A stretch of 64,000 bases of DNA from Paenibacillus dendritiformis (GTDB lineage: Bacteria > Bacillota > Bacilli > Paenibacillales > Paenibacillaceae), in assembly GCF_945605565.1 (NCBI RefSeq), contig NZ_OX216966.1, positions 5,510,001 through 5,574,000 on the forward strand, in the 5' to 3' direction. Positions within the stretch are counted from its first letter, which is position 1; every line of letters starts with the position of its first letter. The notes beneath the pieces are model-generated. The model saw only the letters and a program-made list of their open reading frames with translations. It was not told the DNA's origin and made no database searches. The position numbers were made by a program, and so were the translations under genes. Shown here one piece after another: positions 1-64,000 of this stretch.

Positions 1-817
1 CGTGAGGCAAGGTCGCCTCCTTGTACACCCGATGCGACGTCATTGCATCATAGGAATCGGCAATCGCCACCCATTTCGCATATTCATGAATCTCATCGGA
101 ACGAATTCCGCGCGGGTAGCCGCTTCCGTTCAGACGCTCATGATGCTGGAACGCGCAATGAGCGGACAGCAGCGGAATATTCGGCTCCTCCTTCAGGATG
201 AGGTAGCCAAGCTCGGCATGCCGCTTCATCTGGGCGAATTCCTCATCCGTCAGCTTGCCGGGCTTGTTCAAAATATTCAGATCAATCTGCGTCTTCCCAA
301 TGTCATGAAGCAGCGCGCCCATGCTCAATACCCGCTGCTCTTCCTTCTCATACCCGTGATGGATGCCAAGCAATGTCGTATAAATGCATACATTCAACGA
401 ATGCTGGAACAGGTAATGATCGGTCGCCTGCATATCGTTCAGCATGATCATCGCGTCTTCGTGACCGGACAACTCATCGATAATCGAATCGAGTATGCCT
501 CCAAATGCTTTGCCAATTGAAGAGGATTGCCGCGGCTGCTTCCGCGATGTCGAATCATTCATCATCTGCTTGAACTGGCGCCGGATCACGACCGCCGCTT
601 CCCTGCGCGTCTCCTCGCTTAACAGCGAAGGAGCCTCGATGCCTTCCGTCCGGTTATCCTCAATATACACATAAGAGATGCCCATCTTCGAGAGCCGGTC
701 AATATATGCTTCGGACAACTGTACCGCCTCGCCCAACAGGACAAGGCCTTCTTCATTGAAAATTTTTTTCGCTAGCCGCATGCCGGGACGGCAAGCCTGA
801 ATTGGCATCCAACGCAC
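1..817 (-). CDS. HD-GYP domain protein, C-terminus cut by window edge
   Basis: Reading the minus strand gives an open frame of about 272 residues that runs off the left edge. It begins with a short N-terminal module (RPGMRLAKKIFNEEG) seen in Gram-positive HD-GYP proteins. The metal dyad HDIGK, the following PGKL segment and the HHERLNGSGYP motif are all intact, so it is probably an active cyclic-di-GMP phosphodiesterase. The start is uncertain. GTG at 817 has an AGGGG ribosome site about 10 nt upstream; ATG at 808 and 781 are in frame but lack one. I cannot see whether further domains follow. Confidence 0.85.
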   Translation of the reverse strand, partial: MRWMPIQACRPGMRLAKKIFNEEGLVLLGEAVQLSEAYIDRLSKMGISYVYIEDNRTEGIEAPSLLSEETRREAAVVIRRQFKQMMNDSTSRKQPRQSSSIGKAFGGILDSIIDELSGHEDAMIMLNDMQATDHYLFQHSLNVCIYTTLLGIHHGYEKEEQRVLSMGALLHDIGKTQIDLNILNKPGKLTDEEFAQMKRHAELGYLILKEEPNIPLLSAHCAFQHHERLNGSGYPRGIRSDEIHEYAKWVAIADSYDAMTSHRVYKEATLPH

Positions 818-1007
818 ACATGGTCAACCCCTGCTGTTTTCTGATTTGGCAATCCCTTTTTCCTATTCTCGTACGACTCTATCAGCTACTCTATCATAGC
901 AAAAATGCCGCCGCGCGCGAAGAGGCGAATGTTGTTTTCTGTCGCTTCCCGGACGTTCTGCTGGCAGAAGCTGTCGGACGGTGACCGTCGCCATTGGCAT
1001 CGCCGAT

Positions 1008-1835
1008 TTATCGGATAATAAAGAACCAGAACAGCCCGGCCAACACGAAGCGGTAGATGGCAAAATGACGCAGCCGAATGCGCTGGATATGCTTCAAAAA
1101 GGTGACGACAACGAGATACGCCACGATAAAGGAGACGATAAAGCCAAGAGCGAAAAACCCGATAATATCCAGGGTAAGCATGCGATACCCGTCGATCAGC
1201 TCGTAGCCGCTCGCCAAGAACATAATCGGAATCGCCATCAGAAAGGAGAAATCGGCAGCCGCCCGATAGCTGACCCCGCTCAGCATGCCCCCGGACATCG
1301 TCGAGCCCGAACGGGAAAAACCCGGAAAGACGACCGAGAGAATCTGGTACAGTCCGATCAGCAGCGCCTGCAGGTACGTAATATCATCCATCGTCTCTGC
1401 GGCCGGCTTGCGCCGGGAGCCGAACCATTCCGCAATCCACATGAATACGCCTCCGGCCACAAGAGCCCATAATATAGTCGCGGTATTGTCGAATTGGCTC
1501 TTGATGTAATCCCGGGCGAAGAAAGCGACGATGAGCGCCGGGCCGATCCCAAGCGCCACATGCAGCAGATTGAGCTGCTTCGTGCGGACATGACCCTGCG
1601 CTACCGTCCGGCTTCGCAGTCCAAGCATCGCAAGAATCCGCTGCCAGTACACGACCGTAATCGCGAGAATCGCGCCCAGTTGGATGACAATTTCGAACGT
1701 CTTCAGAAAGTCCTCCTGCTCGGCGATGCCCATAAGCCGGGTCGTCAAAATCATATGCCCGGTAGAGGAAACCGGGATAAATTCCGTCAAGCCTTCCACG
1801 ATGCCCAAAATGACCGCTATCCAAATATAGACCAT
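1008..1835 (-). CDS. uppP: Undecaprenyl-diphosphatase UppP/BacA
   Basis: A 275-residue multi-pass membrane protein that dephosphorylates undecaprenyl diphosphate to recycle the lipid carrier for peptidoglycan synthesis; members confer bacitracin resistance. The N-terminal glutamate-rich family motif EGLTEFIPVSSTGHM and the second conserved loop PGFSRSGSTMSGGM are both present, and several hydrophobic helices follow. Length is normal for the family. It lies 21 bp downstream of the metallophosphatase stop on the same strand, so the two may be co-transcribed. Confidence 0.95.
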   Translation of the reverse strand: MVYIWIAVILGIVEGLTEFIPVSSTGHMILTTRLMGIAEQEDFLKTFEIVIQLGAILAITVVYWQRILAMLGLRSRTVAQGHVRTKQLNLLHVALGIGPALIVAFFARDYIKSQFDNTATILWALVAGGVFMWIAEWFGSRRKPAAETMDDITYLQALLIGLYQILSVVFPGFSRSGSTMSGGMLSGVSYRAAADFSFLMAIPIMFLASGYELIDGYRMLTLDIIGFFALGFIVSFIVAYLVVVTFLKHIQRIRLRHFAIYRFVLAGLFWFFIIR

Positions 1836-1856
1836 GACAGGTGTCCACCTTTCCGA

Positions 1857-3305
1857 CTAACGATAATGGACAATCGCAAGCCGATCCTCGCGGCAGCGGC
1901 TTAGCTCCTCCGCCTTCCGCAGTTGGACGGCCAAAATATCGCGCAGCACCTCCGGCAGGAAAAACGTAATATCCTGCCCATTTTTCAAGCTCGGATAGCC
2001 TCCGCCAAATACAAACATGTCGATCGTACCGACGACAAGCCGGTCGTTATCGGCCACTTCCCGGCCGTCGAGCCACAGCCGGATCCGCTCCTCGTCCGGA
2101 CCGCGCCTCCACTCCACCTGCAGCCCGTCCACGCACAGCGTGCCAAGCTGGCCCCCGCGGAACCCGTAGCCGCGCACGACCCGTCCGTAAGCTTCCTCGT
2201 GCAGGCTCTCCCGGATTGCCTGCTTCACGTCCGCGCCGGATAGATGCATCCGGACCGGATTAATGGGGGAAGGGCACAGCGTATGCAGCATGCCCTCGGT
2301 CACCGTTCCGGCTGGCAGATCGCCAAGCAACTGGCCGGCATTGACGAGACCGATATCCGCCCCGGTATGGTCGCGAAGAGCTTGGGCCAGCAATTGGCCG
2401 AGAGGGGACGGCCGATTATACTGCACAGCGAGCGGTTCCGCGACTTGAGCGACCGGGACGGACAGCCTCCAGGTCGCCTCGGCCCTGGCCTGGAGCAGTT
2501 CGGCCTCCACGATCGGATCCGGCAGCTCTCCGGTCACCGGGATGCAGCGCACCGACAGCTCCAGTTCGCCCGAAGGAGCCCGCCGGCACTCGGCCACGCC
2601 CAGATGATCGCCGTATTTCCCCGCCGCCAGCAGCCAGGTCCGGCCCACTTTATGCCCGTCCGGAAGCAGATGATGGCTGTGCCCGCCCAGAATAAGGTCG
2701 ATCCCTTCCGTTTCTTCCGCCATTTTCACATCCGTAGTCAGCCCGCAGTGCGATAGGACGACGAGCAGATCGACGCGAGGACGGAGAACAGAAACCGCCT
2801 CCCGCACGGCGGTTATCGGCTCGCCTACCTCCCATCCGAGCAAACGGTAATAGTCGACATAAGGCGCAGTAACGCCGACGATGCCGATCTGAATTCCGCC
2901 CCGCTCCAACTCGACCCACGGCTTCAGCCAATCCGGACGCTGCCCGGTGCTGATCGCGGTGACGTTCGCGGCCAGGACGGGAAAGCGGGCATTGCTCCGG
3001 TACACTTGTCCGAGCCGCTCCGGCACGAACGTCAGCCCTTCATTATTGCCGATAACGGCGGCATCATAGCCGAGCCGGTTCATGAGCCGAACATTCGCTG
3101 CGCCGTAGGTCCCCTCCGTCTCCATATAAGCACGGTCCATATGATCGCCGCCGTCCAGCAGCACGATCTTCTCCCCGCAATGCCGGCGGTAACGGCTCAT
3201 GAGCGAGGCCAGCCGGGCCGCTCCGTCCCAATGGCTATGAATATCGTTGGTGTACAGCAATAGAATCGAATCCGAATCCGATGTATTCCACTGAAGCGAT
3301 GGCAT
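1857..3305 (-). CDS. YunD-like metallophosphatase / 5'-nucleotidase family protein
   Basis: A 482-residue two-domain protein. The N-terminal calcineurin-like phosphoesterase shows YTNDIHSH (metal-binding D and H), GGDHMD, IGNNEG (GNHE variant), LSHCG and GGHSHH. The C-terminal half has the 5'-nucleotidase substrate-domain pattern (NAGQL, TEGMLHTLCP). No signal peptide or membrane segment is visible, so it is probably cytoplasmic, like Bacillus YunD, unlike secreted 5'-nucleotidases. The substrate cannot be told from sequence. The ATG at 3305 has a GGATGGG ribosome site. Note the GNHE-to-GNNE change at a usual metal or phosphate contact. Confidence 0.88.
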   Translation of the reverse strand: MPSLQWNTSDSDSILLLYTNDIHSHWDGAARLASLMSRYRRHCGEKIVLLDGGDHMDRAYMETEGTYGAANVRLMNRLGYDAAVIGNNEGLTFVPERLGQVYRSNARFPVLAANVTAISTGQRPDWLKPWVELERGGIQIGIVGVTAPYVDYYRLLGWEVGEPITAVREAVSVLRPRVDLLVVLSHCGLTTDVKMAEETEGIDLILGGHSHHLLPDGHKVGRTWLLAAGKYGDHLGVAECRRAPSGELELSVRCIPVTGELPDPIVEAELLQARAEATWRLSVPVAQVAEPLAVQYNRPSPLGQLLAQALRDHTGADIGLVNAGQLLGDLPAGTVTEGMLHTLCPSPINPVRMHLSGADVKQAIRESLHEEAYGRVVRGYGFRGGQLGTLCVDGLQVEWRRGPDEERIRLWLDGREVADNDRLVVGTIDMFVFGGGYPSLKNGQDITFFLPEVLRDILAVQLRKAEELSRCREDRLAIVHYR

Positions 3306-3576
3306 CGTATTCCCATCCTTCCCTTATCTAGAATGGCATGCACAGATTAGAATAGCATGTGTCCGATTCGCGTGACTACAGGGGAAGAGCGGAGGGATGG
3401 CCGTGCACCGTCGCCGGAAGGAGCGGATCATACAAGCCTTACTACTCTGTATACGAGCGCTGCAGTGATTTCATGACCGATAATTTTTAAGTAAAATGGG
3501 AAATGCTGTTGTCACGTTCCGATGAAGTTGATATGATTACGGTACATATGTTGTCTATTTTTGGCTAGGACGGTGA

Positions 3577-4638
3577 ATGAACGTGAAGGTTCATGTCTTA
3601 AGCGTTGCGGACGGCGATATCGTGGCGAAGGATATTTTCAATTCCCACGGTCTTCTTGTAATCTCCGCCGGAACGAAATTGAAGGAGAAAGATATCGCCC
3701 TGCTCCTGCGGCATCATCTTGATTTTATCGATATTGAAGAGAGACAAGCCGAATCGATGACAACGCTTCCACAATTAGTTTCCTCTTCCGGAACGGATCG
3801 GCTGCAGTCTTCCTATAAGGAAGCGGTCGCCGGAGTGGAGCAGTTATTCTATGAGGCGGCTGCCCATGGTCATATACAAGATGAACAGGTGGAACAGACA
3901 TTGACGCCATTGATTCACCAGATTAAGGCGGAACGGGATGTCGTCTCCCTGCTCCTGATGATGGGGGCGGAAGATGAATGCACCTACCAGCATTCGGTCC
4001 AAGTCGGAATGCTGTCCTATTATTTGGCGAAGTGGCTGAATTATAATGAAGCGGATGCGGTGCGGGCCGGCAAGGCCGGCTTCCTTCATGAGATCGGCAT
4101 GGCCCTGGTGGATGCGGATGCCTCATCGATGACTGCTACGGGTATTCAGAGCGAGGAAGAAGCCGAGAAGATGAAAAAGCACACCCGCTTCGGGTGCGAC
4201 TTGCTTCGAGGGACCTATGAAGACGAATGGCTGTATCTGGCCGCTCTGCAGCATCACGAACGGCTGGATGGAAGCGGTTATCCATACGGCCTGAAGGAAG
4301 ACGAGATTCATCCCGTCTCCCGTATCGTTGCTATCGCCGATCTGTACAGTGAGTTGACCTCGGCCTGCAGCGGCCTTCCCAAGCAGAACCTGTTCTGCGT
4401 ATTGCGGGATCTCCAGGCGATGAGCTTCGGCCAATTGGATCCTACGATGACCCATACCTTTATCCGGAACATGATTCCGAACTTCCTGCACAAGCAAGCC
4501 CGCCTGAATGACGGCCGGACGGGAGTCATCGTCATGTCGAATCAGACCGAACTGTTCCGCCCGCTCGTACAAATCGATCAGGAGTTCGTCGATCTGGCGC
4601 AGCGGAGACAGTTGGAAATCGAGCATGTGTACGTGTAA
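3577..4638 (+). CDS. HD-GYP family protein with altered HD dyad
   Basis: A 353-residue protein with an N-terminal module (about 1-60, including ISAGTKLKEKD) followed by an HD-GYP domain (about 100-330). The HHERLDGSGYP motif near residue 226 is intact, but the metal dyad reads LHEIGM (H171, E172) instead of HDIGK: Asp is replaced by Glu and the lysine is lost. It may therefore have changed metal chemistry, or bind cyclic-di-GMP without cleaving it. It is monocistronic; the polysaccharide deacetylase downstream is convergent. The start at 3577 is the first ATG, with only a weak upstream ribosome site. Confidence 0.85.
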   Translation: MNVKVHVLSVADGDIVAKDIFNSHGLLVISAGTKLKEKDIALLLRHHLDFIDIEERQAESMTTLPQLVSSSGTDRLQSSYKEAVAGVEQLFYEAAAHGHIQDEQVEQTLTPLIHQIKAERDVVSLLLMMGAEDECTYQHSVQVGMLSYYLAKWLNYNEADAVRAGKAGFLHEIGMALVDADASSMTATGIQSEEEAEKMKKHTRFGCDLLRGTYEDEWLYLAALQHHERLDGSGYPYGLKEDEIHPVSRIVAIADLYSELTSACSGLPKQNLFCVLRDLQAMSFGQLDPTMTHTFIRNMIPNFLHKQARLNDGRTGVIVMSNQTELFRPLVQIDQEFVDLAQRRQLEIEHVYV

Positions 4639-4652
4639 CTGCATCATTCTTA

Positions 4653-5543
4653 CTAGCGGGGCTTTTTCAGTTCTCCCTTGACCCGGTGCGCCATCAATTC
4701 GGAGACCGTCACCATGGAGTAGCCCCGCTTTTTGAGTTCCGGCAAAATCATCTTCAACGCCTCCACCGTCTGCGAACGTCCCTCCGCGAAATCATGCATC
4801 AGCACGATATCCCCATTCCGGGCCGAATTCAACACTTTATCGACGATGCGCTGGACTCCAGGGGAGCTCCAATCCTTCGTGTCCTGATGCCATGACCACA
4901 TGACGATGCGGTAATCGTTGGCGCGAGCGGCATCCACCAGCTGTTGGTTATAGTAACCGCCAGGCGGGCGATATAAGTGAGTGGCCGTTCCGGTCACCTC
5001 TTCGATGAGGCGGTGCGCCTTCATCATATCCTCCTCGATCTCTGCGGCCGATATCCCGCGCCGGAAATATTTATGATAGTACGAATGGTTCCCGATCTCA
5101 TGTCCTTCTCGGAGGGTTCGCTTCGCCAATTCTGGGTTAGCCTTGAGCCGCCAACCGACCAGGAAAAAGGTAGCTTTGGCGTCATGCTGCTTCAGCAGCT
5201 CCAGAATGGCAGGCGTATTTTTCGGATCAGGGCCATCATCAAATGTAAGGGCAATCCGCTTGCCTGCTGACGGCACCTCCCATACGATATCTCCCCGTTC
5301 CTCGAAGTAAGCCCGATCTTTGAGTACCGGCTTCACAGCCGCGTTCGCCGGCATTGGCTTCAGCTCCTCCATAGCCACAGCAGCAAGCTGTCTCTGCTGG
5401 ACGGCCTCATTGCTGGCAACTTCACCCCCAGCCTCCCCTCTATGTACACTCGTCATAGCCGCAACGAACAGCAGGGCTATAGCCGCAAGACAGATCATCC
5501 CGACTCGTGACGCCCGTTCCAGACGTTTCCTTACGCTCTTCAT
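4653..5543 (-). CDS. Polysaccharide deacetylase (NodB family), membrane-anchored or secreted
   Basis: A 296-residue carbohydrate esterase 4 protein, expected to remove N-acetyl groups from peptidoglycan or chitin-like glycans outside the cell. After a basic N-terminus there is a hydrophobic signal/anchor at about 16-30. The NodB domain from about residue 96 has TFDDGPD (catalytic base and metal Asp), HSYYH (metal histidines), RPPGGYYN, the W-rich WSWHQDTKDW and the IVLMHD motif, so all catalytic motifs are present. The open frame extends upstream, but ATG at 5543 follows AAGGAGG and a signal sequence, so I take it as the start. Confidence 0.92.
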   Translation of the reverse strand: MKSVRKRLERASRVGMICLAAIALLFVAAMTSVHRGEAGGEVASNEAVQQRQLAAVAMEELKPMPANAAVKPVLKDRAYFEERGDIVWEVPSAGKRIALTFDDGPDPKNTPAILELLKQHDAKATFFLVGWRLKANPELAKRTLREGHEIGNHSYYHKYFRRGISAAEIEEDMMKAHRLIEEVTGTATHLYRPPGGYYNQQLVDAARANDYRIVMWSWHQDTKDWSSPGVQRIVDKVLNSARNGDIVLMHDFAEGRSQTVEALKMILPELKKRGYSMVTVSELMAHRVKGELKKPR

Positions 5544-5660
5544 GTCGCTTCCTCCTTCACAACTGCTGTCGAACATTCTCTGCGGTGCGCGATGCGGCGC
5601 AAGCAGTGTAGATTCACTTATTATGCGCCAGCGGAGGGAAGACATTCATGGGGAACCGGA

Positions 5661-5939
5661 TTACGAAGGATTCTGCGTCGGCAGTATTCCGATCGATATT
5701 ATTAGCAGATATAATGTAGGTCCCTCTAGAGAAATCATGTCTGCACCTTCATCTATTTGAAAATCATCGCCATAGATCGCTTCCACATACTGTCTGGCGA
5801 ATTCAAGCGCTGCCTGCTTCTCTATATAGATGTACAATCGATATCCAACAAAAAGGACAATTAGAGCGGCAATAACGAGCCAATTCATCAATCTGCGGTG
5901 GTTGTGCAGGCCGTTGGAATGGAAGTGATGGCTGAGCAT
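5661..5939 (-). CDS. Small single-pass membrane protein, unknown function
   Basis: A 92-residue protein preceded by GGAGG seven bases before the ATG. Residues about 18-38 (NWLVIAALIVLFVGYRLYIYI) form one transmembrane helix, followed by a charged segment and a second hydrophobic stretch at the C-terminus. I do not recognise a family. It lies between the deacetylase and the WYL-like gene on the same strand. Confidence 0.6.
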   Translation of the reverse strand: MLSHHFHSNGLHNHRRLMNWLVIAALIVLFVGYRLYIYIEKQAALEFARQYVEAIYGDDFQIDEGADMISLEGPTLYLLIISIGILPTQNPS

Positions 5940-6007
5940 AAGACATCCTCCAAAACGTGGGATTTCCAGCTATTTCTTCTACTGTACCACGTTCTTGCAG
6001 CGATGTG

Positions 6008-6214
6008 TCATGCCGATCGTCCGCGGCCGCTCAGCGGCTTCCAGGATAAGATGCGTTCCAGGCGGAACGGGCGCCAGCCCCCTGCCGCGAGACAGGTTGC
6101 ATGCAGGACGCCGTCCCGGATGCGGCGCACGACAATTCGCCGCTGAGTAATGGTTCCGTGCCGATCCTCATAGATGATTTCGATCGTGCTGCCGATATAA
6201 TGCTCTATCTTCAC
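6008..6214 (-). CDS. Small WYL-like domain protein
   Basis: A 68-residue protein. Its pattern IEIIYEDRHGTITQRRI followed by a hydrophobic strand and RPFRLERI resembles the core of the WYL ligand-binding fold found at the end of many bacterial regulators, here standing alone with no DNA-binding domain. It uses a GTG start at 6214 after a GGGGTGAT ribosome site. The family call rests on pattern resemblance only. Confidence 0.5.
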   Translation of the reverse strand: MKIEHYIGSTIEIIYEDRHGTITQRRIVVRRIRDGVLHATCLAAGGWRPFRLERILSWKPLSGRGRSA

Positions 6215-6389
6215 TCTGCATCACCCCGAACATTCGTTTGCTTACTTGATAGTATAGGCGAATATTTGTTCGGTATGCAACGGTAAAAAGAAGCAGTTTT
6301 TTCTGCGTGTGAGGGGAGATTGTATTCGGTTAGCAGCTGGGGTTGTGATTAGCTTGTCCTGTATGTACGATTGGGTACCCGCCAGCCGG

Positions 6390-6634
6390 CAAAGATGCAA
6401 AAATACAGGAAATCCACAGGGGTCGATCGTTGGGAAAGGGAATCCTGCAAAAGTGCAGGAATTTCACTCGTTTTCGCTTGAATGTGAGGCAAGTTGGGAG
6501 AATTGATGTATGAATGCAGCAATTTAGTGAAATCTCTGCTTCCTGAGCGTAAAATGCTGCACTTTTGCAGGATTGGGGAGCTGTGGTTCCTCAGCTTAAA
6601 ATGCTGCACTTTTGCAGGATTGAGGAGCTGTGGT
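6390..6634. repeat. Intergenic repeats around TGCAAAAGTGCAGG
   Basis: At least four related units lie between the WYL-like gene and the DUF4183 remnant. Two long direct copies (about 6551-6587 and 6598-6634, 37 bp, one mismatch, 47 bp apart) contain TGCACTTTTGCAGGATT. An inverted copy, CCTGCAAAAGTGCAGG, near 6446 is itself a perfect hairpin. A diverged copy (GCAAAAATACAGG) lies near 6396. The open frames here show no ribosome site or family match, so this looks like a non-coding repeat element. Confidence 0.65.
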
Positions 6635-6822
6635 GCTCCCACTTGGAATGCTAAGCTGCTGCCGCTTGGAGCGCTACCATCATAGAGTACATTTATGACG
6701 TTCATGACCGTCCAGGCATTTTGCGATGTTCATGGCCAACCGGGCATTGGCCGTGGGATAGCGCAGCAAGCGGGGCATGGACGTATCCCCCACCATCAGG
6801 TGACGGGACGATGCCTGCTTCC

Positions 6823-7216
6823 TCATATTCCCGCCGGTCTGGGGATGATTCGGATGAATTGAAGGGTAATGGGAACTCCCTGCTCGGGGACCCCATCGAT
6901 TTGCAGAAGACCTTCCGTTACGGTATAGGTGTTGAGAGGCTGCAGCATTCCGTTAATAAACAAATTGAAATATGACACCGTTCCTGGATTCAGTATGCTG
7001 CTGCTCTGGAATTGAGCCAGACCATCCCCATTCGTGTATGCATTTCGAACTCCATCCGCGACCGTAATGTACTGAAAGGGTATCCACCTGTAAAATCTCG
7101 GGAGCCGGCGGAGGCACCGGCTCTCCCGGGAAGACCGCCGGACAGTCCGGTGGAGGGGAAAGGGAACTGCACGGGCTGATGGCAGAGGGATCGATGAACG
7201 GTTTAATAATTGGCAT
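6823..7216 (-). pseudogene. DUF4183-like gene broken by a one-base frameshift
   Basis: The start MPIIKPFIDP at 7216 has an AGGGGGTGA ribosome site. After QVDTL the open frame leaves family sequence. Shifting by one base in the T run at 7075-7077 (AAA on the plus strand) restores a DUF4183-like tail: QYITVADGVRNAYTNGDG, then NPGTVSYFNLFINGMLQP, then ITLQFIRI, to TGA at 6823-6825. So about 131 codons are split over two frames. This is either a real homopolymer frameshift or a sequencing error. DUF4183 function is unknown. Confidence 0.7.
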
Positions 7217-7368
7217 ATCTCTCACCCCCTTACTAGAGATGCTATATTCAATGCCAATAATTTTACAAGAGATGAACCATGTAATTGACATGAGAAGATC
7301 ATCCATTTCAGAAAGTTGCGAAAGCACAAGGGTAAAGGGCAGAAAGGCATTGAAAATACTTCGTCCAT

Positions 7369-7418
7369 AAAAAAACACGCCCGCTTGACGCCAGCATGCA
7401 ATGTTGGGTCAAACGGGC
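7369..7418 (-). terminator. Rho-independent terminator after the DUF3231 gene
   Basis: On the minus strand a long stem (GCCCGTTTGACCC paired with GCGTCAAGCGGGC, with mismatches) is followed by GTG and a run of seven T. It lies 60 bp downstream of the DUF3231 stop. Confidence 0.75.
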
Positions 7419-7478
7419 ACGTATTGAACACATAAATTGAAGTTACTTCCCGGATTGCTACACCAATCCGCTTAATCG

Positions 7479-7997
7479 TTATTTCTCAACCAGCTCTGGT
7501 CTCTTTACATGCAGCGGGGGCGGAACCAACCAGCCCTTTTCTTTACTCATCTCCAAAATTTTGAGACCTAAAGCGGCTTTCGTCAAATGATATTTGCCGA
7601 ATAATGCCGCAATGTCTTCCCGAATTGATTTCCCCATGATTTGGCTGCACACTACCATGCTGGCCGCAGTGTCAGCCGCAATCATAGACGTTATCTCTTG
7701 ATCCGTAAGTCTCGCCCCGACAGGAATTTCTTCAAGTTTGGCTTCTGGCCTGTCAGGGAGTGTCGGGCTGGGAGCTATTCCATTGCTAATTAAAATTTGA
7801 TCGCATTCTTTCTCTTCTAGTTCCGCTTGATTAATCAAATCGCCTAATATATTTTTTAAATCTTTGTCCCCGGCGTGATAATGGTAAGCCCGGTAAACGG
7901 AAATGCATCCTTTCGCTTTCATTGAGAATGCCCATACATCATAGGTTTCACCGTAATGAAGGGGTTCATCTTTCGGATTGCCGCTTAAAATGCCCAT
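7479..7997 (-). CDS. DUF3231 family protein
   Basis: A 172-residue, mostly helical protein matching DUF3231, a ferritin-like, spore-coat-F-like family common in Bacillus and Paenibacillus. Typical features are the opening GILSGNPKDEPLHYGE, a helical core with YRAYHYHAGDKDLKNILGDLI, and a second half rich in helices (AADTAASMVVCSQIMG). Only one copy of the roughly 150-residue unit is present; many family members carry two. The biochemical role is unknown. ATG at 7997 follows GAGGAG. This is the last chromosomal gene before the prophage. Confidence 0.8.
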   Translation of the reverse strand: MGILSGNPKDEPLHYGETYDVWAFSMKAKGCISVYRAYHYHAGDKDLKNILGDLINQAELEEKECDQILISNGIAPSPTLPDRPEAKLEEIPVGARLTDQEITSMIAADTAASMVVCSQIMGKSIREDIAALFGKYHLTKAALGLKILEMSKEKGWLVPPPLHVKRPELVEK

Positions 7998-8167
7998 TTT
8001 GTAACAGCTCCTCTTAAAGTTTTTGTTGGACGGCGTGATTGACAGCCATCGTTCCAGTCGATGTTAAGGTTGTCTTTATCATGGGCCCTTATCCGTCTAA
8101 GTTATTACCATTATCTCCTACTTCGCTTCCCCGTTGAGCTCAGTTCAGCATGCCGCCCGGGTAAATA

Positions 8168-8223
8168 TAAAAAAAGTGTCCGAGCGACTTGGACACGCAA
8201 AGCGTGAAAGTCACCTCGGACAC
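8168..8223 (-). terminator. Stranded native terminator of the suf operon
   Basis: On the minus strand GTGTCCGAG (8223-8215) pairs perfectly with CTCGGACAC (8184-8176). An inner GACTT/AAGTC stem and a CACGC/GCGTG tip extend the hairpin, and a run of seven T follows. It begins 36 bp after the stranded sufB stop at 8259-8261. Before integration it would have ended the sufCDSUB transcript; now it is 41 kb from the operon. Confidence 0.75.
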
Positions 8224-8258
8224 CTATTTGGACGTATCAAGAAAGCTCAGGGATGGGC

Positions 8259-8288
8259 TTAGCCTATAGAACCTTCCATTTCCAACTT
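8259..8288 (-). pseudogene. sufB: Displaced original 3' end of sufB (10 codons)
   Basis: Minus-strand codons AAG TTG GAA ATG GAA GGT TCT ATA GGC TAA encode [13 protein letters not shown], identical to the C-terminus of the intact SufB at 49056 but with different codons for the last four residues. This is the chromosomal tail cut off by integration. It abuts the native suf terminator. Confidence 0.9.
8272..8288. other. attL core of the prophage
   Basis: The 17-bp CCTTCCATTTCCAACTT here is repeated exactly at 49069-49085 inside the 3' end of sufB, next to the integrase. The two copies bound all the phage genes. Left of the core is chromosomal sequence, right of it is phage. Confidence 0.92.
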
Positions 8289-8394
8289 GATTATTGAGGC
8301 TTGTCATAATGTTTCATACGGCAGTGAAACCGTTAAAGAATCGAGTTTCTTCTATATAAGAGTGTCACATAAAATCATATCGTTTCATACTTAT

Positions 8395-8412
8395 GTGGGC
8401 AAAATGTGGGCA
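8395..8412 (+). promoter_or_regulatory. Left integrase arm-site candidate
   Basis: GTGGGCAAAATGTGGGCA matches GTGGGCAAAACATGGGCA at 48998-49015 in 16 of 18 bases and in the same orientation. One copy lies just inside each att core, as expected for arm-type binding sites of a tyrosine integrase. A nearby GTTTCATAC pair (about 8311 and 8381) may belong to the same complex. Confidence 0.5.
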
Positions 8413-8442
8413 GAATTATGGGCCGAAACAGTAACATAAAAA

Positions 8443-8477
8443 AGCCCTGGCGTAATGTTGCCGGGGCTCATCTTTTT
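8443..8477 (+). terminator. Bidirectional terminator near attL
   Basis: AGCCCTGGC and GCCGGGGCT form a 9-bp stem (one G-T pair) around an 8-nt loop, followed by CATCTTTTT on plus and preceded by an A run that gives a T run on minus. It insulates the phage end. Confidence 0.7.
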
Positions 8478-8527
8478 GTGAATGATCGACAACCAAGAAC
8501 CATTCTGGTGGTATTTATGTAAATTTG

Positions 8528-8555
8528 TTGCAATTATAAAAATGTATGGTATATT
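8528..8555 (+). promoter_or_regulatory. Promoter of the secreted cargo gene
   Basis: TTGCAA at 8528-8533 and TATATT at 8550-8555 with a 16-bp spacer, in AT-rich sequence 60 bp before the ATG at 8615. Confidence 0.5.
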
Positions 8556-8614
8556 AGTTTTAGAGCATCATCATTGTTACAGTCACCTATAATTTTTTTT
8601 AGGAGGCGTGTACC

Positions 8615-8944
8615 ATGACGAAAAAGATTTTTGCTTTAACCCTTGCTTCTGTGATGTTACTTTCTTCGCAAGTTGCAATGGCGGCACCATCAGCACCTAC
8701 TACCAGTAATCTCGGCACAGTTCAAGCTTCTAGTATTGATAAGGTAGAAGTTCAATTAAAAGTAAGAGTCGGTGAAGGGAGAAAGTTGTCTGGCTATGGT
8801 TTCAGACCTGGCGGGGGTGATAGTTCCAGCTACTTTTTAGATGTGGATGGTAATTTTCTTGCACTCAAACCAGGACAAGGTTCTATCATTGCTAACTTAA
8901 CATCTGATCGACTGATCATATACTATTTTACAATTACAAATTAA
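8615..8944 (+). CDS. Small secreted protein, prophage cargo
   Basis: A 109-residue protein with a clear signal peptide (MTKKIFALTLASVMLLSSQVAMAAP, cleavage after AMA). The mature part of about 85 residues is beta-rich, with GYGFRPGGGDSSSYFLDVDG and no cysteines. Family unknown. A TAGGAGG ribosome site sits ahead of the ATG. It lies at the phage end beyond the lysis genes, on the opposite strand, with its own promoter and a shared terminator: the classic position of a lysogenic-conversion gene expressed from the prophage. Base composition is lower in GC than its neighbours. Confidence 0.75.
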   Translation: MTKKIFALTLASVMLLSSQVAMAAPSAPTTSNLGTVQASSIDKVEVQLKVRVGEGRKLSGYGFRPGGGDSSSYFLDVDGNFLALKPGQGSIIANLTSDRLIIYYFTITN

Positions 8945-9004
8945 CAGTAGCTAAGGCCTGTAGTTCTCATAAGACTTTATAAAGTAAACTCAGCAAAGAA
9001 ATAC

Positions 9005-9043
9005 AAAAGAGCCGGAGGGATGCCTTCCCATCGCGGCTCTTTT
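9005..9043. terminator. Bidirectional terminator, end of late operon
   Basis: AAAAGAGCCG (9005-9014) pairs perfectly with CGGCTCTTTT (9034-9043). It can stop the cargo transcript from the left and the late operon from the right. Confidence 0.8.
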
Positions 9044-9080
9044 CGTTTGCACCGGTGCTTCCGGATGCATTTCCAGTATA

Positions 9081-9752
9081 TCACATTATCGTGACGATGG
9101 AATAGACAGACCGGCCGTCCCCCCGAATCTGAACTTTGTCGGTACGCATTTGCGACGATCCGCTCCCATCCAAAAAGATGCCGTCGACGAGCGTGCCGCT
9201 GCCAATCTTCTCCTTGATTGCATATCGGAACTGCCCGGCGGTGCAGGCCGCATTTGTGACGATCAACCATAAGTTTAAGCCGGAGCCGTACACCATCGCG
9301 GTACGGTATGCCTTCCCGGACATGTTCGGCATATTCTGGGCCTTCGCTTTCTGCTGCCACCCGGAATCATCGTGAAGAGACATCGAAATGCCGCCCTGCG
9401 CCCAGTATCGGCTGCGGTCGGATACATGTAGCTCGTCGGCCGACTTGACTACCTGTACCGAATACCGACGCGCTACCGCATCCCATACAAGCGTTCCCCG
9501 GGCATACTTGGCATTGTACCAGCCGCTGCCGTAAGCTCCACGCCGGCCCTTAATCGGATTGTCGTTTTGCACCGAGATAGAAAGGATCTCGCCGGTGCCG
9601 AAATTAAAAAAGCCGCCGTTAATGGCGGTCAGTGGTTGGGAACAGACACTTGTACGACAGGCTTGCAGCTTGATATCGTTCGGACTGCACTTCATGGCAT
9701 GAAGCACGACGCCATTGGACGCCGTGCATTTGTTGTATGTTACCTTACCCAC
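9081..9752 (-). CDS. Phosphodiester glycosidase (NAGPA-like) family protein
   Basis: A 223-residue protein with the phosphodiester glycosidase pattern: an early AINGGFFNFGTGE motif and a C-terminal DGIFLDGSGSSQM motif. Family members cleave glycosyl phosphodiesters, such as N-acetylglucosamine-1-phosphate linkages. In phage it could act on wall teichoic acid or glycan phosphodiesters. No signal peptide is visible, so release would need the holin. It overlaps the amidase stop by 13 bp and is the last gene of the lysis cassette. Confidence 0.78.
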   Translation of the reverse strand: MGKVTYNKCTASNGVVLHAMKCSPNDIKLQACRTSVCSQPLTAINGGFFNFGTGEILSISVQNDNPIKGRRGAYGSGWYNAKYARGTLVWDAVARRYSVQVVKSADELHVSDRSRYWAQGGISMSLHDDSGWQQKAKAQNMPNMSGKAYRTAMVYGSGLNLWLIVTNAACTAGQFRYAIKEKIGSGTLVDGIFLDGSGSSQMRTDKVQIRGDGRSVYSIVTIM

Positions 9753-10390
9753 TCTGCTGCTCCCTTTAGGAGCCGATCGACTACTACAGCAATCTCTGCC
9801 CTAGTAATCGGCTCGTTCGGCGCGAATCCAGTGTTACGGCCGCCCATAATTCCTGCGTCCATCACACGCCGAATAGACGCCTCGGCCCAATGGCCGGCAT
9901 AGTCCAGCTGCTTCGGTTTCTCCATCAATTTGATAAACTCCGCCCAACGCGGCAGTATCCGGGACGGACACGCCTTCCCGCTCCAATGGCGATGCGGTAC
10001 AACACGGCTGACTGATATTCCGTGCCGCTTAGTCAGCAGCACGATCAGCTCCGCCGCCCGCTGCCACGCCTTCGATTCGTCCATGCCCTGGTACATACAG
10101 ACCTCAATTCCGATGGATGTCGTATTACCGGGACCGTTGCCGTCGCCGGCATGCCATCCCTGCTCGTCGTCCCGTAAGTGCTGGTAGACCTCGCGATCGT
10201 CGACCGTATAGTGCCAACTCTTCTGGGCCCCGGCGCTACCGTTCAAAATATACCGGCTATGCGCTTCGGCCGTAGCTCCTGGAGCGCTATTATCGGTATT
10301 GTGGATCGTGATATACTGCGGCTTCATTGTGCGAGTTGGCTTGTTGGGCCGCCCGTCTGGAAGCAATCGCTGCTTAATTTCGATGGTCAT
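9740..10390 (-). CDS. Endolysin: N-acetylmuramoyl-L-alanine amidase with one SLH motif
   Basis: A 216-residue phage lysin that cleaves the lactyl-amide bond of peptidoglycan. The amidase_2 (PGRP) domain, about 20-150, shows YITIHNTDN (zinc His), WHYTVDD, GWHAGDG and HRHWSGKACP with the last zinc ligands. The tail, about 162-210, is a single S-layer-homology motif (GHWAEASIRRVMDAGIM, then GFAPNEPITRAEIAVVV) and probably anchors the enzyme to pyruvylated wall polymer of an S-layer host. The start overlaps the holin stop. Confidence 0.92.
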   Translation of the reverse strand: MTIEIKQRLLPDGRPNKPTRTMKPQYITIHNTDNSAPGATAEAHSRYILNGSAGAQKSWHYTVDDREVYQHLRDDEQGWHAGDGNGPGNTTSIGIEVCMYQGMDESKAWQRAAELIVLLTKRHGISVSRVVPHRHWSGKACPSRILPRWAEFIKLMEKPKQLDYAGHWAEASIRRVMDAGIMGGRNTGFAPNEPITRAEIAVVVDRLLKGAAEWVR

Positions 10391-10793
10391 CGTTAACCCC
10401 TCCTTTGTTTCTCAGTACTTCAACCGCCTGCTTAATACCGGGTGGGAGTGGCACGCCCAGGCGGCCGCCATTCTCAATGATGGATAGCAACTCATTGGCC
10501 AAATAGAAAAAGATAGCAGCGTCCCGCAGCAAATGCTGATCCCCTAGTACGCTGTCCACCTGATGCGCCACCGCCACGACGAAAAAAATAAACACCTTGC
10601 GGGCAATGCCGATAAGGCCGATGCTGCTTTTCAGCTTACCTTCGGCGCCGGAAGCCATGACGCCCGTCACGTAATCAATCGCCACAACGATGAGCAGCAC
10701 ATTCAGTAGTGCCGGCCACCCGCCAAACAAAAACGAGGCAGCGCCGCCAGTAGCAGCAAATACCGTTTTCAATACCAAGTCCAATCTTTCCAC
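10374..10793 (-). CDS. Phage holin (toxin-secretion/lysis holin family)
   Basis: A 139-residue membrane protein with three or more hydrophobic segments (TGGAASFLFGGWPALLNVLLIVVAIDYVTGV; VFIFFVVAVAH; DAAIFFYLANELLSI). The central IDYVTGVMAS and the C-terminal NGGRLGVPLP stretch are typical of the TcdE/phage_holin_4 type. It forms membrane lesions that release the amidase. GTG at 10793 (MERLDLVL) follows AAGGGGG with good spacing; a longer frame to 10826 lacks a ribosome site. Confidence 0.88.
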   Translation of the reverse strand: MERLDLVLKTVFAATGGAASFLFGGWPALLNVLLIVVAIDYVTGVMASGAEGKLKSSIGLIGIARKVFIFFVVAVAHQVDSVLGDQHLLRDAAIFFYLANELLSIIENGGRLGVPLPPGIKQAVEVLRNKGGVNDDHRN

Positions 10794-10871
10794 GTCATTT
10801 CCCCCTTGGATAAAATTAGCCCCCACGCTGCCGTGAGGGCATAAAAACAGCGCCGTGCTATGAGCAGGCGC

Positions 10872-11018
10872 TTATTGCTCCGGGAATTCCCGTCCTGTGA
10901 TTTTCTCGTATTCTTCCGGCGTAATCTCCCCGAACGGGTTGACCTCCGTTTTCACAGCTGCGCATAGCCCCTCCGCATCGATCCACCGGCATTCAAAAGC
11001 GAGTTTCCAGAAATTCAT
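10872..11018 (-). CDS. XkdX family protein
   Basis: A 48-residue protein (MNFWKLAFECRWIDAEGL, with FGEITPEEYEKITGREF at the end) matching the XkdX family, a short tail-region protein of PBSX-like and other Gram-positive phages. Its ATG overlaps the stop of the upstream gene (ATGA), and an AAAGGAGG site lies within that gene's end. The role is unknown; the position between fibre genes and holin is conserved. Confidence 0.85.
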   Translation of the reverse strand: MNFWKLAFECRWIDAEGLCAAVKTEVNPFGEITPEEYEKITGREFPEQ

Positions 11019-11638
11019 GTCGATTGCCCTCCTTTAAGTTCAATGATTTCCAGTTTTGCCTTCGTCAGCTCCGAGCCCAGACTGTCAACGGTTTGTTTCT
11101 GCTGCATGTTGTCTAGGCGTGATTCGGTAAGTTCCCGGCCAAGCCCATCAATGACGCTCTGCTGCTGGATATTCCGGATTTTCATTTGCGTCAGTTCTTG
11201 GCCCAGCATGTCTGTTTGGGACGGCTGCGGCTCCAGGTTGAGCGCGTCAATCTCCTCCTGCGTAAGACCATTACGCCAGAAGACCGTCCCGTCTATAGGC
11301 TGCGGCGGCTCCGGCTGCGGATCGTCGCTCTCCGGGTCATGCTCGGCCATGTATTCGGCGTATGCAGCCTCATAAGCCTCCTGCGCTGCCCTGTAGCCCT
11401 CGACATCGAATATAGGTTGATACAGGCCGTCAGGCATCGGAACGGCCACCGTATAGCCTACGAGTACCGTTTCCGGTTCGTCTTCTTGGCCGTCGTCACG
11501 TTTCCCCGGTTCCGGCTGCGGGTCGGGTTCGTCCGGCTCAACCAGTTCCCGCCGATCAAAAACGCCCGTCACGGAGTCCGCAACGAGCGTCGGTTCGATG
11601 TATCGGCCTTCAAGGTCAGTTATGATTGCTTCTTTCAT
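11015..11638 (-). CDS. Tail-region protein with coiled-coil repeats
   Basis: A 207-residue protein between the fibre gene and xkdX, the position of XkdW-type proteins. An acidic proline-rich middle (QPEPGKRDDGQEDEPE and DPQPEPPQPIDG) precedes a C-terminal coiled coil of three 21-residue units (LGQELTQMKIRNIQQQSVI, LGRELTESRLDNMQQKQTV, LGSELTKAKLEIIELKG). It is probably a fibre accessory or assembly protein. Its start overlaps the fibre stop (ATGA), with GGGGGTG upstream. Confidence 0.7.
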   Translation of the reverse strand: MKEAIITDLEGRYIEPTLVADSVTGVFDRRELVEPDEPDPQPEPGKRDDGQEDEPETVLVGYTVAVPMPDGLYQPIFDVEGYRAAQEAYEAAYAEYMAEHDPESDDPQPEPPQPIDGTVFWRNGLTQEEIDALNLEPQPSQTDMLGQELTQMKIRNIQQQSVIDGLGRELTESRLDNMQQKQTVDSLGSELTKAKLEIIELKGGQST

Positions 11639-14600
11639 ACCTTTTCACCCCCAACATAGAATGAGAATGATTCCAAATAAATAAATCTGCGTGTATTTTC
11701 CATCGTTATTCTAATACTCCCGCCGTTTCCGATATCAACCGCATAAGGCTGTATATCTTGGGGGCTGCTATAAGTTACAGTTGGCACCCCTATTACTCTG
11801 GATGGACGGTACTGTATTGGCAGTACAAAGATGTCCGTACCCACTGCCTTGGCAGCTTCGGAACTGTCTAAAGTTCCTCTAAAGTGAACAAAACCAAAAG
11901 CATCCTTTGCATACTGCACAGGGCGACCCGGGACAGACTTCCACCCGTTTAGCAGAGTGGCTGTTATCCATTCAAGAGGAGCGTTCAAGCCGCTTGTGAT
12001 ACTATTCAACCTAACCTCCGAGACACTTAACCGACGCTGCACATCGCCCACATCCTGCACCAAGTCCGATATAGCCCCGCGCAGGTTCGCAGCAACAGTG
12101 CCGCTGATTGGAGCCGCCAGCATTGGATCAAGCATCGTATAGGTGACGTGATAGACTGCGGTTGGGTCGAATCCAGCCCCGCCATACCAGATTGCGCGCT
12201 CTTTGCCATACGCCTGGCTAACAACCTGCCTTATCCATGACGAGTCTACCGAGTTATTTCGATGGATGGCAAGTATTTTATCCGTCTTGTTCCTCAATCG
12301 GGAGGCATCTTCTCCTGGCACACTCGAATTTATGAGGATGTCATTAGCACTTGTTCGCACAGGATTCGCCCGTTCCCGAATCACAATACCGCTTCCAACC
12401 TCGATCATGTTCGATCCTGCCGTGAGTGTCGCTCCCAATCCGTAATTCCGGACGGGTTCGACGGTTGGCTTCGCCTTCAGGTATTGGAGGCGGTATGGCG
12501 TGTAATTCTTTGCCATTTCTGTTGGTAACGATGTTTGCATGTCTCCGTTTGTCAGTATGTTAACCCACCGTTTTTGATCGATTGGTTGCGTCCCATCCCA
12601 CGGGTCTAATTTCTGTGTCTCATTGTTCCACCAACCGATCCGCCACCCCAAGAAATACGCCTTAATCTCTTCAGGTTCTGGATTGTAATCCTGTCCCCAT
12701 CCGCTGTCGGTGTTGGCTACAGTAATGTGCAAGCCGTTTTTGTATAGCAAAACACTGTCAACTTCTTGTATTCCAGCAGCCTGAGACGTTTTCAACATTT
12801 TGCCGTCAAACTTCGTGGCATAAACATTAAAATCAATTCCATTGATAGAGCCGTCCCTGTAGTAAACCAACTTTGCTCCAGGCTCTACATTCGGGTCTGT
12901 GCCCCAAGGCTTGGTCTGCGTCAAGTCGACTTTACCCCACGGCTCCAGCACATACGGCAACCCATCGTCTCCCATAAATAGCGTATCGGGATTGCTGCCG
13001 TCTACCGGATGAGCGGCGAGCTCCGTTTCGAAGGCGAGCATGCTGCGTTGCTGTGGAACGAAGGGCTTCGGATCGGTGCCGGGAACAAGCATAGGATTCT
13101 TTACTTTAAATGAGCCAGTAGCTGACATATTGCCAAAGAAAACGCCAATATACTTGGTATCGTCGCCAATTTCAATGGTTGCTCCTGAACCAATTTCATG
13201 TTGCCGTATCGGTATGGCATCAATCGCCGCCTGCTCATTGAAATAACACTTTACATCTGTCCCCATGGAGTCAAAGTCAATGCGATATGTTTTATGCTTG
13301 GCCTCCATGTTACCCTTGCCTACGAATTGAAGTGTGCTATTAGTCATCAGGTCTATTTCATAAGCAGACTGTATATCAACGATTGCTCCATTTACGGCCC
13401 CCATATGATAAAAGGACGGCAGCAGATTGCCTCCCGTTACGATGGCGTATGGGTTTTTGACGTTGGTCATGCTGTCTACGTATGGGTACTTCTCGGCCAC
13501 CTGAGCAAACTTCATCTTTCCGATGGCTTCGTATTCGGTCTGTGAAATCTCGTAGAGGCCGAATGCACCGATCCGGAATTCTGCGCCAGCCGTCCCTTCT
13601 CCACGGAAGTAAAAAACAAGCTTTTCCTGTGTCTCAAGGCGATCCGGGGAAATATCAATGTATCGATATTGCATTCCATCCCCCTTTTTTACATTTCCCG
13701 ATTTGCGGATCGTAGAGTATCCAGTACTTTTCCATTCCGCAAAGGAGAAATAAACAGGTTCATCACACGAAATGTTGTCCAGGTATACTACCGCCACATA
13801 ATGCTTCGAGCGATCAATGTTTAGTTCGTACCTGGCGCCAAAGTGCCCCGGGCTGTCTGCCGCACGATTACATACGATCTTCTGGACTTTCGTTCCGACG
13901 GGAGTAGATGCCGGAATGATCTCCCCGGTCCCGAAAAAGGTGAATAGCGGCGATGTCCGGTAATCAAAGTTACCTTCGCTACCGGGCAGATTAATTAGCG
14001 TCCGTCCCTTCACTTCCCCCATCTGGAACGGCGTATCCTGTTCCGACTCTACTATCTGGAGACCGGGCGGCAGCTCAAGGGGCTTATCCGGCACATCGGC
14101 CAGACCGCTCTCCACAGCTTCGATGCGCTGATCGTGATCCTCCAGCTCAGTGGTATGTTCCTTCAGCTTCTTGTCGTGCTGCATCAGTTCGGACGCCTGC
14201 TTCGGGACTTCCGTCGCCAGCTTGTCAAACTCCGCCTTGTCAGCTGAGCTCATAAGGCCCCCTTCCTTCGCCGTGGCATACGGGATAGGATCGGAACCGT
14301 GCTCCGTGTGGCTGCTGCCATGGGCACCAGGCGTGGACTCCCCGGAGGCCGTGATCGTTACTTCCTTCGAATTCGGGTTCGTGGTTATCTTGATTCCGAC
14401 GCCGCCTTTAAAGGTCAAGGCGTCCGTCTTCTCGCCGGCCTCGATATCATTCACGCGAGAAAAGGCCGGCTGATTGACTTCCGCGCCGTCCTCGATGCTG
14501 CCCAACTTCTCATGGTCAGCTTCGGTGACGTGCATGACGGCGTCGGCCTTGTGGCTGTCCAGGTCAGACTGAACGGCGTCGACCTCCGCCTTACGGGCCA

Positions 14601-14877
14601 CGTCAGTTTTTGCTGACGGTGCCGCTGCCTTCATTCGGCCGGACGCGTCACGTTGTACGAGCGTCCCGGGAGTGGCGGCAGCCGTGCTGGCATCCATCTT
14701 GGCCTTGTCCTGGGCGCTCATAAATCCGTCCGTCGTATCCGTCGCGTTGGGGTGCCGATGGTTGCCGGACGACTTCGAATCCATGTCTTTTTGAACTGCA
14801 TCGAAGCCTATATTGATGTTGTTAAAATCTTCGCTGATTTTCTTTGAACCGACCAGGTTACAATATCTATTTGCCAA
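11635..14877 (-). CDS. Large tail fibre / receptor-binding protein
   Basis: About 1,080 residues. The N-terminal part (YCNLVGSKKISEDFNNINIGFDAVQKDMD) is a tail-attachment region, followed by HRHPNAT, HGSSHTEHGSDPIP and repeated AQDKAKMD/SADKAEFD units typical of siphovirus fibres. The middle and C-terminus are beta-rich with jelly-roll-like blocks, probably carbohydrate-binding. I choose the TTG start at 14877 because AAGGAG sits 9 nt before it. ATG at 14886 would place the same site directly against the start codon, and the frame continues open to 14979. Confidence 0.82.
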   Translation of the reverse strand: MANRYCNLVGSKKISEDFNNINIGFDAVQKDMDSKSSGNHRHPNATDTTDGFMSAQDKAKMDASTAAATPGTLVQRDASGRMKAAAPSAKTDVARKAEVDAVQSDLDSHKADAVMHVTEADHEKLGSIEDGAEVNQPAFSRVNDIEAGEKTDALTFKGGVGIKITTNPNSKEVTITASGESTPGAHGSSHTEHGSDPIPYATAKEGGLMSSADKAEFDKLATEVPKQASELMQHDKKLKEHTTELEDHDQRIEAVESGLADVPDKPLELPPGLQIVESEQDTPFQMGEVKGRTLINLPGSEGNFDYRTSPLFTFFGTGEIIPASTPVGTKVQKIVCNRAADSPGHFGARYELNIDRSKHYVAVVYLDNISCDEPVYFSFAEWKSTGYSTIRKSGNVKKGDGMQYRYIDISPDRLETQEKLVFYFRGEGTAGAEFRIGAFGLYEISQTEYEAIGKMKFAQVAEKYPYVDSMTNVKNPYAIVTGGNLLPSFYHMGAVNGAIVDIQSAYEIDLMTNSTLQFVGKGNMEAKHKTYRIDFDSMGTDVKCYFNEQAAIDAIPIRQHEIGSGATIEIGDDTKYIGVFFGNMSATGSFKVKNPMLVPGTDPKPFVPQQRSMLAFETELAAHPVDGSNPDTLFMGDDGLPYVLEPWGKVDLTQTKPWGTDPNVEPGAKLVYYRDGSINGIDFNVYATKFDGKMLKTSQAAGIQEVDSVLLYKNGLHITVANTDSGWGQDYNPEPEEIKAYFLGWRIGWWNNETQKLDPWDGTQPIDQKRWVNILTNGDMQTSLPTEMAKNYTPYRLQYLKAKPTVEPVRNYGLGATLTAGSNMIEVGSGIVIRERANPVRTSANDILINSSVPGEDASRLRNKTDKILAIHRNNSVDSSWIRQVVSQAYGKERAIWYGGAGFDPTAVYHVTYTMLDPMLAAPISGTVAANLRGAISDLVQDVGDVQRRLSVSEVRLNSITSGLNAPLEWITATLLNGWKSVPGRPVQYAKDAFGFVHFRGTLDSSEAAKAVGTDIFVLPIQYRPSRVIGVPTVTYSSPQDIQPYAVDIGNGGSIRITMENTRRFIYLESFSFYVGGEKV

Positions 14878-15061
14878 GCTGCCCATCTCCTTTCTTTCGC
14901 AGTTGAGCGATTCGCTTTCCGATGGCCTCCTGGACGCCGAGGAGTATTGCCTCCTCGTGCTCAGGTTGGTATGGGACAACGGCGGAGATTACGGCGCATA
15001 TCTCCGGTACGGGCTTGGTTGGATCAATCTCGACTTGGATGATTGGTTGTATCTTTGCCAT
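14867..15061 (-). CDS. Small phage protein, unknown
   Basis: A 64-residue protein (MAKIQPIIQVEIDPTKPVPE, ending RIAQLRKKGDGQLGK) with AAAGGAGG before its ATG. It overlaps the fibre start by about 11 bp, implying translational coupling. No recognised domain. Confidence 0.65.
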   Translation of the reverse strand: MAKIQPIIQVEIDPTKPVPEICAVISAVVPYQPEHEEAILLGVQEAIGKRIAQLRKKGDGQLGK

Positions 15062-15099
15062 GGTGGGCCTCCTTTCTTTTGAAGGAAAAACCTCCTATT

Positions 15100-15123
15100 T
15101 GTCGAATGATAGGACTATCGACA
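15100..15123 (+). promoter_or_regulatory. Inverted repeat ahead of the plus-strand cargo gene
   Basis: TGTCGA (15100-15105) and TCGACA (15118-15123) form a perfect inverted repeat around 12 bp, about 20 bp before the ATG at 15142, in the region where a promoter must lie. It may be an operator. Confidence 0.35.
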
Positions 15124-15141
15124 GAATGGAGGTTCATACAC

Positions 15142-15393
15142 ATGTTTTTTAAACACCCGGATGTCAATAAAAGACGAACTATTTTCACTGCATCTGGAAT
15201 TTTTACTGGGCTTGTCGTAGATGTAAGCGATACGGTTACTCGTTTTGGTAATGATTACTATCTTGAAAATGTCATTTTTATACCAACAGGTAATACGAAA
15301 CTTCAGATACCAATTCCAGAAGTCAAGTTGTACAGCATAAACTTCATTGGAATTACTGATGAGATTGACCCGATAACCTTCAATGAAGCCTGA
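15142..15393 (+). CDS. Plus-strand cargo gene inside the tail module, unknown
   Basis: An 83-residue protein (MFFKHPDVNKRRTIFTASGIF at the start) with several beta-strand-like segments (TGLVVDVSD, YLENVIFIPTG, KLQIPIPEVKLYSINFIGI). It has a GGAGG site and is the only plus-strand gene within the structural module, flanked by an inverted repeat and a perfect terminator. That organisation marks a moron expressed independently of late genes. The fold may be a small beta barrel; function unknown. Confidence 0.65.
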   Translation: MFFKHPDVNKRRTIFTASGIFTGLVVDVSDTVTRFGNDYYLENVIFIPTGNTKLQIPIPEVKLYSINFIGITDEIDPITFNEA

Positions 15394-15406
15394 ATATGAA
15401 GCTTTC

Positions 15407-15444
15407 AAAAAGAGTTCAGCCGGATCATCGACTAAACTCTTTTT
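15407..15444. terminator. Terminator after the plus-strand cargo gene
   Basis: AAAAAGAGTT (15407-15416) and AACTCTTTTT (15435-15444) form a perfect 10-bp stem with a T run on both strands. Confidence 0.8.
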
Positions 15445-15458
15445 CTACTTCTCCCAAT

Positions 15459-15487
15459 CAAAAAGGCCCCGCCAACGGCGAGACCTT
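15459..15487 (-). terminator. Terminator of the stalk-domain gene
   Basis: On the minus strand AAGGTCTCGCC pairs with GGCGGGGCCTT around a 3-nt loop, followed by TTT. It lies 14 bp after the stop at 15501. Confidence 0.75.
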
Positions 15488-15500
15488 CACGGATGGTATG

Positions 15501-16061
15501 TTATTTTTGTGCAGCCAGGGCTTCGTTAATCAGCTCGAGCTCTTTGGTGTATTTGGCTTGCATCGCATCGTAATCCGATAATTGCTGATCGTATGCAGAT
15601 AAGGAAGTTCCTTCTCCGCGCGGAGCACCTGATGCTTCCATTGTCTTGATTTTTTCGAGAATCTCTTTGCGTTCCTTTTCAATGTTAGCTAGGGTTTCCT
15701 TTTGTAGGCTATCTCGGGATTTCTCCAAGTCAGCTTTGCTTCTACCGATATAAGGATTGCTATTATTGACAGGCGCTGTGTTAGAAACGGAACCGGCATC
15801 GTCAGATGTTATGATTATCTTCTTCCCCTCCACCTTCATATCTACCCCCAATGCATTGGAGATTCCTCGAACGGGGACATTGGTTCTTCCCTCAATTACA
15901 GCACCTTTATCCTCAAGTTCCTTCCCATCCACAATTACGGTATACTCGCCGGTTACTTTTTTCCCGACCAAAGTCTTAACCTGATCAGCAAAAACACTCC
16001 CCGCTGTCGCAACAAGGGCACCGATGACAACCCCACTTACGAGATAAGTCCACTTTTTCAT
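15501..16061 (-). CDS. Secreted stalk-domain (copper amine oxidase N-like) protein
   Basis: A 186-residue protein with a signal peptide (KKWTYLVSGVVIGALVATAGSVFA) and a copper-amine-oxidase-N-like stalk domain at about 25-90 (VDGKELEDKGAVIEGRTNVPVRGISNALG). A long charged coiled coil follows (residues about 108-186, LEKSRDSLQKETLANIEKE). Such surface stalk domains are common in Paenibacillus. Inside the tail module it has its own terminator and a possible promoter (TTTACG, 18 bp, TATCAT), so it is probably lysogenic cargo. The surface target is unknown. Confidence 0.8.
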   Translation of the reverse strand: MKKWTYLVSGVVIGALVATAGSVFADQVKTLVGKKVTGEYTVIVDGKELEDKGAVIEGRTNVPVRGISNALGVDMKVEGKKIIITSDDAGSVSNTAPVNNSNPYIGRSKADLEKSRDSLQKETLANIEKERKEILEKIKTMEASGAPRGEGTSLSAYDQQLSDYDAMQAKYTKELELINEALAAQK

Positions 16062-16103
16062 GTAAGTCTACCTCCGTAGCAATATTTACCTTATATGATA
16101 TCA

Positions 16104-18215
16104 CTACGGCGTGGACGTCGTAAATGTTTTGTCACCCCAGTTTTTATTCTGCGGGTTACCATGGTTGTGATTTGGCAGATACACAGTATGGGTGTGGTTC
16201 CTAAGCATATATCTGATGTTTTCTAATTCATCACGAAGCCCTTGGATGTCCCCTATTCCTAGTCTTAATCCGCTGACGCCATATCGAAATTCCACGTAAC
16301 CGTTAAACGTCGTATACCCCTGTATATTTACGGGGCCACTCGTGCTATTTGAACCAATGAACAACGAATCCGAAACAATATTAAGCTGATTCTGGGACTG
16401 GTAGGAATTTATCTCCCCGGCAAAACCGCCATTCGATCCGAAGAATGAAATAGCCGATACCCCTGAATCTGAACCTGTATTTATCCGGATGCGGTTATTG
16501 CCATATGAATCGTAGGTCCGGAAACCGCTGGAATCAATCTCAATGCGACGGCCAGATGCTGCGGTCTTTATCGACGATCCGATTATGGTCGATCCGTTTA
16601 TGGTTCCGCCGATAATCGAGGCCGCGGTGATAGTGCCGCTAAACGTGCCATCGACGCCGACCAGCGTGCCGGTGAATGTCCCGCCGGCAGCCGAGAGGTT
16701 TCCGGCAAACGTGCCCCGTGCCGCGCGCAGCTCGCCGCTGAAATCGCCGTCGACACCTCGGAGCGTGCCCGTAAATGTTCCACCTGCAGCCTGCAGGTCA
16801 CCCCGGAACGTACCGCCCGCCGCCTGCAAGTTGCCGGAAAAGATTCCGTCCACGGCCTCCAGCGTCCCGTTAAACTTGTAGCGTCCAGCAACAGGATCAA
16901 AATATATGCGATCCTGGCCGTTGGCTTGGAAGGAGAGCACATCACTATTCAAGATGACTTTACTACGGTGATCCTCCCGCTCAACAATGAGCCCTTCCCG
17001 GCGCGTAACCGTCACACCAAAATACGCCTTGCCCTCCTTCAGCGCATCCTTGTTCAGCTTGTTAACTTGCTGGCTTAACGAACCCTCAAGCCCAAATTCG
17101 GACTGCTGTTCCGATATGGACGGGGCGTCGATCCGCAGCTTGAGGCCACCTTTGAAAGACAGAGTCTGACGCAGGATAATTGACTTGTAATCAACAATGC
17201 CGTCCCACGGTAAATGTGTATCCTGCCAGCTCGTGATTGTCTCAAGCCAGCTCGCCCCCTCCAACTGTGAGAAACCCAATACGTCGCCGTGTTCGAGCTG
17301 CGGGAAGCCTCGGGCATCCATAGTCAGCGGCAAATACGCGAACCCGTTCAGCGCGGCCAGTAGGTCGTCAACCATGGCTTGAGTTGCGAACGGGTTTTCC
17401 AGATTGAGCGTATGGTTTTCATCGCCGCTGCCGGCAGAGTACGAGAGATCATCCTCTGTATCGTAGGTAACGACAACGCGGGTGTAGGTCTTGACCGGGT
17501 TGGTCTGCTTCACTCGAATGTAATCAGAAACTCGCATCTCGAATACCGGAGGATCGGCTGCCGTGAATCGCTTGAATTTGAGCGTGCCGGCTTTGTCTAT
17601 GAAGATACTGGCGCTGTTGAGGCCGGCGATGTATGCCAGGACCTGCCGCATCGTGAATCCCGCAGGACCGGCTTGAATCATATATCCCGGATTTATAACC
17701 ACGCTGCTGTCGTAAGTATAGCCCAATCGGGTGCAGATCTCGTCAAATACAGCTTTCTGACTGGCCGGGTAGGTCAAGCTCGAAATATACGGCACGTCGC
17801 CCCATACCAGCTTGTCATAGCAGGTGAAGCGCCAGATGTCGTTGATCTTCTCTCGGCTGTCCACATAGAACTCGCCGAGCGGCAGCCACTCCGTCGCCCC
17901 GGCCTCCCAGGGAATGTTCATGGTCTCCCACGGGTATGCCGCATCGTTCCATGTCATTCCTTCGAGCGAGAGGGCAAGATACAGCTTGATTCTTGCATTG
18001 GCTGGAATGGTCTCCTTGAGCCGCATGGATAACGTGAGCTTCGACGGGATTGCCGTCCCAATCTCGAATCCTTCCGACATAGAAAGGCTATTCTCGATGC
18101 TGAAATCAACGATCGTCGCATTCGTGTACGTCTCGCCGTTTATGTCAGCTCTGACCAAAAACTCCCGGTCATGTCTCCGTAAATAGTCTGAATATAGCGG
18201 TGATATTGGATACAT
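16104..18215 (-). CDS. Tail tip / tail-associated protein with 11-residue repeats
   Basis: A 703-residue protein downstream of the distal tail protein, in the place of Tal/tip proteins. The N-terminal 350 residues (HDREFLVRADINGETYTNATIV onward, split by aromatic beta strands) are the gp18/Tal-type baseplate domain. Residues about 445-530 contain seven or more tandem 11-residue units of the form DGxFSGxLxAA (33-bp DNA period), probably a beta-solenoid. The C-terminus ends in a histidine-rich, fibre-like segment (RNHTHTVYLPNHNHG). No obvious peptidase motif was seen. Confidence 0.8.
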   Translation of the reverse strand: MYPISPLYSDYLRRHDREFLVRADINGETYTNATIVDFSIENSLSMSEGFEIGTAIPSKLTLSMRLKETIPANARIKLYLALSLEGMTWNDAAYPWETMNIPWEAGATEWLPLGEFYVDSREKINDIWRFTCYDKLVWGDVPYISSLTYPASQKAVFDEICTRLGYTYDSSVVINPGYMIQAGPAGFTMRQVLAYIAGLNSASIFIDKAGTLKFKRFTAADPPVFEMRVSDYIRVKQTNPVKTYTRVVVTYDTEDDLSYSAGSGDENHTLNLENPFATQAMVDDLLAALNGFAYLPLTMDARGFPQLEHGDVLGFSQLEGASWLETITSWQDTHLPWDGIVDYKSIILRQTLSFKGGLKLRIDAPSISEQQSEFGLEGSLSQQVNKLNKDALKEGKAYFGVTVTRREGLIVEREDHRSKVILNSDVLSFQANGQDRIYFDPVAGRYKFNGTLEAVDGIFSGNLQAAGGTFRGDLQAAGGTFTGTLRGVDGDFSGELRAARGTFAGNLSAAGGTFTGTLVGVDGTFSGTITAASIIGGTINGSTIIGSSIKTAASGRRIEIDSSGFRTYDSYGNNRIRINTGSDSGVSAISFFGSNGGFAGEINSYQSQNQLNIVSDSLFIGSNSTSGPVNIQGYTTFNGYVEFRYGVSGLRLGIGDIQGLRDELENIRYMLRNHTHTVYLPNHNHGNPQNKNWGDKTFTTSTP

Positions 18216-18219
18216 GGCC

Positions 18220-18579
18220 TCACCGCTCCGTTAAGGTGACCTTCAGGCCAGACCATAGCAGCTCATTGCCGTCCTGTACCGTAAATGGTGCCGGCCGGTT
18301 CCCGACATACATCTTCTTGGTTGTATAGGCCCCCAACATCGGATCTGGATAAGTGAAATCAAAGAATACCCCATCCATCGACTTGAGTAACGCCGATATT
18401 TGCGGCCATTTGAGCGGTCCCCAGGTCATTTCTATTTGACGTTTCACCGCTATTCGGTCGCGGTTGAGCGTGCCGTCTGCAGTCCGAACGGATGACTCGC
18501 CGTCATCGAGGTCTAGGGTTGTCACTGTAAATTGTGACGGGTACTCGGCAATTTCCATGCCGTTCACTTTTAATTGCAA
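18220..18579 (-). CDS. DUF6711 family distal-tail protein
   Basis: A 119-residue protein (LKVNGMEIAEYPSQFTVTTLD; KRQIEMTWGPL; FDFTYPDPM; KKMYVGNRPAPF). This pattern matches the DUF6711 family found between tape measure and tip genes in A118-like phages, where it probably forms part of the distal tail ring. An AGGAGG site lies right after the palindrome that follows the tape-measure stop. Confidence 0.75.
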   Translation of the reverse strand: MQLKVNGMEIAEYPSQFTVTTLDLDDGESSVRTADGTLNRDRIAVKRQIEMTWGPLKWPQISALLKSMDGVFFDFTYPDPMLGAYTTKKMYVGNRPAPFTVQDGNELLWSGLKVTLTER

Positions 18580-18595
18580 ATGCGGTCACCTCCTC

Positions 18596-18619
18596 AAAAT
18601 CCCAAGCGCTTGGGATTTT
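18596..18619. repeat. 24-bp perfect palindrome centred on CAAGCGCTTG
   Basis: A 24-bp perfect palindrome (AAAATCCCAAGC and its complement) overlaps the stop of the tape-measure gene. As RNA it would form a 10-bp stem with a GCGC loop and TTTT tail, so it may be an attenuating terminator. It shares TCCCAAGCGCTTGGGA with the site at 32993-33008. Confidence 0.75.
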
Positions 18620-21452
18620 ACACATTTAATAATGTACGCCCTGCCTGCCGCTGGGCACTATTAATGGATTTGACGGCTAATCGCCCGAACTCCGTTTCGC
18701 CTATTTGGAGAACCGTCTGCTTATCGTTGGATTTCAGCGCCTCGAGTATCAGATATAACGCCTCGACAACCGGCTGGTTGTTCGCCCCGATCATATCCTG
18801 TAGCTTGCTCAGTGGGCTGACAACCTCGGGATCGACAGAGGCGCCGCGGTTGTCTCCGACCATCGCAAGCGTTGGACCGTATGCGAGTCCGCCTTTCGCA
18901 AGTTTAGGGATTTCGGGGATCGATATCCCGAACGTCCCGCCCCCGAGAAATTCCGGGATGTCGAAGCTGAGTTTATTGGCCTGCCGAACAAAGAAGTTTA
19001 TAGCGTCTATCAGGAGGTTTACCGCCCCTTTGAATACACCAACGATCGCATCCGTGATTCCGGTGAAGATGTCCTTCATGCCGTTCCAGGTGCGCTCCCA
19101 GTCAAGAATGAGCACCCCAGTAATAAAGTCAATAATGCCGCCCAGGGCCTTAATAATCCCTTTGGCGACGTCTGAGATGACCCCCAGAGCCGTACCGATG
19201 ACGTCGCCAATCAAAGAAAAGATGTCAGAAAAGACCGGCCCCAGTTTTTTGACAAGCCAGTTGACGATCGGCATCACAAACTTGTTAAGGATGTCCAAGG
19301 CCGAGGTGGCCAACTTGCCTACAAAATCTGTAACTTGCTTGATTAAGTCTTTCAAATGCTTATCCCATAGCCAGTTAAACATTTTTAGCATTTTATCGAG
19401 AAATGGCTTAAGAAAACCATTCCACAAGTTGTCCCATAATTCTCGTATTTGATCGAGAGATTCTTTTAACCCCTCGACTATCTTTTTGCCCCAGTCATCC
19501 CACCAACCAAAGATAATATCGAGCGTATCTTGGATGACTTTCGAAAGCATCTGCATTGCCGGATCTACGGCATCGCGCCAAATATCATCAAATATCCCTT
19601 TGACCAAGTCGAAGAGTCTACGGAATATGTCTTGTGCTCCGGTGACAAACTCCGAAAGGCGGGGCAGCCCTTCTGTGACAAATTTCTCGATAATCGGAAA
19701 TGCATTTTCCCACAGACTCGAAAATACTTTTTGTGCACTGTCCCCCAACCCAGCCAGTACATGCCCTGCCAGCTCAATTCCATTCTGCCAGTTTGGTACT
19801 AATCCTGTCTTGATCCAGTTTTTTAGCGGTTCGCCGAGCGTCATGACATCGTTAAACATTTGAGCGAACTGCATCTTCCAACGGTCCAGAACAGGGGATA
19901 TTTCCGCCCAGGCATTTTCGAAAGACGGCCCGAACGTCTCCACCAGCGTCATCCATCCTGACTTGATGTAGTCCCATGCTCCGCCGAACGATGACTTTAT
20001 AGTGGCAACCAGCGCGTCCATTTGCGTCTGGATGCCTGTAATGTCCATATCCGGTACGGCCATCTCAAAGTCACCGGGGCCCCCGCTGCCGGCATCCGAG
20101 TCATCCCCGCCTTTCGACGTGTCCAGCGTGTTGAGCTCGTCGAAGCTGGCCACCGCCCCCTTGGCTTCCTTACCGGCTTTTTTGGCCACCTTACCATAGC
20201 CTGCCAGACTCTTCTTTGCTGTCTCGATCCCTTTGGCTGCCTGGTAGGACTGTTGATACGTCTTGCCAAACAACGCACTAATAAACGCAGCAATGTACGC
20301 CGTGGCCTTTGCCAACCATGACATTAGGGCGTTTATTGCCGGCAAGATGGCGTCATAGATCGGCTGGAAGGCTACCCGCAGATTGGTCTTTATGGCGTTC
20401 AAACTGGCAACGTATTGGGCATTCGTTTTAAGAGATGATCCCAGGTATGCGTTGAAGTCCCGAACCGCTTTGTACAAGACGGCAAATACAAACACCTGCT
20501 TTAGGATGCGACTAAAGGCAGCCGTGAACTGATTGCCCATCTTCCCAGCGTTCCGGCTGGCTGTGTTGAATGATGTTCCCGCGCCAGCTGCTGCTTTCGC
20601 TGCCTTATCCAGATTCGACCGCATCGGCTTCAGGGGCTTGTTCGCTTGGATCAACTTGCTTCCAAGTTTTTCGACTGGTTTTTCAGCCTGGGCAGCAGCT
20701 CCCCCTGCCCCTTTCAATCGATCCTCCAGCTCCCATATCTTTTGGGCTGTTCTGTCTGACGTCTGAGTGAGCCGAAGGAGTGTGCCTTCGGTGTTAATGA
20801 TCTTTTCTTGAAGCTTGTTTTTTCTGCTATCGCTGAAGGTGTTATTGTATGCTTCATTCAAATCAGCAAGCTTCCGCTGCTGAACTTCGATTTTCGCGTT
20901 GGTATTATCCAGGACGGCGGACAGATCGCTTATCTGCGCCTTGATAGCGTCGGTATCTATTACCGGCTTGACCTTTGGCGCTGCGGTCTTCTGCGTCATT
21001 TTTGGCGCTACTGGCACCGGGGCCGGTTCCGGTTGTGCAGCTGCTGGCATCATCTTGTCAAAGAGCAGCGGCAGCCGCAGCTTTTTCAGCCGTTCGCCGA
21101 CACTGTCGATCGACTGTTCAGCCAGCTGCTTATTCTCCTCAATGCTCTTTCTCAGCATGCCGTTGACCACGTTAATGCTACGGGAGATACGGGATTCGGC
21201 TGCCGTCATCGTCTCGTCGATACCATCAGCAATGCCCTGCATGGCTGTTTCTGTTGCCGCTCGTAGCGCGCCTGACATATGGGTTGCCAGCTTGTTTACG
21301 GATAGGCCCTTGGTCGATGTGCTCAGCGTAGTCTGCAACGATTTGGTCAGCTGCGAACCCATGCGGCCGGCGATGGTATTTATCTGCTTATTCAGGTCCC
21401 CGCTGCGCAGGTCCAGGTCCAGACTGATTTTTCCGACACTCTCGTTCGACAT
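18618..21452 (-). CDS. Tail tape measure protein
   Basis: A 944-residue protein, the longest tail-tube-linked gene, directly after the chaperone pair. The N-terminus (about 1-330) is helical and coiled-coil with alanine-rich segments. Hydrophobic helices occur in the centre (KQVFVFAVLYKAV; AINALMSWLAKATAYIAAFISALFG) and repeated W-rich amphipathic helices near 640-760. This is the usual tape-measure layout. Length sets tail length, here roughly 130-150 nm by the usual 0.15 nm per residue. ATG at 21452 follows GAGGGGGTGA; the longer frame to 21599 has no such site. Confidence 0.93.
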   Translation of the reverse strand: MSNESVGKISLDLDLRSGDLNKQINTIAGRMGSQLTKSLQTTLSTSTKGLSVNKLATHMSGALRAATETAMQGIADGIDETMTAAESRISRSINVVNGMLRKSIEENKQLAEQSIDSVGERLKKLRLPLLFDKMMPAAAQPEPAPVPVAPKMTQKTAAPKVKPVIDTDAIKAQISDLSAVLDNTNAKIEVQQRKLADLNEAYNNTFSDSRKNKLQEKIINTEGTLLRLTQTSDRTAQKIWELEDRLKGAGGAAAQAEKPVEKLGSKLIQANKPLKPMRSNLDKAAKAAAGAGTSFNTASRNAGKMGNQFTAAFSRILKQVFVFAVLYKAVRDFNAYLGSSLKTNAQYVASLNAIKTNLRVAFQPIYDAILPAINALMSWLAKATAYIAAFISALFGKTYQQSYQAAKGIETAKKSLAGYGKVAKKAGKEAKGAVASFDELNTLDTSKGGDDSDAGSGGPGDFEMAVPDMDITGIQTQMDALVATIKSSFGGAWDYIKSGWMTLVETFGPSFENAWAEISPVLDRWKMQFAQMFNDVMTLGEPLKNWIKTGLVPNWQNGIELAGHVLAGLGDSAQKVFSSLWENAFPIIEKFVTEGLPRLSEFVTGAQDIFRRLFDLVKGIFDDIWRDAVDPAMQMLSKVIQDTLDIIFGWWDDWGKKIVEGLKESLDQIRELWDNLWNGFLKPFLDKMLKMFNWLWDKHLKDLIKQVTDFVGKLATSALDILNKFVMPIVNWLVKKLGPVFSDIFSLIGDVIGTALGVISDVAKGIIKALGGIIDFITGVLILDWERTWNGMKDIFTGITDAIVGVFKGAVNLLIDAINFFVRQANKLSFDIPEFLGGGTFGISIPEIPKLAKGGLAYGPTLAMVGDNRGASVDPEVVSPLSKLQDMIGANNQPVVEALYLILEALKSNDKQTVLQIGETEFGRLAVKSINSAQRQAGRTLLNV

Positions 21453-21487
21453 TCGTTCACCCCCTCGCCGGACAAGCAAAAGGACAC

Positions 21488-21850
21488 CTAATTTGCAGGT
21501 GTCCCAAACGCTTGCTTTATCATGTTCTGGAATTCTTTCACGGCGGCCGCCGCCTCTTCGTCGGTCCATCGGGCTTGTTTCAGCCCCCTGGTTCGCCACT
21601 CGTTGCGGATCCGGTGCTGTTCTGGAGTAAAATGCTTCAGCTTCTCGCGGTCATTCTCGCTCCGGATACGCACAATCTGGCCGAGCGGCGTTTCCGGCAT
21701 GATACTGGCCAACAGCGTGCAAAACTCATCCCAGGTCATGTCCGGTTCAGCGCGGAGACGTATGCCGTACTGTGCGGCTATGGACGCCTCTATCAATCCC
21801 CAGTCCTCGTACAGGTCATACCATTGTTCAGGTCTCTTGTTTTGAGGCGA
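21488..21850 (-). CDS. Tail assembly chaperone, frameshift extension (GT-type)
   Basis: About 120 codons open in the +1 frame relative to the upstream chaperone, overlapping its end. There is no convincing independent start: the only upstream candidate is a TTG at 21907 without a ribosome site. The sequence (SPQNKRPEQWYDLYEDWG; IMPETPLGQIVRIRSE) resembles the C-terminal part of Gram-positive siphovirus tail chaperones. It is probably made as a fusion by +1 slippage at the TTT-C site, 21854-21851, giving a protein of about 219 residues that helps assemble the tail around the tape measure. Confidence 0.75.
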   Translation of the reverse strand, partial: SPQNKRPEQWYDLYEDWGLIEASIAAQYGIRLRAEPDMTWDEFCTLLASIMPETPLGQIVRIRSENDREKLKHFTPEQHRIRNEWRTRGLKQARWTDEEAAAAVKEFQNMIKQAFGTPAN

Positions 21851-22148
21851 GAAATCGAGCCTCAACGGCCTCGTAGTCCTCGCCCATTGCGCCCGCCAGC
21901 GCGGCAATAAAAATTACCTGATAATCGGCAAAGGAGATGTCTGACTCATTGATTTCCTTGACGGCTTCCTTGCCGAGCATCATCTCCAACACTTCATCCA
22001 TGTTGGATCCATCACCCTCATCCATTTTCGCTTGGATGGCAAGGACCGTATTTTTCCGGTTGTCGATCCGGTACTCCTTGCCTTCGCCCAGCTTCAAAAT
22101 CGGGCGCTCATTTGTCAGTTTCCCCGTTATATCAATTGTTTTCGCCAT
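21828..22148 (-). CDS. Tail assembly chaperone (G-type)
   Basis: A 106-residue protein (MAKTIDITGKLTNERPILKLG start) between the tail tube and tape-measure genes, the invariant site of the lambda G/GT-type pair. It is mostly helical with a conserved-looking SDISFADYQVIFIAALAGAMG segment. ATG at 22148 follows AGGAGGCGGAG. It ends at TGA 21828-21830; the +1 frame is open past that point. Confidence 0.82.
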   Translation of the reverse strand: MAKTIDITGKLTNERPILKLGEGKEYRIDNRKNTVLAIQAKMDEGDGSNMDEVLEMMLGKEAVKEINESDISFADYQVIFIAALAGAMGEDYEAVEARFLASKQET

Positions 22149-22609
22149 TACTCTCCGCCTCCTGTACCAGGTGTATATACCGGCTTGCCGTCGCTCATAA
22201 CATCGCATTCCAGGGCGGCCACGTTGGTACTGTCGCCGGCCCCCGGATTCTTCACATCGACAATGCAATCAAACGCCAACTTCGAGCCGTCGGGGAAATT
22301 GACTTCAAACTTACTAGAACATTCCAGGCCACTCTTCCATGCCGTTGACGCAACGTAATCGTTGCCCGGATCCCCGACATGTCTTTTACCGTTGAGTGAG
22401 AGGGTAAACCCCTTTCCGGTCATCAGGCGCCGCGTCCAGCCTTCGGTATCCATCGGCGTCCACTCTTCCGTGTTGCCATCGATGGAGATGCTGAAGCTTT
22501 CCATGTCCTTGATGATGGCCATTTCTTGGGCTGTACTCGTCCGGCCTTTCGTGCCGATTTTAAAATCGATATTGAATACGGGGAATACCCCGCTTGTTAC
22601 TAATGCCAT
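22148..22609 (-). CDS. Major tail tube protein
   Basis: A 153-residue protein of typical tube size, starting MALVTSGVFPVFNIDFKIG and carrying SFSISIDGNTEEWTPMDTEGWTRRLMTGKGFTL in pieces that match phage tail tube proteins of A118-like phages. Beta-rich and without cysteine clusters. Its stop overlaps the chaperone start by one base. Confidence 0.85.
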   Translation of the reverse strand: MALVTSGVFPVFNIDFKIGTKGRTSTAQEMAIIKDMESFSISIDGNTEEWTPMDTEGWTRRLMTGKGFTLSLNGKRHVGDPGNDYVASTAWKSGLECSSKFEVNFPDGSKLAFDCIVDVKNPGAGDSTNVAALECDVMSDGKPVYTPGTGGGE

Positions 22610-22618
22610 CGTCGTTAC

Positions 22619-23008
22619 CTACCTTTCATAATAAATGTGAGCCTCGATTACAAATTCATAGATGCCTTCACTGTCAGTACCTACGCTGATCGGCTCCGGT
22701 TCCGGCATTTTAAACATGATCACTCGCTTGCCCCCGATGGTGGCCGTCTGGCCGAACAGCGCAGCGTAAACCTCCTGCGCCTTCTGCTCCGCAATGTTCG
22801 CATTTTTACCCCAATGGACAAGGATGGAAACGGCCTTGATTTGGTATCCCGTCGCCTTAATGCCGCCTACGGCTAGTCGAACGGGCGCGCCGGTCGTATT
22901 GTACAAGCCAATGCACTGCGGCTTGCTTCCGTCAATCTTGCCAATGTACCATTGCGGGCACTCGATGACGGTCTTTAGCCAGTCTCGGACCTGTGCCAGC
23001 GTCATCAT
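22619..23008 (-). CDS. Tail terminator / minor capsid protein
   Basis: A 129-residue protein (MTLAQVRDWLKTVI; YIGKIDGSKPQCIGLY; ISVGTDSEGIYEFVIEAHIYYER at the end, read in parts) matching the phage minor capsid family that functions as tail terminator. It overlaps the stop-start of the upstream gene by 4 bp. Confidence 0.82.
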   Translation of the reverse strand: MMTLAQVRDWLKTVIECPQWYIGKIDGSKPQCIGLYNTTGAPVRLAVGGIKATGYQIKAVSILVHWGKNANIAEQKAQEVYAALFGQTATIGGKRVIMFKMPEPEPISVGTDSEGIYEFVIEAHIYYER

Positions 23009-23388
23009 TTAACCAGCCCCTTCGCTGCCGTTTTGAGTAGACGGGCATAAGTTTCCTCGACGAATTTCCGCTTGTCTCCGGCATGGTACGACTCCATCCA
23101 CTTACCTTGGGCGTTCGGGTTTTTGTCTGTCCGGAAATTGTATTCCGGGTGCCAGTAGTGCCTCCGGGCATAGGGAGTATCAAAGACGATTTTCACCTTT
23201 CCTTGACCAAGCCCGGAGGCATCCACATGCCCGCTGCGCTCCAGGTCCCCGGTCTGCTTCGGCACGACGGCAGATGTGACAATATCGGTCAGTACCGACT
23301 CGGCCGTCATCTCCAGGGCCTGCTTCTCAGCTTCGGCCAGCTTCTTGAGAGCGCCCTGGTTGATGATCACTTTCGCGGTCACCTTCAT
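23005..23388 (-). CDS. Head-tail joining protein (minor capsid 2 / gp10-like)
   Basis: A 127-residue protein with TAESVLTDIVTSAVVPKQTGDLERSGH (in segments) and YARRHYWHPEYNFRTDKNPNAQ, the hallmark of the minor-capsid/HK97 gp10-like family that completes the neck. Overlaps its neighbours tightly. Confidence 0.82.
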   Translation of the reverse strand: MKVTAKVIINQGALKKLAEAEKQALEMTAESVLTDIVTSAVVPKQTGDLERSGHVDASGLGQGKVKIVFDTPYARRHYWHPEYNFRTDKNPNAQGKWMESYHAGDKRKFVEETYARLLKTAAKGLVK

Positions 23389-23717
23389 CAGCTCAACTCC
23401 AGTTCTGTGCTGAATACGCTGCCGTCCGGATTGCGAGGGCGACGCGTGCGGAAGATGTTTTTCTGCTCGGTGCCGATCTCCACAAAGCCCTCGATTGTCT
23501 TGCCTGGACGGATATCGCCTTCGATAACAATCAACCCGGAGAGCAGCACCAGGCGGCGCTCCGCGTCGAGAACCTGCCTGGACTTCTCATCATAAAAAGC
23601 AAGCCCGTCGAAGAGTAATTCCTCGACAGGCTCGCCGTCTTCGCTTAATTCGGTTTGATAGACTTTGACCGGTGTATTCAGTATCCAACGCGGGAAAGGC
23701 AGCTTCCCCCTCATCAC
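23388..23717 (-). CDS. Head closure (minor capsid 1) protein
   Basis: A 109-residue beta-rich protein (PFPRWILNTPVKVYQTELSE; DEKSRQVLDAERRLVLLSG) with the A118-like minor capsid 1 pattern. It probably stabilises the connector after packaging. Its start overlaps the previous stop. Confidence 0.8.
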   Translation of the reverse strand: MMRGKLPFPRWILNTPVKVYQTELSEDGEPVEELLFDGLAFYDEKSRQVLDAERRLVLLSGLIVIEGDIRPGKTIEGFVEIGTEQKNIFRTRRPRNPDGSVFSTELELS

Positions 23718-24079
23718 CAGATCCTCCTACTCGTTAGGCCAGTAGATGCAAGCAGGTTGATGACGGCTTCCGTGGTCTGCACGCCACCGCCGCCCTGCAC
23801 AGCCTTAAACGATACCGATACGCTGCCGGCCGAGTAACCGCCAAGAGGGAAGACTAGAAAGTCGCCATATTGGAATATGAAATCCGCCTGCTGACAGACG
23901 GACTTTTTAATATTCACCTGTTGGAACGGCGTGAGCTGGTCGAATCCAATCTTACGAATGCGGTTGTATGTCAGCGTGTCTACTTGGTCAGATGCCCTCT
24001 CAAGGGCCGTATCCAATCGTTCCGCCGGAATCAGCCCGTCTCCGTATTGCTCATAGTCTGCTGCTGTTGCGTAAGACAT
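23714..24079 (-). CDS. Head-tail connector protein
   Basis: A 121-residue protein starting MSYATAADYEQYGDGLIP, with ALERASDQVDTLTYNRI and CQQADFIFQYG, the usual helical adaptor pattern seen directly after the major capsid genes. It probably docks on the portal. Confidence 0.82.
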   Translation of the reverse strand: MSYATAADYEQYGDGLIPAERLDTALERASDQVDTLTYNRIRKIGFDQLTPFQQVNIKKSVCQQADFIFQYGDFLVFPLGGYSAGSVSVSFKAVQGGGGVQTTEAVINLLASTGLTSRRIW

Positions 24080-24087
24080 GGGATCAC

Positions 24088-24342
24088 CTACTTGTCGCCC
24101 TTGGTCTTCTTGCCCGGTTCTGCCAGTTGCTCCTGTAGTGCGGCGATCTCGTCTTTCAAGGTTTCGTTCTCGTCCTGAAGCTTTTTGTAGTCTGCATATG
24201 GAACGGTCTTGCTCGGCGAATGCTGGATGATTTCAAGTTTATTGCCGTCCACCTGTGCGATGTCATAACCCATAGCCAGATATGTGTTTTTCTCCGCCTC
24301 ACCGATCTTTAACTGTTTATTTCCTCTTACTGCGTATAGCAT
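24088..24342 (-). CDS. Small phage protein after the capsid gene
   Basis: An 84-residue protein with a small N-terminal beta region (MLYAVRGNKQLKIGEAEK) and a C-terminal coiled coil (YKKLQDENETLKDEIAALQEQ). Its start overlaps the capsid stop by one base. It may be a head accessory or decoration protein; function unknown. Confidence 0.65.
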   Translation of the reverse strand: MLYAVRGNKQLKIGEAEKNTYLAMGYDIAQVDGNKLEIIQHSPSKTVPYADYKKLQDENETLKDEIAALQEQLAEPGKKTKGDK

Positions 24343-25226
24343 TATTCCCCACCGCCTTCAACATTGATTTGGATGCCTGCAACCTTTCGTTCGATTATAA
24401 ACAGGTCCGTATAACTGCGGTTTTGGTACAACCAGCCGTCACCCAGCGTATGGCTTCCCGGTTCCCACAAATAGATCGCGCTGTGCTTGATCGGGGCGAG
24501 AATCGCGGAAGGATGCACCAAAATCATGTTGATCTGCTTTGCACCGACGCCCGGCACCGCGCCGTCACTGAAATCGTAAACCGTCTTCATGCGGTCGCTT
24601 GGCACCATGATAAGTGTCACGTCGTCCAAACTGCGTACCGCGCGGTTGATAGCTCCATTGCTAGACTGCACGCTGAGGAAACGCTGTACATCCTTCGCTT
24701 GCTTAAGCAGTTCATATACAGTTGGTGTCGCATACAGAATGCGGCCCGACTGCGGGACGCTCGCTTCGTCCATTTGCTTCATGAGACTGTCATACACCTG
24801 CAGAACGTTATTGATGTCCAACACAGTAGTATCCGGCTTGCCTCCATAAGCGACCTGCTCCGCGTACAGCTTCGAGTAACGATAACAATCCAACTCTGGG
24901 ATCGCCTGCTCCTCAACGAATACGTTCGTCACATTTGCCGCTGACAAGATTTGATTCGTTTCGTCCACATCCATTGCGTCGACGAAGAATTCCACGTCAC
25001 GGTCATGCTGTAGGATCTTCGTCTCAAAGTCGTTCGAGATCGCTTGCCGATTCCATCCGCCGCCACGGCTGTGATCCTTGTATCCGGCCAATTTCAGGCG
25101 CGGAATCTTGATCTCCTTAGCGCCAACCCACATAACGCGGTCAGTCGTGAGTGCGGCAGATGTAAGCTCCCTGGCGTATTTTTGCTGTAAATTAGTCAAA
25201 AAAGAATCAACATAATTGTAAGCCAT
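24342..25226 (-). CDS. Major capsid protein
   Basis: A 294-residue protein following the scaffold gene. Its pattern (MAYNYVDSFLTNLQQKYAREL; WVGAKEIKIPRLKLAGYKDH; a spine-helix-like central part; ILVHPSAILAPIKHSAIYLW) matches A118-like capsid proteins with the HK97 fold. An unusual C-terminal VEGGGE tail is present. Confidence 0.9.
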   Translation of the reverse strand: MAYNYVDSFLTNLQQKYARELTSAALTTDRVMWVGAKEIKIPRLKLAGYKDHSRGGGWNRQAISNDFETKILQHDRDVEFFVDAMDVDETNQILSAANVTNVFVEEQAIPELDCYRYSKLYAEQVAYGGKPDTTVLDINNVLQVYDSLMKQMDEASVPQSGRILYATPTVYELLKQAKDVQRFLSVQSSNGAINRAVRSLDDVTLIMVPSDRMKTVYDFSDGAVPGVGAKQINMILVHPSAILAPIKHSAIYLWEPGSHTLGDGWLYQNRSYTDLFIIERKVAGIQINVEGGGE

Positions 25227-25243
25227 TGGTTATTCACTCCTAG

Positions 25244-25825
25244 TTAATTTTGTGTTGTGTTTCCGAAAATAGCAGCAAGTTGGTCACTGGCTGCCTGACC
25301 GGTGCCCTGGCCGCTTCCACCTACCCGAAAGCCCGGTCCTTGGCCACCACCCTGGGAATCCTCTGGCTTGAATAGGAACGCCTTAGACTCTTGCAGCCCC
25401 TTCAGCTGTTCCTCCAAGCCCACAACCTTATCGCCATCGATGACCAACTTGTCACGGTCAAAGAGTCCCGCGACAAGCCCCTCATCATGGACTTTCCCAG
25501 TCAGCGCCGACTTGATGGCGCTGGTCAACGTCAGCTCTTTGATATCGGCAGCATACTTCTCGGCTGCCTCTTTATTTGCTGCTTGCAGCTGCTCGATCTG
25601 CTTCTTCAGTTCCTCGCTTGAGCCGGCGGACTTGCGCAGCTCCTCCAGCTGGCCGTCTCGTTCTGTCAGATCCTTTTCAAGCTTTTTCCGCTGATCGGCC
25701 AGCTCGTTATATTTTTCCTTTGGAACAAAGTGCATCGGTAGCTCCTTACGAACTTCGGTGTCAATTTTTTCGATCTCTGAATCCGCAATGCCCAACTTTT
25801 TTAGCAATTCCTTCAACCAGTTCAT
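25244..25825 (-). CDS. Phage scaffolding protein (GP20 type)
   Basis: A 193-residue, highly charged helical protein (MNWLKELLKKLGIADSEIEK start, coiled coil about 45-100, LTLTSAIKSALTGKVHDEGLVAGL core, glycine-rich QGGGQGPGFRVGG linker). This is the minor structural GP20 scaffold family, which guides capsid assembly and leaves the shell. ATG at 25825 follows GGAGG. Confidence 0.9.
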   Translation of the reverse strand: MNWLKELLKKLGIADSEIEKIDTEVRKELPMHFVPKEKYNELADQRKKLEKDLTERDGQLEELRKSAGSSEELKKQIEQLQAANKEAAEKYAADIKELTLTSAIKSALTGKVHDEGLVAGLFDRDKLVIDGDKVVGLEEQLKGLQESKAFLFKPEDSQGGGQGPGFRVGGSGQGTGQAASDQLAAIFGNTTQN

Positions 25826-25939
25826 GTATAATCGCCTCCAAATGATTTTTATAGCTGCTCTCCAGCTTAGGGAGCTGGCCGCTATGCTCCGGCCAATGAG
25901 CAAAAGGCCCGCCGCTGCTCTGCGGTGGGCCTGAATCCG

Positions 25940-27184
25940 TTATTCGACTTTTTCCCTACGACGCATACGCCGGAGCTCGGGGTGATCCGCCAAGTGTTCC
26001 CTCAGCTTCTCGGTCCACTCCTTCACCTTCGCGGCGAATTTCTCCTGGTTCGATTCGTCGAGTGAGCCAGCTGCCAAGCGCTTGTATCGGCGTAGCTGGC
26101 GCTCAATGTATCGCTGCCGCTGCTCGGCCTCATAATTCCGCTTGGCCGTCTCCTCGTCCACCGGGGGTGGCAGCTGCGTGATACCGGGAAAATACGTAGA
26201 TAAGGTATGCCGGCAATTGGGATGGAATGCGCCTTCCTGCATCGCCTCAGACAACAGCACATAACCGGTCTCCTTCGCCAGCTGCTGCGCCTGTTCCTCG
26301 CTAATCGACGTGTACACGTCGTCAATAAGGACCGTACCTTGATACGGCATGCACCACGGCGAGCAGTTATCATGCGCGGACATGATCACCGTATAAATGC
26401 CCCACTCGTCACGCTTTTTCCCTTCACCCAAAAACGTGGCCCGCTGCGATGCCGTCCGGAGTGCCATCTCTGCATAGGCCGTAATCGTAGCGCGGCGACC
26501 ATTCTTGTACGTGATGCAATCGATCCCCTTCTCTAGAAACTCCTTCGTCGCCATGTCGATCGCCTGGTCAAGCGTCTTTGCCCCGGCAGTCATGTGCACC
26601 TCGGCCTTGTAAATGACTTGCCGGTACACATCATCCATTTTCCGGAGCACACCATGCTGCGCCTTCTTCAGGTCCTTCTTGACCGTCTCCTGGAGCGCGC
26701 CGAGCTTCTTCTCGTTGACGCCGAAGAAGTCGGATTCAGGTGGCGCCTTCGGCAGCTCCGCATGTGGCCGAGGCTCCGGCGACAATGGTTCAATGGGAAT
26801 CTGGAGTTGTTCTTTCGGCGGCCGCTTCGGTTTTCGCGGCTTCATGTCCTTCGGGAACTCAATCTCCCCGGTTACCTTCTTCTCCAGGACTTGCCGTGTA
26901 GCGCCCTCCACGCTCTCCTCTCCAAACTGAAAACTCATCTGAAGAACATCTTCGACCAGCTGTTCAGCATCCTTTCCAGCATCCTCGATAATTCGTTTAT
27001 TTGCCTTTCGGTACTGGCGGAGGTTTCGGAGCTTGACAGCCTGCCATTGGTCGAAGCGGAAGCCGACCTTTTCCTCTTCACGCTTGTGCCGGGACAGGTT
27101 CCGTTTTAAGGAAGCGATCAGGTTCAAGGTCATTTCGGCGAAGATGCGGCCGATGTCATACGTGCTCTTCTTCTCTTCACTCAT
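25940..27184 (-). CDS. Minor head protein (phage minor capsid protein 2 family)
   Basis: A 414-residue protein between portal and scaffold. The middle has a proline-rich linker (PRKPKRPPKEQLQIPIEPLS). The C-terminal half has the conserved core with SAHDNCSPWCMPYQG and FHPNCRHTLSTYFPG cysteine/histidine signature. Counterparts in A118 and SPP1 (gp7-like) are injected with or bound to DNA at the portal. Overlaps the portal stop by 4 bp. Confidence 0.88.
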   Translation of the reverse strand: MSEEKKSTYDIGRIFAEMTLNLIASLKRNLSRHKREEEKVGFRFDQWQAVKLRNLRQYRKANKRIIEDAGKDAEQLVEDVLQMSFQFGEESVEGATRQVLEKKVTGEIEFPKDMKPRKPKRPPKEQLQIPIEPLSPEPRPHAELPKAPPESDFFGVNEKKLGALQETVKKDLKKAQHGVLRKMDDVYRQVIYKAEVHMTAGAKTLDQAIDMATKEFLEKGIDCITYKNGRRATITAYAEMALRTASQRATFLGEGKKRDEWGIYTVIMSAHDNCSPWCMPYQGTVLIDDVYTSISEEQAQQLAKETGYVLLSEAMQEGAFHPNCRHTLSTYFPGITQLPPPVDEETAKRNYEAEQRQRYIERQLRRYKRLAAGSLDESNQEKFAAKVKEWTEKLREHLADHPELRRMRRREKVE

Positions 27185-28686
27185 TCTTCCTCACCAGCTT
27201 CAGGCGGGACAGTCTCAGGTGGATCGTCGTGCTCCCCAACCTGCGGCTCATCCATGCTTGTGAGGCCCTGTTCTTCTTTCAGACGGGCCACTTCCTGCGC
27301 CTTCTGCTCATCGGTCCAGGTATCGCCGTAGAGCTCTTCCACGGCCTGCTCGGTACTCATGATGCCGTATGTCTTCGCCTTACCAACCGTCTCGACCACA
27401 GCGTCAAAGCTCGGGCTCGCATATTCCCCAAACGTCACCGCTGCCTGGTACTCCCCCGCGCTGAGGTTACGCATCGTGTCATATACCTTCAGGACCGTAT
27501 CGACCAGCTGCGGGATCACCTCGTTCAGCCGCTCGATGATTTTCCCGCGAGTGTACAGCGTGGCCTTCTCCTTCTCCCGCTGCGCCTCGGCGTTGTCCAA
27601 CTTCTTCAGGTCAATCCCCAACGTCGAGGGAGAAATAATCCCTTGAAGGCACATGTCCAGGGCGCTGGCGTAGCTGGCGACGAATGCCTCGTAAAGGATG
27701 GCCGGCTGCACCATGTTGATCTGACCTTTGGCATCCTCGGCCATGACGCTCCCCACCCGGACGAACTGGTTATCGAATGGGTTCGGCCGCATCAATGCCC
27801 CGGTCTGGGGATTCTTCGGAATCAGATCCTCCGGGATGTATTTCTGCACCCGGCCGGCGCGGATAGCGTCCACCCACTGTGAAATGACTTCATCCAACGC
27901 GTCAAAACTATCCGCCTTCGAGTCAAATATCGACTTGCCCCGGCCTCTCCACTTCTTCGAGCGAAAGAAAGCCAGCGGAACCGCCATAATGAAGTCCCCG
28001 TCATACGTCACATCCGCCAGCTCTGCCGTTTCAGGCACCGTGGAGAGCGGCACTGCCTTACCTTCGGAATTAAGGAGCCGATACCGGATATAACCCCGGC
28101 CGAATATCTCCTCCAGCCGGTAGTCCTTGTCCTTGACGGCGTAGTCGGTATAAAACAATACCTCCTGGAGCCGCCCCCTGGTGCGCCTGTAGTCCACCCG
28201 CTCGCCGCTATAAAACTCGATGATCGGATATTCGGTTACGTCCATGTCGACGGTGATTTTAAACGCCCCGTCGCCCGCGACAAGCGTTTCAATGATGGAC
28301 TCCCCTACCAGCTCGTCAAAGTCGTTGTCCTTAGCGATCTCTTCCCATAAGTCCGTCTGCTCCTGGCTCTTCAGCTCAATGCCGTCCAGGTCGGCCACGA
28401 CGATGTCAGACAGCCGCTCGGCCACCATGGCAGGCAGCCCGGAATGAATCTTCCTGATTGACAGGTCCTCGCTCGGCACCGCCGCCCAGAATCGCGACTT
28501 GCTCACCGGATCCAGCGCCGTCTGCTTATAAAACTGGTCCAGTTCGGATGGATCGCCACGATACCAAAGCCGGTTCCGCAGCACATTCGTGTTGTACGAA
28601 AATGGCTCTGTAATCGTGATGACCCGATTTTCCGGGGCCGGATTGATCCGCAGCATCTTCATGATCATGTTCTTAAACCACCCCAC
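27181..28686 (-). CDS. Portal protein
   Basis: A 501-residue protein directly after terL, of usual length for A118/SPP1-like portals. It shows NVLRNRLWYRGDPSELDQFYKQ, an alpha-beta clip/stem region and an acidic disordered tail (DEPQVGEHDDPPETVPPEAGEEE, in parts). It forms the dodecameric DNA channel at the capsid vertex. Confidence 0.92.
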   Translation of the reverse strand: MGWFKNMIMKMLRINPAPENRVITITEPFSYNTNVLRNRLWYRGDPSELDQFYKQTALDPVSKSRFWAAVPSEDLSIRKIHSGLPAMVAERLSDIVVADLDGIELKSQEQTDLWEEIAKDNDFDELVGESIIETLVAGDGAFKITVDMDVTEYPIIEFYSGERVDYRRTRGRLQEVLFYTDYAVKDKDYRLEEIFGRGYIRYRLLNSEGKAVPLSTVPETAELADVTYDGDFIMAVPLAFFRSKKWRGRGKSIFDSKADSFDALDEVISQWVDAIRAGRVQKYIPEDLIPKNPQTGALMRPNPFDNQFVRVGSVMAEDAKGQINMVQPAILYEAFVASYASALDMCLQGIISPSTLGIDLKKLDNAEAQREKEKATLYTRGKIIERLNEVIPQLVDTVLKVYDTMRNLSAGEYQAAVTFGEYASPSFDAVVETVGKAKTYGIMSTEQAVEELYGDTWTDEQKAQEVARLKEEQGLTSMDEPQVGEHDDPPETVPPEAGEEE

Positions 28687-28690
28687 TTTC

Positions 28691-30085
28691 TCACGCTCCT
28701 AACAGGTACATTGTTTCGGCCACGCCCGTTGTAGCATCCGGCGCGTCATCATGCTTGTTCTCACCTTCCCGCTGATACGATGTCATGGCCTTGTAATACT
28801 CCGGCCAGCGGTCCCGCCAGTTCACCGGATAGTAAATGTGATTCATAACCCAGGTTGCATTCGACACGATGCGGGCGATCTTGTTCTTGCTCTGATGGAA
28901 CCAGCTCACGTCTGTTCGATTGCTCCGGTGCTCTTCCTCCAGGAGCCGCTTTACGTTCCGGGCAAACGCGCGGCCACCGTTGTTGCTCTCGATGCGGGCC
29001 TTATTCACCTGCAGCTCAAAAAGAGCCTTCGCGACAGCGGGCTCTGTTATCTCCATTGGCTCTTTTGTATAAATGACATCCAGGATATACGCCTCTTTGT
29101 TGTATACGCCCCAGATGATGTTGCACAGGTAATCTGCTCCTTGGTCGGCGGAGTCACAGTAAGCGTAAATGCCGCTGAACGAAGGATTGCCGCTGGCGTC
29201 CTTCGGCAGCTCCGTGTATGTCTTGAAGCTGCTGTATAGCTTGCCTTTGATGTCGATCGGGATCTGCTGATAGTTCGCACTGGCGATATCTTCGCCCATA
29301 GCCCGCACCTTCATGTCGTAGGACTTTCGCGACAAGATATCAGGGCACAGCATCGTGCCGTCATCCTGCAGCGCCTTCATGGTCAGCAGCCGGATCTTCT
29401 TTTTCTCGGCTGCAAAGTGCTCCAGGGCTCGCCCGGCCAGGTCGCCGGTTGCCCACCGGGTCATGATGATGATTATCTTGCCGCCTTCCTCCAAGCGGGA
29501 CAGCATCGTATTCGTAAACCAATCCCAATGCTTCTCAAGCGTGGCCTCGTTATTTGCTTCCTCAGCATTTTTTATCAAGTCATCAATCATCAAGATAGTG
29601 GCCCCGAAGCCGGTCGCCGTACCAGTCGGAGACGTCGCCAGGTAATTGTTATATCCACCTTCCAGGCTCCACAGGTTCATTGCCCCGTCTCCTCGCTTAA
29701 TGCGGACGCCCGGGAAAATGTCACTGTATACGATCTTGTCCTTATCTGCCTTCTCAGTGCTGATACCGTCACGGACAGCCTTCGAGAACGTCGTGGACAG
29801 CGTCTCGTTATACGAGCCGGTCATGACCTTCTCCTGTTGATTGCGTCCAAACACCCATTGGGCGAACATGGAGGCCGTCCTGGACTTGCCATGCCGAGGC
29901 GGCAGGTTGATGACCAGGATATCATCGTCGGACTCGTAAAAGTCCTGCATTTCGCCGCACAGCTCGCCTAGAAATGCCCGATCGTCCCGATAAAAGTCCG
30001 CCGCCATCGCCTGACAAAAGTAAAAAAACTCGCGGGATGCGAGCTCAATAAGGGCATAGCGCTTGATTGTCTCAAGGTCAACCAT
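28691..30085 (-). CDS. Terminase large subunit
   Basis: A 464-residue DNA packaging motor. The ATPase domain has Walker A NLPPRHGKSRTAS, Walker B ILMIDDL and the coupling TRWATGDL. The nuclease domain has YCDSADQGADY (first Asp), an ESNNGG motif and HDDAPDAT near the C-terminus (last acidic residues). It overlaps terS by 8 bp. Confidence 0.95.
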   Translation of the reverse strand: MVDLETIKRYALIELASREFFYFCQAMAADFYRDDRAFLGELCGEMQDFYESDDDILVINLPPRHGKSRTASMFAQWVFGRNQQEKVMTGSYNETLSTTFSKAVRDGISTEKADKDKIVYSDIFPGVRIKRGDGAMNLWSLEGGYNNYLATSPTGTATGFGATILMIDDLIKNAEEANNEATLEKHWDWFTNTMLSRLEEGGKIIIIMTRWATGDLAGRALEHFAAEKKKIRLLTMKALQDDGTMLCPDILSRKSYDMKVRAMGEDIASANYQQIPIDIKGKLYSSFKTYTELPKDASGNPSFSGIYAYCDSADQGADYLCNIIWGVYNKEAYILDVIYTKEPMEITEPAVAKALFELQVNKARIESNNGGRAFARNVKRLLEEEHRSNRTDVSWFHQSKNKIARIVSNATWVMNHIYYPVNWRDRWPEYYKAMTSYQREGENKHDDAPDATTGVAETMYLLGA

Positions 30086-30578
30086 CGCGAATCAGCTTCC
30101 GTAGTTCGTCCGTGGTCAGGCCCTTCATCGGGTTATTTACGTCCATGCTGCCGCTGTGCTGGATGTCTTGCTTATCCCGCCATTTATCAGGTCGGCGGTT
30201 CTTCAGCCAGAATATTTGTGCCGCGACGTCTGGCTGGACTTCCTTGGTAACCCGCTTGGTCTCGACCATTACCGTAACCAATTCGCCAGTTTCCGGATCG
30301 ATCACCTTATCGGCTTCCCGGGTCACTTCGTCATATTGATAGCCGACCGCGCGCCTAAATAGGGCATTCTCCACCTCGATGTCAGCTACTTCCTTGCCCT
30401 TTTTTAAGGCTGCCGATAATGCCGGGTATTTCTTGACATACTCTCTGAATGTCGAGTAAGCAACGCCTAATTTTTTGGCAATGTCCTCGTCTATTGTCCC
30501 GTCCCGCGCCCAAGCTTCAATAAGCAGGAGCTTGGGCTCAACGTGTGAATGATACTTATTCTTCCGGTCTCCTGCCAT
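30078..30578 (-). CDS. Terminase small subunit
   Basis: A 166-residue DNA-recognition subunit. An N-terminal helix-turn-helix (EAWARDGTIDEDIAKKLGVAYSTFREYV, read in parts) is followed by an oligomerisation core and FWLKNRRPDKWRDKQDI, a stretch typical of Gram-positive TerS. It is the first gene of the late packaging operon. Confidence 0.9.
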   Translation of the reverse strand: MAGDRKNKYHSHVEPKLLLIEAWARDGTIDEDIAKKLGVAYSTFREYVKKYPALSAALKKGKEVADIEVENALFRRAVGYQYDEVTREADKVIDPETGELVTVMVETKRVTKEVQPDVAAQIFWLKNRRPDKWRDKQDIQHSGSMDVNNPMKGLTTDELRKLIRDG

Positions 30579-30603
30579 GTTATCAGCCTCCTCCCCGTGA
30601 AAT

Positions 30604-30633
30604 AAGAAAAAGCCGCTGAATAATCAGCAGCTT
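30604..30633 (-). terminator. Terminator of the secreted cargo gene
   Basis: AAGCCGCTGA and TCAGCAGCTT (30610-30619/30624-30633, one mismatch) around ATAA form a stem followed on minus by TTTTTCTT. It separates the cargo gene from terS. Confidence 0.7.
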
Positions 30634-30651
30634 GATTTTCTTTATTTAAAA

Positions 30652-31059
30652 TTATTCAATCCACCGTCCCCAATCACCAGTCCATGAGAACCCTAATGAG
30701 CCTGAAAGGTGGCTTAGTGATTTATTTTCAATTCTGATGTTATATTCCCCAGCTTTAAGACCCGAGAATGTTTTAGAACGTGTATCGTTTTCACTAAAGT
30801 TAGCCACTAGCTCCTTGCCGGAAAAAGCATTGTAGACAATAACCTGTATGTCCCAGTATCGGGACCCTCTAACGTCATTCACACTAACTGTAACACTGCC
30901 ATTAGAATTCACTTTCAAGTATTGATTACAGCAACCCCGGAAATCTCCTGCTTTAAGTGAAAACGAAGTAGAACTAGTTTCTGCAAAAGCTGGAACGGCT
31001 AAAACAAGCATCATGATAAAGGTTAACAATGATGAAACCAAAAAAGTTTTCTTTTTCAT
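30652..31059 (-). CDS. Secreted protein of unknown function, prophage cargo
   Basis: A 135-residue protein with a signal peptide (KKKTFLVSSLLTFIMMLVLAVPAFA) and a mature beta-sandwich-like region of about 108 residues. A CC pair (RGCCNQYLKV) and paired aromatics near the end (FSWTGDWGRW) are the notable features. It has a strong promoter of its own and its own terminator and sits between HicAB and terS, where late transcription would pass through. Lower GC than the phage. Probably a lysogeny-expressed surface or secreted factor. Confidence 0.75.
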   Translation of the reverse strand: MKKKTFLVSSLLTFIMMLVLAVPAFAETSSTSFSLKAGDFRGCCNQYLKVNSNGSVTVSVNDVRGSRYWDIQVIVYNAFSGKELVANFSENDTRSKTFSGLKAGEYNIRIENKSLSHLSGSLGFSWTGDWGRWIE

Positions 31060-31093
31060 ACCCTATCTCCTTTTTCAAATATTTACCACCACC

Positions 31094-31123
31094 ATTATAC
31101 ACTGCCCATTTTGAGATTGTAAA
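31094..31123 (-). promoter_or_regulatory. Sigma-A-type promoter of the secreted cargo gene
   Basis: On the minus strand TTTACA (31123-31118), an 18-bp spacer and TATAAT (31099-31094), about 35 bp before the ATG at 31059, within a very AT-rich 180-bp gap. Confidence 0.65.
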
Positions 31124-31219
31124 CAAATATTTTACATATATTCATAAATAAATTATTTTGTCATAAAATAAATATTATATGGATATTATTGTATTTCGAA
31201 AGATTTTATTCTGACAATT

Positions 31220-31246
31220 AAAAAGCCGCTGAACTCTGTCAGCGAC
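31220..31246 (-). terminator. Terminator of hicAB
   Basis: GTCGCTGA and TCAGCGGC form a stem on the minus strand with a six-base loop and a TTTT tail. It overlaps the hicB stop codon. Confidence 0.7.
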
Positions 31247-31592
31247 TCAATTTGTAAACCACGTATTGATTTAAGGATACCCCTTCCCGTTCCGCTTGTT
31301 CTGCCAGCTGCCGGTGAAGGGTCTTAGGCAGACGCACATTGAACTTGCCGCTGTATGCATCAATCGCAGCCGGCTCCGGAATGTCGTCTCCATGTTCCAG
31401 TTTTACCTCAAAGTAACCTTCCATTGCATCACGAACCATCGCAAATGCCTCTTCCACCGTCTCCCCATGGCTATGGCAACCGTCCAGCTCGGCCACCGTG
31501 GCGTAGTAGTAGCTGCCGCTTTCGTCCTGGATAGGTCTAATCTGTATCGTATAAGGTAACGCCATGTAATAAGCTAAATCCTTATTTGCCAT
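31239..31592 (-). CDS. hicB: HicB-type antitoxin
   Basis: A 117-residue antitoxin. The N-terminal HicB fold (YYYATVAELDGCHSHGETVEEAF) is followed by a ribbon-helix-helix DNA-binding tail (GKFNVRLPKTLHRQLAEQAE then GVSLNQYVVYKL), so it can neutralise HicA and repress the operon. The start is uncertain: MANKDLAYYMALPY at 31592 fits family N-termini, but GTG at 31640 overlaps the hicA stop and would suit translational coupling. Confidence 0.85.
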   Translation of the reverse strand: MANKDLAYYMALPYTIQIRPIQDESGSYYYATVAELDGCHSHGETVEEAFAMVRDAMEGYFEVKLEHGDDIPEPAAIDAYSGKFNVRLPKTLHRQLAEQAEREGVSLNQYVVYKLSR

Positions 31593-31636
31593 GCATTTTA
31601 GGCTAGGATAAAATGATTGGTAAGGAAGGGGAGCCG

Positions 31637-31861
31637 TCACTCCCCTATCCGTTCCAGTACGTCTTTGACGTACACCGCCTTGAGTGGATTATGTTTAGGT
31701 ATCGTTATAAGTTCTCCTGCTTGGCTTCGATAGTGGTGATGTGAGCCTTTAACTCTCACCAGTATGTATCCGTAGTGCCGAAGGACTTTTTCGATTTCCT
31801 CCAACGTAATCCCATTCGGGCGGTTTTTCATTTTCTGGAGAAGTTTCTCTATCCTAGCCAT
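31637..31861 (-). CDS. hicA: HicA-type mRNA interferase toxin
   Basis: A 74-residue toxin of the dsRBD-like HicA family. The catalytic histidine lies in VKGSHHHYRS, followed by ITIPKHNPLKAVYVKDVL. It cleaves mRNA independently of, or at, ribosomes, and HicB counters it. The toxin-first order is usual for hicAB. ATG at 31861 has AGGAGGTGAG. The pair lies between the late activator and terS and could act in plasmid-like maintenance or phage exclusion. Confidence 0.9.
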   Translation of the reverse strand: MARIEKLLQKMKNRPNGITLEEIEKVLRHYGYILVRVKGSHHHYRSQAGELITIPKHNPLKAVYVKDVLERIGE

Positions 31862-31876
31862 GTCTCACCTCCTGAT

Positions 31877-31905
31877 ATTATAGTACCATATTTGGTACCA
31901 ATAAT
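31877..31905 (-). promoter_or_regulatory. hicAB promoter with an inverted-repeat operator
   Basis: TATAAT on minus (31882-31877) is followed upstream by the perfect inverted repeat GTACCA-N4-TGGTAC (31883-31898), which would sit between -10 and -35. It is a good candidate for binding by the HicB ribbon-helix-helix. Confidence 0.65.
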
Positions 31906-31921
31906 CAAGTGGTGAACAGAG

Positions 31922-31944
31922 AAAAAGCACCGCGAAGGGTGCTT
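31922..31944 (-). terminator. Terminator of the zinc-ribbon operon
   Basis: On minus AAGCACC, a 5-nt loop, GGTGCTT and further T. It lies directly after the stop of the second zinc-ribbon gene. Confidence 0.7.
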
Positions 31945-31945
31945 A

Positions 31946-32161
31946 TCACCAATAATAATCTGCCTCTACGGATTTAGGCAGAATGATTTCTGTTCCACAG
32001 TCCGGGCACTCCATCTTTTTTCGTTCATAGCCTAGAACGGCCCCGCCATGGTCTAAAGTATCTTTCCAAACATACTCTTTTTTGCAGCGGGGGCAACTGT
32101 CAAGCTTCCATCCGGAATAGTCTTTAATGTTGTTCCTTTGTAAAATTTCTGACACGCTCAA
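31946..32161 (-). CDS. Zinc-ribbon protein with TTG start
   Basis: A 71-residue protein with two CxxC knuckles (SCPRCKKEYVW and ECPDCGTEI), a typical zinc ribbon. I choose TTG at 32161 (MSVSEILQRNN) because AAGGTGA lies 6 nt before it. A longer frame from a GTG at 32206 overlaps the previous gene and has no ribosome site. It probably binds nucleic acid or a protein partner; function unknown. Confidence 0.6.
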   Translation of the reverse strand: MSVSEILQRNNIKDYSGWKLDSCPRCKKEYVWKDTLDHGGAVLGYERKKMECPDCGTEIILPKSVEADYYW

Positions 32162-32180
32162 CCCTGTCACCTTCCCTGCT

Positions 32181-32357
32181 TTAACTAAAATAAAAATAGT
32201 TCCCACACTTATCGCAGTTAATTTTAAGTTCTGAATCTTCCGGCGTTTCCTCGTCGATATCTAACTCCAATCTGACGATGCTTCCATTTACGTGGTAGCC
32301 TTCTAACTCAACCTCACTGCCGCAATTGCCACATTTCAGCGTAAATTTATTGCTCAA
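32181..32357 (-). CDS. Small zinc-ribbon protein with TTG start
   Basis: A 58-residue protein (start MSNKFTLKCGNCGSEVELEG) with CxxC pairs KCGNCG and NCDKCGNYF, so one zinc ribbon around an acidic loop. A strong GGGGGAGGTGA site precedes the TTG at 32357. It stops 20 bp before the TTG of the second zinc-ribbon gene, so the two are co-transcribed. Confidence 0.7.
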   Translation of the reverse strand: MSNKFTLKCGNCGSEVELEGYHVNGSIVRLELDIDEETPEDSELKINCDKCGNYFYFS

Positions 32358-32531
32358 CGTCGATTCACCTCCCCCTAGCTGTCATACTTCGACATAAAGG
32401 GAGTTAAATCCTGCCAATAAGAATACCGCCCCACGAAGGAGGCGGCTATGATGAAGGTTATGAATTGATATTATTGCACACTATCATATTATCACGATTT
32501 ATACCTCCGAAAGTGACATGATAGTGCCATT

Positions 32532-32963
32532 TTATCTCCATCCGATTTTTTCAGTAATGGCTGAAATGATCTCATCTCGCCATCGCATTGCATGCCTTGC
32601 GCTTACCCCTAGACGAAGCGCAATCCCTTCCCATGTTAACGTTTGTGGTCTGGTCCAGTATTTTAGCTGTACGAGCTTCTTTTTGTCATCTGGTAGTTGT
32701 CCAATCACGTACTCAATGGCATCCACGACGCGTTGCATCTGCTCAATCTTCCGGTGGGTTACCATCAGTGTCGCTGTTCGGCCCGTTGGATCACCCGGTA
32801 GGTTACTGCGGCCACCTCCGACATTATCGTCATCTGAAAGACCGGCCCCATAAAGAAGCTCGTTTTTCATTCTTATAATTTCTCGTCTCGTCAGGTCGTA
32901 ATCTCGAAGTTCCGCCTCCACATGCTGAAATGTCGCCTTACGTATTTTAGTTGCAATCGTCAT
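32532..32963 (-). CDS. RinA/ArpU-like late gene activator
   Basis: A 143-residue protein of the RinA/ArpU/sigma-like phage regulator family. The N-terminal helix (AELRDYDLTRREIIRMKNEL) and the C-terminal sigma-70-region-4-like helix-turn-helix (TWEGIALRLGVSARHAMRWRDEII, in parts) are present. Such proteins switch on packaging and structural genes. Its place just upstream of the late operon agrees. Not certain which promoter it drives here. Confidence 0.78.
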   Translation of the reverse strand: MTIATKIRKATFQHVEAELRDYDLTRREIIRMKNELLYGAGLSDDDNVGGGRSNLPGDPTGRTATLMVTHRKIEQMQRVVDAIEYVIGQLPDDKKKLVQLKYWTRPQTLTWEGIALRLGVSARHAMRWRDEIISAITEKIGWR

Positions 32964-32992
32964 TTTGTCCCCTCCTTAACCCATTACGAAAT

Positions 32993-33008
32993 TCCCAAGC
33001 GCTTGGGA
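32993..33008. repeat. Second palindrome centred on CAAGCGCTTG
   Basis: TCCCAAGCGCTTGGGA, perfect over 16 bp, immediately after the helicase stop codon, mirroring the site after the tape-measure gene. Confidence 0.7.
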
Positions 33009-34389
33009 TTATGCACTTTTAATCCGCTCTATTCTCGCTTTGACCGCCTGCATAAGTGCCTCCTGGCCGTCTGCCTTCCGCTCCAAGGCTGCTACAGCTT
33101 CCTCGTCCATCGTCCCCTCTGCCACCAGCCGCATGACGACAATCCGCCGTGTCTGGCCCTGCCTGTGAACGCGGGCATTGGCTTGCTGATCCTCCTCGAG
33201 GCTCCATATCTGGTCATACCAGACCACGGTCTGACAGCTCGACTCCTGCAAGTTGAGGCCATGGCCGGCGCTCTTCGGATGCAGAAGCAGAAGCGGGATC
33301 TCGTCGTTGTTCCAGGCCCTGATGTCTTCGTTACCGTCGCGGCCTTTCCGCAATGTTCTCGCTTGCGGGAACCGCTTCTGGATCCGGGAAAGGCTGTGCT
33401 TGAAGTTGTAGAACACCATGACCGGCTTCCCCTGCGCCGCCTCGATGATGTCCTCCAGCGCATCCAGCTTGGCGTCATGAATCAGCTTAACGCCGCGCTC
33501 CTCATCGTAAACGGCGCCGCTAGCCATCTGCAGCAGCTTGTTACTCAGCACGGCCGCGGTACTCGCTACCACGTCAGCGTCGACGTACTCCAGCAGCAGG
33601 TCCTCCTCAAGCTTCTCATAAAGTTCCCTAGCCCTACCCGTCATCTTAACTGGAACGGTCCGATCGATGCGTTCCGGTAGCTTCAGCCAGTCCTCGGCCT
33701 TCATACTCACGGCAATGTCACTGATCGCCTTGTAAATCTGCTGCTCCGCCTCTTTCTTCTGTTTCCAGTTGTACACGACATGTCCGCTCCGTTCGCCCGG
33801 TGTAAAATACCGTTCACGATACCCGGTAATCGTCTTGCCAAGGCGCTCGCCTTGGTCAAGCAGATAAATAGGAGCCCACAAATCCATAAGGCTATTCGGT
33901 GCCGGCGTTCCAGTCAGTCCAATGACACGTTTCATCATCGGCCGGACGCGGCGAAGGGCTTTAAACCTCTTCGCCTGTGGATTCTTGAAGCTGCTCACCT
34001 CGTCAATGACCACCGTATCAAACGGCCACTTACTGCCGTATTCCCCGACCAGCCACTCCACGTTCTCGCGATTGATGACGTAGATATCAGCTTCAGCCTT
34101 TAATGCCTTCCTTCGTTGTGCGGCGGAGCCCAACACTTTGCTTATCCGAAGGTGCTGAAGGTGATCCCATTTCTCAATCTCTCGCGCCCAGGTATCGTCA
34201 GCAACGCGCAGCGGCGCAATGACTAGCACACGGGCGGCATCGAAGTAGTCGTTCAACAGCAGGTCAATCGCGGTAAGTGTACTTACGGTTTTGCTAACCC
34301 AAGCCCATCTCCAAAAACAACGCGATATACGGCGTGTCCAATATTCGTTGGGTCGCATACTCCTGATATTGGTGTGGGATGAACTTCAT
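33009..34389 (-). pseudogene. SNF2/DEAD-like helicase, frameshifted in Walker A
   Basis: A phage SNF2-family helicase of about 458 residues. ATG at 34389 overlaps the VRR-NUC stop (ATGA) and encodes MKFIPHQYQEYATQRILDTP then FLEMGLG, where Walker A should read GLGKT. Removal of four bases, TTAG (CTAA at 34294-34297 on plus), restores GLGKTVSTLTAIDLLL and the rest: VVIDEVSSFKN (motif II), GLTGTPAPN (III), then helicase C with LLLHPKSAGHGLNLQ and ARVHRQGQTR (VI). As written the frame stops at TAG inside Walker A, so no full protein is made unless ribosomes shift. Confidence 0.85.
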
Positions 34390-34682
34390 CGGGCATCACC
34401 TGCCTTTCCGCTTACCTCGGCAATGAATCTATCTATGTCATCGTTAGAATCAATCTTGTAAACTTCATGGCCCAGCTCCTGCAACGTCTTCGCCCATTTC
34501 CTCTGCAAAGGCTGTAACGGCTTCCCCGGCGCTTTCAACTCGACATATACGGTTCTGCCGCCTGGCAGGATAACAAGTCGGTCAGGCACACCTCGGTTCC
34601 CGGGGCTTACCCATTTCGGGGCCTTCCCGCCAAGGCGCCTTACCTCCCGCTCCAATCGGCGTTCCAGTGTTGACTCTCTCAT
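34386..34682 (-). CDS. VRR-NUC domain nuclease
   Basis: A 98-residue stand-alone VRR-NUC endonuclease of the PD-(D/E)XK fold. It shows GNRGVPDRLVILPGGRTVYVELKAPG, in which D and ExK are catalytic, and then Q-rich PLQPLQRKWAKTL. It is commonly paired with an SNF2 helicase in phage replication modules, as here, and may be a Holliday-junction or flap nuclease. ATG at 34682 follows AAGGAG. Confidence 0.9.
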   Translation of the reverse strand: MRESTLERRLEREVRRLGGKAPKWVSPGNRGVPDRLVILPGGRTVYVELKAPGKPLQPLQRKWAKTLQELGHEVYKIDSNDDIDRFIAEVSGKAGDAR

Positions 34683-34757
34683 AATCGTCATCTCCTTACT
34701 GAGGACAGATGGGACACTCACGCACGCGTACAGTGTATATGCGTGTTTAGCATAGGG

Positions 34758-34795
34758 AGCATAGGGGGCTATATATTACGTCCCCCTATGCTAAT
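34758..34795. repeat. Perfect 11-bp-stem hairpin in replication gap
   Basis: AGCATAGGGGG and CCCCCTATGCT form a perfect 11-bp stem around about 13 AT-rich bases (CTATATATTACGT). The flanking gap also holds GGGACAG repeats, so it may belong to a replication origin or act as an RNA processing signal. Confidence 0.6.
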
Positions 34796-34823
34796 TAACA
34801 TTTATCTTAAATAGGTTAATTCA

Positions 34824-34981
34824 CTGTCCCAACTGTCCTAATCGTTCTTAATCCTTGCCATTACTGGGTTGGCAGCGGGTCAGTAAAATAAAAATTGCTG
34901 TCCCATCGCTGTCCCAACTGTCCTTTTAGGGTGGGACAGTGGACAGTAAGGGTCTGTCGTTCTGTCCCGGGTTACTGTCCC
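34824..34981. repeat. GGGACAG/CTGTCCC repeat cluster
   Basis: At least six CTGTCCC or GGGACAG heptamers (34824, 34898, 34909, 34933, 34962, 34975) and three shorter CTGTCC or GGACAG copies lie in 160 bp, ending inside the last codons of the VapE-type gene. No gene is visible here; the iteron-like spacing suggests an origin, or protein-binding sites. Confidence 0.6.
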
Positions 34982-37308
34982 ACTCTTTCAAAGATAGTCT
35001 GCTTCCCGTAACCTGCTACCCGCACCCGTCCAGGTCGCTCTTTCCAACCCGGGATGCGCCGGAGAATATCGCATAGCTCCTTTGCCTCCCACGGCTTCAT
35101 ATCCCCTCTGCGCTTCCCCAGGCACTCGGTCCATATCTGGGCCGCACACACACGATCCCGCAGTTGCTCCGACGGTTCATCTTCCCATTCATCCTCAATG
35201 GGGGACTCCAGCCACTCCTGGATAAGACCTTCCCGCGGGTCGCTCTCCATATGCGCCGCTTGCTGCCGCTCCGCCTCCATGCGGGCCTCGCCGTCCAGCT
35301 CCAAGGATTCCCCCGCCCAAAACCAGTTCAAAACCTCCGCCCATATTTTCCGTACCACATCATCGGTCAAATGGTCCCAGTGGCTGTACTCCGCCCGTTC
35401 CGGCACAACCTCCACAGGCCAAAAACGGCGGTTTCCGGTCGCATCCCGCAAGAAATCACGAGTATTCGTCGTACCGAAGAACACACATTTCCGTGGGAAC
35501 TCCGATACCTGCCGATCATAGGCCACCCGATACCGGTCTTCTGTCTTGGACAAAAACGCCTTGACCTCTTCGACTTCCGTCCGCTTCATGGCCGATAGCT
35601 CGCCAATTTCAAATATCCAGCCGTTTTGCAGATGCTCGCCGGCTTCTTTATTCTCAAAAGTCCGCAATGAATCCGAGAACCATTCCCGGCCCAGCTTAGC
35701 AAGTAGTGAGCTCTTCCCAGCTCCTTGGGGGCCAACAAGCACAAGCATCTGATCAAACTTGCAGCCTGGCCGATACAGCCGGGCCACGGCCGCCAGCAGC
35801 ATCTTCCGCGTCACCTGCCGGGTATAATGCGTGTCGGCGGCGCCGAGATATGTCACGAAAAGACGATCCGCACGCGGCACGCCGTCCCACTCCGTGCTCT
35901 CCACGTAAGCCTTGATGGGGTGAAAAGTATTTTTATGAACAACCTCCGTGAAGGCGTTTTGTATAGTCCGGGTTGAATTGATAGCAAATACTTTTGCGAA
36001 CCAATGCTGGAGTCGCTTATCATCGGCCCCTAGCCACGGCTCATAAAGACGTCCCGGGCGCTCCAGGTTCCGCCACGGCAGCGGCCGCCGGATAACTTCC
36101 GAATTGCCGAATGCATCATAAGCGAGCACGCCCCGCCATACGCCGTTGGTAAGGATAAGCTCGACGTTACCAGCGGTAGGGAGCGGGAAGCCCGTCTTTG
36201 GATGACATTCCAGTTCGTCTTTCCAGCTGTCGTCCTCCGGCTCCTCTTCCTCCCCGTCGGTGTCCGCGAAGTCCTCCGACAGCTCCGCCAGCCGCTCCCG
36301 CTTCACCTTCGGATCCTGTGTGGCGAAGGACAGCATGGCCGTATAGCTCGGCAGCTTCGTGACATTCGTCTTCTCGCTGGCCCGATCGTCCAACTGGCCA
36401 AACTTGTGCAGCCGGACCAAGTCGAACGCATTGACCTCCCTGCCGCTTACCGGATCACTCTCATGATGGGAGTAAGCGAACGTGTCGTCGTCATAGATGA
36501 CAAGGCCGCCGTGGCTCGTCGAGCCGACATGTGTATATCGCGATAGGCTATCATCGACCGGCTCATACACGTCTGGAAGAAACGTGGCTATCGCCTCACT
36601 TATGGAATAGCAACGGCAGAATGCCCCGACTACCCCCTGCTTAGCTCTTGGGTCCTCCATCCGCTTGGCAGTCTCTCGCGGCGCCTTATCGCCCTTATGC
36701 CGAGGCCACTGGAGCGGGTCATGCCAGTCCTCATATTGCTCCAGCACGTCATCGACGCCCAACGGCTCCCCCTCGTAGACTTCCAGCACTGGGTCGGCGT
36801 CCTTGCTGCAGCTCGGCAGATACATGAGACGATGCACGTCGAACGTCGTCTTGTCGAAGTAATCCATGTCGATGTTATCAGCCAGCTTGCGGCTGACAGC
36901 GGCGTATTCGTCCGGGCTCATAGTACGGTCTGCCGGCACAATGAGCCTGTATTTCGGTTTGTCCGGGCGGTGGCTATGCGTGGAATAGATCACATAGGCA
37001 GTGCCACCCAGAACCAGCTCAACGGTGAAAAGGAAGTCATCATCAGCATGGTCAACGTCCAGTGTAATCAGGCTGCGGGTGTCGACGTTCTCCTTCTTCC
37101 GGCGCCCGCCACGGACGAGGCCGCCGACGAAAGCAGGCCCGTCCTTGACTTTGCCACGGCCGATATTGTGCATCTTGTCGTATTCCGCCATCGTCTCCCC
37201 GGTCCGCCGCACCTTCCGGAGCCGATCGACGAACTCCTCCCACTCCAGATATTCTGGCTTCCAATTCGTATCCGCGCGGTGCTTGCCGAATGATATATCT
37301 AATTCCAT
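34972..37308 (-). CDS. VapE-type primase-helicase
   Basis: A 778-residue replication protein. The N-terminal half resembles a primase (LITLDVDHADDD; YVIYSTHSHRPDKPKYRLIVPADR with catalytic Asp/His). The C-terminal virulence-associated-E helicase domain has Walker A LVGPQGAGKSS, EIGELSAMKRTEVEEVKAFLS (in parts) and a sensor FFGTTN, arginine-rich RFWPVEV. It probably initiates and unwinds during phage replication. The last codons VGQ-stop are part of the heptamer repeat cluster. Confidence 0.92.
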   Translation of the reverse strand: MELDISFGKHRADTNWKPEYLEWEEFVDRLRKVRRTGETMAEYDKMHNIGRGKVKDGPAFVGGLVRGGRRKKENVDTRSLITLDVDHADDDFLFTVELVLGGTAYVIYSTHSHRPDKPKYRLIVPADRTMSPDEYAAVSRKLADNIDMDYFDKTTFDVHRLMYLPSCSKDADPVLEVYEGEPLGVDDVLEQYEDWHDPLQWPRHKGDKAPRETAKRMEDPRAKQGVVGAFCRCYSISEAIATFLPDVYEPVDDSLSRYTHVGSTSHGGLVIYDDDTFAYSHHESDPVSGREVNAFDLVRLHKFGQLDDRASEKTNVTKLPSYTAMLSFATQDPKVKRERLAELSEDFADTDGEEEEPEDDSWKDELECHPKTGFPLPTAGNVELILTNGVWRGVLAYDAFGNSEVIRRPLPWRNLERPGRLYEPWLGADDKRLQHWFAKVFAINSTRTIQNAFTEVVHKNTFHPIKAYVESTEWDGVPRADRLFVTYLGAADTHYTRQVTRKMLLAAVARLYRPGCKFDQMLVLVGPQGAGKSSLLAKLGREWFSDSLRTFENKEAGEHLQNGWIFEIGELSAMKRTEVEEVKAFLSKTEDRYRVAYDRQVSEFPRKCVFFGTTNTRDFLRDATGNRRFWPVEVVPERAEYSHWDHLTDDVVRKIWAEVLNWFWAGESLELDGEARMEAERQQAAHMESDPREGLIQEWLESPIEDEWEDEPSEQLRDRVCAAQIWTECLGKRRGDMKPWEAKELCDILRRIPGWKERPGRVRVAGYGKQTIFERVGQ

Positions 37309-37325
37309 GATGCCACCTCAATCCT

Positions 37326-38126
37326 CTAAAGCCGTTCTTCCATCTTTTTAATGAGACCAATGACGGCTCCTGTGTACTTCTCGCCTTGTTCTGGCTCCGC
37401 TGCTTTTACCTCATCGAGCGCCACGAGCAGCCCCTTAAAGCACTCCACCAGTGCCTCGAAGCGTACCCGGAACTTCATCGTCGCCTCGCCGCTTGACTGC
37501 GCCGCCTTCTTCCGCAGCTCCTCGAGCTCCTTCTCGACAGCTTCCGGTACCTTCTCCGTCACGGCCACGTCGATCGGCTTCTCCTTCAGCTCTTTCTCCA
37601 ACTGCTTAATCCGGAGTCTGGCCTCCTGCATTTCAGCCTTCAGGCGCGCCTCTTCTTCCTCATCAAAATCCGCCTGCGCTTCCTTCAGCTTCTCGTTGAG
37701 CTCCTGCAGGGCTGCGCGCTCCTTCCCCGCTGCCTTCAACTGCTTCTCAAGCTGCTTTTTCTCTTTGATAACCTTCTGTAATTCTCGTGCTGATTTATCT
37801 TCATTCTCGGCAGCAACCTGCTCCCGTTCCTCTGACGGCACTCCAAGCAGAGCAAGCGCCTTCGTATAACTCAAATTCTCAAGCGCTTGCGAATTTGAAC
37901 CATAATCGTCAGCCAAGCGCATGAAGTTATTCGCGGTAGACTGGCTGTAGTCGACATTATCCCGCAGCCAGTTCCCCCATTCTCCGTGGGGCACCAGTTC
38001 CTTGGCCTCACTTAGCCTCTTGCCGATTTCTACCGCACTGCGGAGCACGATCTCCCTGGCCTGCGCATCGATGCCGCGTATCTCGGCTGCGATAATGTCC
38101 GCCGTTCTCGTCGATAGCTGCGTCAT
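37326..38126 (-). CDS. DUF3102 family protein
   Basis: A 266-residue protein. The N-terminal DUF3102 region (IRGIDAQAREIVLRSAVEIG; LVPHGEWGNWLRDNVDYSQSTANNFMRL, in parts) resembles the ParB/KorB-like DNA-binding helical region. A long charged coiled coil follows (about 95-205, KKQLEKQLKAAGKE). Function unknown; often found among Gram-positive phage and ICE replication genes. Overlaps the PcfJ stop by 4 bp. It contains a 24-bp near-palindrome in its coding sequence. Confidence 0.82.
   Translation of the reverse strand: MTQLSTRTADIIAAEIRGIDAQAREIVLRSAVEIGKRLSEAKELVPHGEWGNWLRDNVDYSQSTANNFMRLADDYGSNSQALENLSYTKALALLGVPSEEREQVAAENEDKSARELQKVIKEKKQLEKQLKAAGKERAALQELNEKLKEAQADFDEEEEARLKAEMQEARLRIKQLEKELKEKPIDVAVTEKVPEAVEKELEELRKKAAQSSGEATMKFRVRFEALVECFKGLLVALDEVKAAEPEQGEKYTGAVIGLIKKMEERL
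37873..37896. repeat. Near-palindrome around CAAGCGCTTG inside the DUF3102 gene
   Basis: AAATTC-T-CAAGCGCTTG-C-GAATTT, a 24-bp inverted repeat with one mismatched pair, extended by TC and GA. It is embedded in coding sequence and shares its core with three other prophage sites. Confidence 0.6.
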
Positions 38127-39745
38127 ACGGCTACCCCCTTGACTTTAATTGGCTTTTTCTTTTTAAGCTTCACAGAAATGAACCGATCGACGAAATCCCT
38201 TACTTCCGGTGTCATTGAGCAATTTTCATAACCGCGACACTGAAAAACTTGACCTCCCGAAACCTCCATAGTGTAAAAAGGCTTATCTGGTTCAGAGACC
38301 CGGCGGATAAAGAGCAGGTCACATTTTCCGTCTGCATAGTTCTTTGCGTAACCTCCGACACAATGGCTTAGTTCTTTCCCTTCTCGGAACAGCTCCACGC
38401 TAGTCATTGCTGGCCGAATAACTAACCCGTTATATTCAAATTGATATAACTTATTAAGCTTTTCCAGTCGATTGGCGATCCGAATGTTCAGAGCCCTGTC
38501 CTCTTTATACTTCACTTTCTCGAGTGTCTTCTGATGCGCCGAATGAAGGTCATTCGGGTAACATACCGCTTGAGATGCCATATCCATCCCAAGCTTCTTG
38601 CAATCGTTGAGATAATCTCTCCAGTCACGCAATACAGAAGATGCGCTGGAGTAATATTTACTAGCTCCCGGCCGTTCCAATTGTTTGAGTATATATTTAA
38701 TGGCTTGATTGACAGTATGGGAAATACCCAATGACTTGAGGCTGTCCTGATTCTCTTCGAATGTAAGATCTCTAAGCTTGTTTGCTTGGTCAAATGAAAC
38801 ATTTATGCCTTTCTTTCTATAAAATCGGTAGCTATGAAGCATCAAAGGTATGTTTGTAGTGTTGACGGTTCGCATCTCCCGAATCTCTTGCTTAGAGAGC
38901 TTGAACACTTTCTCCATTGTTGCACCCCGCCAGTTAATGGCGTTGTAGGTATAGTGGCCGTTAATTTTCGCCTCAATAAGACTCGATAGGCCCAACTTAA
39001 CAAGATACTCTATGCATGGATATTTCGCGGCCAGCGCAAAAAATTTCACAAGATCCGTTCTCGGCTCGCCTGCACGGCGTTCATAAGAAAACAACCCACA
39101 ATAGTCCACCTCACCTTCGCGCCGGTGAGTCAACATTTCCTCCCAGCCGCTGTATTGAAATGGTGTCCCATGAACGGCCTCGCGTACATTTTCCTTATCT
39201 AAATAGAATGGGGGCCGCCTCATAGCATTTGACAGTTCAGTGATGATAGAGCTCGGGCTATAAAAATGATTGCCCCAAGGATGGCGTCGCCTCATATGAG
39301 CTTCGCCGAAGCGAGCCTTTCCTTTTGCTTTTGGATCCCCAGGAATAAAGAGATATTCCGCTTGCACATAAAACTGCGTGTTTACTTCCCTATAATCTCC
39401 TGTGTAATCCCGCTTTACATATATGCCGTGAGCTACTACTGCCTTGGGATTAATGAGTGACTTGTCATACCAGACTAAATAAGCATCATCAATTAGCCGG
39501 CTTCTCCCTCTCCCACTCGCCTTAACCGTACAGAACGATCCGCATTTCTCGCACATCTCCGTTTTTCCGTGGCGAAAACCTTTGGTCAGGTACTCTTTTT
39601 TACAATGGGTACAGTAGCCATATTGGAAACCACCCATTCGACGAGTAAAGATATAGCGGCTATCTCGTAAAGCCACATCAACAACATAAGTGTTTAACTC
39701 ATCGCTAACCTGATTAGGCAGGTGGGCTGCAAAGTCTTTTGACAT
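38123..39745 (-). CDS. PcfJ-like protein
   Basis: A 540-residue protein of the PcfJ family, which occurs on conjugative plasmids and phages of Firmicutes. An N-terminal zinc ribbon (YCTHCKKEY and MCEKCGSFC) precedes a long helical region and the PcfJ core (ELSHCVGGYAKNYADGKC; LFIRR; FYTMEV; QCRGYENCSM). The activity is unknown. Here it is directly downstream of the AcrIIA9/PcfK-like gene, a common pairing. Confidence 0.87.
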   Translation of the reverse strand: MSKDFAAHLPNQVSDELNTYVVDVALRDSRYIFTRRMGGFQYGYCTHCKKEYLTKGFRHGKTEMCEKCGSFCTVKASGRGRSRLIDDAYLVWYDKSLINPKAVVAHGIYVKRDYTGDYREVNTQFYVQAEYLFIPGDPKAKGKARFGEAHMRRRHPWGNHFYSPSSIITELSNAMRRPPFYLDKENVREAVHGTPFQYSGWEEMLTHRREGEVDYCGLFSYERRAGEPRTDLVKFFALAAKYPCIEYLVKLGLSSLIEAKINGHYTYNAINWRGATMEKVFKLSKQEIREMRTVNTTNIPLMLHSYRFYRKKGINVSFDQANKLRDLTFEENQDSLKSLGISHTVNQAIKYILKQLERPGASKYYSSASSVLRDWRDYLNDCKKLGMDMASQAVCYPNDLHSAHQKTLEKVKYKEDRALNIRIANRLEKLNKLYQFEYNGLVIRPAMTSVELFREGKELSHCVGGYAKNYADGKCDLLFIRRVSEPDKPFYTMEVSGGQVFQCRGYENCSMTPEVRDFVDRFISVKLKKKKPIKVKGVAV

Positions 39746-39757
39746 CTTCGCCCCTCC

Positions 39758-40120
39758 TTACTTCAACAACTCATCAAGATCGACATCGAAGTCATCAACG
39801 ACAGGTATCTCCACTTTTGCCGGAGCCGCTGGCACGACCGAGGCCGCGTCTGTCGACTTAATGCCGTAGTACTCGAACACAACGGCGAAGCCTTCCTGTG
39901 GTGTAAGCATGGCCACGTTGCCTTTACGCTTCTTCTCTGCGGCCTTGCGCATGGCTTCCAGACTCTTCCCGATCGACTTTTCCTTGGCCATAATCTTGTC
40001 AGCATCTCCAGGGTGCGCATCGATATAGTTAAGCAGGTATTGCCCAACAAACTGCACGTAATCATTATCCTTAGCTCCGGCCATCTCTGCCTGGAGCTTT
40101 GCTTTTGCCTGTTCTAGCAT
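39758..40120 (-). CDS. AcrIIA9/PcfK-like protein, candidate anti-CRISPR
   Basis: A 120-residue protein whose body (QFVGQYLLNYIDAHPGDADK; KSIGKSLEAMRKAAEKKRKG; AMLTPQEGFAVVFEYYGIK) follows the pattern of the family annotated as Cas9 inhibitor AcrIIA9 / PcfK-like, with a short acidic tail (DDFDVDLDELLK). It lies between the DNA polymerase and pcfJ. Family membership is from memory of the pattern; inhibition of Cas9 is known for some members only. Confidence 0.6.
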   Translation of the reverse strand: MLEQAKAKLQAEMAGAKDNDYVQFVGQYLLNYIDAHPGDADKIMAKEKSIGKSLEAMRKAAEKKRKGNVAMLTPQEGFAVVFEYYGIKSTDAASVVPAAPAKVEIPVVDDFDVDLDELLK

Positions 40121-40134
40121 CCCAGTTCCTCCTA

Positions 40135-42087
40135 TCAGTCCTTTTGATAGAAATCACACTCAAAGCCCGCAGCCTGGAGTGGCAGCCCTGGCGCCCAATC
40201 AATCGGCCGCCCCATAATCTCCGTAACATGCTCCACGGATCCAGTGCCTACCGGCACATCCAGTACAACCTCGTCATGCACATGCATCACAATCTCGTAT
40301 CCTTCCGCAGCGAGCCGTGTCATCGCGACGGCCAGGCAATCCCGTGCAATCGCTTGGACCAGATTCTCCACCAGTCGGCCGCCATACGTTCGGTGCGACA
40401 TCCACTTTTTCTTGACCTGGTCCATGCCGTCGAAGACGATGCCATCCTTGCCGAAATTCGGATCCGGCTTGATTCGCGGATTCACGTATGCCAGGCTGCG
40501 GCCGCTCGGAAGATCCGCGAACAACATGCCCGCCTCGTAGCGGTACTGAACCCCGTGCGCCAGCTTGACGGCCGTCTTCTCTCGTACAGCGGTTACAGCG
40601 GCTTCCTCGGCTTTGTACCAGAGCCTTCTTATATTCGGGTTCGCGTCCCTCCATTGCTTGACAAGGCGCGGATAATCGTCCGGGTCAATCTCCTTTTTTG
40701 AGTCCATAGCAGCCATTGCATTCGGGCCGCCTTGGTAACCACAAGCCAGTACAGCTACTTTACCGGGTGCACGATATCTATAGTTTTCATGCCCTTTGAC
40801 AATCGTCTCGAACGGTATTCCAAACATCTGCGACGCCGTGGCTTCGTATATCTTGCCGTGGCCACGGAAGACTTCCAGGACCCATTGCTCATCTGCCAGC
40901 CAGGCAACGACGCGAGCCTCGATAGCTGAAAAGTCACTGACGATGAAGCGACAGCCCGCCGCCGGGATGAATGCGGTACGGATGAGCTGGGACAGTACAA
41001 AAGGCGGCGCGCCGTAGAGCATCTCAAGCAGTTCGAAGTCACCGCTGCGCAGCGTCTCCCGTGCCAGCGTCAGGTCTTCGATTTTGTTCTGCGGCAGGTT
41101 CTGAACTTGGATGAGCCTCCCCGCCCAGCGCCATGTCCGGTTGGCACCGCAGAATTGCAGCAGCCCCCGGGCGCGGCCGTCACTGCAGATCGACCGATGC
41201 ATGGCGTTGTATTTGTCCACGCTCGTCTTGCCCATCTCCTGCCGGAGCTCCAACGCTCGGCTTGTCTCGTCATCCGGCGCCGCATCCAGCAGCGCAGGCA
41301 TATGCTCCTTCGCAAGACTCCCCGCCTCCAGGCCGTGCTCTGCAAGCCATGCCTTGAGCTGCACGTCGCTATTCGGGTTGTCCAACCCGGTCAGCTCCTT
41401 GGCCTCTTCTGTCAATCGCGCCCCATATTCTGCATCACAGGCGATAGCTGCATTGAAGAGCTCAGGATCCAGATGGACTCCCCGATCGTTGATTTGTTGG
41501 TCCAACGCCCACAGGTGCCACTCGTGTACTGGCACGGGGAAGCGCTCCAGCTTACGGCGGATCGCTCTTTCAACGACAACGTCCTGCCTGTTGTATTCGA
41601 TATACTGCTGCCATTTCTCAGGATCATGGTGCGGATAGTTTCGAGTCCGTTTCCCGTTAGCCTTTGTCGGCTTACACGGTACGGAGAAGTACTTAATCAA
41701 CGCCTTGCCCTTAGCGTCCTTCTGGGCCGAGAGTTTCAGCACGTCGGCCACTCCTTCCAGATACCCCGGCAACCCCAGCGTCAGCGCGTGAACAGCTGTG
41801 CATCGCCAATAATCCGGGTTGCAATCAATGCCGAAATACCGGGAGAGCGCTGTCCGCTCAAATCCAGCATTAAATGCCGTCTTGATTACGTCGGAGCGCA
41901 AAGCATCCATTACATCCTTCGGGACGTCCTCGAACGCGGTCAGGTCGATAACTTCAACCGGATCGTCGTCAAAGGCGAAGCCGAACAACAGAATCTCGAA
42001 ATCTGGCGCTTCTACATATCGATGAACGCCGCACTTCTTTAGGTCCACACTGCTGAACGTTTCAAGGTCGATTTGCAGGACAGTCAT
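40135..42087 (-). CDS. Phage DNA polymerase, family A
   Basis: A 650-residue replicative polymerase. The N-terminal 3'-5' exonuclease has LQIDLETFSS (ExoI DxE), NAGFERTAL and a later YNRQDVVVERAI. The polymerase domain has FIVSDFSAIEARV (motif A), CGYQGGPNAM near the O-helix, and MHVHDEVVLDVP (motif C). No 5'-3' exonuclease domain is present, as usual for phage enzymes. Confidence 0.95.
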   Translation of the reverse strand: MTVLQIDLETFSSVDLKKCGVHRYVEAPDFEILLFGFAFDDDPVEVIDLTAFEDVPKDVMDALRSDVIKTAFNAGFERTALSRYFGIDCNPDYWRCTAVHALTLGLPGYLEGVADVLKLSAQKDAKGKALIKYFSVPCKPTKANGKRTRNYPHHDPEKWQQYIEYNRQDVVVERAIRRKLERFPVPVHEWHLWALDQQINDRGVHLDPELFNAAIACDAEYGARLTEEAKELTGLDNPNSDVQLKAWLAEHGLEAGSLAKEHMPALLDAAPDDETSRALELRQEMGKTSVDKYNAMHRSICSDGRARGLLQFCGANRTWRWAGRLIQVQNLPQNKIEDLTLARETLRSGDFELLEMLYGAPPFVLSQLIRTAFIPAAGCRFIVSDFSAIEARVVAWLADEQWVLEVFRGHGKIYEATASQMFGIPFETIVKGHENYRYRAPGKVAVLACGYQGGPNAMAAMDSKKEIDPDDYPRLVKQWRDANPNIRRLWYKAEEAAVTAVREKTAVKLAHGVQYRYEAGMLFADLPSGRSLAYVNPRIKPDPNFGKDGIVFDGMDQVKKKWMSHRTYGGRLVENLVQAIARDCLAVAMTRLAAEGYEIVMHVHDEVVLDVPVGTGSVEHVTEIMGRPIDWAPGLPLQAAGFECDFYQKD

Positions 42088-42311
42088 GGCTGGCGTCGGC
42101 TCTCATCCGAAAGGCTTGATAGTGAAGAAGGGCTTATCTTGTCTTTGACCACCTGCTCTAACTCTTGAATTCTATATGCCATTGCCAAAATCAGATTATC
42201 ACCAACAAGGTTCCGCCATTCTTCCCCGTATCGAAGCGCTTTGAAGATATTTTTTGACCAATCGATAACGATCTCGTATTTTTCATTCACCGTTACACGC
42301 TCTTCTTGCAC
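42084..42311 (-). CDS. Small phage protein, unknown
   Basis: A 75-residue helical protein (YEIVIDWSKNIFKALRYGEEWRNLVGDNL, in parts) ending in a serine-rich tail. GTG at 42311 follows GGGAGG by 9 nt; a TTG at 42320 directly abuts the site. It overlaps the polymerase start by 4 bp. Confidence 0.6.
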   Translation of the reverse strand: MQEERVTVNEKYEIVIDWSKNIFKALRYGEEWRNLVGDNLILAMAYRIQELEQVVKDKISPSSLSSLSDESRRQP

Positions 42312-42376
42312 AGGTCTCAACCTCCCGAAAATATTGATAGGAAAGGGGATCCATTACTGAATCCCCTAAAAATGCA

Positions 42377-43066
42377 CTAGCCTAAAAAATCCTCGTCGTC
42401 GTCAACGTCATCGATGTCGAAATCCTCATCGCCAAAGTCATCATTTACGCTGCTACGGCCGCCCAGGAAGTCACCATCCTGCACTTTCACGATGTTGTTC
42501 AAGCCAGCAGCGATACCCTTATTCCCTTTCGTGTCGAAAAGATAGAAGTTGACAGACACCTTAGCGTAGCAGCCGCTATAAACCTCTGTTGTGTCAGTAA
42601 TCTCCTGAAACTTCGTTTTTCCATCGGAGCCTTTCCCGATCGGCTTGGCAATACCCGGTTTGTTCTTGCTAGATGCGTTGAAGAAATAATGGCCAGCATA
42701 AGCCTCGTCATCCGGGCGTTCCTCATCCCCATCCCGAAGCGGTGTATGGAATTTAGCCGGAAGTTTCCCGTTATACTTCGCTTTTGCCTGCTCTTTCAGC
42801 AGGTCGGTGGCAGCCTTAATTTTGCGCAATGTCTCCTTATCATCTTTTGGGATCAAAATCGAAACGCTATATTTCGGGTCTCCCCCGTCAACAGATTGCG
42901 GTTCCCAAACATTCGCATAGCTCAGACGTACCTTGCCCGTAATTACCTTTGTTGATTGGTTATCAATTGTCATTTGCACATTTCCCCTTTTCATTGATTT
43001 GAAAGTTGCTACAGGCCATTTGCCTGAAGTCATCATGTCCACGTGGTAATCCGCTATTTCACCCAT
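42377..43066 (-). CDS. DUF2815 family, SSB-like protein
   Basis: The core (VITGKVRLSYANVWEPQ; KYSVSILIPKDDKETL; GHYFFNASSKNKPGIAKPIG; YSGCYAKVSVNFYLFD) matches DUF2815, an OB-fold-like phage family thought to bind single-stranded DNA. The tail is strongly acidic (DDFGDEDFDIDDVDDDEDF), as in many SSBs. Two starts are plausible: ATG at 43066 (229 residues, GAGGTG site) and ATG at 42973 (198 residues, GGGG site, matching family N-termini). Confidence 0.85.
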   Translation of the reverse strand: MGEIADYHVDMMTSGKWPVATFKSMKRGNVQMTIDNQSTKVITGKVRLSYANVWEPQSVDGGDPKYSVSILIPKDDKETLRKIKAATDLLKEQAKAKYNGKLPAKFHTPLRDGDEERPDDEAYAGHYFFNASSKNKPGIAKPIGKGSDGKTKFQEITDTTEVYSGCYAKVSVNFYLFDTKGNKGIAAGLNNIVKVQDGDFLGGRSSVNDDFGDEDFDIDDVDDDEDFLG

Positions 43067-43069
43067 TAG

Positions 43070-44269
43070 CTACACCTCAAACCCCACGTCGGCAAACTCA
43101 TCTTCCAAGCTGTTCAACTCCGCGCGTGGGTCCGTCTCCGGAACAAGCACTGGTTTACCGGGCGGCTTAATAATCAGTTCGTCCAGGAGCTTTGCCAGCT
43201 CTTTCTTGCCGATCCGTTTCTCCAGCTCGCCGATGCCGCGAAGCTCCCGCGGTTTGAGATATTTGTCCGGCTCCAAGTTCGCCTCTTCAAGAGTCTTCCA
43301 AGCTACGTCTTTGTCAGAAATGACCCTATTGCTCCGGCCTTCAACAAGCTTCCATTGCGGGATCCGCTTCCCAACTTTCGCCTGTTCGAAGGCATAGTCA
43401 GCGACATCCTTCGCCCACGCTTGCAACTGCTCGGCAACAAAAAGAATCGATCCGATTTCTTCATTAGAAAGCAATGCCGGATCCTGAAACTCGTAAACCA
43501 ACGCCTTCATGTTCTCATCAGCACGGGCTCGGCAGTTCCCTTTCACCTTGCACCAGCGGCAGTGGCTGCCTGCCTTAAATCCCCCCTCGCCGGCGTAGGC
43601 CAGCGCCGCAGCAGGCTTGACCACAGTCTCCGCCCATTCCAGCAGGCCATCGATTGGCATAGTGTCCGTGCTGACACTATCCAGACGCGGCTGCACAATG
43701 GTCATGCGGACCTCTTGAATATCAAACATCCAGTTGTAAGCAGACCAGGCGCCAAGGGCATATAGCCGTATCTGCGGATTACCGACCGCGCTGACCTGTT
43801 GGCCTTTCCCGTATTTCAGATCAATTATTTCAAGCACGTCGTCCGATATCAGGACCACGTCACCAGTGCCGTAACCCTCCGGTACCCACTTTGTAAAATC
43901 CAGGCGCTCCTCAAGTGAAACGATGGCATCCGAAGATCGGGCCTTTGCCTCCAAAAAGCGTTCTTCGACAAAGTCAACATATTCCTGGACAGCGTTCTCC
44001 ATTTCTGCATTGTAATATTGGTTAACCGCTATAAAAAACTGCAATCCTGCTTCCAATTCGGCTCGACGTTTGGAATTGCACGGTTTTATGCTACGGCTCA
44101 GCTTCAACTCAGCAAGCTCATGCGCCGCTGTCCCCTCGTCTGCGTACTCGCTGCGCTTATCTTCTATGTGCTCACAAAGCCGGGCACTCGGCGGGCAGTT
44201 GATCCACCGTTCAGCCCCTGATCCTCCGAGTAAGGCGTGATCACGTTCAGCATGCGCCGGCTGTGTCAT
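43070..44269 (-). CDS. DUF2800, PD-(D/E)XK nuclease with cysteine cluster
   Basis: A 399-residue protein of the DUF2800 family. Nuclease motifs are GTGDVVLISDDVLEIIDLKYGKG (in parts: D, then E-x-D-x-K) and Q-rich NPQIRLYALG. A C-terminal CRWCKVKGNCRARA cluster together with an earlier CP suggests an iron-sulfur cluster as in AddB/Cas4-like nucleases. It probably works in phage recombination next to the DUF2815 protein. Start overlaps the previous stop. Confidence 0.87.
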   Translation of the reverse strand: MTQPAHAERDHALLGGSGAERWINCPPSARLCEHIEDKRSEYADEGTAAHELAELKLSRSIKPCNSKRRAELEAGLQFFIAVNQYYNAEMENAVQEYVDFVEERFLEAKARSSDAIVSLEERLDFTKWVPEGYGTGDVVLISDDVLEIIDLKYGKGQQVSAVGNPQIRLYALGAWSAYNWMFDIQEVRMTIVQPRLDSVSTDTMPIDGLLEWAETVVKPAAALAYAGEGGFKAGSHCRWCKVKGNCRARADENMKALVYEFQDPALLSNEEIGSILFVAEQLQAWAKDVADYAFEQAKVGKRIPQWKLVEGRSNRVISDKDVAWKTLEEANLEPDKYLKPRELRGIGELEKRIGKKELAKLLDELIIKPPGKPVLVPETDPRAELNSLEDEFADVGFEV

Positions 44270-44661
44270 AGTGCTTTTAATCGTGCCAGGAACGCCGCCC
44301 GCTGCTCTTCTTGTACTGCGGTAATGTTCTTACTGCCAAACTCGTCAAGCAGAGCCTTTACGGCTTTCTTCCCTTCTACCGTCTTGCCCTTAGCAGCAGC
44401 GACCTCTCGCAGCTCCTCCACAGTAGGAATGTCTTCTCCCCCGTCGCTACCTTCCTCCTCGGTGACATCTGGCTTTTCTGGTTCCTCCTGCTTCTTCGCC
44501 GCCTCCGCTTTTGCGGTGCGCTGGCGTTTAGGTTTCTCCTCCTGGACCGGGGCAGCTTCGAAGGTGGATACCTTTTGCCCCGAGATAGCTGCAGCTAAGA
44601 CAGAAAGCTCCTGAATGGATTCGGCAGCATCGGCGCCGTTGATCGTGATTTGTACAGGCAT
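44266..44661 (-). CDS. Lysine/glutamate-rich phage protein, unknown
   Basis: A 131-residue protein: a short beta N-terminus (MPVQITINGADAAESIQELS), a charged disordered centre (KPKRQRTAKAEAAKKQEEPEKP) and a C-terminal helical module (TVEELREVAAAKGKTVEGKKAVKALL), which resembles a SAP-like DNA-binding hairpin. The ATG at 44661 has ATAGGAGG. Overlaps the nuclease gene by 4 bp. Confidence 0.65.
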   Translation of the reverse strand: MPVQITINGADAAESIQELSVLAAAISGQKVSTFEAAPVQEEKPKRQRTAKAEAAKKQEEPEKPDVTEEEGSDGGEDIPTVEELREVAAAKGKTVEGKKAVKALLDEFGSKNITAVQEEQRAAFLARLKAL

Positions 44662-44743
44662 GATAAGTCCTCCTATGATAAAATGATGAAGTGTGATACA
44701 ATGGCGGTGAAAAATGTGTTTTCTTTGTAGCTCCGCGCGGCTC

Positions 44744-44893
44744 CTACCCCGCTTGGAGCTGTTTTTCATTTTCTAGACTGTCTTTAGCCCGTCGGTATTG
44801 CTGGCGGTACATCTCTCGAGCCCGGCTGCATTGTGTTGTATCCCGCAGCTGTAGCAAGTTACCCAGACTACGAAGGCGTTGCTTTCTCGACAT
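44744..44893 (-). CDS. Small basic phage protein
   Basis: A 49-residue basic helical protein (start MSRKQRLRSLGNLLQLRD, with REMYRQQYRRAKDSLE) preceded by GGAGGTGAG. No family recognised. Between it and the next gene lies an AGCTCC/GGAGCT inverted repeat. Confidence 0.6.
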   Translation of the reverse strand: MSRKQRLRSLGNLLQLRDTTQCSRAREMYRQQYRRAKDSLENEKQLQAG

Positions 44894-44979
44894 GTCCACT
44901 CACCTCCTTATCAGAATCACAGGTAAGGATGAGGGTTTCTGCATCTTGCAGAAAGCCTTAAAACCCAGCCAGTTCATCG

Positions 44980-45108
44980 TCAAAATTTGAAGCCCATCTT
45001 CTCGGCCTCGATGGTCGCCCAGGTCACAAACGGGAGCCAATCCGCATCGATTCCGGACTGAATATACCGAGTAGCCAGGCGGTCCAGCAGCTCGTCAGGA
45101 ATATTCAT
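44980..45108 (-). CDS. Small phage protein, 42 residues
   Basis: Encodes MNIPDELLDRLATRYIQSGI and continues with DADWLPFVTWATIEAEKMGFKF. It has a GGGAGG site 11 nt before the ATG. The W-rich helical pattern resembles short phage helper proteins; function unknown. Confidence 0.6.
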   Translation of the reverse strand: MNIPDELLDRLATRYIQSGIDADWLPFVTWATIEAEKMGFKF

Positions 45109-45124
45109 ATGGCTTCGTCCTCCC

Positions 45125-45400
45125 TTACATCGTTGGTTGTTCCTTCAGCCACTGCTCCAGGAAACTCCGTGTTTCCCTTGCCGGAAACAGCCATTTTGTT
45201 CTCACCTTCCTTTTTGGGAAACGGGAGTCGAAGAAGAAGGTATCCTGAATGAAGTTCCAGCTCATACACGTTCGCCGCTGTAACTCCGCCGAGTCCCAGA
45301 ATACATACTCACCGTCTACTTCCTTGAGAAACGCTTCGATTTTTTCACGACACATTTCTTTAACATGAGATTCATCAACTTGAACCGTTACCAGGCTCAT
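45125..45400 (-). CDS. DUF771 family phage protein
   Basis: A 91-residue protein (VFWDSAELQRRTCMSWNFIQD; FPKRKVRTKWLFPARETRSFLEQWL, in parts) with the pattern of DUF771, a winged-helix excisionase-like family common in the early region of Firmicute phages. It could act as recombination directionality factor, since no other excisionase is seen. Overlaps the antirepressor by 4 bp. Confidence 0.75.
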   Translation of the reverse strand: MSLVTVQVDESHVKEMCREKIEAFLKEVDGEYVFWDSAELQRRTCMSWNFIQDTFFFDSRFPKRKVRTKWLFPARETRSFLEQWLKEQPTM

Positions 45401-46134
45401 GACGCGGCCTCCCTTTCTATTATTGGGAGGATCCCTTCTTGTTTAAGTAGGTCGTAGATGAAAAGCCGTCCTTTTTGGGTCCATTTAGTGCTTACACGCG
45501 ATTTATCAGCGTCGATGACATGTGTAGTTGTCTGCGTGTAACCTTTATCCTGGTATTTCGCGTAGAGCAGCCAGATGTCGCCTTGCTTGTATTGAACGCC
45601 AAGCTCATATAATTTCTGATTGAGAGCTCTAGCACTCAAGCCGTAATCCTTAGCGATTTTAGATACTGACAATAAAGATTTGTTTTGCAGTACCATGTCA
45701 TAATAGGAAGCTTTCGGCTGCAACTCATGGACCTGCTGTGTAAGTACGAGGTTATCAGTCGTCAAGGCTGCTACCTTTCTTTCGAGGTACTCGTGAGCCC
45801 GCTTAATGACCATTTCCGGACTGTTCCATCTACGCTCCAGCTCAAGGAAATACTGCCGGGCTTGCTTCCCCTTCTCATTGCGCTGAATCATGGATATTTC
45901 CTTGGCCATCTCGATTTTGATGTGGTGGTCAATGTAGGTTGATTCATTGCCTTGAGCTGTTACTCTTTTTTGAGTAACAGTTACGAAGTCGATGCTTTCA
46001 GTAAATCCGTATTCAATCATGCGTACAATCCAATCGTTATAGCGAGTTTTAACCTCTAAAAACTCATGAAGATCGCGACCACTCACAAGCAGATTACCCT
46101 GCTCATTCGATTGCGTTGGAATCAAATCGTTCAT
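45397..46134 (-). CDS. Phage antirepressor (AntA/AntB N-terminus, KilAC C-terminus)
   Basis: A 245-residue protein. The N-terminal AntA/AntB domain (NLLVSGRDLHEFLEVKTRYNDWI, in parts) is followed by a linker helix and a C-terminal KilAC/ANT DNA-binding domain (LLSVSKIAKDYGLSARALNQKL, then WTQKGRLFIYDLLKQEG). Antirepressors promote lytic growth by opposing the CI-type repressor. Divergent from the repressor, just after the Cro-like gene. Confidence 0.9.
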   Translation of the reverse strand: MNDLIPTQSNEQGNLLVSGRDLHEFLEVKTRYNDWIVRMIEYGFTESIDFVTVTQKRVTAQGNESTYIDHHIKIEMAKEISMIQRNEKGKQARQYFLELERRWNSPEMVIKRAHEYLERKVAALTTDNLVLTQQVHELQPKASYYDMVLQNKSLLSVSKIAKDYGLSARALNQKLYELGVQYKQGDIWLLYAKYQDKGYTQTTTHVIDADKSRVSTKWTQKGRLFIYDLLKQEGILPIIEREAAS

Positions 46135-46328
46135 TGATTTAGCTCGCTTTCCATGCCGAGCATTTTTGCGATTGCCGGCTTATACTTCTTTCCTTTCCTC
46201 GTGCCTTTGAAGATTTCCGAGACATACGTACAGGAAATACCTAACTCCCTTGCGATGTGAACCATCTTGATGTCCTTTTGAAGCATGATTTTTCTGGCTT
46301 CTGCTCCGAACTCAGTGTAGTGCGGCAT
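46131..46328 (-). CDS. Cro-like small helix-turn-helix protein
   Basis: A 65-residue protein (start MPHYTEFGAEARKIMLQKD) with an HTH core HIARELGISCTYVSEIFKGTR. It starts at 46328 after AAGGAGG; the longer frame to 46385 has none. It is the first gene of the early operon, opposite the repressor, so it is probably the Cro-like switch partner. Confidence 0.8.
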   Translation of the reverse strand: MPHYTEFGAEARKIMLQKDIKMVHIARELGISCTYVSEIFKGTRKGKKYKPAIAKMLGMESELNQ

Positions 46329-46592
46329 TTTTCCTAACCTCCTTGTAAAAGTTTGTAAAAATAACAGCTTAATTGTTGACATCAAGTCGCAAATGTACTA
46401 CCATTGTGAAAAAGGCATAACCAAATAATAATCGTTGGGGGACGATTTTTTAAAAGTGGGTTATGAACCCTCTGGTTTTTTGTTGCCTTTTTCGCCTTAG
46501 ATTAAGCTGTTGACAATAGTATAGTGCTATATTTCCTACCTGTCAATATATAAGTGCTAAATTTAAGACTTTGATGTAAAGGAGTTTGAGTT
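46329..46592. promoter_or_regulatory. Divergent lysogeny switch region
   Basis: The 264-bp gap between the Cro-like gene and repressor. It holds direct repeats AGTGCTATATTT (46523-46534) and AGTGCTAAATTT (46553-46564), 30 bp apart, a TTGACA (46510-46515)/TGTCAA (46541-46546) inverted pair and another TTGACA at 46376-46381. Two tiny hairpins with T runs point right: AATCGT/ACGATT near 46430-46452 and AACC/GGTT near 46467-46484. The repeats are likely repressor operators. Confidence 0.55.
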
Positions 46593-47294
46593 ATGTCTTT
46601 AGTAAGACGTATTCAAGAATTATGTGGTAGTAAAAACACTACCCTGATTGGATTAGAAAGGGAGATTGGGCTTGGTAGAGGAACTATCCGTAATTGGGAT
46701 AAAAATTCCCCTTCAATTGATAAAGTACAGAAAGTGGCTGAATACTTTGGTGTCTCTGCTGATTACTTGCTTTACGGGTTCAATAAAGGCGAGTTCACTT
46801 CACTTATTAACTTGGTTAGGTATAAAAGATCTATAAAAGAGTTTTCCTTAGATACAGGCATAGATGAGTATTATTTAAATAGGCTTTGTTCGGGTATCGA
46901 GTACACGCAGCCTACCATTGATATCGTTTTGAATATCGCAATCAGCAACGACAACGACTGGTTAGTTGATGCCGAATCACTTTTTAAAGCGGCGGGGTAC
47001 GACCTAAAAGAAATAAGTGGCGATTTACTAACGGATGTACCTCTAGAATTACTGCATCATTACCAAGAGCAGGGCATGTCTGAAACCAAAATGGCGATAG
47101 CTTATGCAAAATTCAGAAAAGCTGAGTTAAGAGACGCAATGTCAGAGCCAAGCTATGAGGAGGATATAAATAACGACATCCATACCATCGCTGCCCACCA
47201 CGACGGAGAAGAATGGACAGAGGAAGAGCTCGAAGAAATTGAGCGATTCAAAGAATTTATCCGCATGAAGAGAGCAAAAGACAAGCAGGAGTGA
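46593..47294 (+). CDS. CI-type repressor without peptidase domain
   Basis: A 233-residue protein. The N-terminal XRE helix-turn-helix (TTLIGLEREIGLGRGTIRNWDK, VQKVAEYFGVSADYLL) is followed by a helical middle and an acidic tail (EEWTEEELEEIERFKEFIRMKRAKD). No S24 autocleavage domain is present, so release probably depends on the ImmA-like gene 5 bp downstream and on the antirepressor. AAGGAG precedes the ATG. Confidence 0.88.
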   Translation: MSLVRRIQELCGSKNTTLIGLEREIGLGRGTIRNWDKNSPSIDKVQKVAEYFGVSADYLLYGFNKGEFTSLINLVRYKRSIKEFSLDTGIDEYYLNRLCSGIEYTQPTIDIVLNIAISNDNDWLVDAESLFKAAGYDLKEISGDLLTDVPLELLHHYQEQGMSETKMAIAYAKFRKAELRDAMSEPSYEEDINNDIHTIAAHHDGEEWTEEELEEIERFKEFIRMKRAKDKQE

Positions 47295-47298
47295 TGTC

Positions 47299-47760
47299 AT
47301 GGCATATGAGTTGCTACTGAGAGAGGCGGAACAACAAGGGGTTGACGTGTACGAACTCCCCCTAAAAGGTGGGTTAAAGGGTCTGTACCACAGGAATGCT
47401 ATTTGCATAAACCGCCGTCTCTCTCGAATAACAGAAAAAACTTGCATCCTTGCCGAGGAGTTAGGGCATTACCATACATCGGCCGGTAACATATTGGATC
47501 AATCGGATGTACGCAACCGAAAACAAGAGCAGCGGGCACGTAGCTGGGCATATGAAAGGCTCGTCCCACTAAACACCATTGTACAAGCCCACCGACTAGG
47601 GGTCCGTAATCGCTTTGAGCTCGCCGAATACCTCAATGTGACTGAGGAGTTTCTTGAGTCGGTCTTAAAGCGGTATCAAGAAAAATATGGATTATGTGTC
47701 CCCGTTGGTAAGTACACCGTCTGCTTTGAACCACTAGGCGTCATAGAATTTTTCGAGTAA
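47299..47760 (+). CDS. ImmA/IrrE-type protease gene, altered HExxH
   Basis: A 153-residue protein directly after the repressor, as in ICEBs1 ImmR-ImmA. The zinc motif is AEELGHYH: the usual first histidine of HExxH is Glu here, though the rest (E, GH, H) and the downstream NRKQEQRARSWAYERLVP helix fit the family. Many phage homologues show this EELGH form. It probably cleaves or inactivates the repressor on induction; zinc coordination is uncertain. Confidence 0.82.
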   Translation: MAYELLLREAEQQGVDVYELPLKGGLKGLYHRNAICINRRLSRITEKTCILAEELGHYHTSAGNILDQSDVRNRKQEQRARSWAYERLVPLNTIVQAHRLGVRNRFELAEYLNVTEEFLESVLKRYQEKYGLCVPVGKYTVCFEPLGVIEFFE

Positions 47761-47774
47761 CCTTCGCGCTTTCT

Positions 47775-47791
47775 CAGCCGTAAGGCTGTTT
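47775..47791 (+). terminator. Weak terminator after the repressor-protease operon
   Basis: CAGCC-GTAA-GGCTG hairpin followed by TTT, 14 bp after the stop at 47760. Confidence 0.45.
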
Positions 47792-47807
47792 AACATACAT
47801 ATAAAAC

Positions 47808-47821
47808 CGAACGCACGTTCC
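47808..47821 (+). promoter_or_regulatory. LexA (SOS) box before the integrase
   Basis: CGAACGCACGTTCC fits the Bacillus LexA consensus CGAACRNRYGTTYC at every position. It ends 20 bp before the integrase ATG and lies 3 bp after a TATAAA (47800-47805), so LexA could block integrase transcription until DNA damage. Confidence 0.7.
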
Positions 47822-47841
47822 GAGAAAGGAGAATAGTTACA

Positions 47842-48993
47842 ATGGCATCTTTCAGAAAACGCGGCGAAACTTGGGAGTACCGAATAACTTACACCGATCG
47901 CCGTACTGGGAAACGAAGGGAGAAAACGAAGGGGGGATTCCTTACCAAGAAAAAGGCTCAACTCGCAGCGGCAAAGGAAGAATTGAAAATCGATCAATTC
48001 GGGTTCGCCGAAAATGGGGATCAAAATGTGAAAGAGTACATGGAACAATGGCTCGAAGTATTTAAAAAGCCTGCAGTGAAAATCAACACATATCTCCTTC
48101 AGGAACGAAATGTTCGCTTAAACATAATCCCGCGATGGGGCAATTATCAACTTAAAGAGATCACTCGTGTTGAAGTTCAAAAATGGGTTAACGAATTAAG
48201 GGACCACTATAGCGAAGGGACCACAAGGAGGATTGTCAGCATTTTGTCCTGCGCGATTGATAATGCAGTTCATGACTTCGGGATCCTACGCGAAAACCCG
48301 ATCAAGAAAATCAAGGTAACAAAAGACGAATCCGAGGACAAGGATAAGATTAAATATTTTACCGTCAAAGAGTTAGATAAATTCCTCGCGGCATGTGTAC
48401 CCATCGCAAAAAGCAAATACGGGCATATGAGAAAATATCAAGCCTTGTTCGGGTTGATCTCCAGAACCGGTTTGCGGATCGGCGAAGCTCTGGCTTTAAC
48501 TTGGGATGATTTTGATTTGAAAGCCGGAACGGTATCCGTCTCGAAAACCTTGACATATCCGCTTAACTCCGATCCACGAGTGACTACTCCAAAAACGAAG
48601 AAAAGTAATCGAACAATCAAAATTGATGACGGAACTGTCGAACTGATGAAGAAACATCGCGTGAACATGGCCGAAACCATATTGATGTACCCTAACTTTA
48701 AAAAGTCTGACAGGGATCTCGTTTTTCATCAAGAAGATGGCCGGTGGCTGAGAATAAACGTAGTTCGTGAGTATATGAAGGAAGTTTGCAAGCGCGTAGG
48801 CTTGCCGTTACTCTCTCCCCATGCTCTCCGGCATTCCCACGCCGTGCATCTGTTGGAAGCTGGAGCAACGATAAAATACGTCGCGGAGCGCCTCGGTCAC
48901 TCCTCAATCAAGACAACCGAAAGGTATTTACACGTGACCAAGAAAATAGAAAAAGACGCACTTGACCTGTATGCCCGTTATCTTGCGAGATAA
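47842..48993 (+). CDS. int: Tyrosine site-specific integrase
   Basis: A 383-residue phage integrase. The N-terminus has an AP2-like arm-binding domain (KRGETWEYRITYTDRRTGKR), then a SAM-like core-binding domain (about 60-150). The catalytic domain carries Arg in ISRTGLRIGEAL, HALRHSH (H-x-x-R) and the tyrosine in TTERYLHV. It joins the 17-bp core at sufB. AAAGGAG lies before the ATG. It ends 62 bp before the sufB stop, so the two are convergent. Confidence 0.95.
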   Translation: MASFRKRGETWEYRITYTDRRTGKRREKTKGGFLTKKKAQLAAAKEELKIDQFGFAENGDQNVKEYMEQWLEVFKKPAVKINTYLLQERNVRLNIIPRWGNYQLKEITRVEVQKWVNELRDHYSEGTTRRIVSILSCAIDNAVHDFGILRENPIKKIKVTKDESEDKDKIKYFTVKELDKFLAACVPIAKSKYGHMRKYQALFGLISRTGLRIGEALALTWDDFDLKAGTVSVSKTLTYPLNSDPRVTTPKTKKSNRTIKIDDGTVELMKKHRVNMAETILMYPNFKKSDRDLVFHQEDGRWLRINVVREYMKEVCKRVGLPLLSPHALRHSHAVHLLEAGATIKYVAERLGHSSIKTTERYLHVTKKIEKDALDLYARYLAR

Positions 48994-48997
48994 ATGC

Positions 48998-49015
48998 GTG
49001 GGCAAAACATGGGCA
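48998..49015 (+). promoter_or_regulatory. Right integrase arm-site candidate
   Basis: GTGGGCAAAACATGGGCA, the 16-of-18 partner of the left copy at 8395-8412, between the integrase stop and attR. Confidence 0.5.
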
Positions 49016-49055
49016 AGTGCGCCCCAATTACTCTAAATACCGCGTAGCATAAAGG

Positions 49056-50453
49056 TTACCCGATACTGCCTTCCATTTCCAACTTAATGAGACGGTTCAT
49101 CTCTACCGCATATTCCATCGGCAATTCCTTCGTGAACGGCTCAATGAAGCCCATGACGATCATTTGGGTCGCTTCGTCTTCCGTCAATCCGCGGCTCATC
49201 AGATAGAACAGTTGATCCTCCGACACTTTGGATACGGTCGCCTCATGCTCCAATTGAATGTTGTCATTCATGACTTCGTTATACGGAATCGTATCGGACG
49301 TGGATTGATTATCCATGATGAGGGTGTCGCATTTGACATTGGCCTTGGAGCCTTCGGAATTCCGGCCGAAGGACGCGATGCCGCGATACGTTACTTTGCC
49401 GCCGTGCTTCGAGATCGACTTGGATACAATCGTCGATGTCGTGTCTGGCGCCAGATGCAGCATTTTGGCGCCTGCATCCTGGTGCTGCCCTTTGCCCGCT
49501 ACCGCGATGGACAATACCGAGCCTTTGGCTCCGCGTCCCTTCAAAATAACGGCAGGGTACTTCATCGTCAGCTTGGAGCCGATGTTGCCATCCACCCATT
49601 CCATGTTCGCGTTCTCTTCGCATACCGCACGCTTTGTAACCAGGTTGTAAATATTCGGTGCCCAGTTCTGAATCGTCGTATAGCGAACGCGGGCATTCTT
49701 CTTCACAATAATCTCAACGACCGCGCTATGCAGCGAGTTCGTGCTGTAGATAGGAGCCGTGCAGCCTTCTACATAGTGCACGAAGCTGTCTTCGTCGGCG
49801 ATGATGAGCGTGCGCTCGAATTGCCCCATGTTCTCAGAGTTGATGCGGAAATACGCCTGCAGCGGGATTTCGCATTTGACTCCCTTCGGTACATAGATGA
49901 AGCTGCCACCGGACCATACCGCGCTGTTCAACGCAGCGAACTTGTTGTCCGCCGGAGGAACGACCGTGCCGAAGTGCTCCTTGAAAATTTCCGGATGCTC
50001 GCGCAAAGCCGAGTCGGTATCCATGAAGATAACGCCTTGCTCTTCGAGATCCTTTTGCATGCTGTGGTAGACGACTTCCGATTCATACTGCGCGGATACG
50101 CCGGCCAGGAACTTCTGCTCCGCTTCCGGAATTCCCAGCTTATCGAACGTCTCCTTAATCTCCGCCGGCACTTCCTCCCACGTCTTGCCTTGCTTCTCGG
50201 AAGGACGAACATAATATTGAATATCGTCGAAGTCCAACTCATCCAGGTCGCCGCCCCAACGGGGAAGCGGCATCTTCTCAAATTGCTTCAGCGACTTCAA
50301 GCGGAAATCGAGCATCCATTCCGGTTCATCTTTAATCTTCGAGATTTCCCGAACGATTTCCGGAGTCAATCCTTTGCCGGATTGGAAAATGGATTGGTGA
50401 TTATCGCGAAAGCCATATTTATATTCCTCAAGTTCTGGCATTTCTTTCGCCAT
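49056..50453 (-). CDS. sufB: Fe-S cluster assembly protein SufB with phage-encoded last codons
   Basis: A 465-residue scaffold of the SUF system, forming SufBC2D and building Fe-S clusters. It shows family blocks [31 protein letters not shown] (in parts), [20 protein letters not shown] and NMEWVDGN. Full length. The last codons (49056-49068 and the core to 49085) derive from the phage attP and encode the same KLEMEGSIG end as the displaced host copy at 8259-8288. Last gene of sufCDSUB. Confidence 0.96.
49069..49085. other. attR core inside sufB
   Basis: CCTTCCATTTCCAACTT, identical to attL at 8272-8288. The sufB codons to its right are host, those to its left come from the phage. Confidence 0.92.
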
Positions 50454-50497
50454 GGTGCATTACCTCCTCCGTACGTTATCCACGTACATTCTCGCCG

Positions 50498-53449
<2,952 letters not shown>

Positions 53450-53482
53450 CGCTCCTCCTGTCAATCGAATTGCTGAATGTCG

Positions 53483-54265
53483 TTAGGCGTCTTGTCCAAC
53501 CGTCTCATCGGCGATGCCAAGCTCTTCCTTAATCCAGTCGTAGCCTTCTGCTTCAAGCCGCTCTGCCAGCTCAGGTCCGCCGGATTTGACAATACGGCCC
53601 TGCATCATGACGTGAACGAAGTCAGGCTTGACGTAGTTCAGCAACCGTTGATAGTGAGTAATAATCAAGAAGCCCCGCTCTTCGCTGCGCATAGCATTCA
53701 CGCCGTTCGCCACGATTTTCAACGCGTCGATATCCAGACCGGAGTCGATCTCGTCAAGGACGACGATCTTCGGATCGAGCATCATCATTTGAAGAATCTC
53801 GTTGCGCTTCTTCTCCCCGCCGGAGAAGCCTTCATTCAAATAACGATGAGCGAACTCTTCATTCATCTCCAATTCCTTCATCTTCGATTCCATCTGGCGG
53901 ATGAACTTGATGAGGGAGATCTCGTTGCCTTCCCCGCGGCGCGCGTTGATGGCGCTGCGCAGGAAATCGGAATTCGTAACGCCGGCAATCTCGCTCGGAT
54001 ATTGCATCGCAAGGAACAGCCCCGCGCGTGCGCGCTCATCGACATCCATTTCAAGCACTTCTTCGCCGTCAAGTGTCGCGCTGCCTTCGGTTACTTCATA
54101 TTTAGGGTGGCCCATCAGAGCGGATGCCAGCGTACTCTTCCCTGTTCCGTTCGGCCCCATGATGGCGTGCACTTCCCCGCCCTTCATCGAGAGGCTGATG
54201 CCTTTCAGGATCTCTTTACCTTCAATGGTCGCTTTCAAACCATTAATGACGAATTCTGTTGCCAT
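53483..54265 (-). CDS. sufC: Fe-S cluster assembly ATPase SufC
   Basis: A 260-residue ABC-type ATPase. Walker A GPNGTGKST, signature SGGEKKRNE, Walker B VVLDEIDSGLD and the switch histidine in IITHYQR are present. It drives remodelling of SufBD. First gene of the operon; GGAGG site before the ATG. Confidence 0.96.
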   Translation of the reverse strand: MATEFVINGLKATIEGKEILKGISLSMKGGEVHAIMGPNGTGKSTLASALMGHPKYEVTEGSATLDGEEVLEMDVDERARAGLFLAMQYPSEIAGVTNSDFLRSAINARRGEGNEISLIKFIRQMESKMKELEMNEEFAHRYLNEGFSGGEKKRNEILQMMMLDPKIVVLDEIDSGLDIDALKIVANGVNAMRSEERGFLIITHYQRLLNYVKPDFVHVMMQGRIVKSGGPELAERLEAEGYDWIKEELGIADETVGQDA

Positions 54266-54359
54266 GTGTCGTAACCTCCAGATTGATGGATTTGTTAAAA
54301 AGATGTATACTTTAAATTAAAGATTAATCTTCCCCTAGAGCCTTTCTTACATAGTAATC

Positions 54360-54388
54360 ATTATAAAGTGATTATCAATGATTCTCAA
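54360..54388 (-). promoter_or_regulatory. suf promoter with Fur-like site in the spacer
   Basis: On minus TTGAGA (54388-54383), a 17-bp spacer and TATAAT (54365-54360), about 95 bp before sufC. The spacer and -35 read TGAGAATCATTGATAATCA, an imperfect Fur-type sequence with one perfect TGATAAT half site. This suggests iron control of the suf operon. Confidence 0.65.
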
Positions 54389-54639
54389 CATAATATTAGT
54401 ACATTGGAATATAGAAAGCAACCTTGCAAAAGACAAGCCGCCCCCAACCTGCCTGAGGAAGAAGCCAACATAGCTAATCTGTTCTCCCTTCTGTCCATTC
54501 AAACCTTGCATCCTTCTCCGTCCCCCAGCTCAGCCCTGCGGGAACTCCATGAAAGGAACAACCGTTCCCCGTAACCGATTGGGATAGGAAGACATCATTG
54601 ACTATCCATTTTCGGCAAACCGAAAATATTTATGCACAA

Positions 54640-54710
54640 GAAGCAGGTGCGGCCTTCGGCAGATGAGGCAAAAATGACTCTGCCGGCCAAGATTGTTTAC
54701 CTAGGAAACA
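54640..54710 (-). ncRNA. Candidate Fur-controlled structured RNA or long suf leader
   Basis: Downstream of the promoter at 54716-54745 the minus strand has no open frame with a ribosome site. It has a stable hairpin: GGCC plus GGCAGA (54688-54679) pair with TCTGCC plus GGCC (54663-54651) around 15 nt. A second perfect 8-bp hairpin (ATTTTCGG/CCGAAAAT) lies at 54608-54627. It may be a small RNA or an extended 5' leader of suf. Confidence 0.35.
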
Positions 54711-54715
54711 AAACC

Positions 54716-54749
54716 ATTATAGCATCATCTGATAATGATAATCAATATC
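54716..54749 (-). promoter_or_regulatory. Second promoter with a near-consensus Fur box
   Basis: Minus-strand TTGATT (54745-54740), 18 bp, TATAAT (54721-54716). The sequence GATAATGATAATCAATATC (54731-54749) matches the 19-bp Fur consensus at 18 positions and covers the -35. It fires toward sufC, about 440 bp away. Confidence 0.7.
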
Positions 54750-54790
54750 ACTATTGACATAATCTCGCATCAGTATACTTGAAGCACGAA

Positions 54791-54824
54791 GAAGCATCCG
54801 TCACCATGTGGCAAAGGATGCTTC
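54791..54824 (-). terminator. Hairpin after dps
   Basis: GAAGCATCC and GGATGCTTC form a perfect 9-bp stem 57 bp after the dps stop; only a short T-rich tail follows, so termination strength is uncertain. Confidence 0.55.
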
Positions 54825-54880
54825 ATCTTCAAGCTATTCTTATTCTTAAGCAGACAGCTGTCCCGGAACTCGCTCCCGGC

Positions 54881-55351
54881 TTACGCCATCTGATGGACGG
54901 CTTTGGAGGCATTGCCCAAGTAGGAGCTCAGCATCCAGATATGCTTCTCCAGATCGCCCTGCATGCCAATGAACATATCGTTGGTCACATTGTCTCCGAC
55001 GCGGTCGGCTTCCTTCAACGCTTCTCCGAATTCGGTAATCAATTGATTGAAATCATCGATCAATTGCTTGACCATCTCTTCGGCCGTCTCGTTGCCGCGC
55101 GCTTCCGGAATCGTCGCGTTCGCCGCATACTCCTTCAGCGTAGCGTAAGGCTTGCCGCCGATCGTAAGCAATCTTTCCGCCACTTCATCCATTTTCTCCG
55201 TAATCTCATTATAGAATTCTTCGAACTTCTCATGAAGCGTGAAGAACAAATCGCCTTTTACAAACCAATGGTAGTTATGAAGCTTCACATACATCAGATT
55301 CAAGTTGGCTACTTGCTGATTCAACATCTGCTGCAATTTTTGGTTCGACAT
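54881..55351 (-). CDS. dps: Dps family DNA-binding ferritin-like protein
   Basis: A 156-residue dodecameric mini-ferritin. Ferroxidase ligands sit in YHWFVKGDLFFTLHEKFEEFYNE, read in parts (H, then H, D and E). It oxidises Fe2+ with peroxide, stores iron and protects DNA. The N-terminus has few basic residues. A PerR/Fur-like box lies at its promoter. Confidence 0.93.
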   Translation of the reverse strand: MSNQKLQQMLNQQVANLNLMYVKLHNYHWFVKGDLFFTLHEKFEEFYNEITEKMDEVAERLLTIGGKPYATLKEYAANATIPEARGNETAEEMVKQLIDDFNQLITEFGEALKEADRVGDNVTNDMFIGMQGDLEKHIWMLSSYLGNASKAVHQMA

Positions 55352-55389
55352 AAGTAAAACGCCTCCTGATATTTTGATTTATTCCTTGT

Positions 55390-55404
55390 TGATAATAATT
55401 CTAA
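55390..55404 (-). promoter_or_regulatory. PerR/Fur-like box upstream of dps
   Basis: TTAGAATTATTATCA on minus matches the PerR consensus TTATAATNATTATAA at 12 of the 14 defined positions. It covers a likely -10 (TATTAT) with TTAACT 17 bp upstream. The same family of sites is bound by Fur, so peroxide or iron control is likely. Confidence 0.6.
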
Positions 55405-55674
55405 TATAAGAATGAGTTAATTTCAACCCCTTGACGGAAATTTTACATCTTTTTTTACCGTCCCGGAGCCTCGCATCCCTTATCCAATAAGTACCCTTTG
55501 CCGGCGCTTTTGAATCCCTCGGCCTTGCCCTGCTCATCCTCCAAATTTAAAGTTTCCATAGGTAAAAAAATCCGATATACTAAATCGCAACAGTCTTGGA
55601 GTGCGTTTTTGCACAACCTCATATTATGGAAGATTGTTCATGTTCATTTTATTACCGGGAGGTGCCTGTCTACG

Positions 55675-56934
55675 ATGACTTATCACACAGCTTACCGTCC
55701 TTTGGGCCTGGAGGATGCCGTGGCTCTGGCGCACGGGATCGAAGGACTGTTCCCGCCCGATCTGCCTCTTCATTGCGAGGAAATCGGCGATGGCAATTTG
55801 AATTTGGTGTTTCGGGTATCCGGCGTTCCGGAGAGAACCGATGTTGCGACTCCCCCCCGACGTATTATTATCAAGCAGGCGCTCCCGTATGCAAAAGTGG
55901 TGGGAGAATCGTGGCCGCTCACTTTGGATCGGGCCCGAATCGAAAGCGAAGCCCTGCTGGCTCAAGGAAGGCTCGTCCCTCACCTCGTTCCGAAGGTCTA
56001 TGCGTACGATCCGGAGCTGGCGCTCACCGTGATGGAAGATCTGAGCGATCATACGATTATGCGCCACGGGCTGATGCAGTCGGCTACGTATCCGCTGTTC
56101 GCTGAACATATTGCGGAATTCATGGCTCATACGCTGTTCTTCACCTCTGATCTGGGCTGCAATCAGCAGGAGAAAAAGCGAATCGCGGCTTCGTTCTCCA
56201 ACCCCGAGCTGTGCAAAATAACCGAGGATCTGATCTTCGACGATCCTTATACCGATTCACCGAACAATAATTGCGAAGAAGCGCTGCGCGAGGATCACCG
56301 CAAGCTTCAGGAGGATCAGGCCCTTCATCTCGAAGTGATGCTGCTGCGGGAGAAGTTCCTGACCCAGGCCCAGGCTCTGCTGCATGGCGATCTTCATACG
56401 GGAAGCATCTTCGTCACGCCGGACTCGACCAAAGTAATCGACCCGGAATTCGCCTATTATGGCCCGATCGGCTTCGACATCGGCGCGGTCCTGGCCAATC
56501 TGCTGCTCAATGCGGCCGGGCATGAATATTGGAGTACGGATGAAGGGGCCCGGAAGCAGCACCGTGACTATTTGCTGGCAACGGCTGAAGCAGTCTGGAC
56601 CGGGTTCGAGTCCCGCTTCCGCTCGCTGTGGAACGAACACGGCATCGATCGGCTGTCATTTACCCCTGGATATCAGGATCTTTATATGGAACGAATTTTG
56701 CAGGATGCGGTCGGTTATGCCGGCTGCAAAATCATTCGCCGGATTGTCGGCCTCTCGCATGTCGCCGATATTGACCGCATTGAGGATGATGCGATCCGGC
56801 TGCGGGCGCAACGGATGGCGCTGAGCATCGGCAAGACATTCATCCTGTCCAACCAGTCTGTCCGCTCCATTCGGGAAGCTATCGCGGCAGCCGGGTCGGC
56901 CATCGAGGACGAGTACGCCCATAACCGTTCCTAA
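55675..56934 (+). CDS. mtnK: S-methyl-5-thioribose kinase
   Basis: A 419-residue kinase of the methionine salvage pathway that phosphorylates methylthioribose. It has GDGNLNLVFRV (nucleotide loop), IIIKQALPYAKVVGESWPL in parts, LHGDLHTGSIFV (catalytic loop) and DPEFAYYGPIGFDIGAVLAN (metal DxE). GGGAGGTG precedes the ATG at 55675. mtnA, its usual neighbour, is not here, and no S-box riboswitch is visible upstream. Confidence 0.93.
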   Translation: MTYHTAYRPLGLEDAVALAHGIEGLFPPDLPLHCEEIGDGNLNLVFRVSGVPERTDVATPPRRIIIKQALPYAKVVGESWPLTLDRARIESEALLAQGRLVPHLVPKVYAYDPELALTVMEDLSDHTIMRHGLMQSATYPLFAEHIAEFMAHTLFFTSDLGCNQQEKKRIAASFSNPELCKITEDLIFDDPYTDSPNNNCEEALREDHRKLQEDQALHLEVMLLREKFLTQAQALLHGDLHTGSIFVTPDSTKVIDPEFAYYGPIGFDIGAVLANLLLNAAGHEYWSTDEGARKQHRDYLLATAEAVWTGFESRFRSLWNEHGIDRLSFTPGYQDLYMERILQDAVGYAGCKIIRRIVGLSHVADIDRIEDDAIRLRAQRMALSIGKTFILSNQSVRSIREAIAAAGSAIEDEYAHNRS

Positions 56935-57063
56935 TATAGGGACATCTGAGGACGCTTGTCTGTTCTATTCTTGCCTATGATGATGATTATGCGCGAAGGC
57001 GAAAAGCAGCTTGCTTTTCGCCTTCGGTATGTGCGTGCTCCGACGGGAGATTGCCGCTCCGGC

Positions 57064-57366
57064 CTACACCATCCGCGCGAGCGCTTCTCTCCCCGTCATG
57101 CCAACATGAATGCCCCGGTTCTCCGCCTCGACGGTCACCGACTCGAGCGGCGCTTCCAGCAGCTGTTCCAGCGTGCGCACCCCGACGGCACGCCCCGCAA
57201 CAATGCGGCGATCCTTCAGCTTCTCATTCAACAGCCCGACATCGAGCGCCCCGCACATAATATATCCTTCCTCTGTCGTAATCGCGAGCAGCGTCGTCTT
57301 CGGAAGCTTCACTTCAATGCCTAGAACGGTCATGCCGTCCATAGCCATTGGCACTATCTGCATCAT
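57064..57366 (-). CDS. yunC: YunC family protein (DUF1805)
   Basis: A 100-residue protein (VPMAMDGMTVLGIEVKLPKT, then TTEEGYIMCGALDVGLLNEKL and GRAVGVRTLEQLL) matching DUF1805/YunC. Function unknown. The frame stays open to 57615, but AAGGGG lies 8 nt before ATG 57366, and family members start here. Divergent from the next gene. Confidence 0.85.
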   Translation of the reverse strand: MMQIVPMAMDGMTVLGIEVKLPKTTLLAITTEEGYIMCGALDVGLLNEKLKDRRIVAGRAVGVRTLEQLLEAPLESVTVEAENRGIHVGMTGREALARMV

Positions 57367-57541
57367 TCTGAATTCCCCTTCCGCCCAAGATGATACCATC
57401 TTATGCATCCCGCCCCGGAAGGTATCCATAGGAAAATGAAAATCTTTTTCCCAATAATAGTACTTATGGACTATGCTATGATTTTTGTCCCGTATTATAA
57501 TGGGTTCATCTAGGCTAATTGTCCAGGTTGGAGGAATCAAC

Positions 57542-58210
57542 ATGCTGTATCCCATAACATCAACATCTAACGTGTACAAATTTAATGTGGACATCCTGGT
57601 CAAAGGCGAATCCAATGCGGCAACGTTGGAGAAGCTGCTCCACCTGCTTCATGCTTCACCGGACGTGCTCGATCTCCGGATCCAATCCGGTGTGGAAATG
57701 GGATCCTTGTTGAATCTGATGGAAGCCATGCAGCAGAACAACATGGATGCGACTCCATTTGGCAAGCCAACCGCGACTCGAGGAAGAAACCAGAGCCCCG
57801 CCTTGTCGGATACCGGAGGGGAGAAGAAGACCGGAACGGCGGCCGTGCACCCGATTGTCCCAGAATCCCGTCCGACGCCGGTCCCGAATTCCAACAAGAC
57901 GAATAGCGAGTCTTCGGAACAAGAGCTTCACATCGCGGGAAGCGCCGACTGTCCGGAGAAGAACGGACAAGCTCCTTCCGCCACGCGAATGAGACTGGTT
58001 TTGACAGAGCTTCAGATCAAGCGCTACATCGAGCAAAATTCCCTCGTACGGCTTACCGTCAACAAAGGAAAAGGAAAAATGTTGAGCATTCCTTGCCGGA
58101 TTCTGAATTATGACCCCGTCAATCAGCTGCTGAATGTGTACCATGTCGATGAAAAAAATGTCTATGCCTACCAACTGTTCGAAATCGAATCGATGGATGC
58201 CCATAATTAA
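57542..58210 (+). CDS. Conserved-looking protein of unknown function
   Basis: A 222-residue protein. The N-terminal about 60 residues (MLYPITSTSNVYKFNVDILV; LEKLLHLLHASPDVLDLRIQSG) form one folded unit, the middle is a disordered proline/serine region, and the C-terminal 65 residues (LVLTELQIKRYIEQNSLVRLTVNKGKG, in parts) form a beta-rich module ending in LNVYHVDEKNVYAYQLFEIES. GGAGG before the ATG. I do not recognise the family. Confidence 0.65.
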   Translation: MLYPITSTSNVYKFNVDILVKGESNAATLEKLLHLLHASPDVLDLRIQSGVEMGSLLNLMEAMQQNNMDATPFGKPTATRGRNQSPALSDTGGEKKTGTAAVHPIVPESRPTPVPNSNKTNSESSEQELHIAGSADCPEKNGQAPSATRMRLVLTELQIKRYIEQNSLVRLTVNKGKGKMLSIPCRILNYDPVNQLLNVYHVDEKNVYAYQLFEIESMDAHN

Positions 58211-58277
58211 TGCAGTTACGAGAACAGCCGCCACGCAAGTCCCAACGACTTCGCATGGCGGCTGTTGTATGGCAAGC

Positions 58278-60209
58278 CTATCCTATGTATGTCTCGCAAT
58301 GTTCGCGGAACAACTGCTCGAACCGCTGGCAGGACAGCGGCGGGCTGAAATAGAACCCCTGAATTTCGTCGCAGTTATGCTTCTGCAGGAAGTGGAGCTG
58401 CTCCTCCGTCTCTACCCCTTCGGCAATGACCTGCATATTCATATTGTGCCCCAGGGCGATAATCGCCGACACAATCGCCGCATCATTCGGATCCTGCTGC
58501 AGATCGCGGACGAACGAGCGGTCGATCTTCAGGCGATGTATCGGGAAATTTTTGAGATAATGGAGCGAGCTGTAGCCGGTGCCGAAATCGTCAATGCTGA
58601 TGGCTACCCCCATATCCTTCAACTGCTGCAGCACGGGAGATGCTCTGGGCACGTCCATGGTCATGCTCTCCGTAATCTCCAGATCGAGGTAGGCCGGATC
58701 CAATCCGGTCTTGGCCAATACCTCCTCCACCGTCTCCGACAGGTTGTCCATTTCGAACTGGCGAACGGACAGATTGACCGATACCGGTATCGGCGGAAAG
58801 CCCTTCTGCTGCCATTCTTTATTTTGCCGGCAGGCTTCTTCAAGCACCCATGTGCCAAGGGCGACAATGAAGCCGTTCTCCTCCGCGATCGGAATAAATT
58901 CCCCCGGCGAGATCATTCCGCGCACGGGATGATTCCAACGGACCAATGCTTCCATGCCGACGATGCGCTCCGTATTCATATCGAACTGCGGCTGATAATA
59001 CAGCTCGAATTCCTCTTCCTTCAGCCCCCGCCGCATGTCATTTTCCAGCGTCAGCCGTTCCAGCGGCCGATCATTCATCTCCGGCACATAGAAGAGGAAG
59101 CCGTTCTTCCCCTGTTCCTTCACGCGCGACAGCGCCAGATCCGCTTGCTTCATCGCCTGAGCCCCGTCTATCGAGCCCGGGTTGTCGACCATCGCAATGC
59201 CGATGCTCATCGTCACATGAACCGGGACATCGTTCAAGCAGAACGGCTCTTCCAGGACGGACAGCCATTGCATGATCCGCTTATGCACTTCGGCCTCCGA
59301 TTCCACGAACGTGAAAAAGCAGGCGAATTCATCGCCTTCCATCCGGGCGACCACGTCATTATCTGTCATCGTCCGCAGCAGCCGCTCGGCAATCTGCATC
59401 AGCAGCATATCGCCGAAATCCGTGCCGAATGTATCATTAATCCGCTTAAACCGGTCGAGGTCCATGTATAGAACGGCTATCGAGAAGCTCTCATTGACGG
59501 CCATCCCGATGGCTTCCTCCAACCGCTGCATGAACATGCGCCGGTTCGGCAGCCCGGTCATATCATCATAATAGGACATGTACCGGATCCGCTCCGCCAT
59601 ATGGCGGTCCGGACTCGGATCCTGCAGGCAGACCGAATAGATCGGCCGGGCCGCCTGGGGGCAGACCCCATCGGCCAGACGGACAACCCGGGCAATCCAA
59701 TCCTGACGGAAGCCCTCCTTATGGAACCCGGCAAGCGCAAGCTCCTTCTCGCCCCCCGGTTCGAGATTCATCATCGTGTCCAGCAATTTCCGCTTGGAGC
59801 ACTCATCCATCACCTCGGACAGCGCCGGCATCTCTTCTTCGTAGCCCGTTACGCCGCGGAACGAATGATTCACACCCTTAACCGCGCCATCCCTCTCTAT
59901 AAAAAAAATCGGAACAGGCACATGATTAACCAAGTATGCCCACTCCGAACCGGCCGGTGCTCTGTTGTCAAGTATACACCGAGTCTGGCGGATTGCCTCC
60001 CGCCGAAGCGGCTTCGCCCGCCATTCGGATAGCGTGATGTACGCCACGGCGGCTCCCCATAGGATCCCGATACCGATTCGGAGAACGCCCTCCGACAGCA
60101 AAAAGACAACCGCGCCACCGATGCACGTTATGGCCGCCAATAACGATGTAACGCCGAACAGCGACGTTCTTCGCGGTTCCACCCTCGGTTCTTCTATCTG
60201 ATTATTCAC
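58278..60209 (-). CDS. GGDEF-EAL protein with PAS, EAL intact and GGDEF altered
   Basis: A 643-residue cyclic-di-GMP enzyme. Two transmembrane helices at about 14-55 (GVTSLLAAITCIGGAVVFLL), a PAS region (PVPIFFIERDGAVKGVNHSF, about 100-210), a GGDEF domain at about 220-375 and an EAL domain at about 385-640. The diguanylate cyclase signature reads MEGDEF, the first Gly being Glu. The EAL domain keeps MEALVRW, VNLSVRQF, ITES, IDDFGTGYSSL, KIDRSF and AEGVET, so phosphodiesterase activity is likely. GTG at 60209 follows GGAAGGAA; the longer frame overlaps the DUF423 gene. Confidence 0.9.
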   Translation of the reverse strand: MNNQIEEPRVEPRRTSLFGVTSLLAAITCIGGAVVFLLSEGVLRIGIGILWGAAVAYITLSEWRAKPLRREAIRQTRCILDNRAPAGSEWAYLVNHVPVPIFFIERDGAVKGVNHSFRGVTGYEEEMPALSEVMDECSKRKLLDTMMNLEPGGEKELALAGFHKEGFRQDWIARVVRLADGVCPQAARPIYSVCLQDPSPDRHMAERIRYMSYYDDMTGLPNRRMFMQRLEEAIGMAVNESFSIAVLYMDLDRFKRINDTFGTDFGDMLLMQIAERLLRTMTDNDVVARMEGDEFACFFTFVESEAEVHKRIMQWLSVLEEPFCLNDVPVHVTMSIGIAMVDNPGSIDGAQAMKQADLALSRVKEQGKNGFLFYVPEMNDRPLERLTLENDMRRGLKEEEFELYYQPQFDMNTERIVGMEALVRWNHPVRGMISPGEFIPIAEENGFIVALGTWVLEEACRQNKEWQQKGFPPIPVSVNLSVRQFEMDNLSETVEEVLAKTGLDPAYLDLEITESMTMDVPRASPVLQQLKDMGVAISIDDFGTGYSSLHYLKNFPIHRLKIDRSFVRDLQQDPNDAAIVSAIIALGHNMNMQVIAEGVETEEQLHFLQKHNCDEIQGFYFSPPLSCQRFEQLFREHCETYIG

Positions 60210-60256
60210 CTTGTACTCTTCCTTCCGGCCCCTAGTCTCTACCCGTCTGCTTAATG

Positions 60257-60625
60257 CTATCTTCGCGCTGCCAAGGCTAGCATGAGCCAGCCGATAAGGA
60301 AGGCGACGCCTCCAATCGGCGTAATCGCACCCAGCATGGAGAATCCGGTGAAGCATAGCAGATACAAGCTTCCCGAGAAGATGATCATTCCCGTCAACAG
60401 GAGGCGGGCCGACCACTGCACCTTCTTCTGGTCCGCCAGCTTATCCGCCAGGATTGCAATCAGAATCAATCCAAGCGCATGCGCCATATGATATTGAACC
60501 GCCGTCTCATAGGTCGCCATCCGCTCCGGTGTCAGTCTTGCCTGCATAATATGCGCACCAAACGCCCCCAGCGCAACGGACAACAACATATTCAGGCTTC
60601 CTATTATTGCGTAGCGTCGCAGCAT
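60257..60625 (-). CDS. DUF423 family membrane protein
   Basis: A 122-residue protein with four hydrophobic helices and the family pattern LGAFGAHIM, VQYHMAHALGLILIA, LFSGSLYLL-type GSLYLLCFTG and TPIGGVAFLIGWL. Function unknown; widespread (YwdK-like). Confidence 0.9.
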   Translation of the reverse strand: MLRRYAIIGSLNMLLSVALGAFGAHIMQARLTPERMATYETAVQYHMAHALGLILIAILADKLADQKKVQWSARLLLTGMIIFSGSLYLLCFTGFSMLGAITPIGGVAFLIGWLMLALAARR

Positions 60626-60728
60626 GTTGCCACTCCTTTATGGATCATTTGGTGATCTATACTATTTTACGATTCTATCTTATCTGAATCCGCCGCCTTT
60701 TTCCACAATGAAATCGAAGGATGTCTTT

Positions 60729-60956
60729 ATGAACGGGTGGATATATATCAACAATCGACAAGGCTTGAGACGCGGGCCGCACACTTTAGGGATGACGAAT
60801 TGCGGAAAAATGACGGAGCCTGCCGAGGACTGGCCTTTCGCGATCATCTTGTTCTATCGCCGTCGCGTGGCCGGTATCGGGATATATTTAGAAAAAAAAG
60901 ATATTCACAGGAAAACGGGGCTGCATGGAGAAGTTATAGAAAGCGTTATCATATGA
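60729..60956 (+). CDS. Small protein of unknown function
   Basis: A 75-residue frame (start MNGWIYINNRQGLRRGPHTLG) with AAGGA seven bases before the ATG. A second overlapping frame (60737-60961) makes the choice uncertain. No family recognised. Confidence 0.4.
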   Translation: MNGWIYINNRQGLRRGPHTLGMTNCGKMTEPAEDWPFAIILFYRRRVAGIGIYLEKKDIHRKTGLHGEVIESVII

Positions 60957-61000
60957 ATTAACTGAAAGATACTCTTCCATGTAAAGGTGGCATATGAAAA

Positions 61001-62673
61001 ATGGCGAATCACGTGCTGGACACCCGCATCATCAGCTCCTTAGTCAAAGTTTTTGCCGACGAGCCGCTGCAGGCTCCCGACTTCCGAACCGCAACCGTCC
61101 TGCAGGGGGAAGCCCTGCACTTCCAGCTTGCCTACCGCGGAGAAGAACTGTTGAAGGAAGCGGCCATATCGGTACGGGGCGGCGTGGCGGAGGCGATTAC
61201 GGTTCATAAAGTCGAGCTGGTTCCGTCCGAACTGCCCATCTATGCGCACCATGACGGCAATCTGCTCCGCTCCGCCCCCGGCCTCTATCCGATCTGCTGG
61301 CACCCGCAGACCCCCGGGAGGGCATCGTCATCTGTCCCGGACAATGGCGGGCGCTCTGGATTACAGCCGAAGTCGATGAACGGTGGAGCGCGGGCGAGCA
61401 TCCGATCACGGTCAGTCTGACCACCAGCGGCGGCGGCCTGCTCGCTCAGGAGACGTTCACGCTCGTCGTCCTGCCGGCCGCCCTGCCCAAGCAGCAGCTC
61501 AAGCATACCGAATGGTTCCACAGCGACGGCATCGCGACCTGCTACGGCGTGGACGTGTTCAGCGAAGCGCATTGGGAGCTGATTCGGAGGTTCATCCGGA
61601 CCGCCGTCCGGCACGGCATCAATATGATCCTGACGCCGCTGTTCACGCCTCCGCTGGATACCGACGTCGGAGGGGAGCGTCCGACCGTCCAGCTCGTTGA
61701 CGTCGCCAAGACAGGCGATCGCTATGCCTTCGGCTTCGCGCGCCTGGAACGCTGGGTGAAGCTCTGCCTGGAGGAGGGCGTCGAATATTTCGAGATGTCC
61801 CATCTGTTCACCCAGTGGGGCGCGAAGCATGCGCCGAAGATTATCGCGGCCGTGGACGGCGAGCCGCAGCGCATCTTCGGATGGGAGACGGACGCATCCG
61901 GTCCCGAGTACCGCGCGTTCCTGCGCCAGTTCCTGCCGGAGCTGGTTGCCTGGATGAAGGCGAACGAAATCGCGGACCGGGCTCATTTCCATATCTCGGA
62001 CGAACCGCGCGTCGAGCAGATGGACTCTTACCGCAACGCGGTGGAAGCCGTATCCGATCTGCTGGCGGAGTTCCCGGTGATGGACGCCTTATCCGATTAT
62101 GATTTCTATCAGAGCGGGCTCGTCCAGGTGCCGGTTCCGGCCAACGATCATATCGAGCCGTTCATCGAGAACGGGGTGAAGCCGCTCTGGACCTATTACT
62201 GCTGCTCCCAGTACCGGGAGGTGTCGAACCGCTTCTTCTCGATGCCTTCAGCGCGCAACCGCATTCTCGGCTGGCAGCTGTACAAATTCCAGGCCGACGG
62301 CTTCCTCCATTGGGGATATAATTTCTACTATTCGCAATATTCGCGGAAGCCGATCGATCCGTTCCGCACGACGGACGCGTCGTACGCCTTCCCGTCAGGC
62401 GACGCCTTCCTCGTCTATCCCGGCGCGGAGGGGCCGCTCGAATCGATCCGGCTCGATGTGCTGCGGGAGGCGCTGCAGGATCTGCGCGCGCTGCAGCTTC
62501 TTGAATCCTATATCGGCCGGGAGGCGGTCATCGCACTCATCGAAGAAGATTTGGATGAACCGCTCACCTTCCGCACCTATCCGCACAGCGCCGACTGGCT
62601 GCTGAACAAGCGGATGCTGGTGAATGAACGGATTCGGGAAGCGGCTTGCGGCAAGCTGTCCGCTCCATCATAA
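61001..62673 (+). pseudogene. DUF4091 glycoside-hydrolase-like gene with frameshift
   Basis: Two frames make one about 557-residue DUF4091 protein. The first (MANHVLDTRIISSLVKVFAD, beta N-terminus) reaches NLLRSAPGLYP; the second continues DLLAPADPREGIVICPGQW and runs through the barrel core (FHSDGIATCYGVDVFSEAHW in parts, HFHISDEPRVEQM with acidic residues, WTYYCCSQYREVSNRF) to TAA at 62671-62673. One base is missing near 61290 (TATCC-GAT). Family proteins are putative glycan hydrolases. It is a real break or an assembly error. Confidence 0.75.
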
Positions 62674-62830
62674 CGGCACGTCCGTGCCGCAGCGAAGACA
62701 TGACCAGCCTGCGGTAAGGCATGATACCGTTTGCCGCGGAAACATGGTCCCGTCTTCGGAGGGCATGGCCAGTCTGCGGCGAAGACATGACCGGTTCTAC
62801 GGCGAGCAGAGGATGCTCGGGTAGGGCCGG
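62674..62830. repeat. Hairpin and short repeats between DUF4091 and iclR-type genes
   Basis: CGGCAC-GTCC-GTGCCG (62674-62689) is a perfect hairpin directly after the stop. GCGAAGACATGACC occurs at 62692-62705 and 62779-62792, with further GACATGGTCC-like copies between. No gene is seen in the 260-bp gap. Confidence 0.5.
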
Positions 62831-62879
62831 TTTCTTTTTGGAATTGCAACGATTGCGCGAATGAGATATTATATATGAA

Positions 62880-62889
62880 ACTATATAGT
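62880..62889. promoter_or_regulatory. Palindrome upstream of the IclR gene
   Basis: ACTATATAGT is a perfect 10-bp palindrome 45 bp before the IclR ATG, beside a TATTAT (62867-62872)-like -10. A candidate autoregulatory operator. Confidence 0.35.
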
Positions 62890-62934
62890 AACTTATGTGA
62901 TACTTTTAAACCACTACACATTGGAGGTGCAACG

Positions 62935-63708
62935 ATGGCGGCTTCCGCACCAGGGTTGAGCAGCGGGCTTCGCATCATGGAAGCGATCGTCGAATCCGAA
63001 TCCGGCATCGGATTCAATCAATTGAAGGCAGCGGCCGGCTTGAGCGCAGCCAGTCTGAACCGGTATTTGCAAGTGCTGCTGGAGCAGCAATATGTAGAGA
63101 AGGACGCGAATCAGCAATATGTGGCCGGGCCCATGCTGTTCGCCTTGATGCAGCGGGCCGAGCGCCATCACGGGCTCCGCGGCGCGAGCGGCCCGGTGCT
63201 GGACCGCATCTCCCGGGAGGCGGGCTGCACCGCGCTCTGGATCGATTTCCGCCACGGGCGCATGATCTGCCGGGACAAGCGGGTGCATCCGGAAGGCGTC
63301 GCGATGCAGCAGACGGGCGAGATCCGGACCGATTACCCGCTTCACCCATGGGGCTTCCTGCTGCTGGCGCATGCCGATGAAGCGAGGCGGCGCTTATATC
63401 TCGAGCACGCGGAGGACGGAGCCTTGGCGCCATATCGTCCGGATGCGGCGGCCCTGGACCAGTATATTGCCGACGCTGCGAAGCGCGGCCTGGCGGATGA
63501 TCAGGGGGCCATCCTGCCCCATATTCGCCGCATCGCCGTTCCGGTCTATGACGGGGAGCGGCTCGCCGCCGCGATTGGGGTCGGCATGCCGGGCACTTCC
63601 TTCGATGCCCCGTTCATTCACCGCATCTATGAGCTGCTGCAGGACGAGGCCGCGCAGGTGAGGAAGCTGCTGCAGCCTGCGATTCAGGAAGGGAGAGGGG
63701 AATCATGA
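62935..63708 (+). CDS. IclR family transcriptional regulator
   Basis: A 257-residue regulator. The N-terminal winged helix ([39 protein letters not shown], in parts) and the C-terminal ligand-binding domain ([38 protein letters not shown]) fit the family. It overlaps the sulfatase start by 4 bp, so it probably controls sulfated-glycan use. GGAGGTG before ATG 62935; the longer frame to 62875 has no site. Confidence 0.9.
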
Positions 63709-64000
63709 ATATGGATGTGAGCAAGAATATGAACCGCAGCAAGACTTTGATCAACGCCAAAAGCACGCGTCCGAATGTCATTTACATTTTGGCTGACGAT
63801 ATGGGATACGGCGACATTTCTTGTCTGAACCCCGATTCCCGAATCGCGACGCCGCATCTGGATCGGCTTGGGCGGGAGGGCCTTATCTATACCGATGCGC
63901 ATTCCTCCTCCGCCGTTTGCACCCCTTCGCGCTACAGTATCCTGACCGGCCGGTATAACTGGCGCTCGGAATTGAAGGAGGGCGTCCTGTGGGGGTACTC
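63705..64000 (+). CDS. Sulfatase, C-terminus cut by window edge
   Basis: The first 98 residues of a type I sulfatase. The metal motif is [10 protein letters not shown] and the active-site signature is [15 protein letters not shown], in which the Cys would be converted to formylglycine. It hydrolyses sulfate esters. No signal peptide is seen at this start, so it may be cytoplasmic. ATG overlaps the IclR stop (ATGA). Confidence 0.88.

Follow-up and report, generated by a model that had tools for sequence, protein, structure and literature searches.

Phages that integrate at the 3' end of a tRNA gene restore their target through the attP, and the e14 prophage in the E. coli icd gene was reportedly described by Hill in 1989. 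Integration into tRNA genes keeps the identity of the RNA, whereas the sufB case described here keeps the identity of the amino acids. With e14, 165 bp of icd are duplicated, with 12 nucleotide exchanges and two conservative replacements (PMC6379469, PMC11148124). As the prophage studied here probably does, e14 provides a metabolic gene with an in-frame 3' end; its tail, however, spans 54 residues, whereas about four codons lie beyond the core in our case, and the passages on e14 hold no analysis of terminators or relics, which is given below for the sufB family.

The sufB gene is itself a described target. Sa1int prophages occupy the 3' end of S. aureus sufB (PMC11217367), the same gene and the same end as here, and S. 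argenteus prophages with an integrase gene of 1050 nt lie in sufB as well (PMC11117363); the tail codons are undiscussed in the passages on both groups. For two L. sakei sufB prophages the attL/attR pairs are printed (PMC9641780). Read in frame by hand, all of these strings encode GSVG, with synonymous differences, and the published table thus holds the same phenomenon, on whose codons the authors are silent in the passages concerned. Site 5 of the L. lactis P335 phages adjoins sufB (PMC3757294) and represents the same target region, the site being merely named in the passage. In P. larvae prophages, SufB and NifU were treated as phage cargo (PMC9341999); going by the present data, they may instead belong to the host and border prophages integrated in sufB. 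Among the matches listed from open-licence full texts, we found no report of an integrase-embedded terminator for the target gene or of integrase relics behind sufB. The original prediction for this locus, a reading of the letters alone, had presented a protein-coding target as a departure from the tRNA pattern; given e14 in icd and the published sufB cases of S. aureus and L. sakei, such a target is not unusual. The tail repair described here would accordingly be a well-measured case of an already known 3'-end repair, while the antisense terminator that we infer and the fossils would be new.

A prophage at the end of sufB

The window, the whole stretch of 64,000 nucleotides that was analysed (positions 5,510,001-5,574,000), was drawn from a single-contig genome of 6.72 Mb. 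It includes sufB, a gene that is essential in Bacillus, preceded by genes in which the domains of other suf genes were found (Pfam). The last codons of sufB lie in one copy of a 33-nt direct repeat (8259-8291 and 49056-49088), the sole such pair found, whose copies are 82% identical, 40,797 bp apart and share an exact 17-bp core, CCTTCCATTTCCAACTT. This repeat pair is the att duplication of a prophage, with the gene intact at attR and a stub left at attL:

49056-50453, minus strand: sufB, 465 aa, PF01458, intact; final codons inside attR
49056-49088, minus strand: attR, the sufB 3' end; core at 49069-49085; tail GGC AGT ATC GGG TAA, assigned to the prophage on the family pattern
8259-8291, minus strand: attL, the displaced stub; core at 8272-8288; tail GGT TCT ATA GGC TAA, probably left over from an older prophage
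8272-49085: prophage, about 40.8 kb from core to core, with terminase, portal, tape measure, an HTH repressor-like gene and integrase
47842-48993, plus strand: tyrosine integrase of a sufB-targeting family; PF00589, PF14659, PF14657; phrog_1
8395-8412: direct repeat GTGGGCA..TGTGGGCA, candidate arm-type integrase sites on the attL side (by eye)
48998-49015: direct repeat GTGGGCA..ATGGGCA, candidate arm-type integrase sites on the attR side (by eye)

On the minus strand attL reads AAG TTG GAA ATG GAA GGT TCT ATA GGC TAA and attR reads AAG TTG GAA ATG GAA GGC AGT ATC GGG TAA, the latter being the genuine end of SufB. The same peptide is thus encoded at both att sites, with synonymous tail codons beyond the identical core, as had been predicted; the stub, announced as ten codons long, consists of nine codons and a stop. 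One further synonymous difference occurs 5' of the core, where the stub has ATC and sufB has ATT. Searching the 6.72-Mb genome with a degenerate core pattern returned these two exact matches only, which rules out a chance repeat.

Phage structural and replication genes fill the region between the att sites, and the integrase stands beside the sufB side, its end 62 nt away from the sufB stop. With PF00589 at 102.6 bits, plus PF14659 and PF14657, it has the catalytic, SAM-like and arm domains of a tyrosine recombinase. Five of its residues (R212, H327, R330, H353 and Y362) are invariant in 15/15 aligned sequences, and we take these to be the conserved R, HxxR, H and Tyr of the catalytic domain. 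Just within attL, positions 8615-8944 encode a small protein of 109 aa with a start that looks like a signal peptide by eye and no Pfam match.

The SufB tail across the integrase family

Loci for comparison, 92 in all, were chosen by their integrase alone from relatives' genomes, viral contigs, phage records and named genomes. Among the 294 relatives' genomes 12 had an integrase match, and 12 of the 13 matches were used (L015, the second half of the broken gene of L011, was omitted). The viral contigs contributed 30 of 31 loci, the phage records 2 of 7 (the other five being at most 35% identical) and the named genomes 48 of the best 80 of 215 (the remaining 32 at most 34% identical). At 78 of the 92 loci the core occurred within 500 nt of the integrase end. 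The other 14 comprise ten relatives whose identity is 28-48%, two loci at contig ends, one half of a gene, and L218, whose integrase is 60% identical and has no core across the 1,253 nt examined; at L147 (48% identical), sufB lies about 1.4 kb away.

Free phage DNA gives the most direct evidence: in the attP of Brevibacillus phage Emery (KC595516), IIKFEMEGSIG followed by a stop is encoded beside the integrase in a context other than sufB, and the record of phage YPHTV-1 encodes IKFEMEGSIG and a stop at both of its ends; an attP that encodes the gene end in frame was thus seen in these two relatives of the window's phage. Three lysogens whose two cores differ (G161, G258 and G260) carry the Emery core at attL and another at attR, a pattern that would place the crossover to the right of the GAR codon and so make the tail on the integrase side phage DNA; the crossover position rests on these three, whose att sites lie on different contigs and were paired by deduction. 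In a further lysogen, G191, neither core equals that of Emery, and the case is uninformative on the crossover. These observations support the view that the attP of phages in this integrase family includes the SufB end as coding sequence. The claim that the phage brings a synonymous copy of the host protein's end thus holds for the family, in the Emery attP and over the 78 loci, but not in the detail of which att site carries the phage codons in the window; from the family pattern, we infer that the window's attR tail is of phage origin.

The tails of the 78 loci with a core encode GSIG in 76 cases and GSVG in two, with TAA as the stop in all of them, so that 42 distinct nucleotide versions specify only two proteins. 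Some loci are the same prophage in two collections, and reduced sets of 57 (the non-redundant tails) and 44 were used accordingly. Fitch counts on the tree of 44 integrases gave 64 changes at wobble positions versus a single change at the first two bases of the Gly, Ile and Gly codons (six positions), in keeping with the predicted selection on attP to preserve amino acids. The first two bases of the Ser codon changed nine times each, through switches between AGY and TCN, and the stop codon never, while each of the 30 bases after the stop changed 5-19 times (26/30 of them 10-19 times). The sole amino-acid change, from Ile to Val, is found in two Enterococcus mundtii phages (L150, L151): attR reads GGC AGC GTT GGT (GSVG), and the attL-side tails, GGG TCT GTG GGG and GGG TCT GTT GGA, encode GSVG in other codons, the attL-side tail sitting on another contig in one of the two genomes. 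Displaced stubs can decay, the stop codon being lost in L042 and the last Gly changed to give GSIS in L307. Substitutions in the phage copy are thus mostly silent, and selection on the amino acids encoded by the tail is well supported by these comparisons. The counts show a phage attachment site under protein-level selection that benefits the host gene, down to its agreement with the Ile-to-Val difference between lineages.

As to the serine codon, 42/57 non-redundant phage tails use the AGY class; hosts use both AGY and TCN, which makes the class a weak marker of phage versus host origin. G191 carries two tandem elements at sufB (L022, L032 and L042, the last being its final stub), with about 50 and 7 kb between cores. 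The two ends of the YPHTV-1 record (ON854455; L069, L070), a "Halomonas phage", hold a sufB att site and an integrase akin to those of Bacillota prophages, and its host label may merit checking.

An integrase relic beside attL

The nearest relatives with an uninterrupted sufB are G006, 97.5% identical over the 1,983 bp upstream from the sufB stop, and G014, at 95.1%. In both of them sufB ends in GGC AGT ATC GGG TAA, which are the codons of the window's attR and not those of attL. The left flank of the window is collinear with G006 only to 7198 and with G014 only to about 7431, and the following features lie between there and attL:

7369-7431: homologue of the sequence directly past sufB in G014; probably the flank and terminator that sufB had before the insertion
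7432-8258: extra segment missing in G006 and G014, with a DUF3231 gene and an integrase relic (partly by eye)
7479-7997, minus strand: DUF3231 gene (Pfam), inside the extra segment
8156-8269, plus strand: second integrase 3'-end relic of the same family, frameshifted (tblastn, two frames), entering the attL tail

The relic was recovered as two tblastn pieces in the correct order and orientation, and its portion at 8156-8245 scores 49.4 bits against a nucleotide profile built from 56 integrase 3' ends (nhmmer). Its reading frame stops at a TAG (8267-8269) within the attL tail, and the sequence past the stop of that tail is neither that of the present phage nor that of the relatives. The terminators of G006 and G014 score 3.6 and 0 against the integrase 3'-end profile. 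By eye, no decayed distal core could be established near 7432-7480. Because the attL codons adjoin an integrase relic, and the integrase-adjacent tail is the phage's in intact members of the family, they were probably left by an older, decayed prophage, with the present one representing a second round. The idea that the attL codons are the host's original was thus not borne out, as they adjoin the relic at 8156-8269 and the relatives carry the attR codons. An uninterrupted relative with the attR codons, together with the 8259-8288 codons in a phage attP, had been named as grounds for rejecting the original prediction. This is largely what is seen here: G006 and G014 are such relatives, and the codons at 8259-8288 appear to be those of another, older phage. 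The identity of the attR tail with that of G006 and G014 may reflect chance, capture from a host or a phage origin common to both.

Three other readings of the tails bear on this reconstruction. Were the polarity reversed, the attR codons would be the host's and the attL codons the present phage's, with the crossover to the right of the tail. The exact GGC AGT ATC GGG TAA of both uninterrupted relatives speaks for this, as does the absence of any match to the window's tail among the other versions of the 42 distinct phage tails, its two copies being the window's own phage in two collections. We nonetheless consider it unlikely, since the integrase-side tail of the family is the phage's in the Emery attP, the attL tail borders a different integrase relic and is followed by sequence of neither this phage nor the relatives, and attP and attB have no evident identity to the right of the stop at which strands could be exchanged. 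A host-original attL tail, with an integrase-like neighbour that is unrelated or arrived later, would be the simplest account of a single prophage, yet it appears slightly less probable still, given that the relic has matches to the family in two frames, correctly ordered and oriented, and continues into the tail, that 7432-8258 is missing in G006 and G014, and that the sufB flank of G014 recurs at 7369-7431. Finally, tyrosine recombinases need an identical core, and the 17-bp core is indeed identical, so the tails might match merely through the integrase's need for homology, with no protein selection. This we regard as very improbable: the tail is not part of the identical core, all of its wobble bases vary, the excess of wobble changes over those at the fixed Gly/Ile/Gly bases stands against it, the single exception agrees with the Val of the host side, and beyond that GSVG pair no other tail amino acids occur among the 78 loci. 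The reading that we favour therefore has a phage-supplied tail at attR and the tail of an older prophage at attL.

A mostly deleted prophage like that of the window was seen in G001 (L243), where attR, the integrase 3' end and the attL-side repeats are kept; its tail is a third version, GGA TCT ATC GGT.

Antisense hairpins and integrase fragments behind sufB

Integration separates sufB from its former 3' sequence. A stable hairpin with a T tract in the direction of sufB is predicted by folding in the window, antisense to the end of the integrase gene, and another in the relic:

48948-49025, minus strand: terminator-like hairpin and T tract over the last integrase codons; -32.9 kcal/mol, z -5.1 (fold prediction)
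8169-8229, minus strand: terminator-like hairpin of relic integrase sequence with a T run; -31.6 kcal/mol, z -5.9

A simple terminator scan returned only a weaker site of 5 pairs (49011-49024), inside the former hairpin. Across the family, terminator-like structures of -20 kcal/mol or below in the final 140 nt of the integrase gene and the 100 nt beyond it were predicted in the sufB direction for 53/57 loci; reading in the integrase direction gave 14, and shuffles led one to expect 10.3; four prophages are counted twice in this figure (L006/L125, L007/L126, L008/L131 and L012/L154), which becomes 50/53 after deduplication. The end of the hairpin falls inside the integrase gene in 52/53 (list read by eye). 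Hairpins vary by subfamily, with a VSERLGH/ADTY hairpin in some, one of ADTY and the region of the C-terminal Tyr in phages of Bacillus and Geobacillus, and one in the DALDL region in the window's own subfamily; the window's phage has no strong VSERLGH hairpin (-11.5 there) and uses another.

Synonymous codon choice was compared with what the protein alone would give, in tests that count related phages as independent. In one large group, arms formed by the codons of the conserved VSERLGH motif pair at 5.9/9 positions on average versus 4.47 in the synonymous-codon null (z 8.7, n=44), with at least eight pairs in nine genes versus 0.35 expected. Among 15-codon windows over 217 conserved columns of 43 genes (partial genes and four genes with stops were omitted), the highest mean synonymous constraint was found at codons 345-359 (mean z 4.4); the next-ranked windows, 120-134 (3.9) and 255-269 (3.4), owe their rank to serine columns, as the barrier between AGY and TCN predicts. 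Seven of the non-serine outliers fall at codons 342-352, with Arg212 a strong one elsewhere. The sites with a T tract fold at -16.8 kcal/mol on average versus -8.4 for synonymous versions (52 genes), and sites of -15 kcal/mol or below in the sufB direction occur in 26/52 versus 8.5 for synonymous versions, whereas a lenient cut of -8 kcal/mol, a weak test, gives 34/52 versus 27.8.

These patterns point to the 3' end of the integrase gene, read in antisense, as a putative replacement terminator of sufB. They could also be by-products of a conserved protein motif, with no role in termination. The VSERLGH codons are partly self-complementary by nature, as the null of 4.47/9 attests, and among the ten integrases not within 500 nt of sufB, six likewise reach -20 kcal/mol, five of these six outside the gene and one inside. 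Weighed against this are the synonymous nulls, which are exceeded, the different T-tract hairpins that occupy the same place across subfamilies (list read by eye), and the relics described below, which cover the hairpin piece more than the rest, although the profile is most conserved there. On balance a by-product origin seems somewhat doubtful, and a terminator function for the antisense integrase end is the reading followed here.

Fragments of such integrases were also sought behind 97 sufB ends (18 of the same genus and 79 hand-chosen) at which an integrase of this family is absent at E 1e-60. The hand-chosen set goes back to 80 ends picked from the matches listed, about half with AGY and half with TCN, from which a stub (L312) was dropped. 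At 31/97, antisense sequence from the 3' end of an integrase was found with a score of at least 8 and no more than 500 nt past the stop. This figure describes a chosen sample and gives no unbiased estimate of prevalence; the same-genus ends, which were unselected, yielded 4/18. Controls gave three on the sense strand, 0/1,940 in dinucleotide shuffles and 0/538 in other 500-nt pieces of the same-genus loci. Not all 31 are old fossils: L230 and L311 hold integrases of nearly full length that belong to a second subfamily, and longer pieces occur in L299, L301 and L302; without these five the count is 26/92. Coverage of the integrase model by the 31 relics peaks at 26-28 over positions 41-89 (the hairpin from VSERLGH to ADTY) and drops to 5-10 towards either end, a peak that may partly reflect the conserved middle of the profile, which local profile matches favour. 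A terminator-like site of -10 kcal/mol or below is present in 31/31, at the relic in 29, under a lenient cut that 66% of mononucleotide shuffles also pass. Integrase sequence was commoner behind AGY tails (21/44) than behind TCN tails (10/53; Fisher p 0.004, uncorrected for relatedness). Judging from these fragments, the sufB end is a repeatedly used integration site.

In the mechanism that we propose, a temperate phage would use its tyrosine recombinase to insert at the final codons of sufB, with an attP that itself encodes the C-terminus of SufB and the stop. At attR, sufB would be rebuilt with phage codons, and the previous tail would become a stub at attL. Purifying selection on GSIG (GSVG in enterococci) would keep the phage tail while its wobble bases drift, and the antisense 3' end of the integrase gene would, in a further step, serve as the replacement terminator. 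After decay of the prophage, a piece of integrase and the phage tail could persist as host sequence; in the window there would have been two such rounds, an older prophage that left the relic and the attL tail, and then the present one of 40.8 kb. Taken as a whole, with the supply of the tail, the selection on it, the terminator step and the two rounds, we hold this model to be quite probable. Evenly balanced, in our judgement, is the broader proposition of a dual-use integrase 3' end, in which synonymous choice lets its conserved catalytic motif encode the sufB terminator on the opposite strand and hosts keep it together with the phage codons, the SufB end being repeatedly replaced order-wide. 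The results suggest that, besides the reading frame, a phage can also mend transcription termination by means of a catalytic gene whose DNA is double-coded, and that such repairs may pass to the host once the phage is gone. The cost of integration in protein-coding genes thereby becomes testable, and short gene ends and terminators can be candidates for phage fossils.

Members of the second integrase subfamily (L230, L311, L299, L231) are likewise found behind sufB, their tails being synonymous; identity is 36-38% in the cases measured, and the motif LGHKTIKTTADTY occurs in L046 and others. Past the sufB stop, L134 and L130 carry palindromes such as CCTTGATATATCAAGG, with similar ones in other phages; these may serve for protein binding or as a weak terminator.
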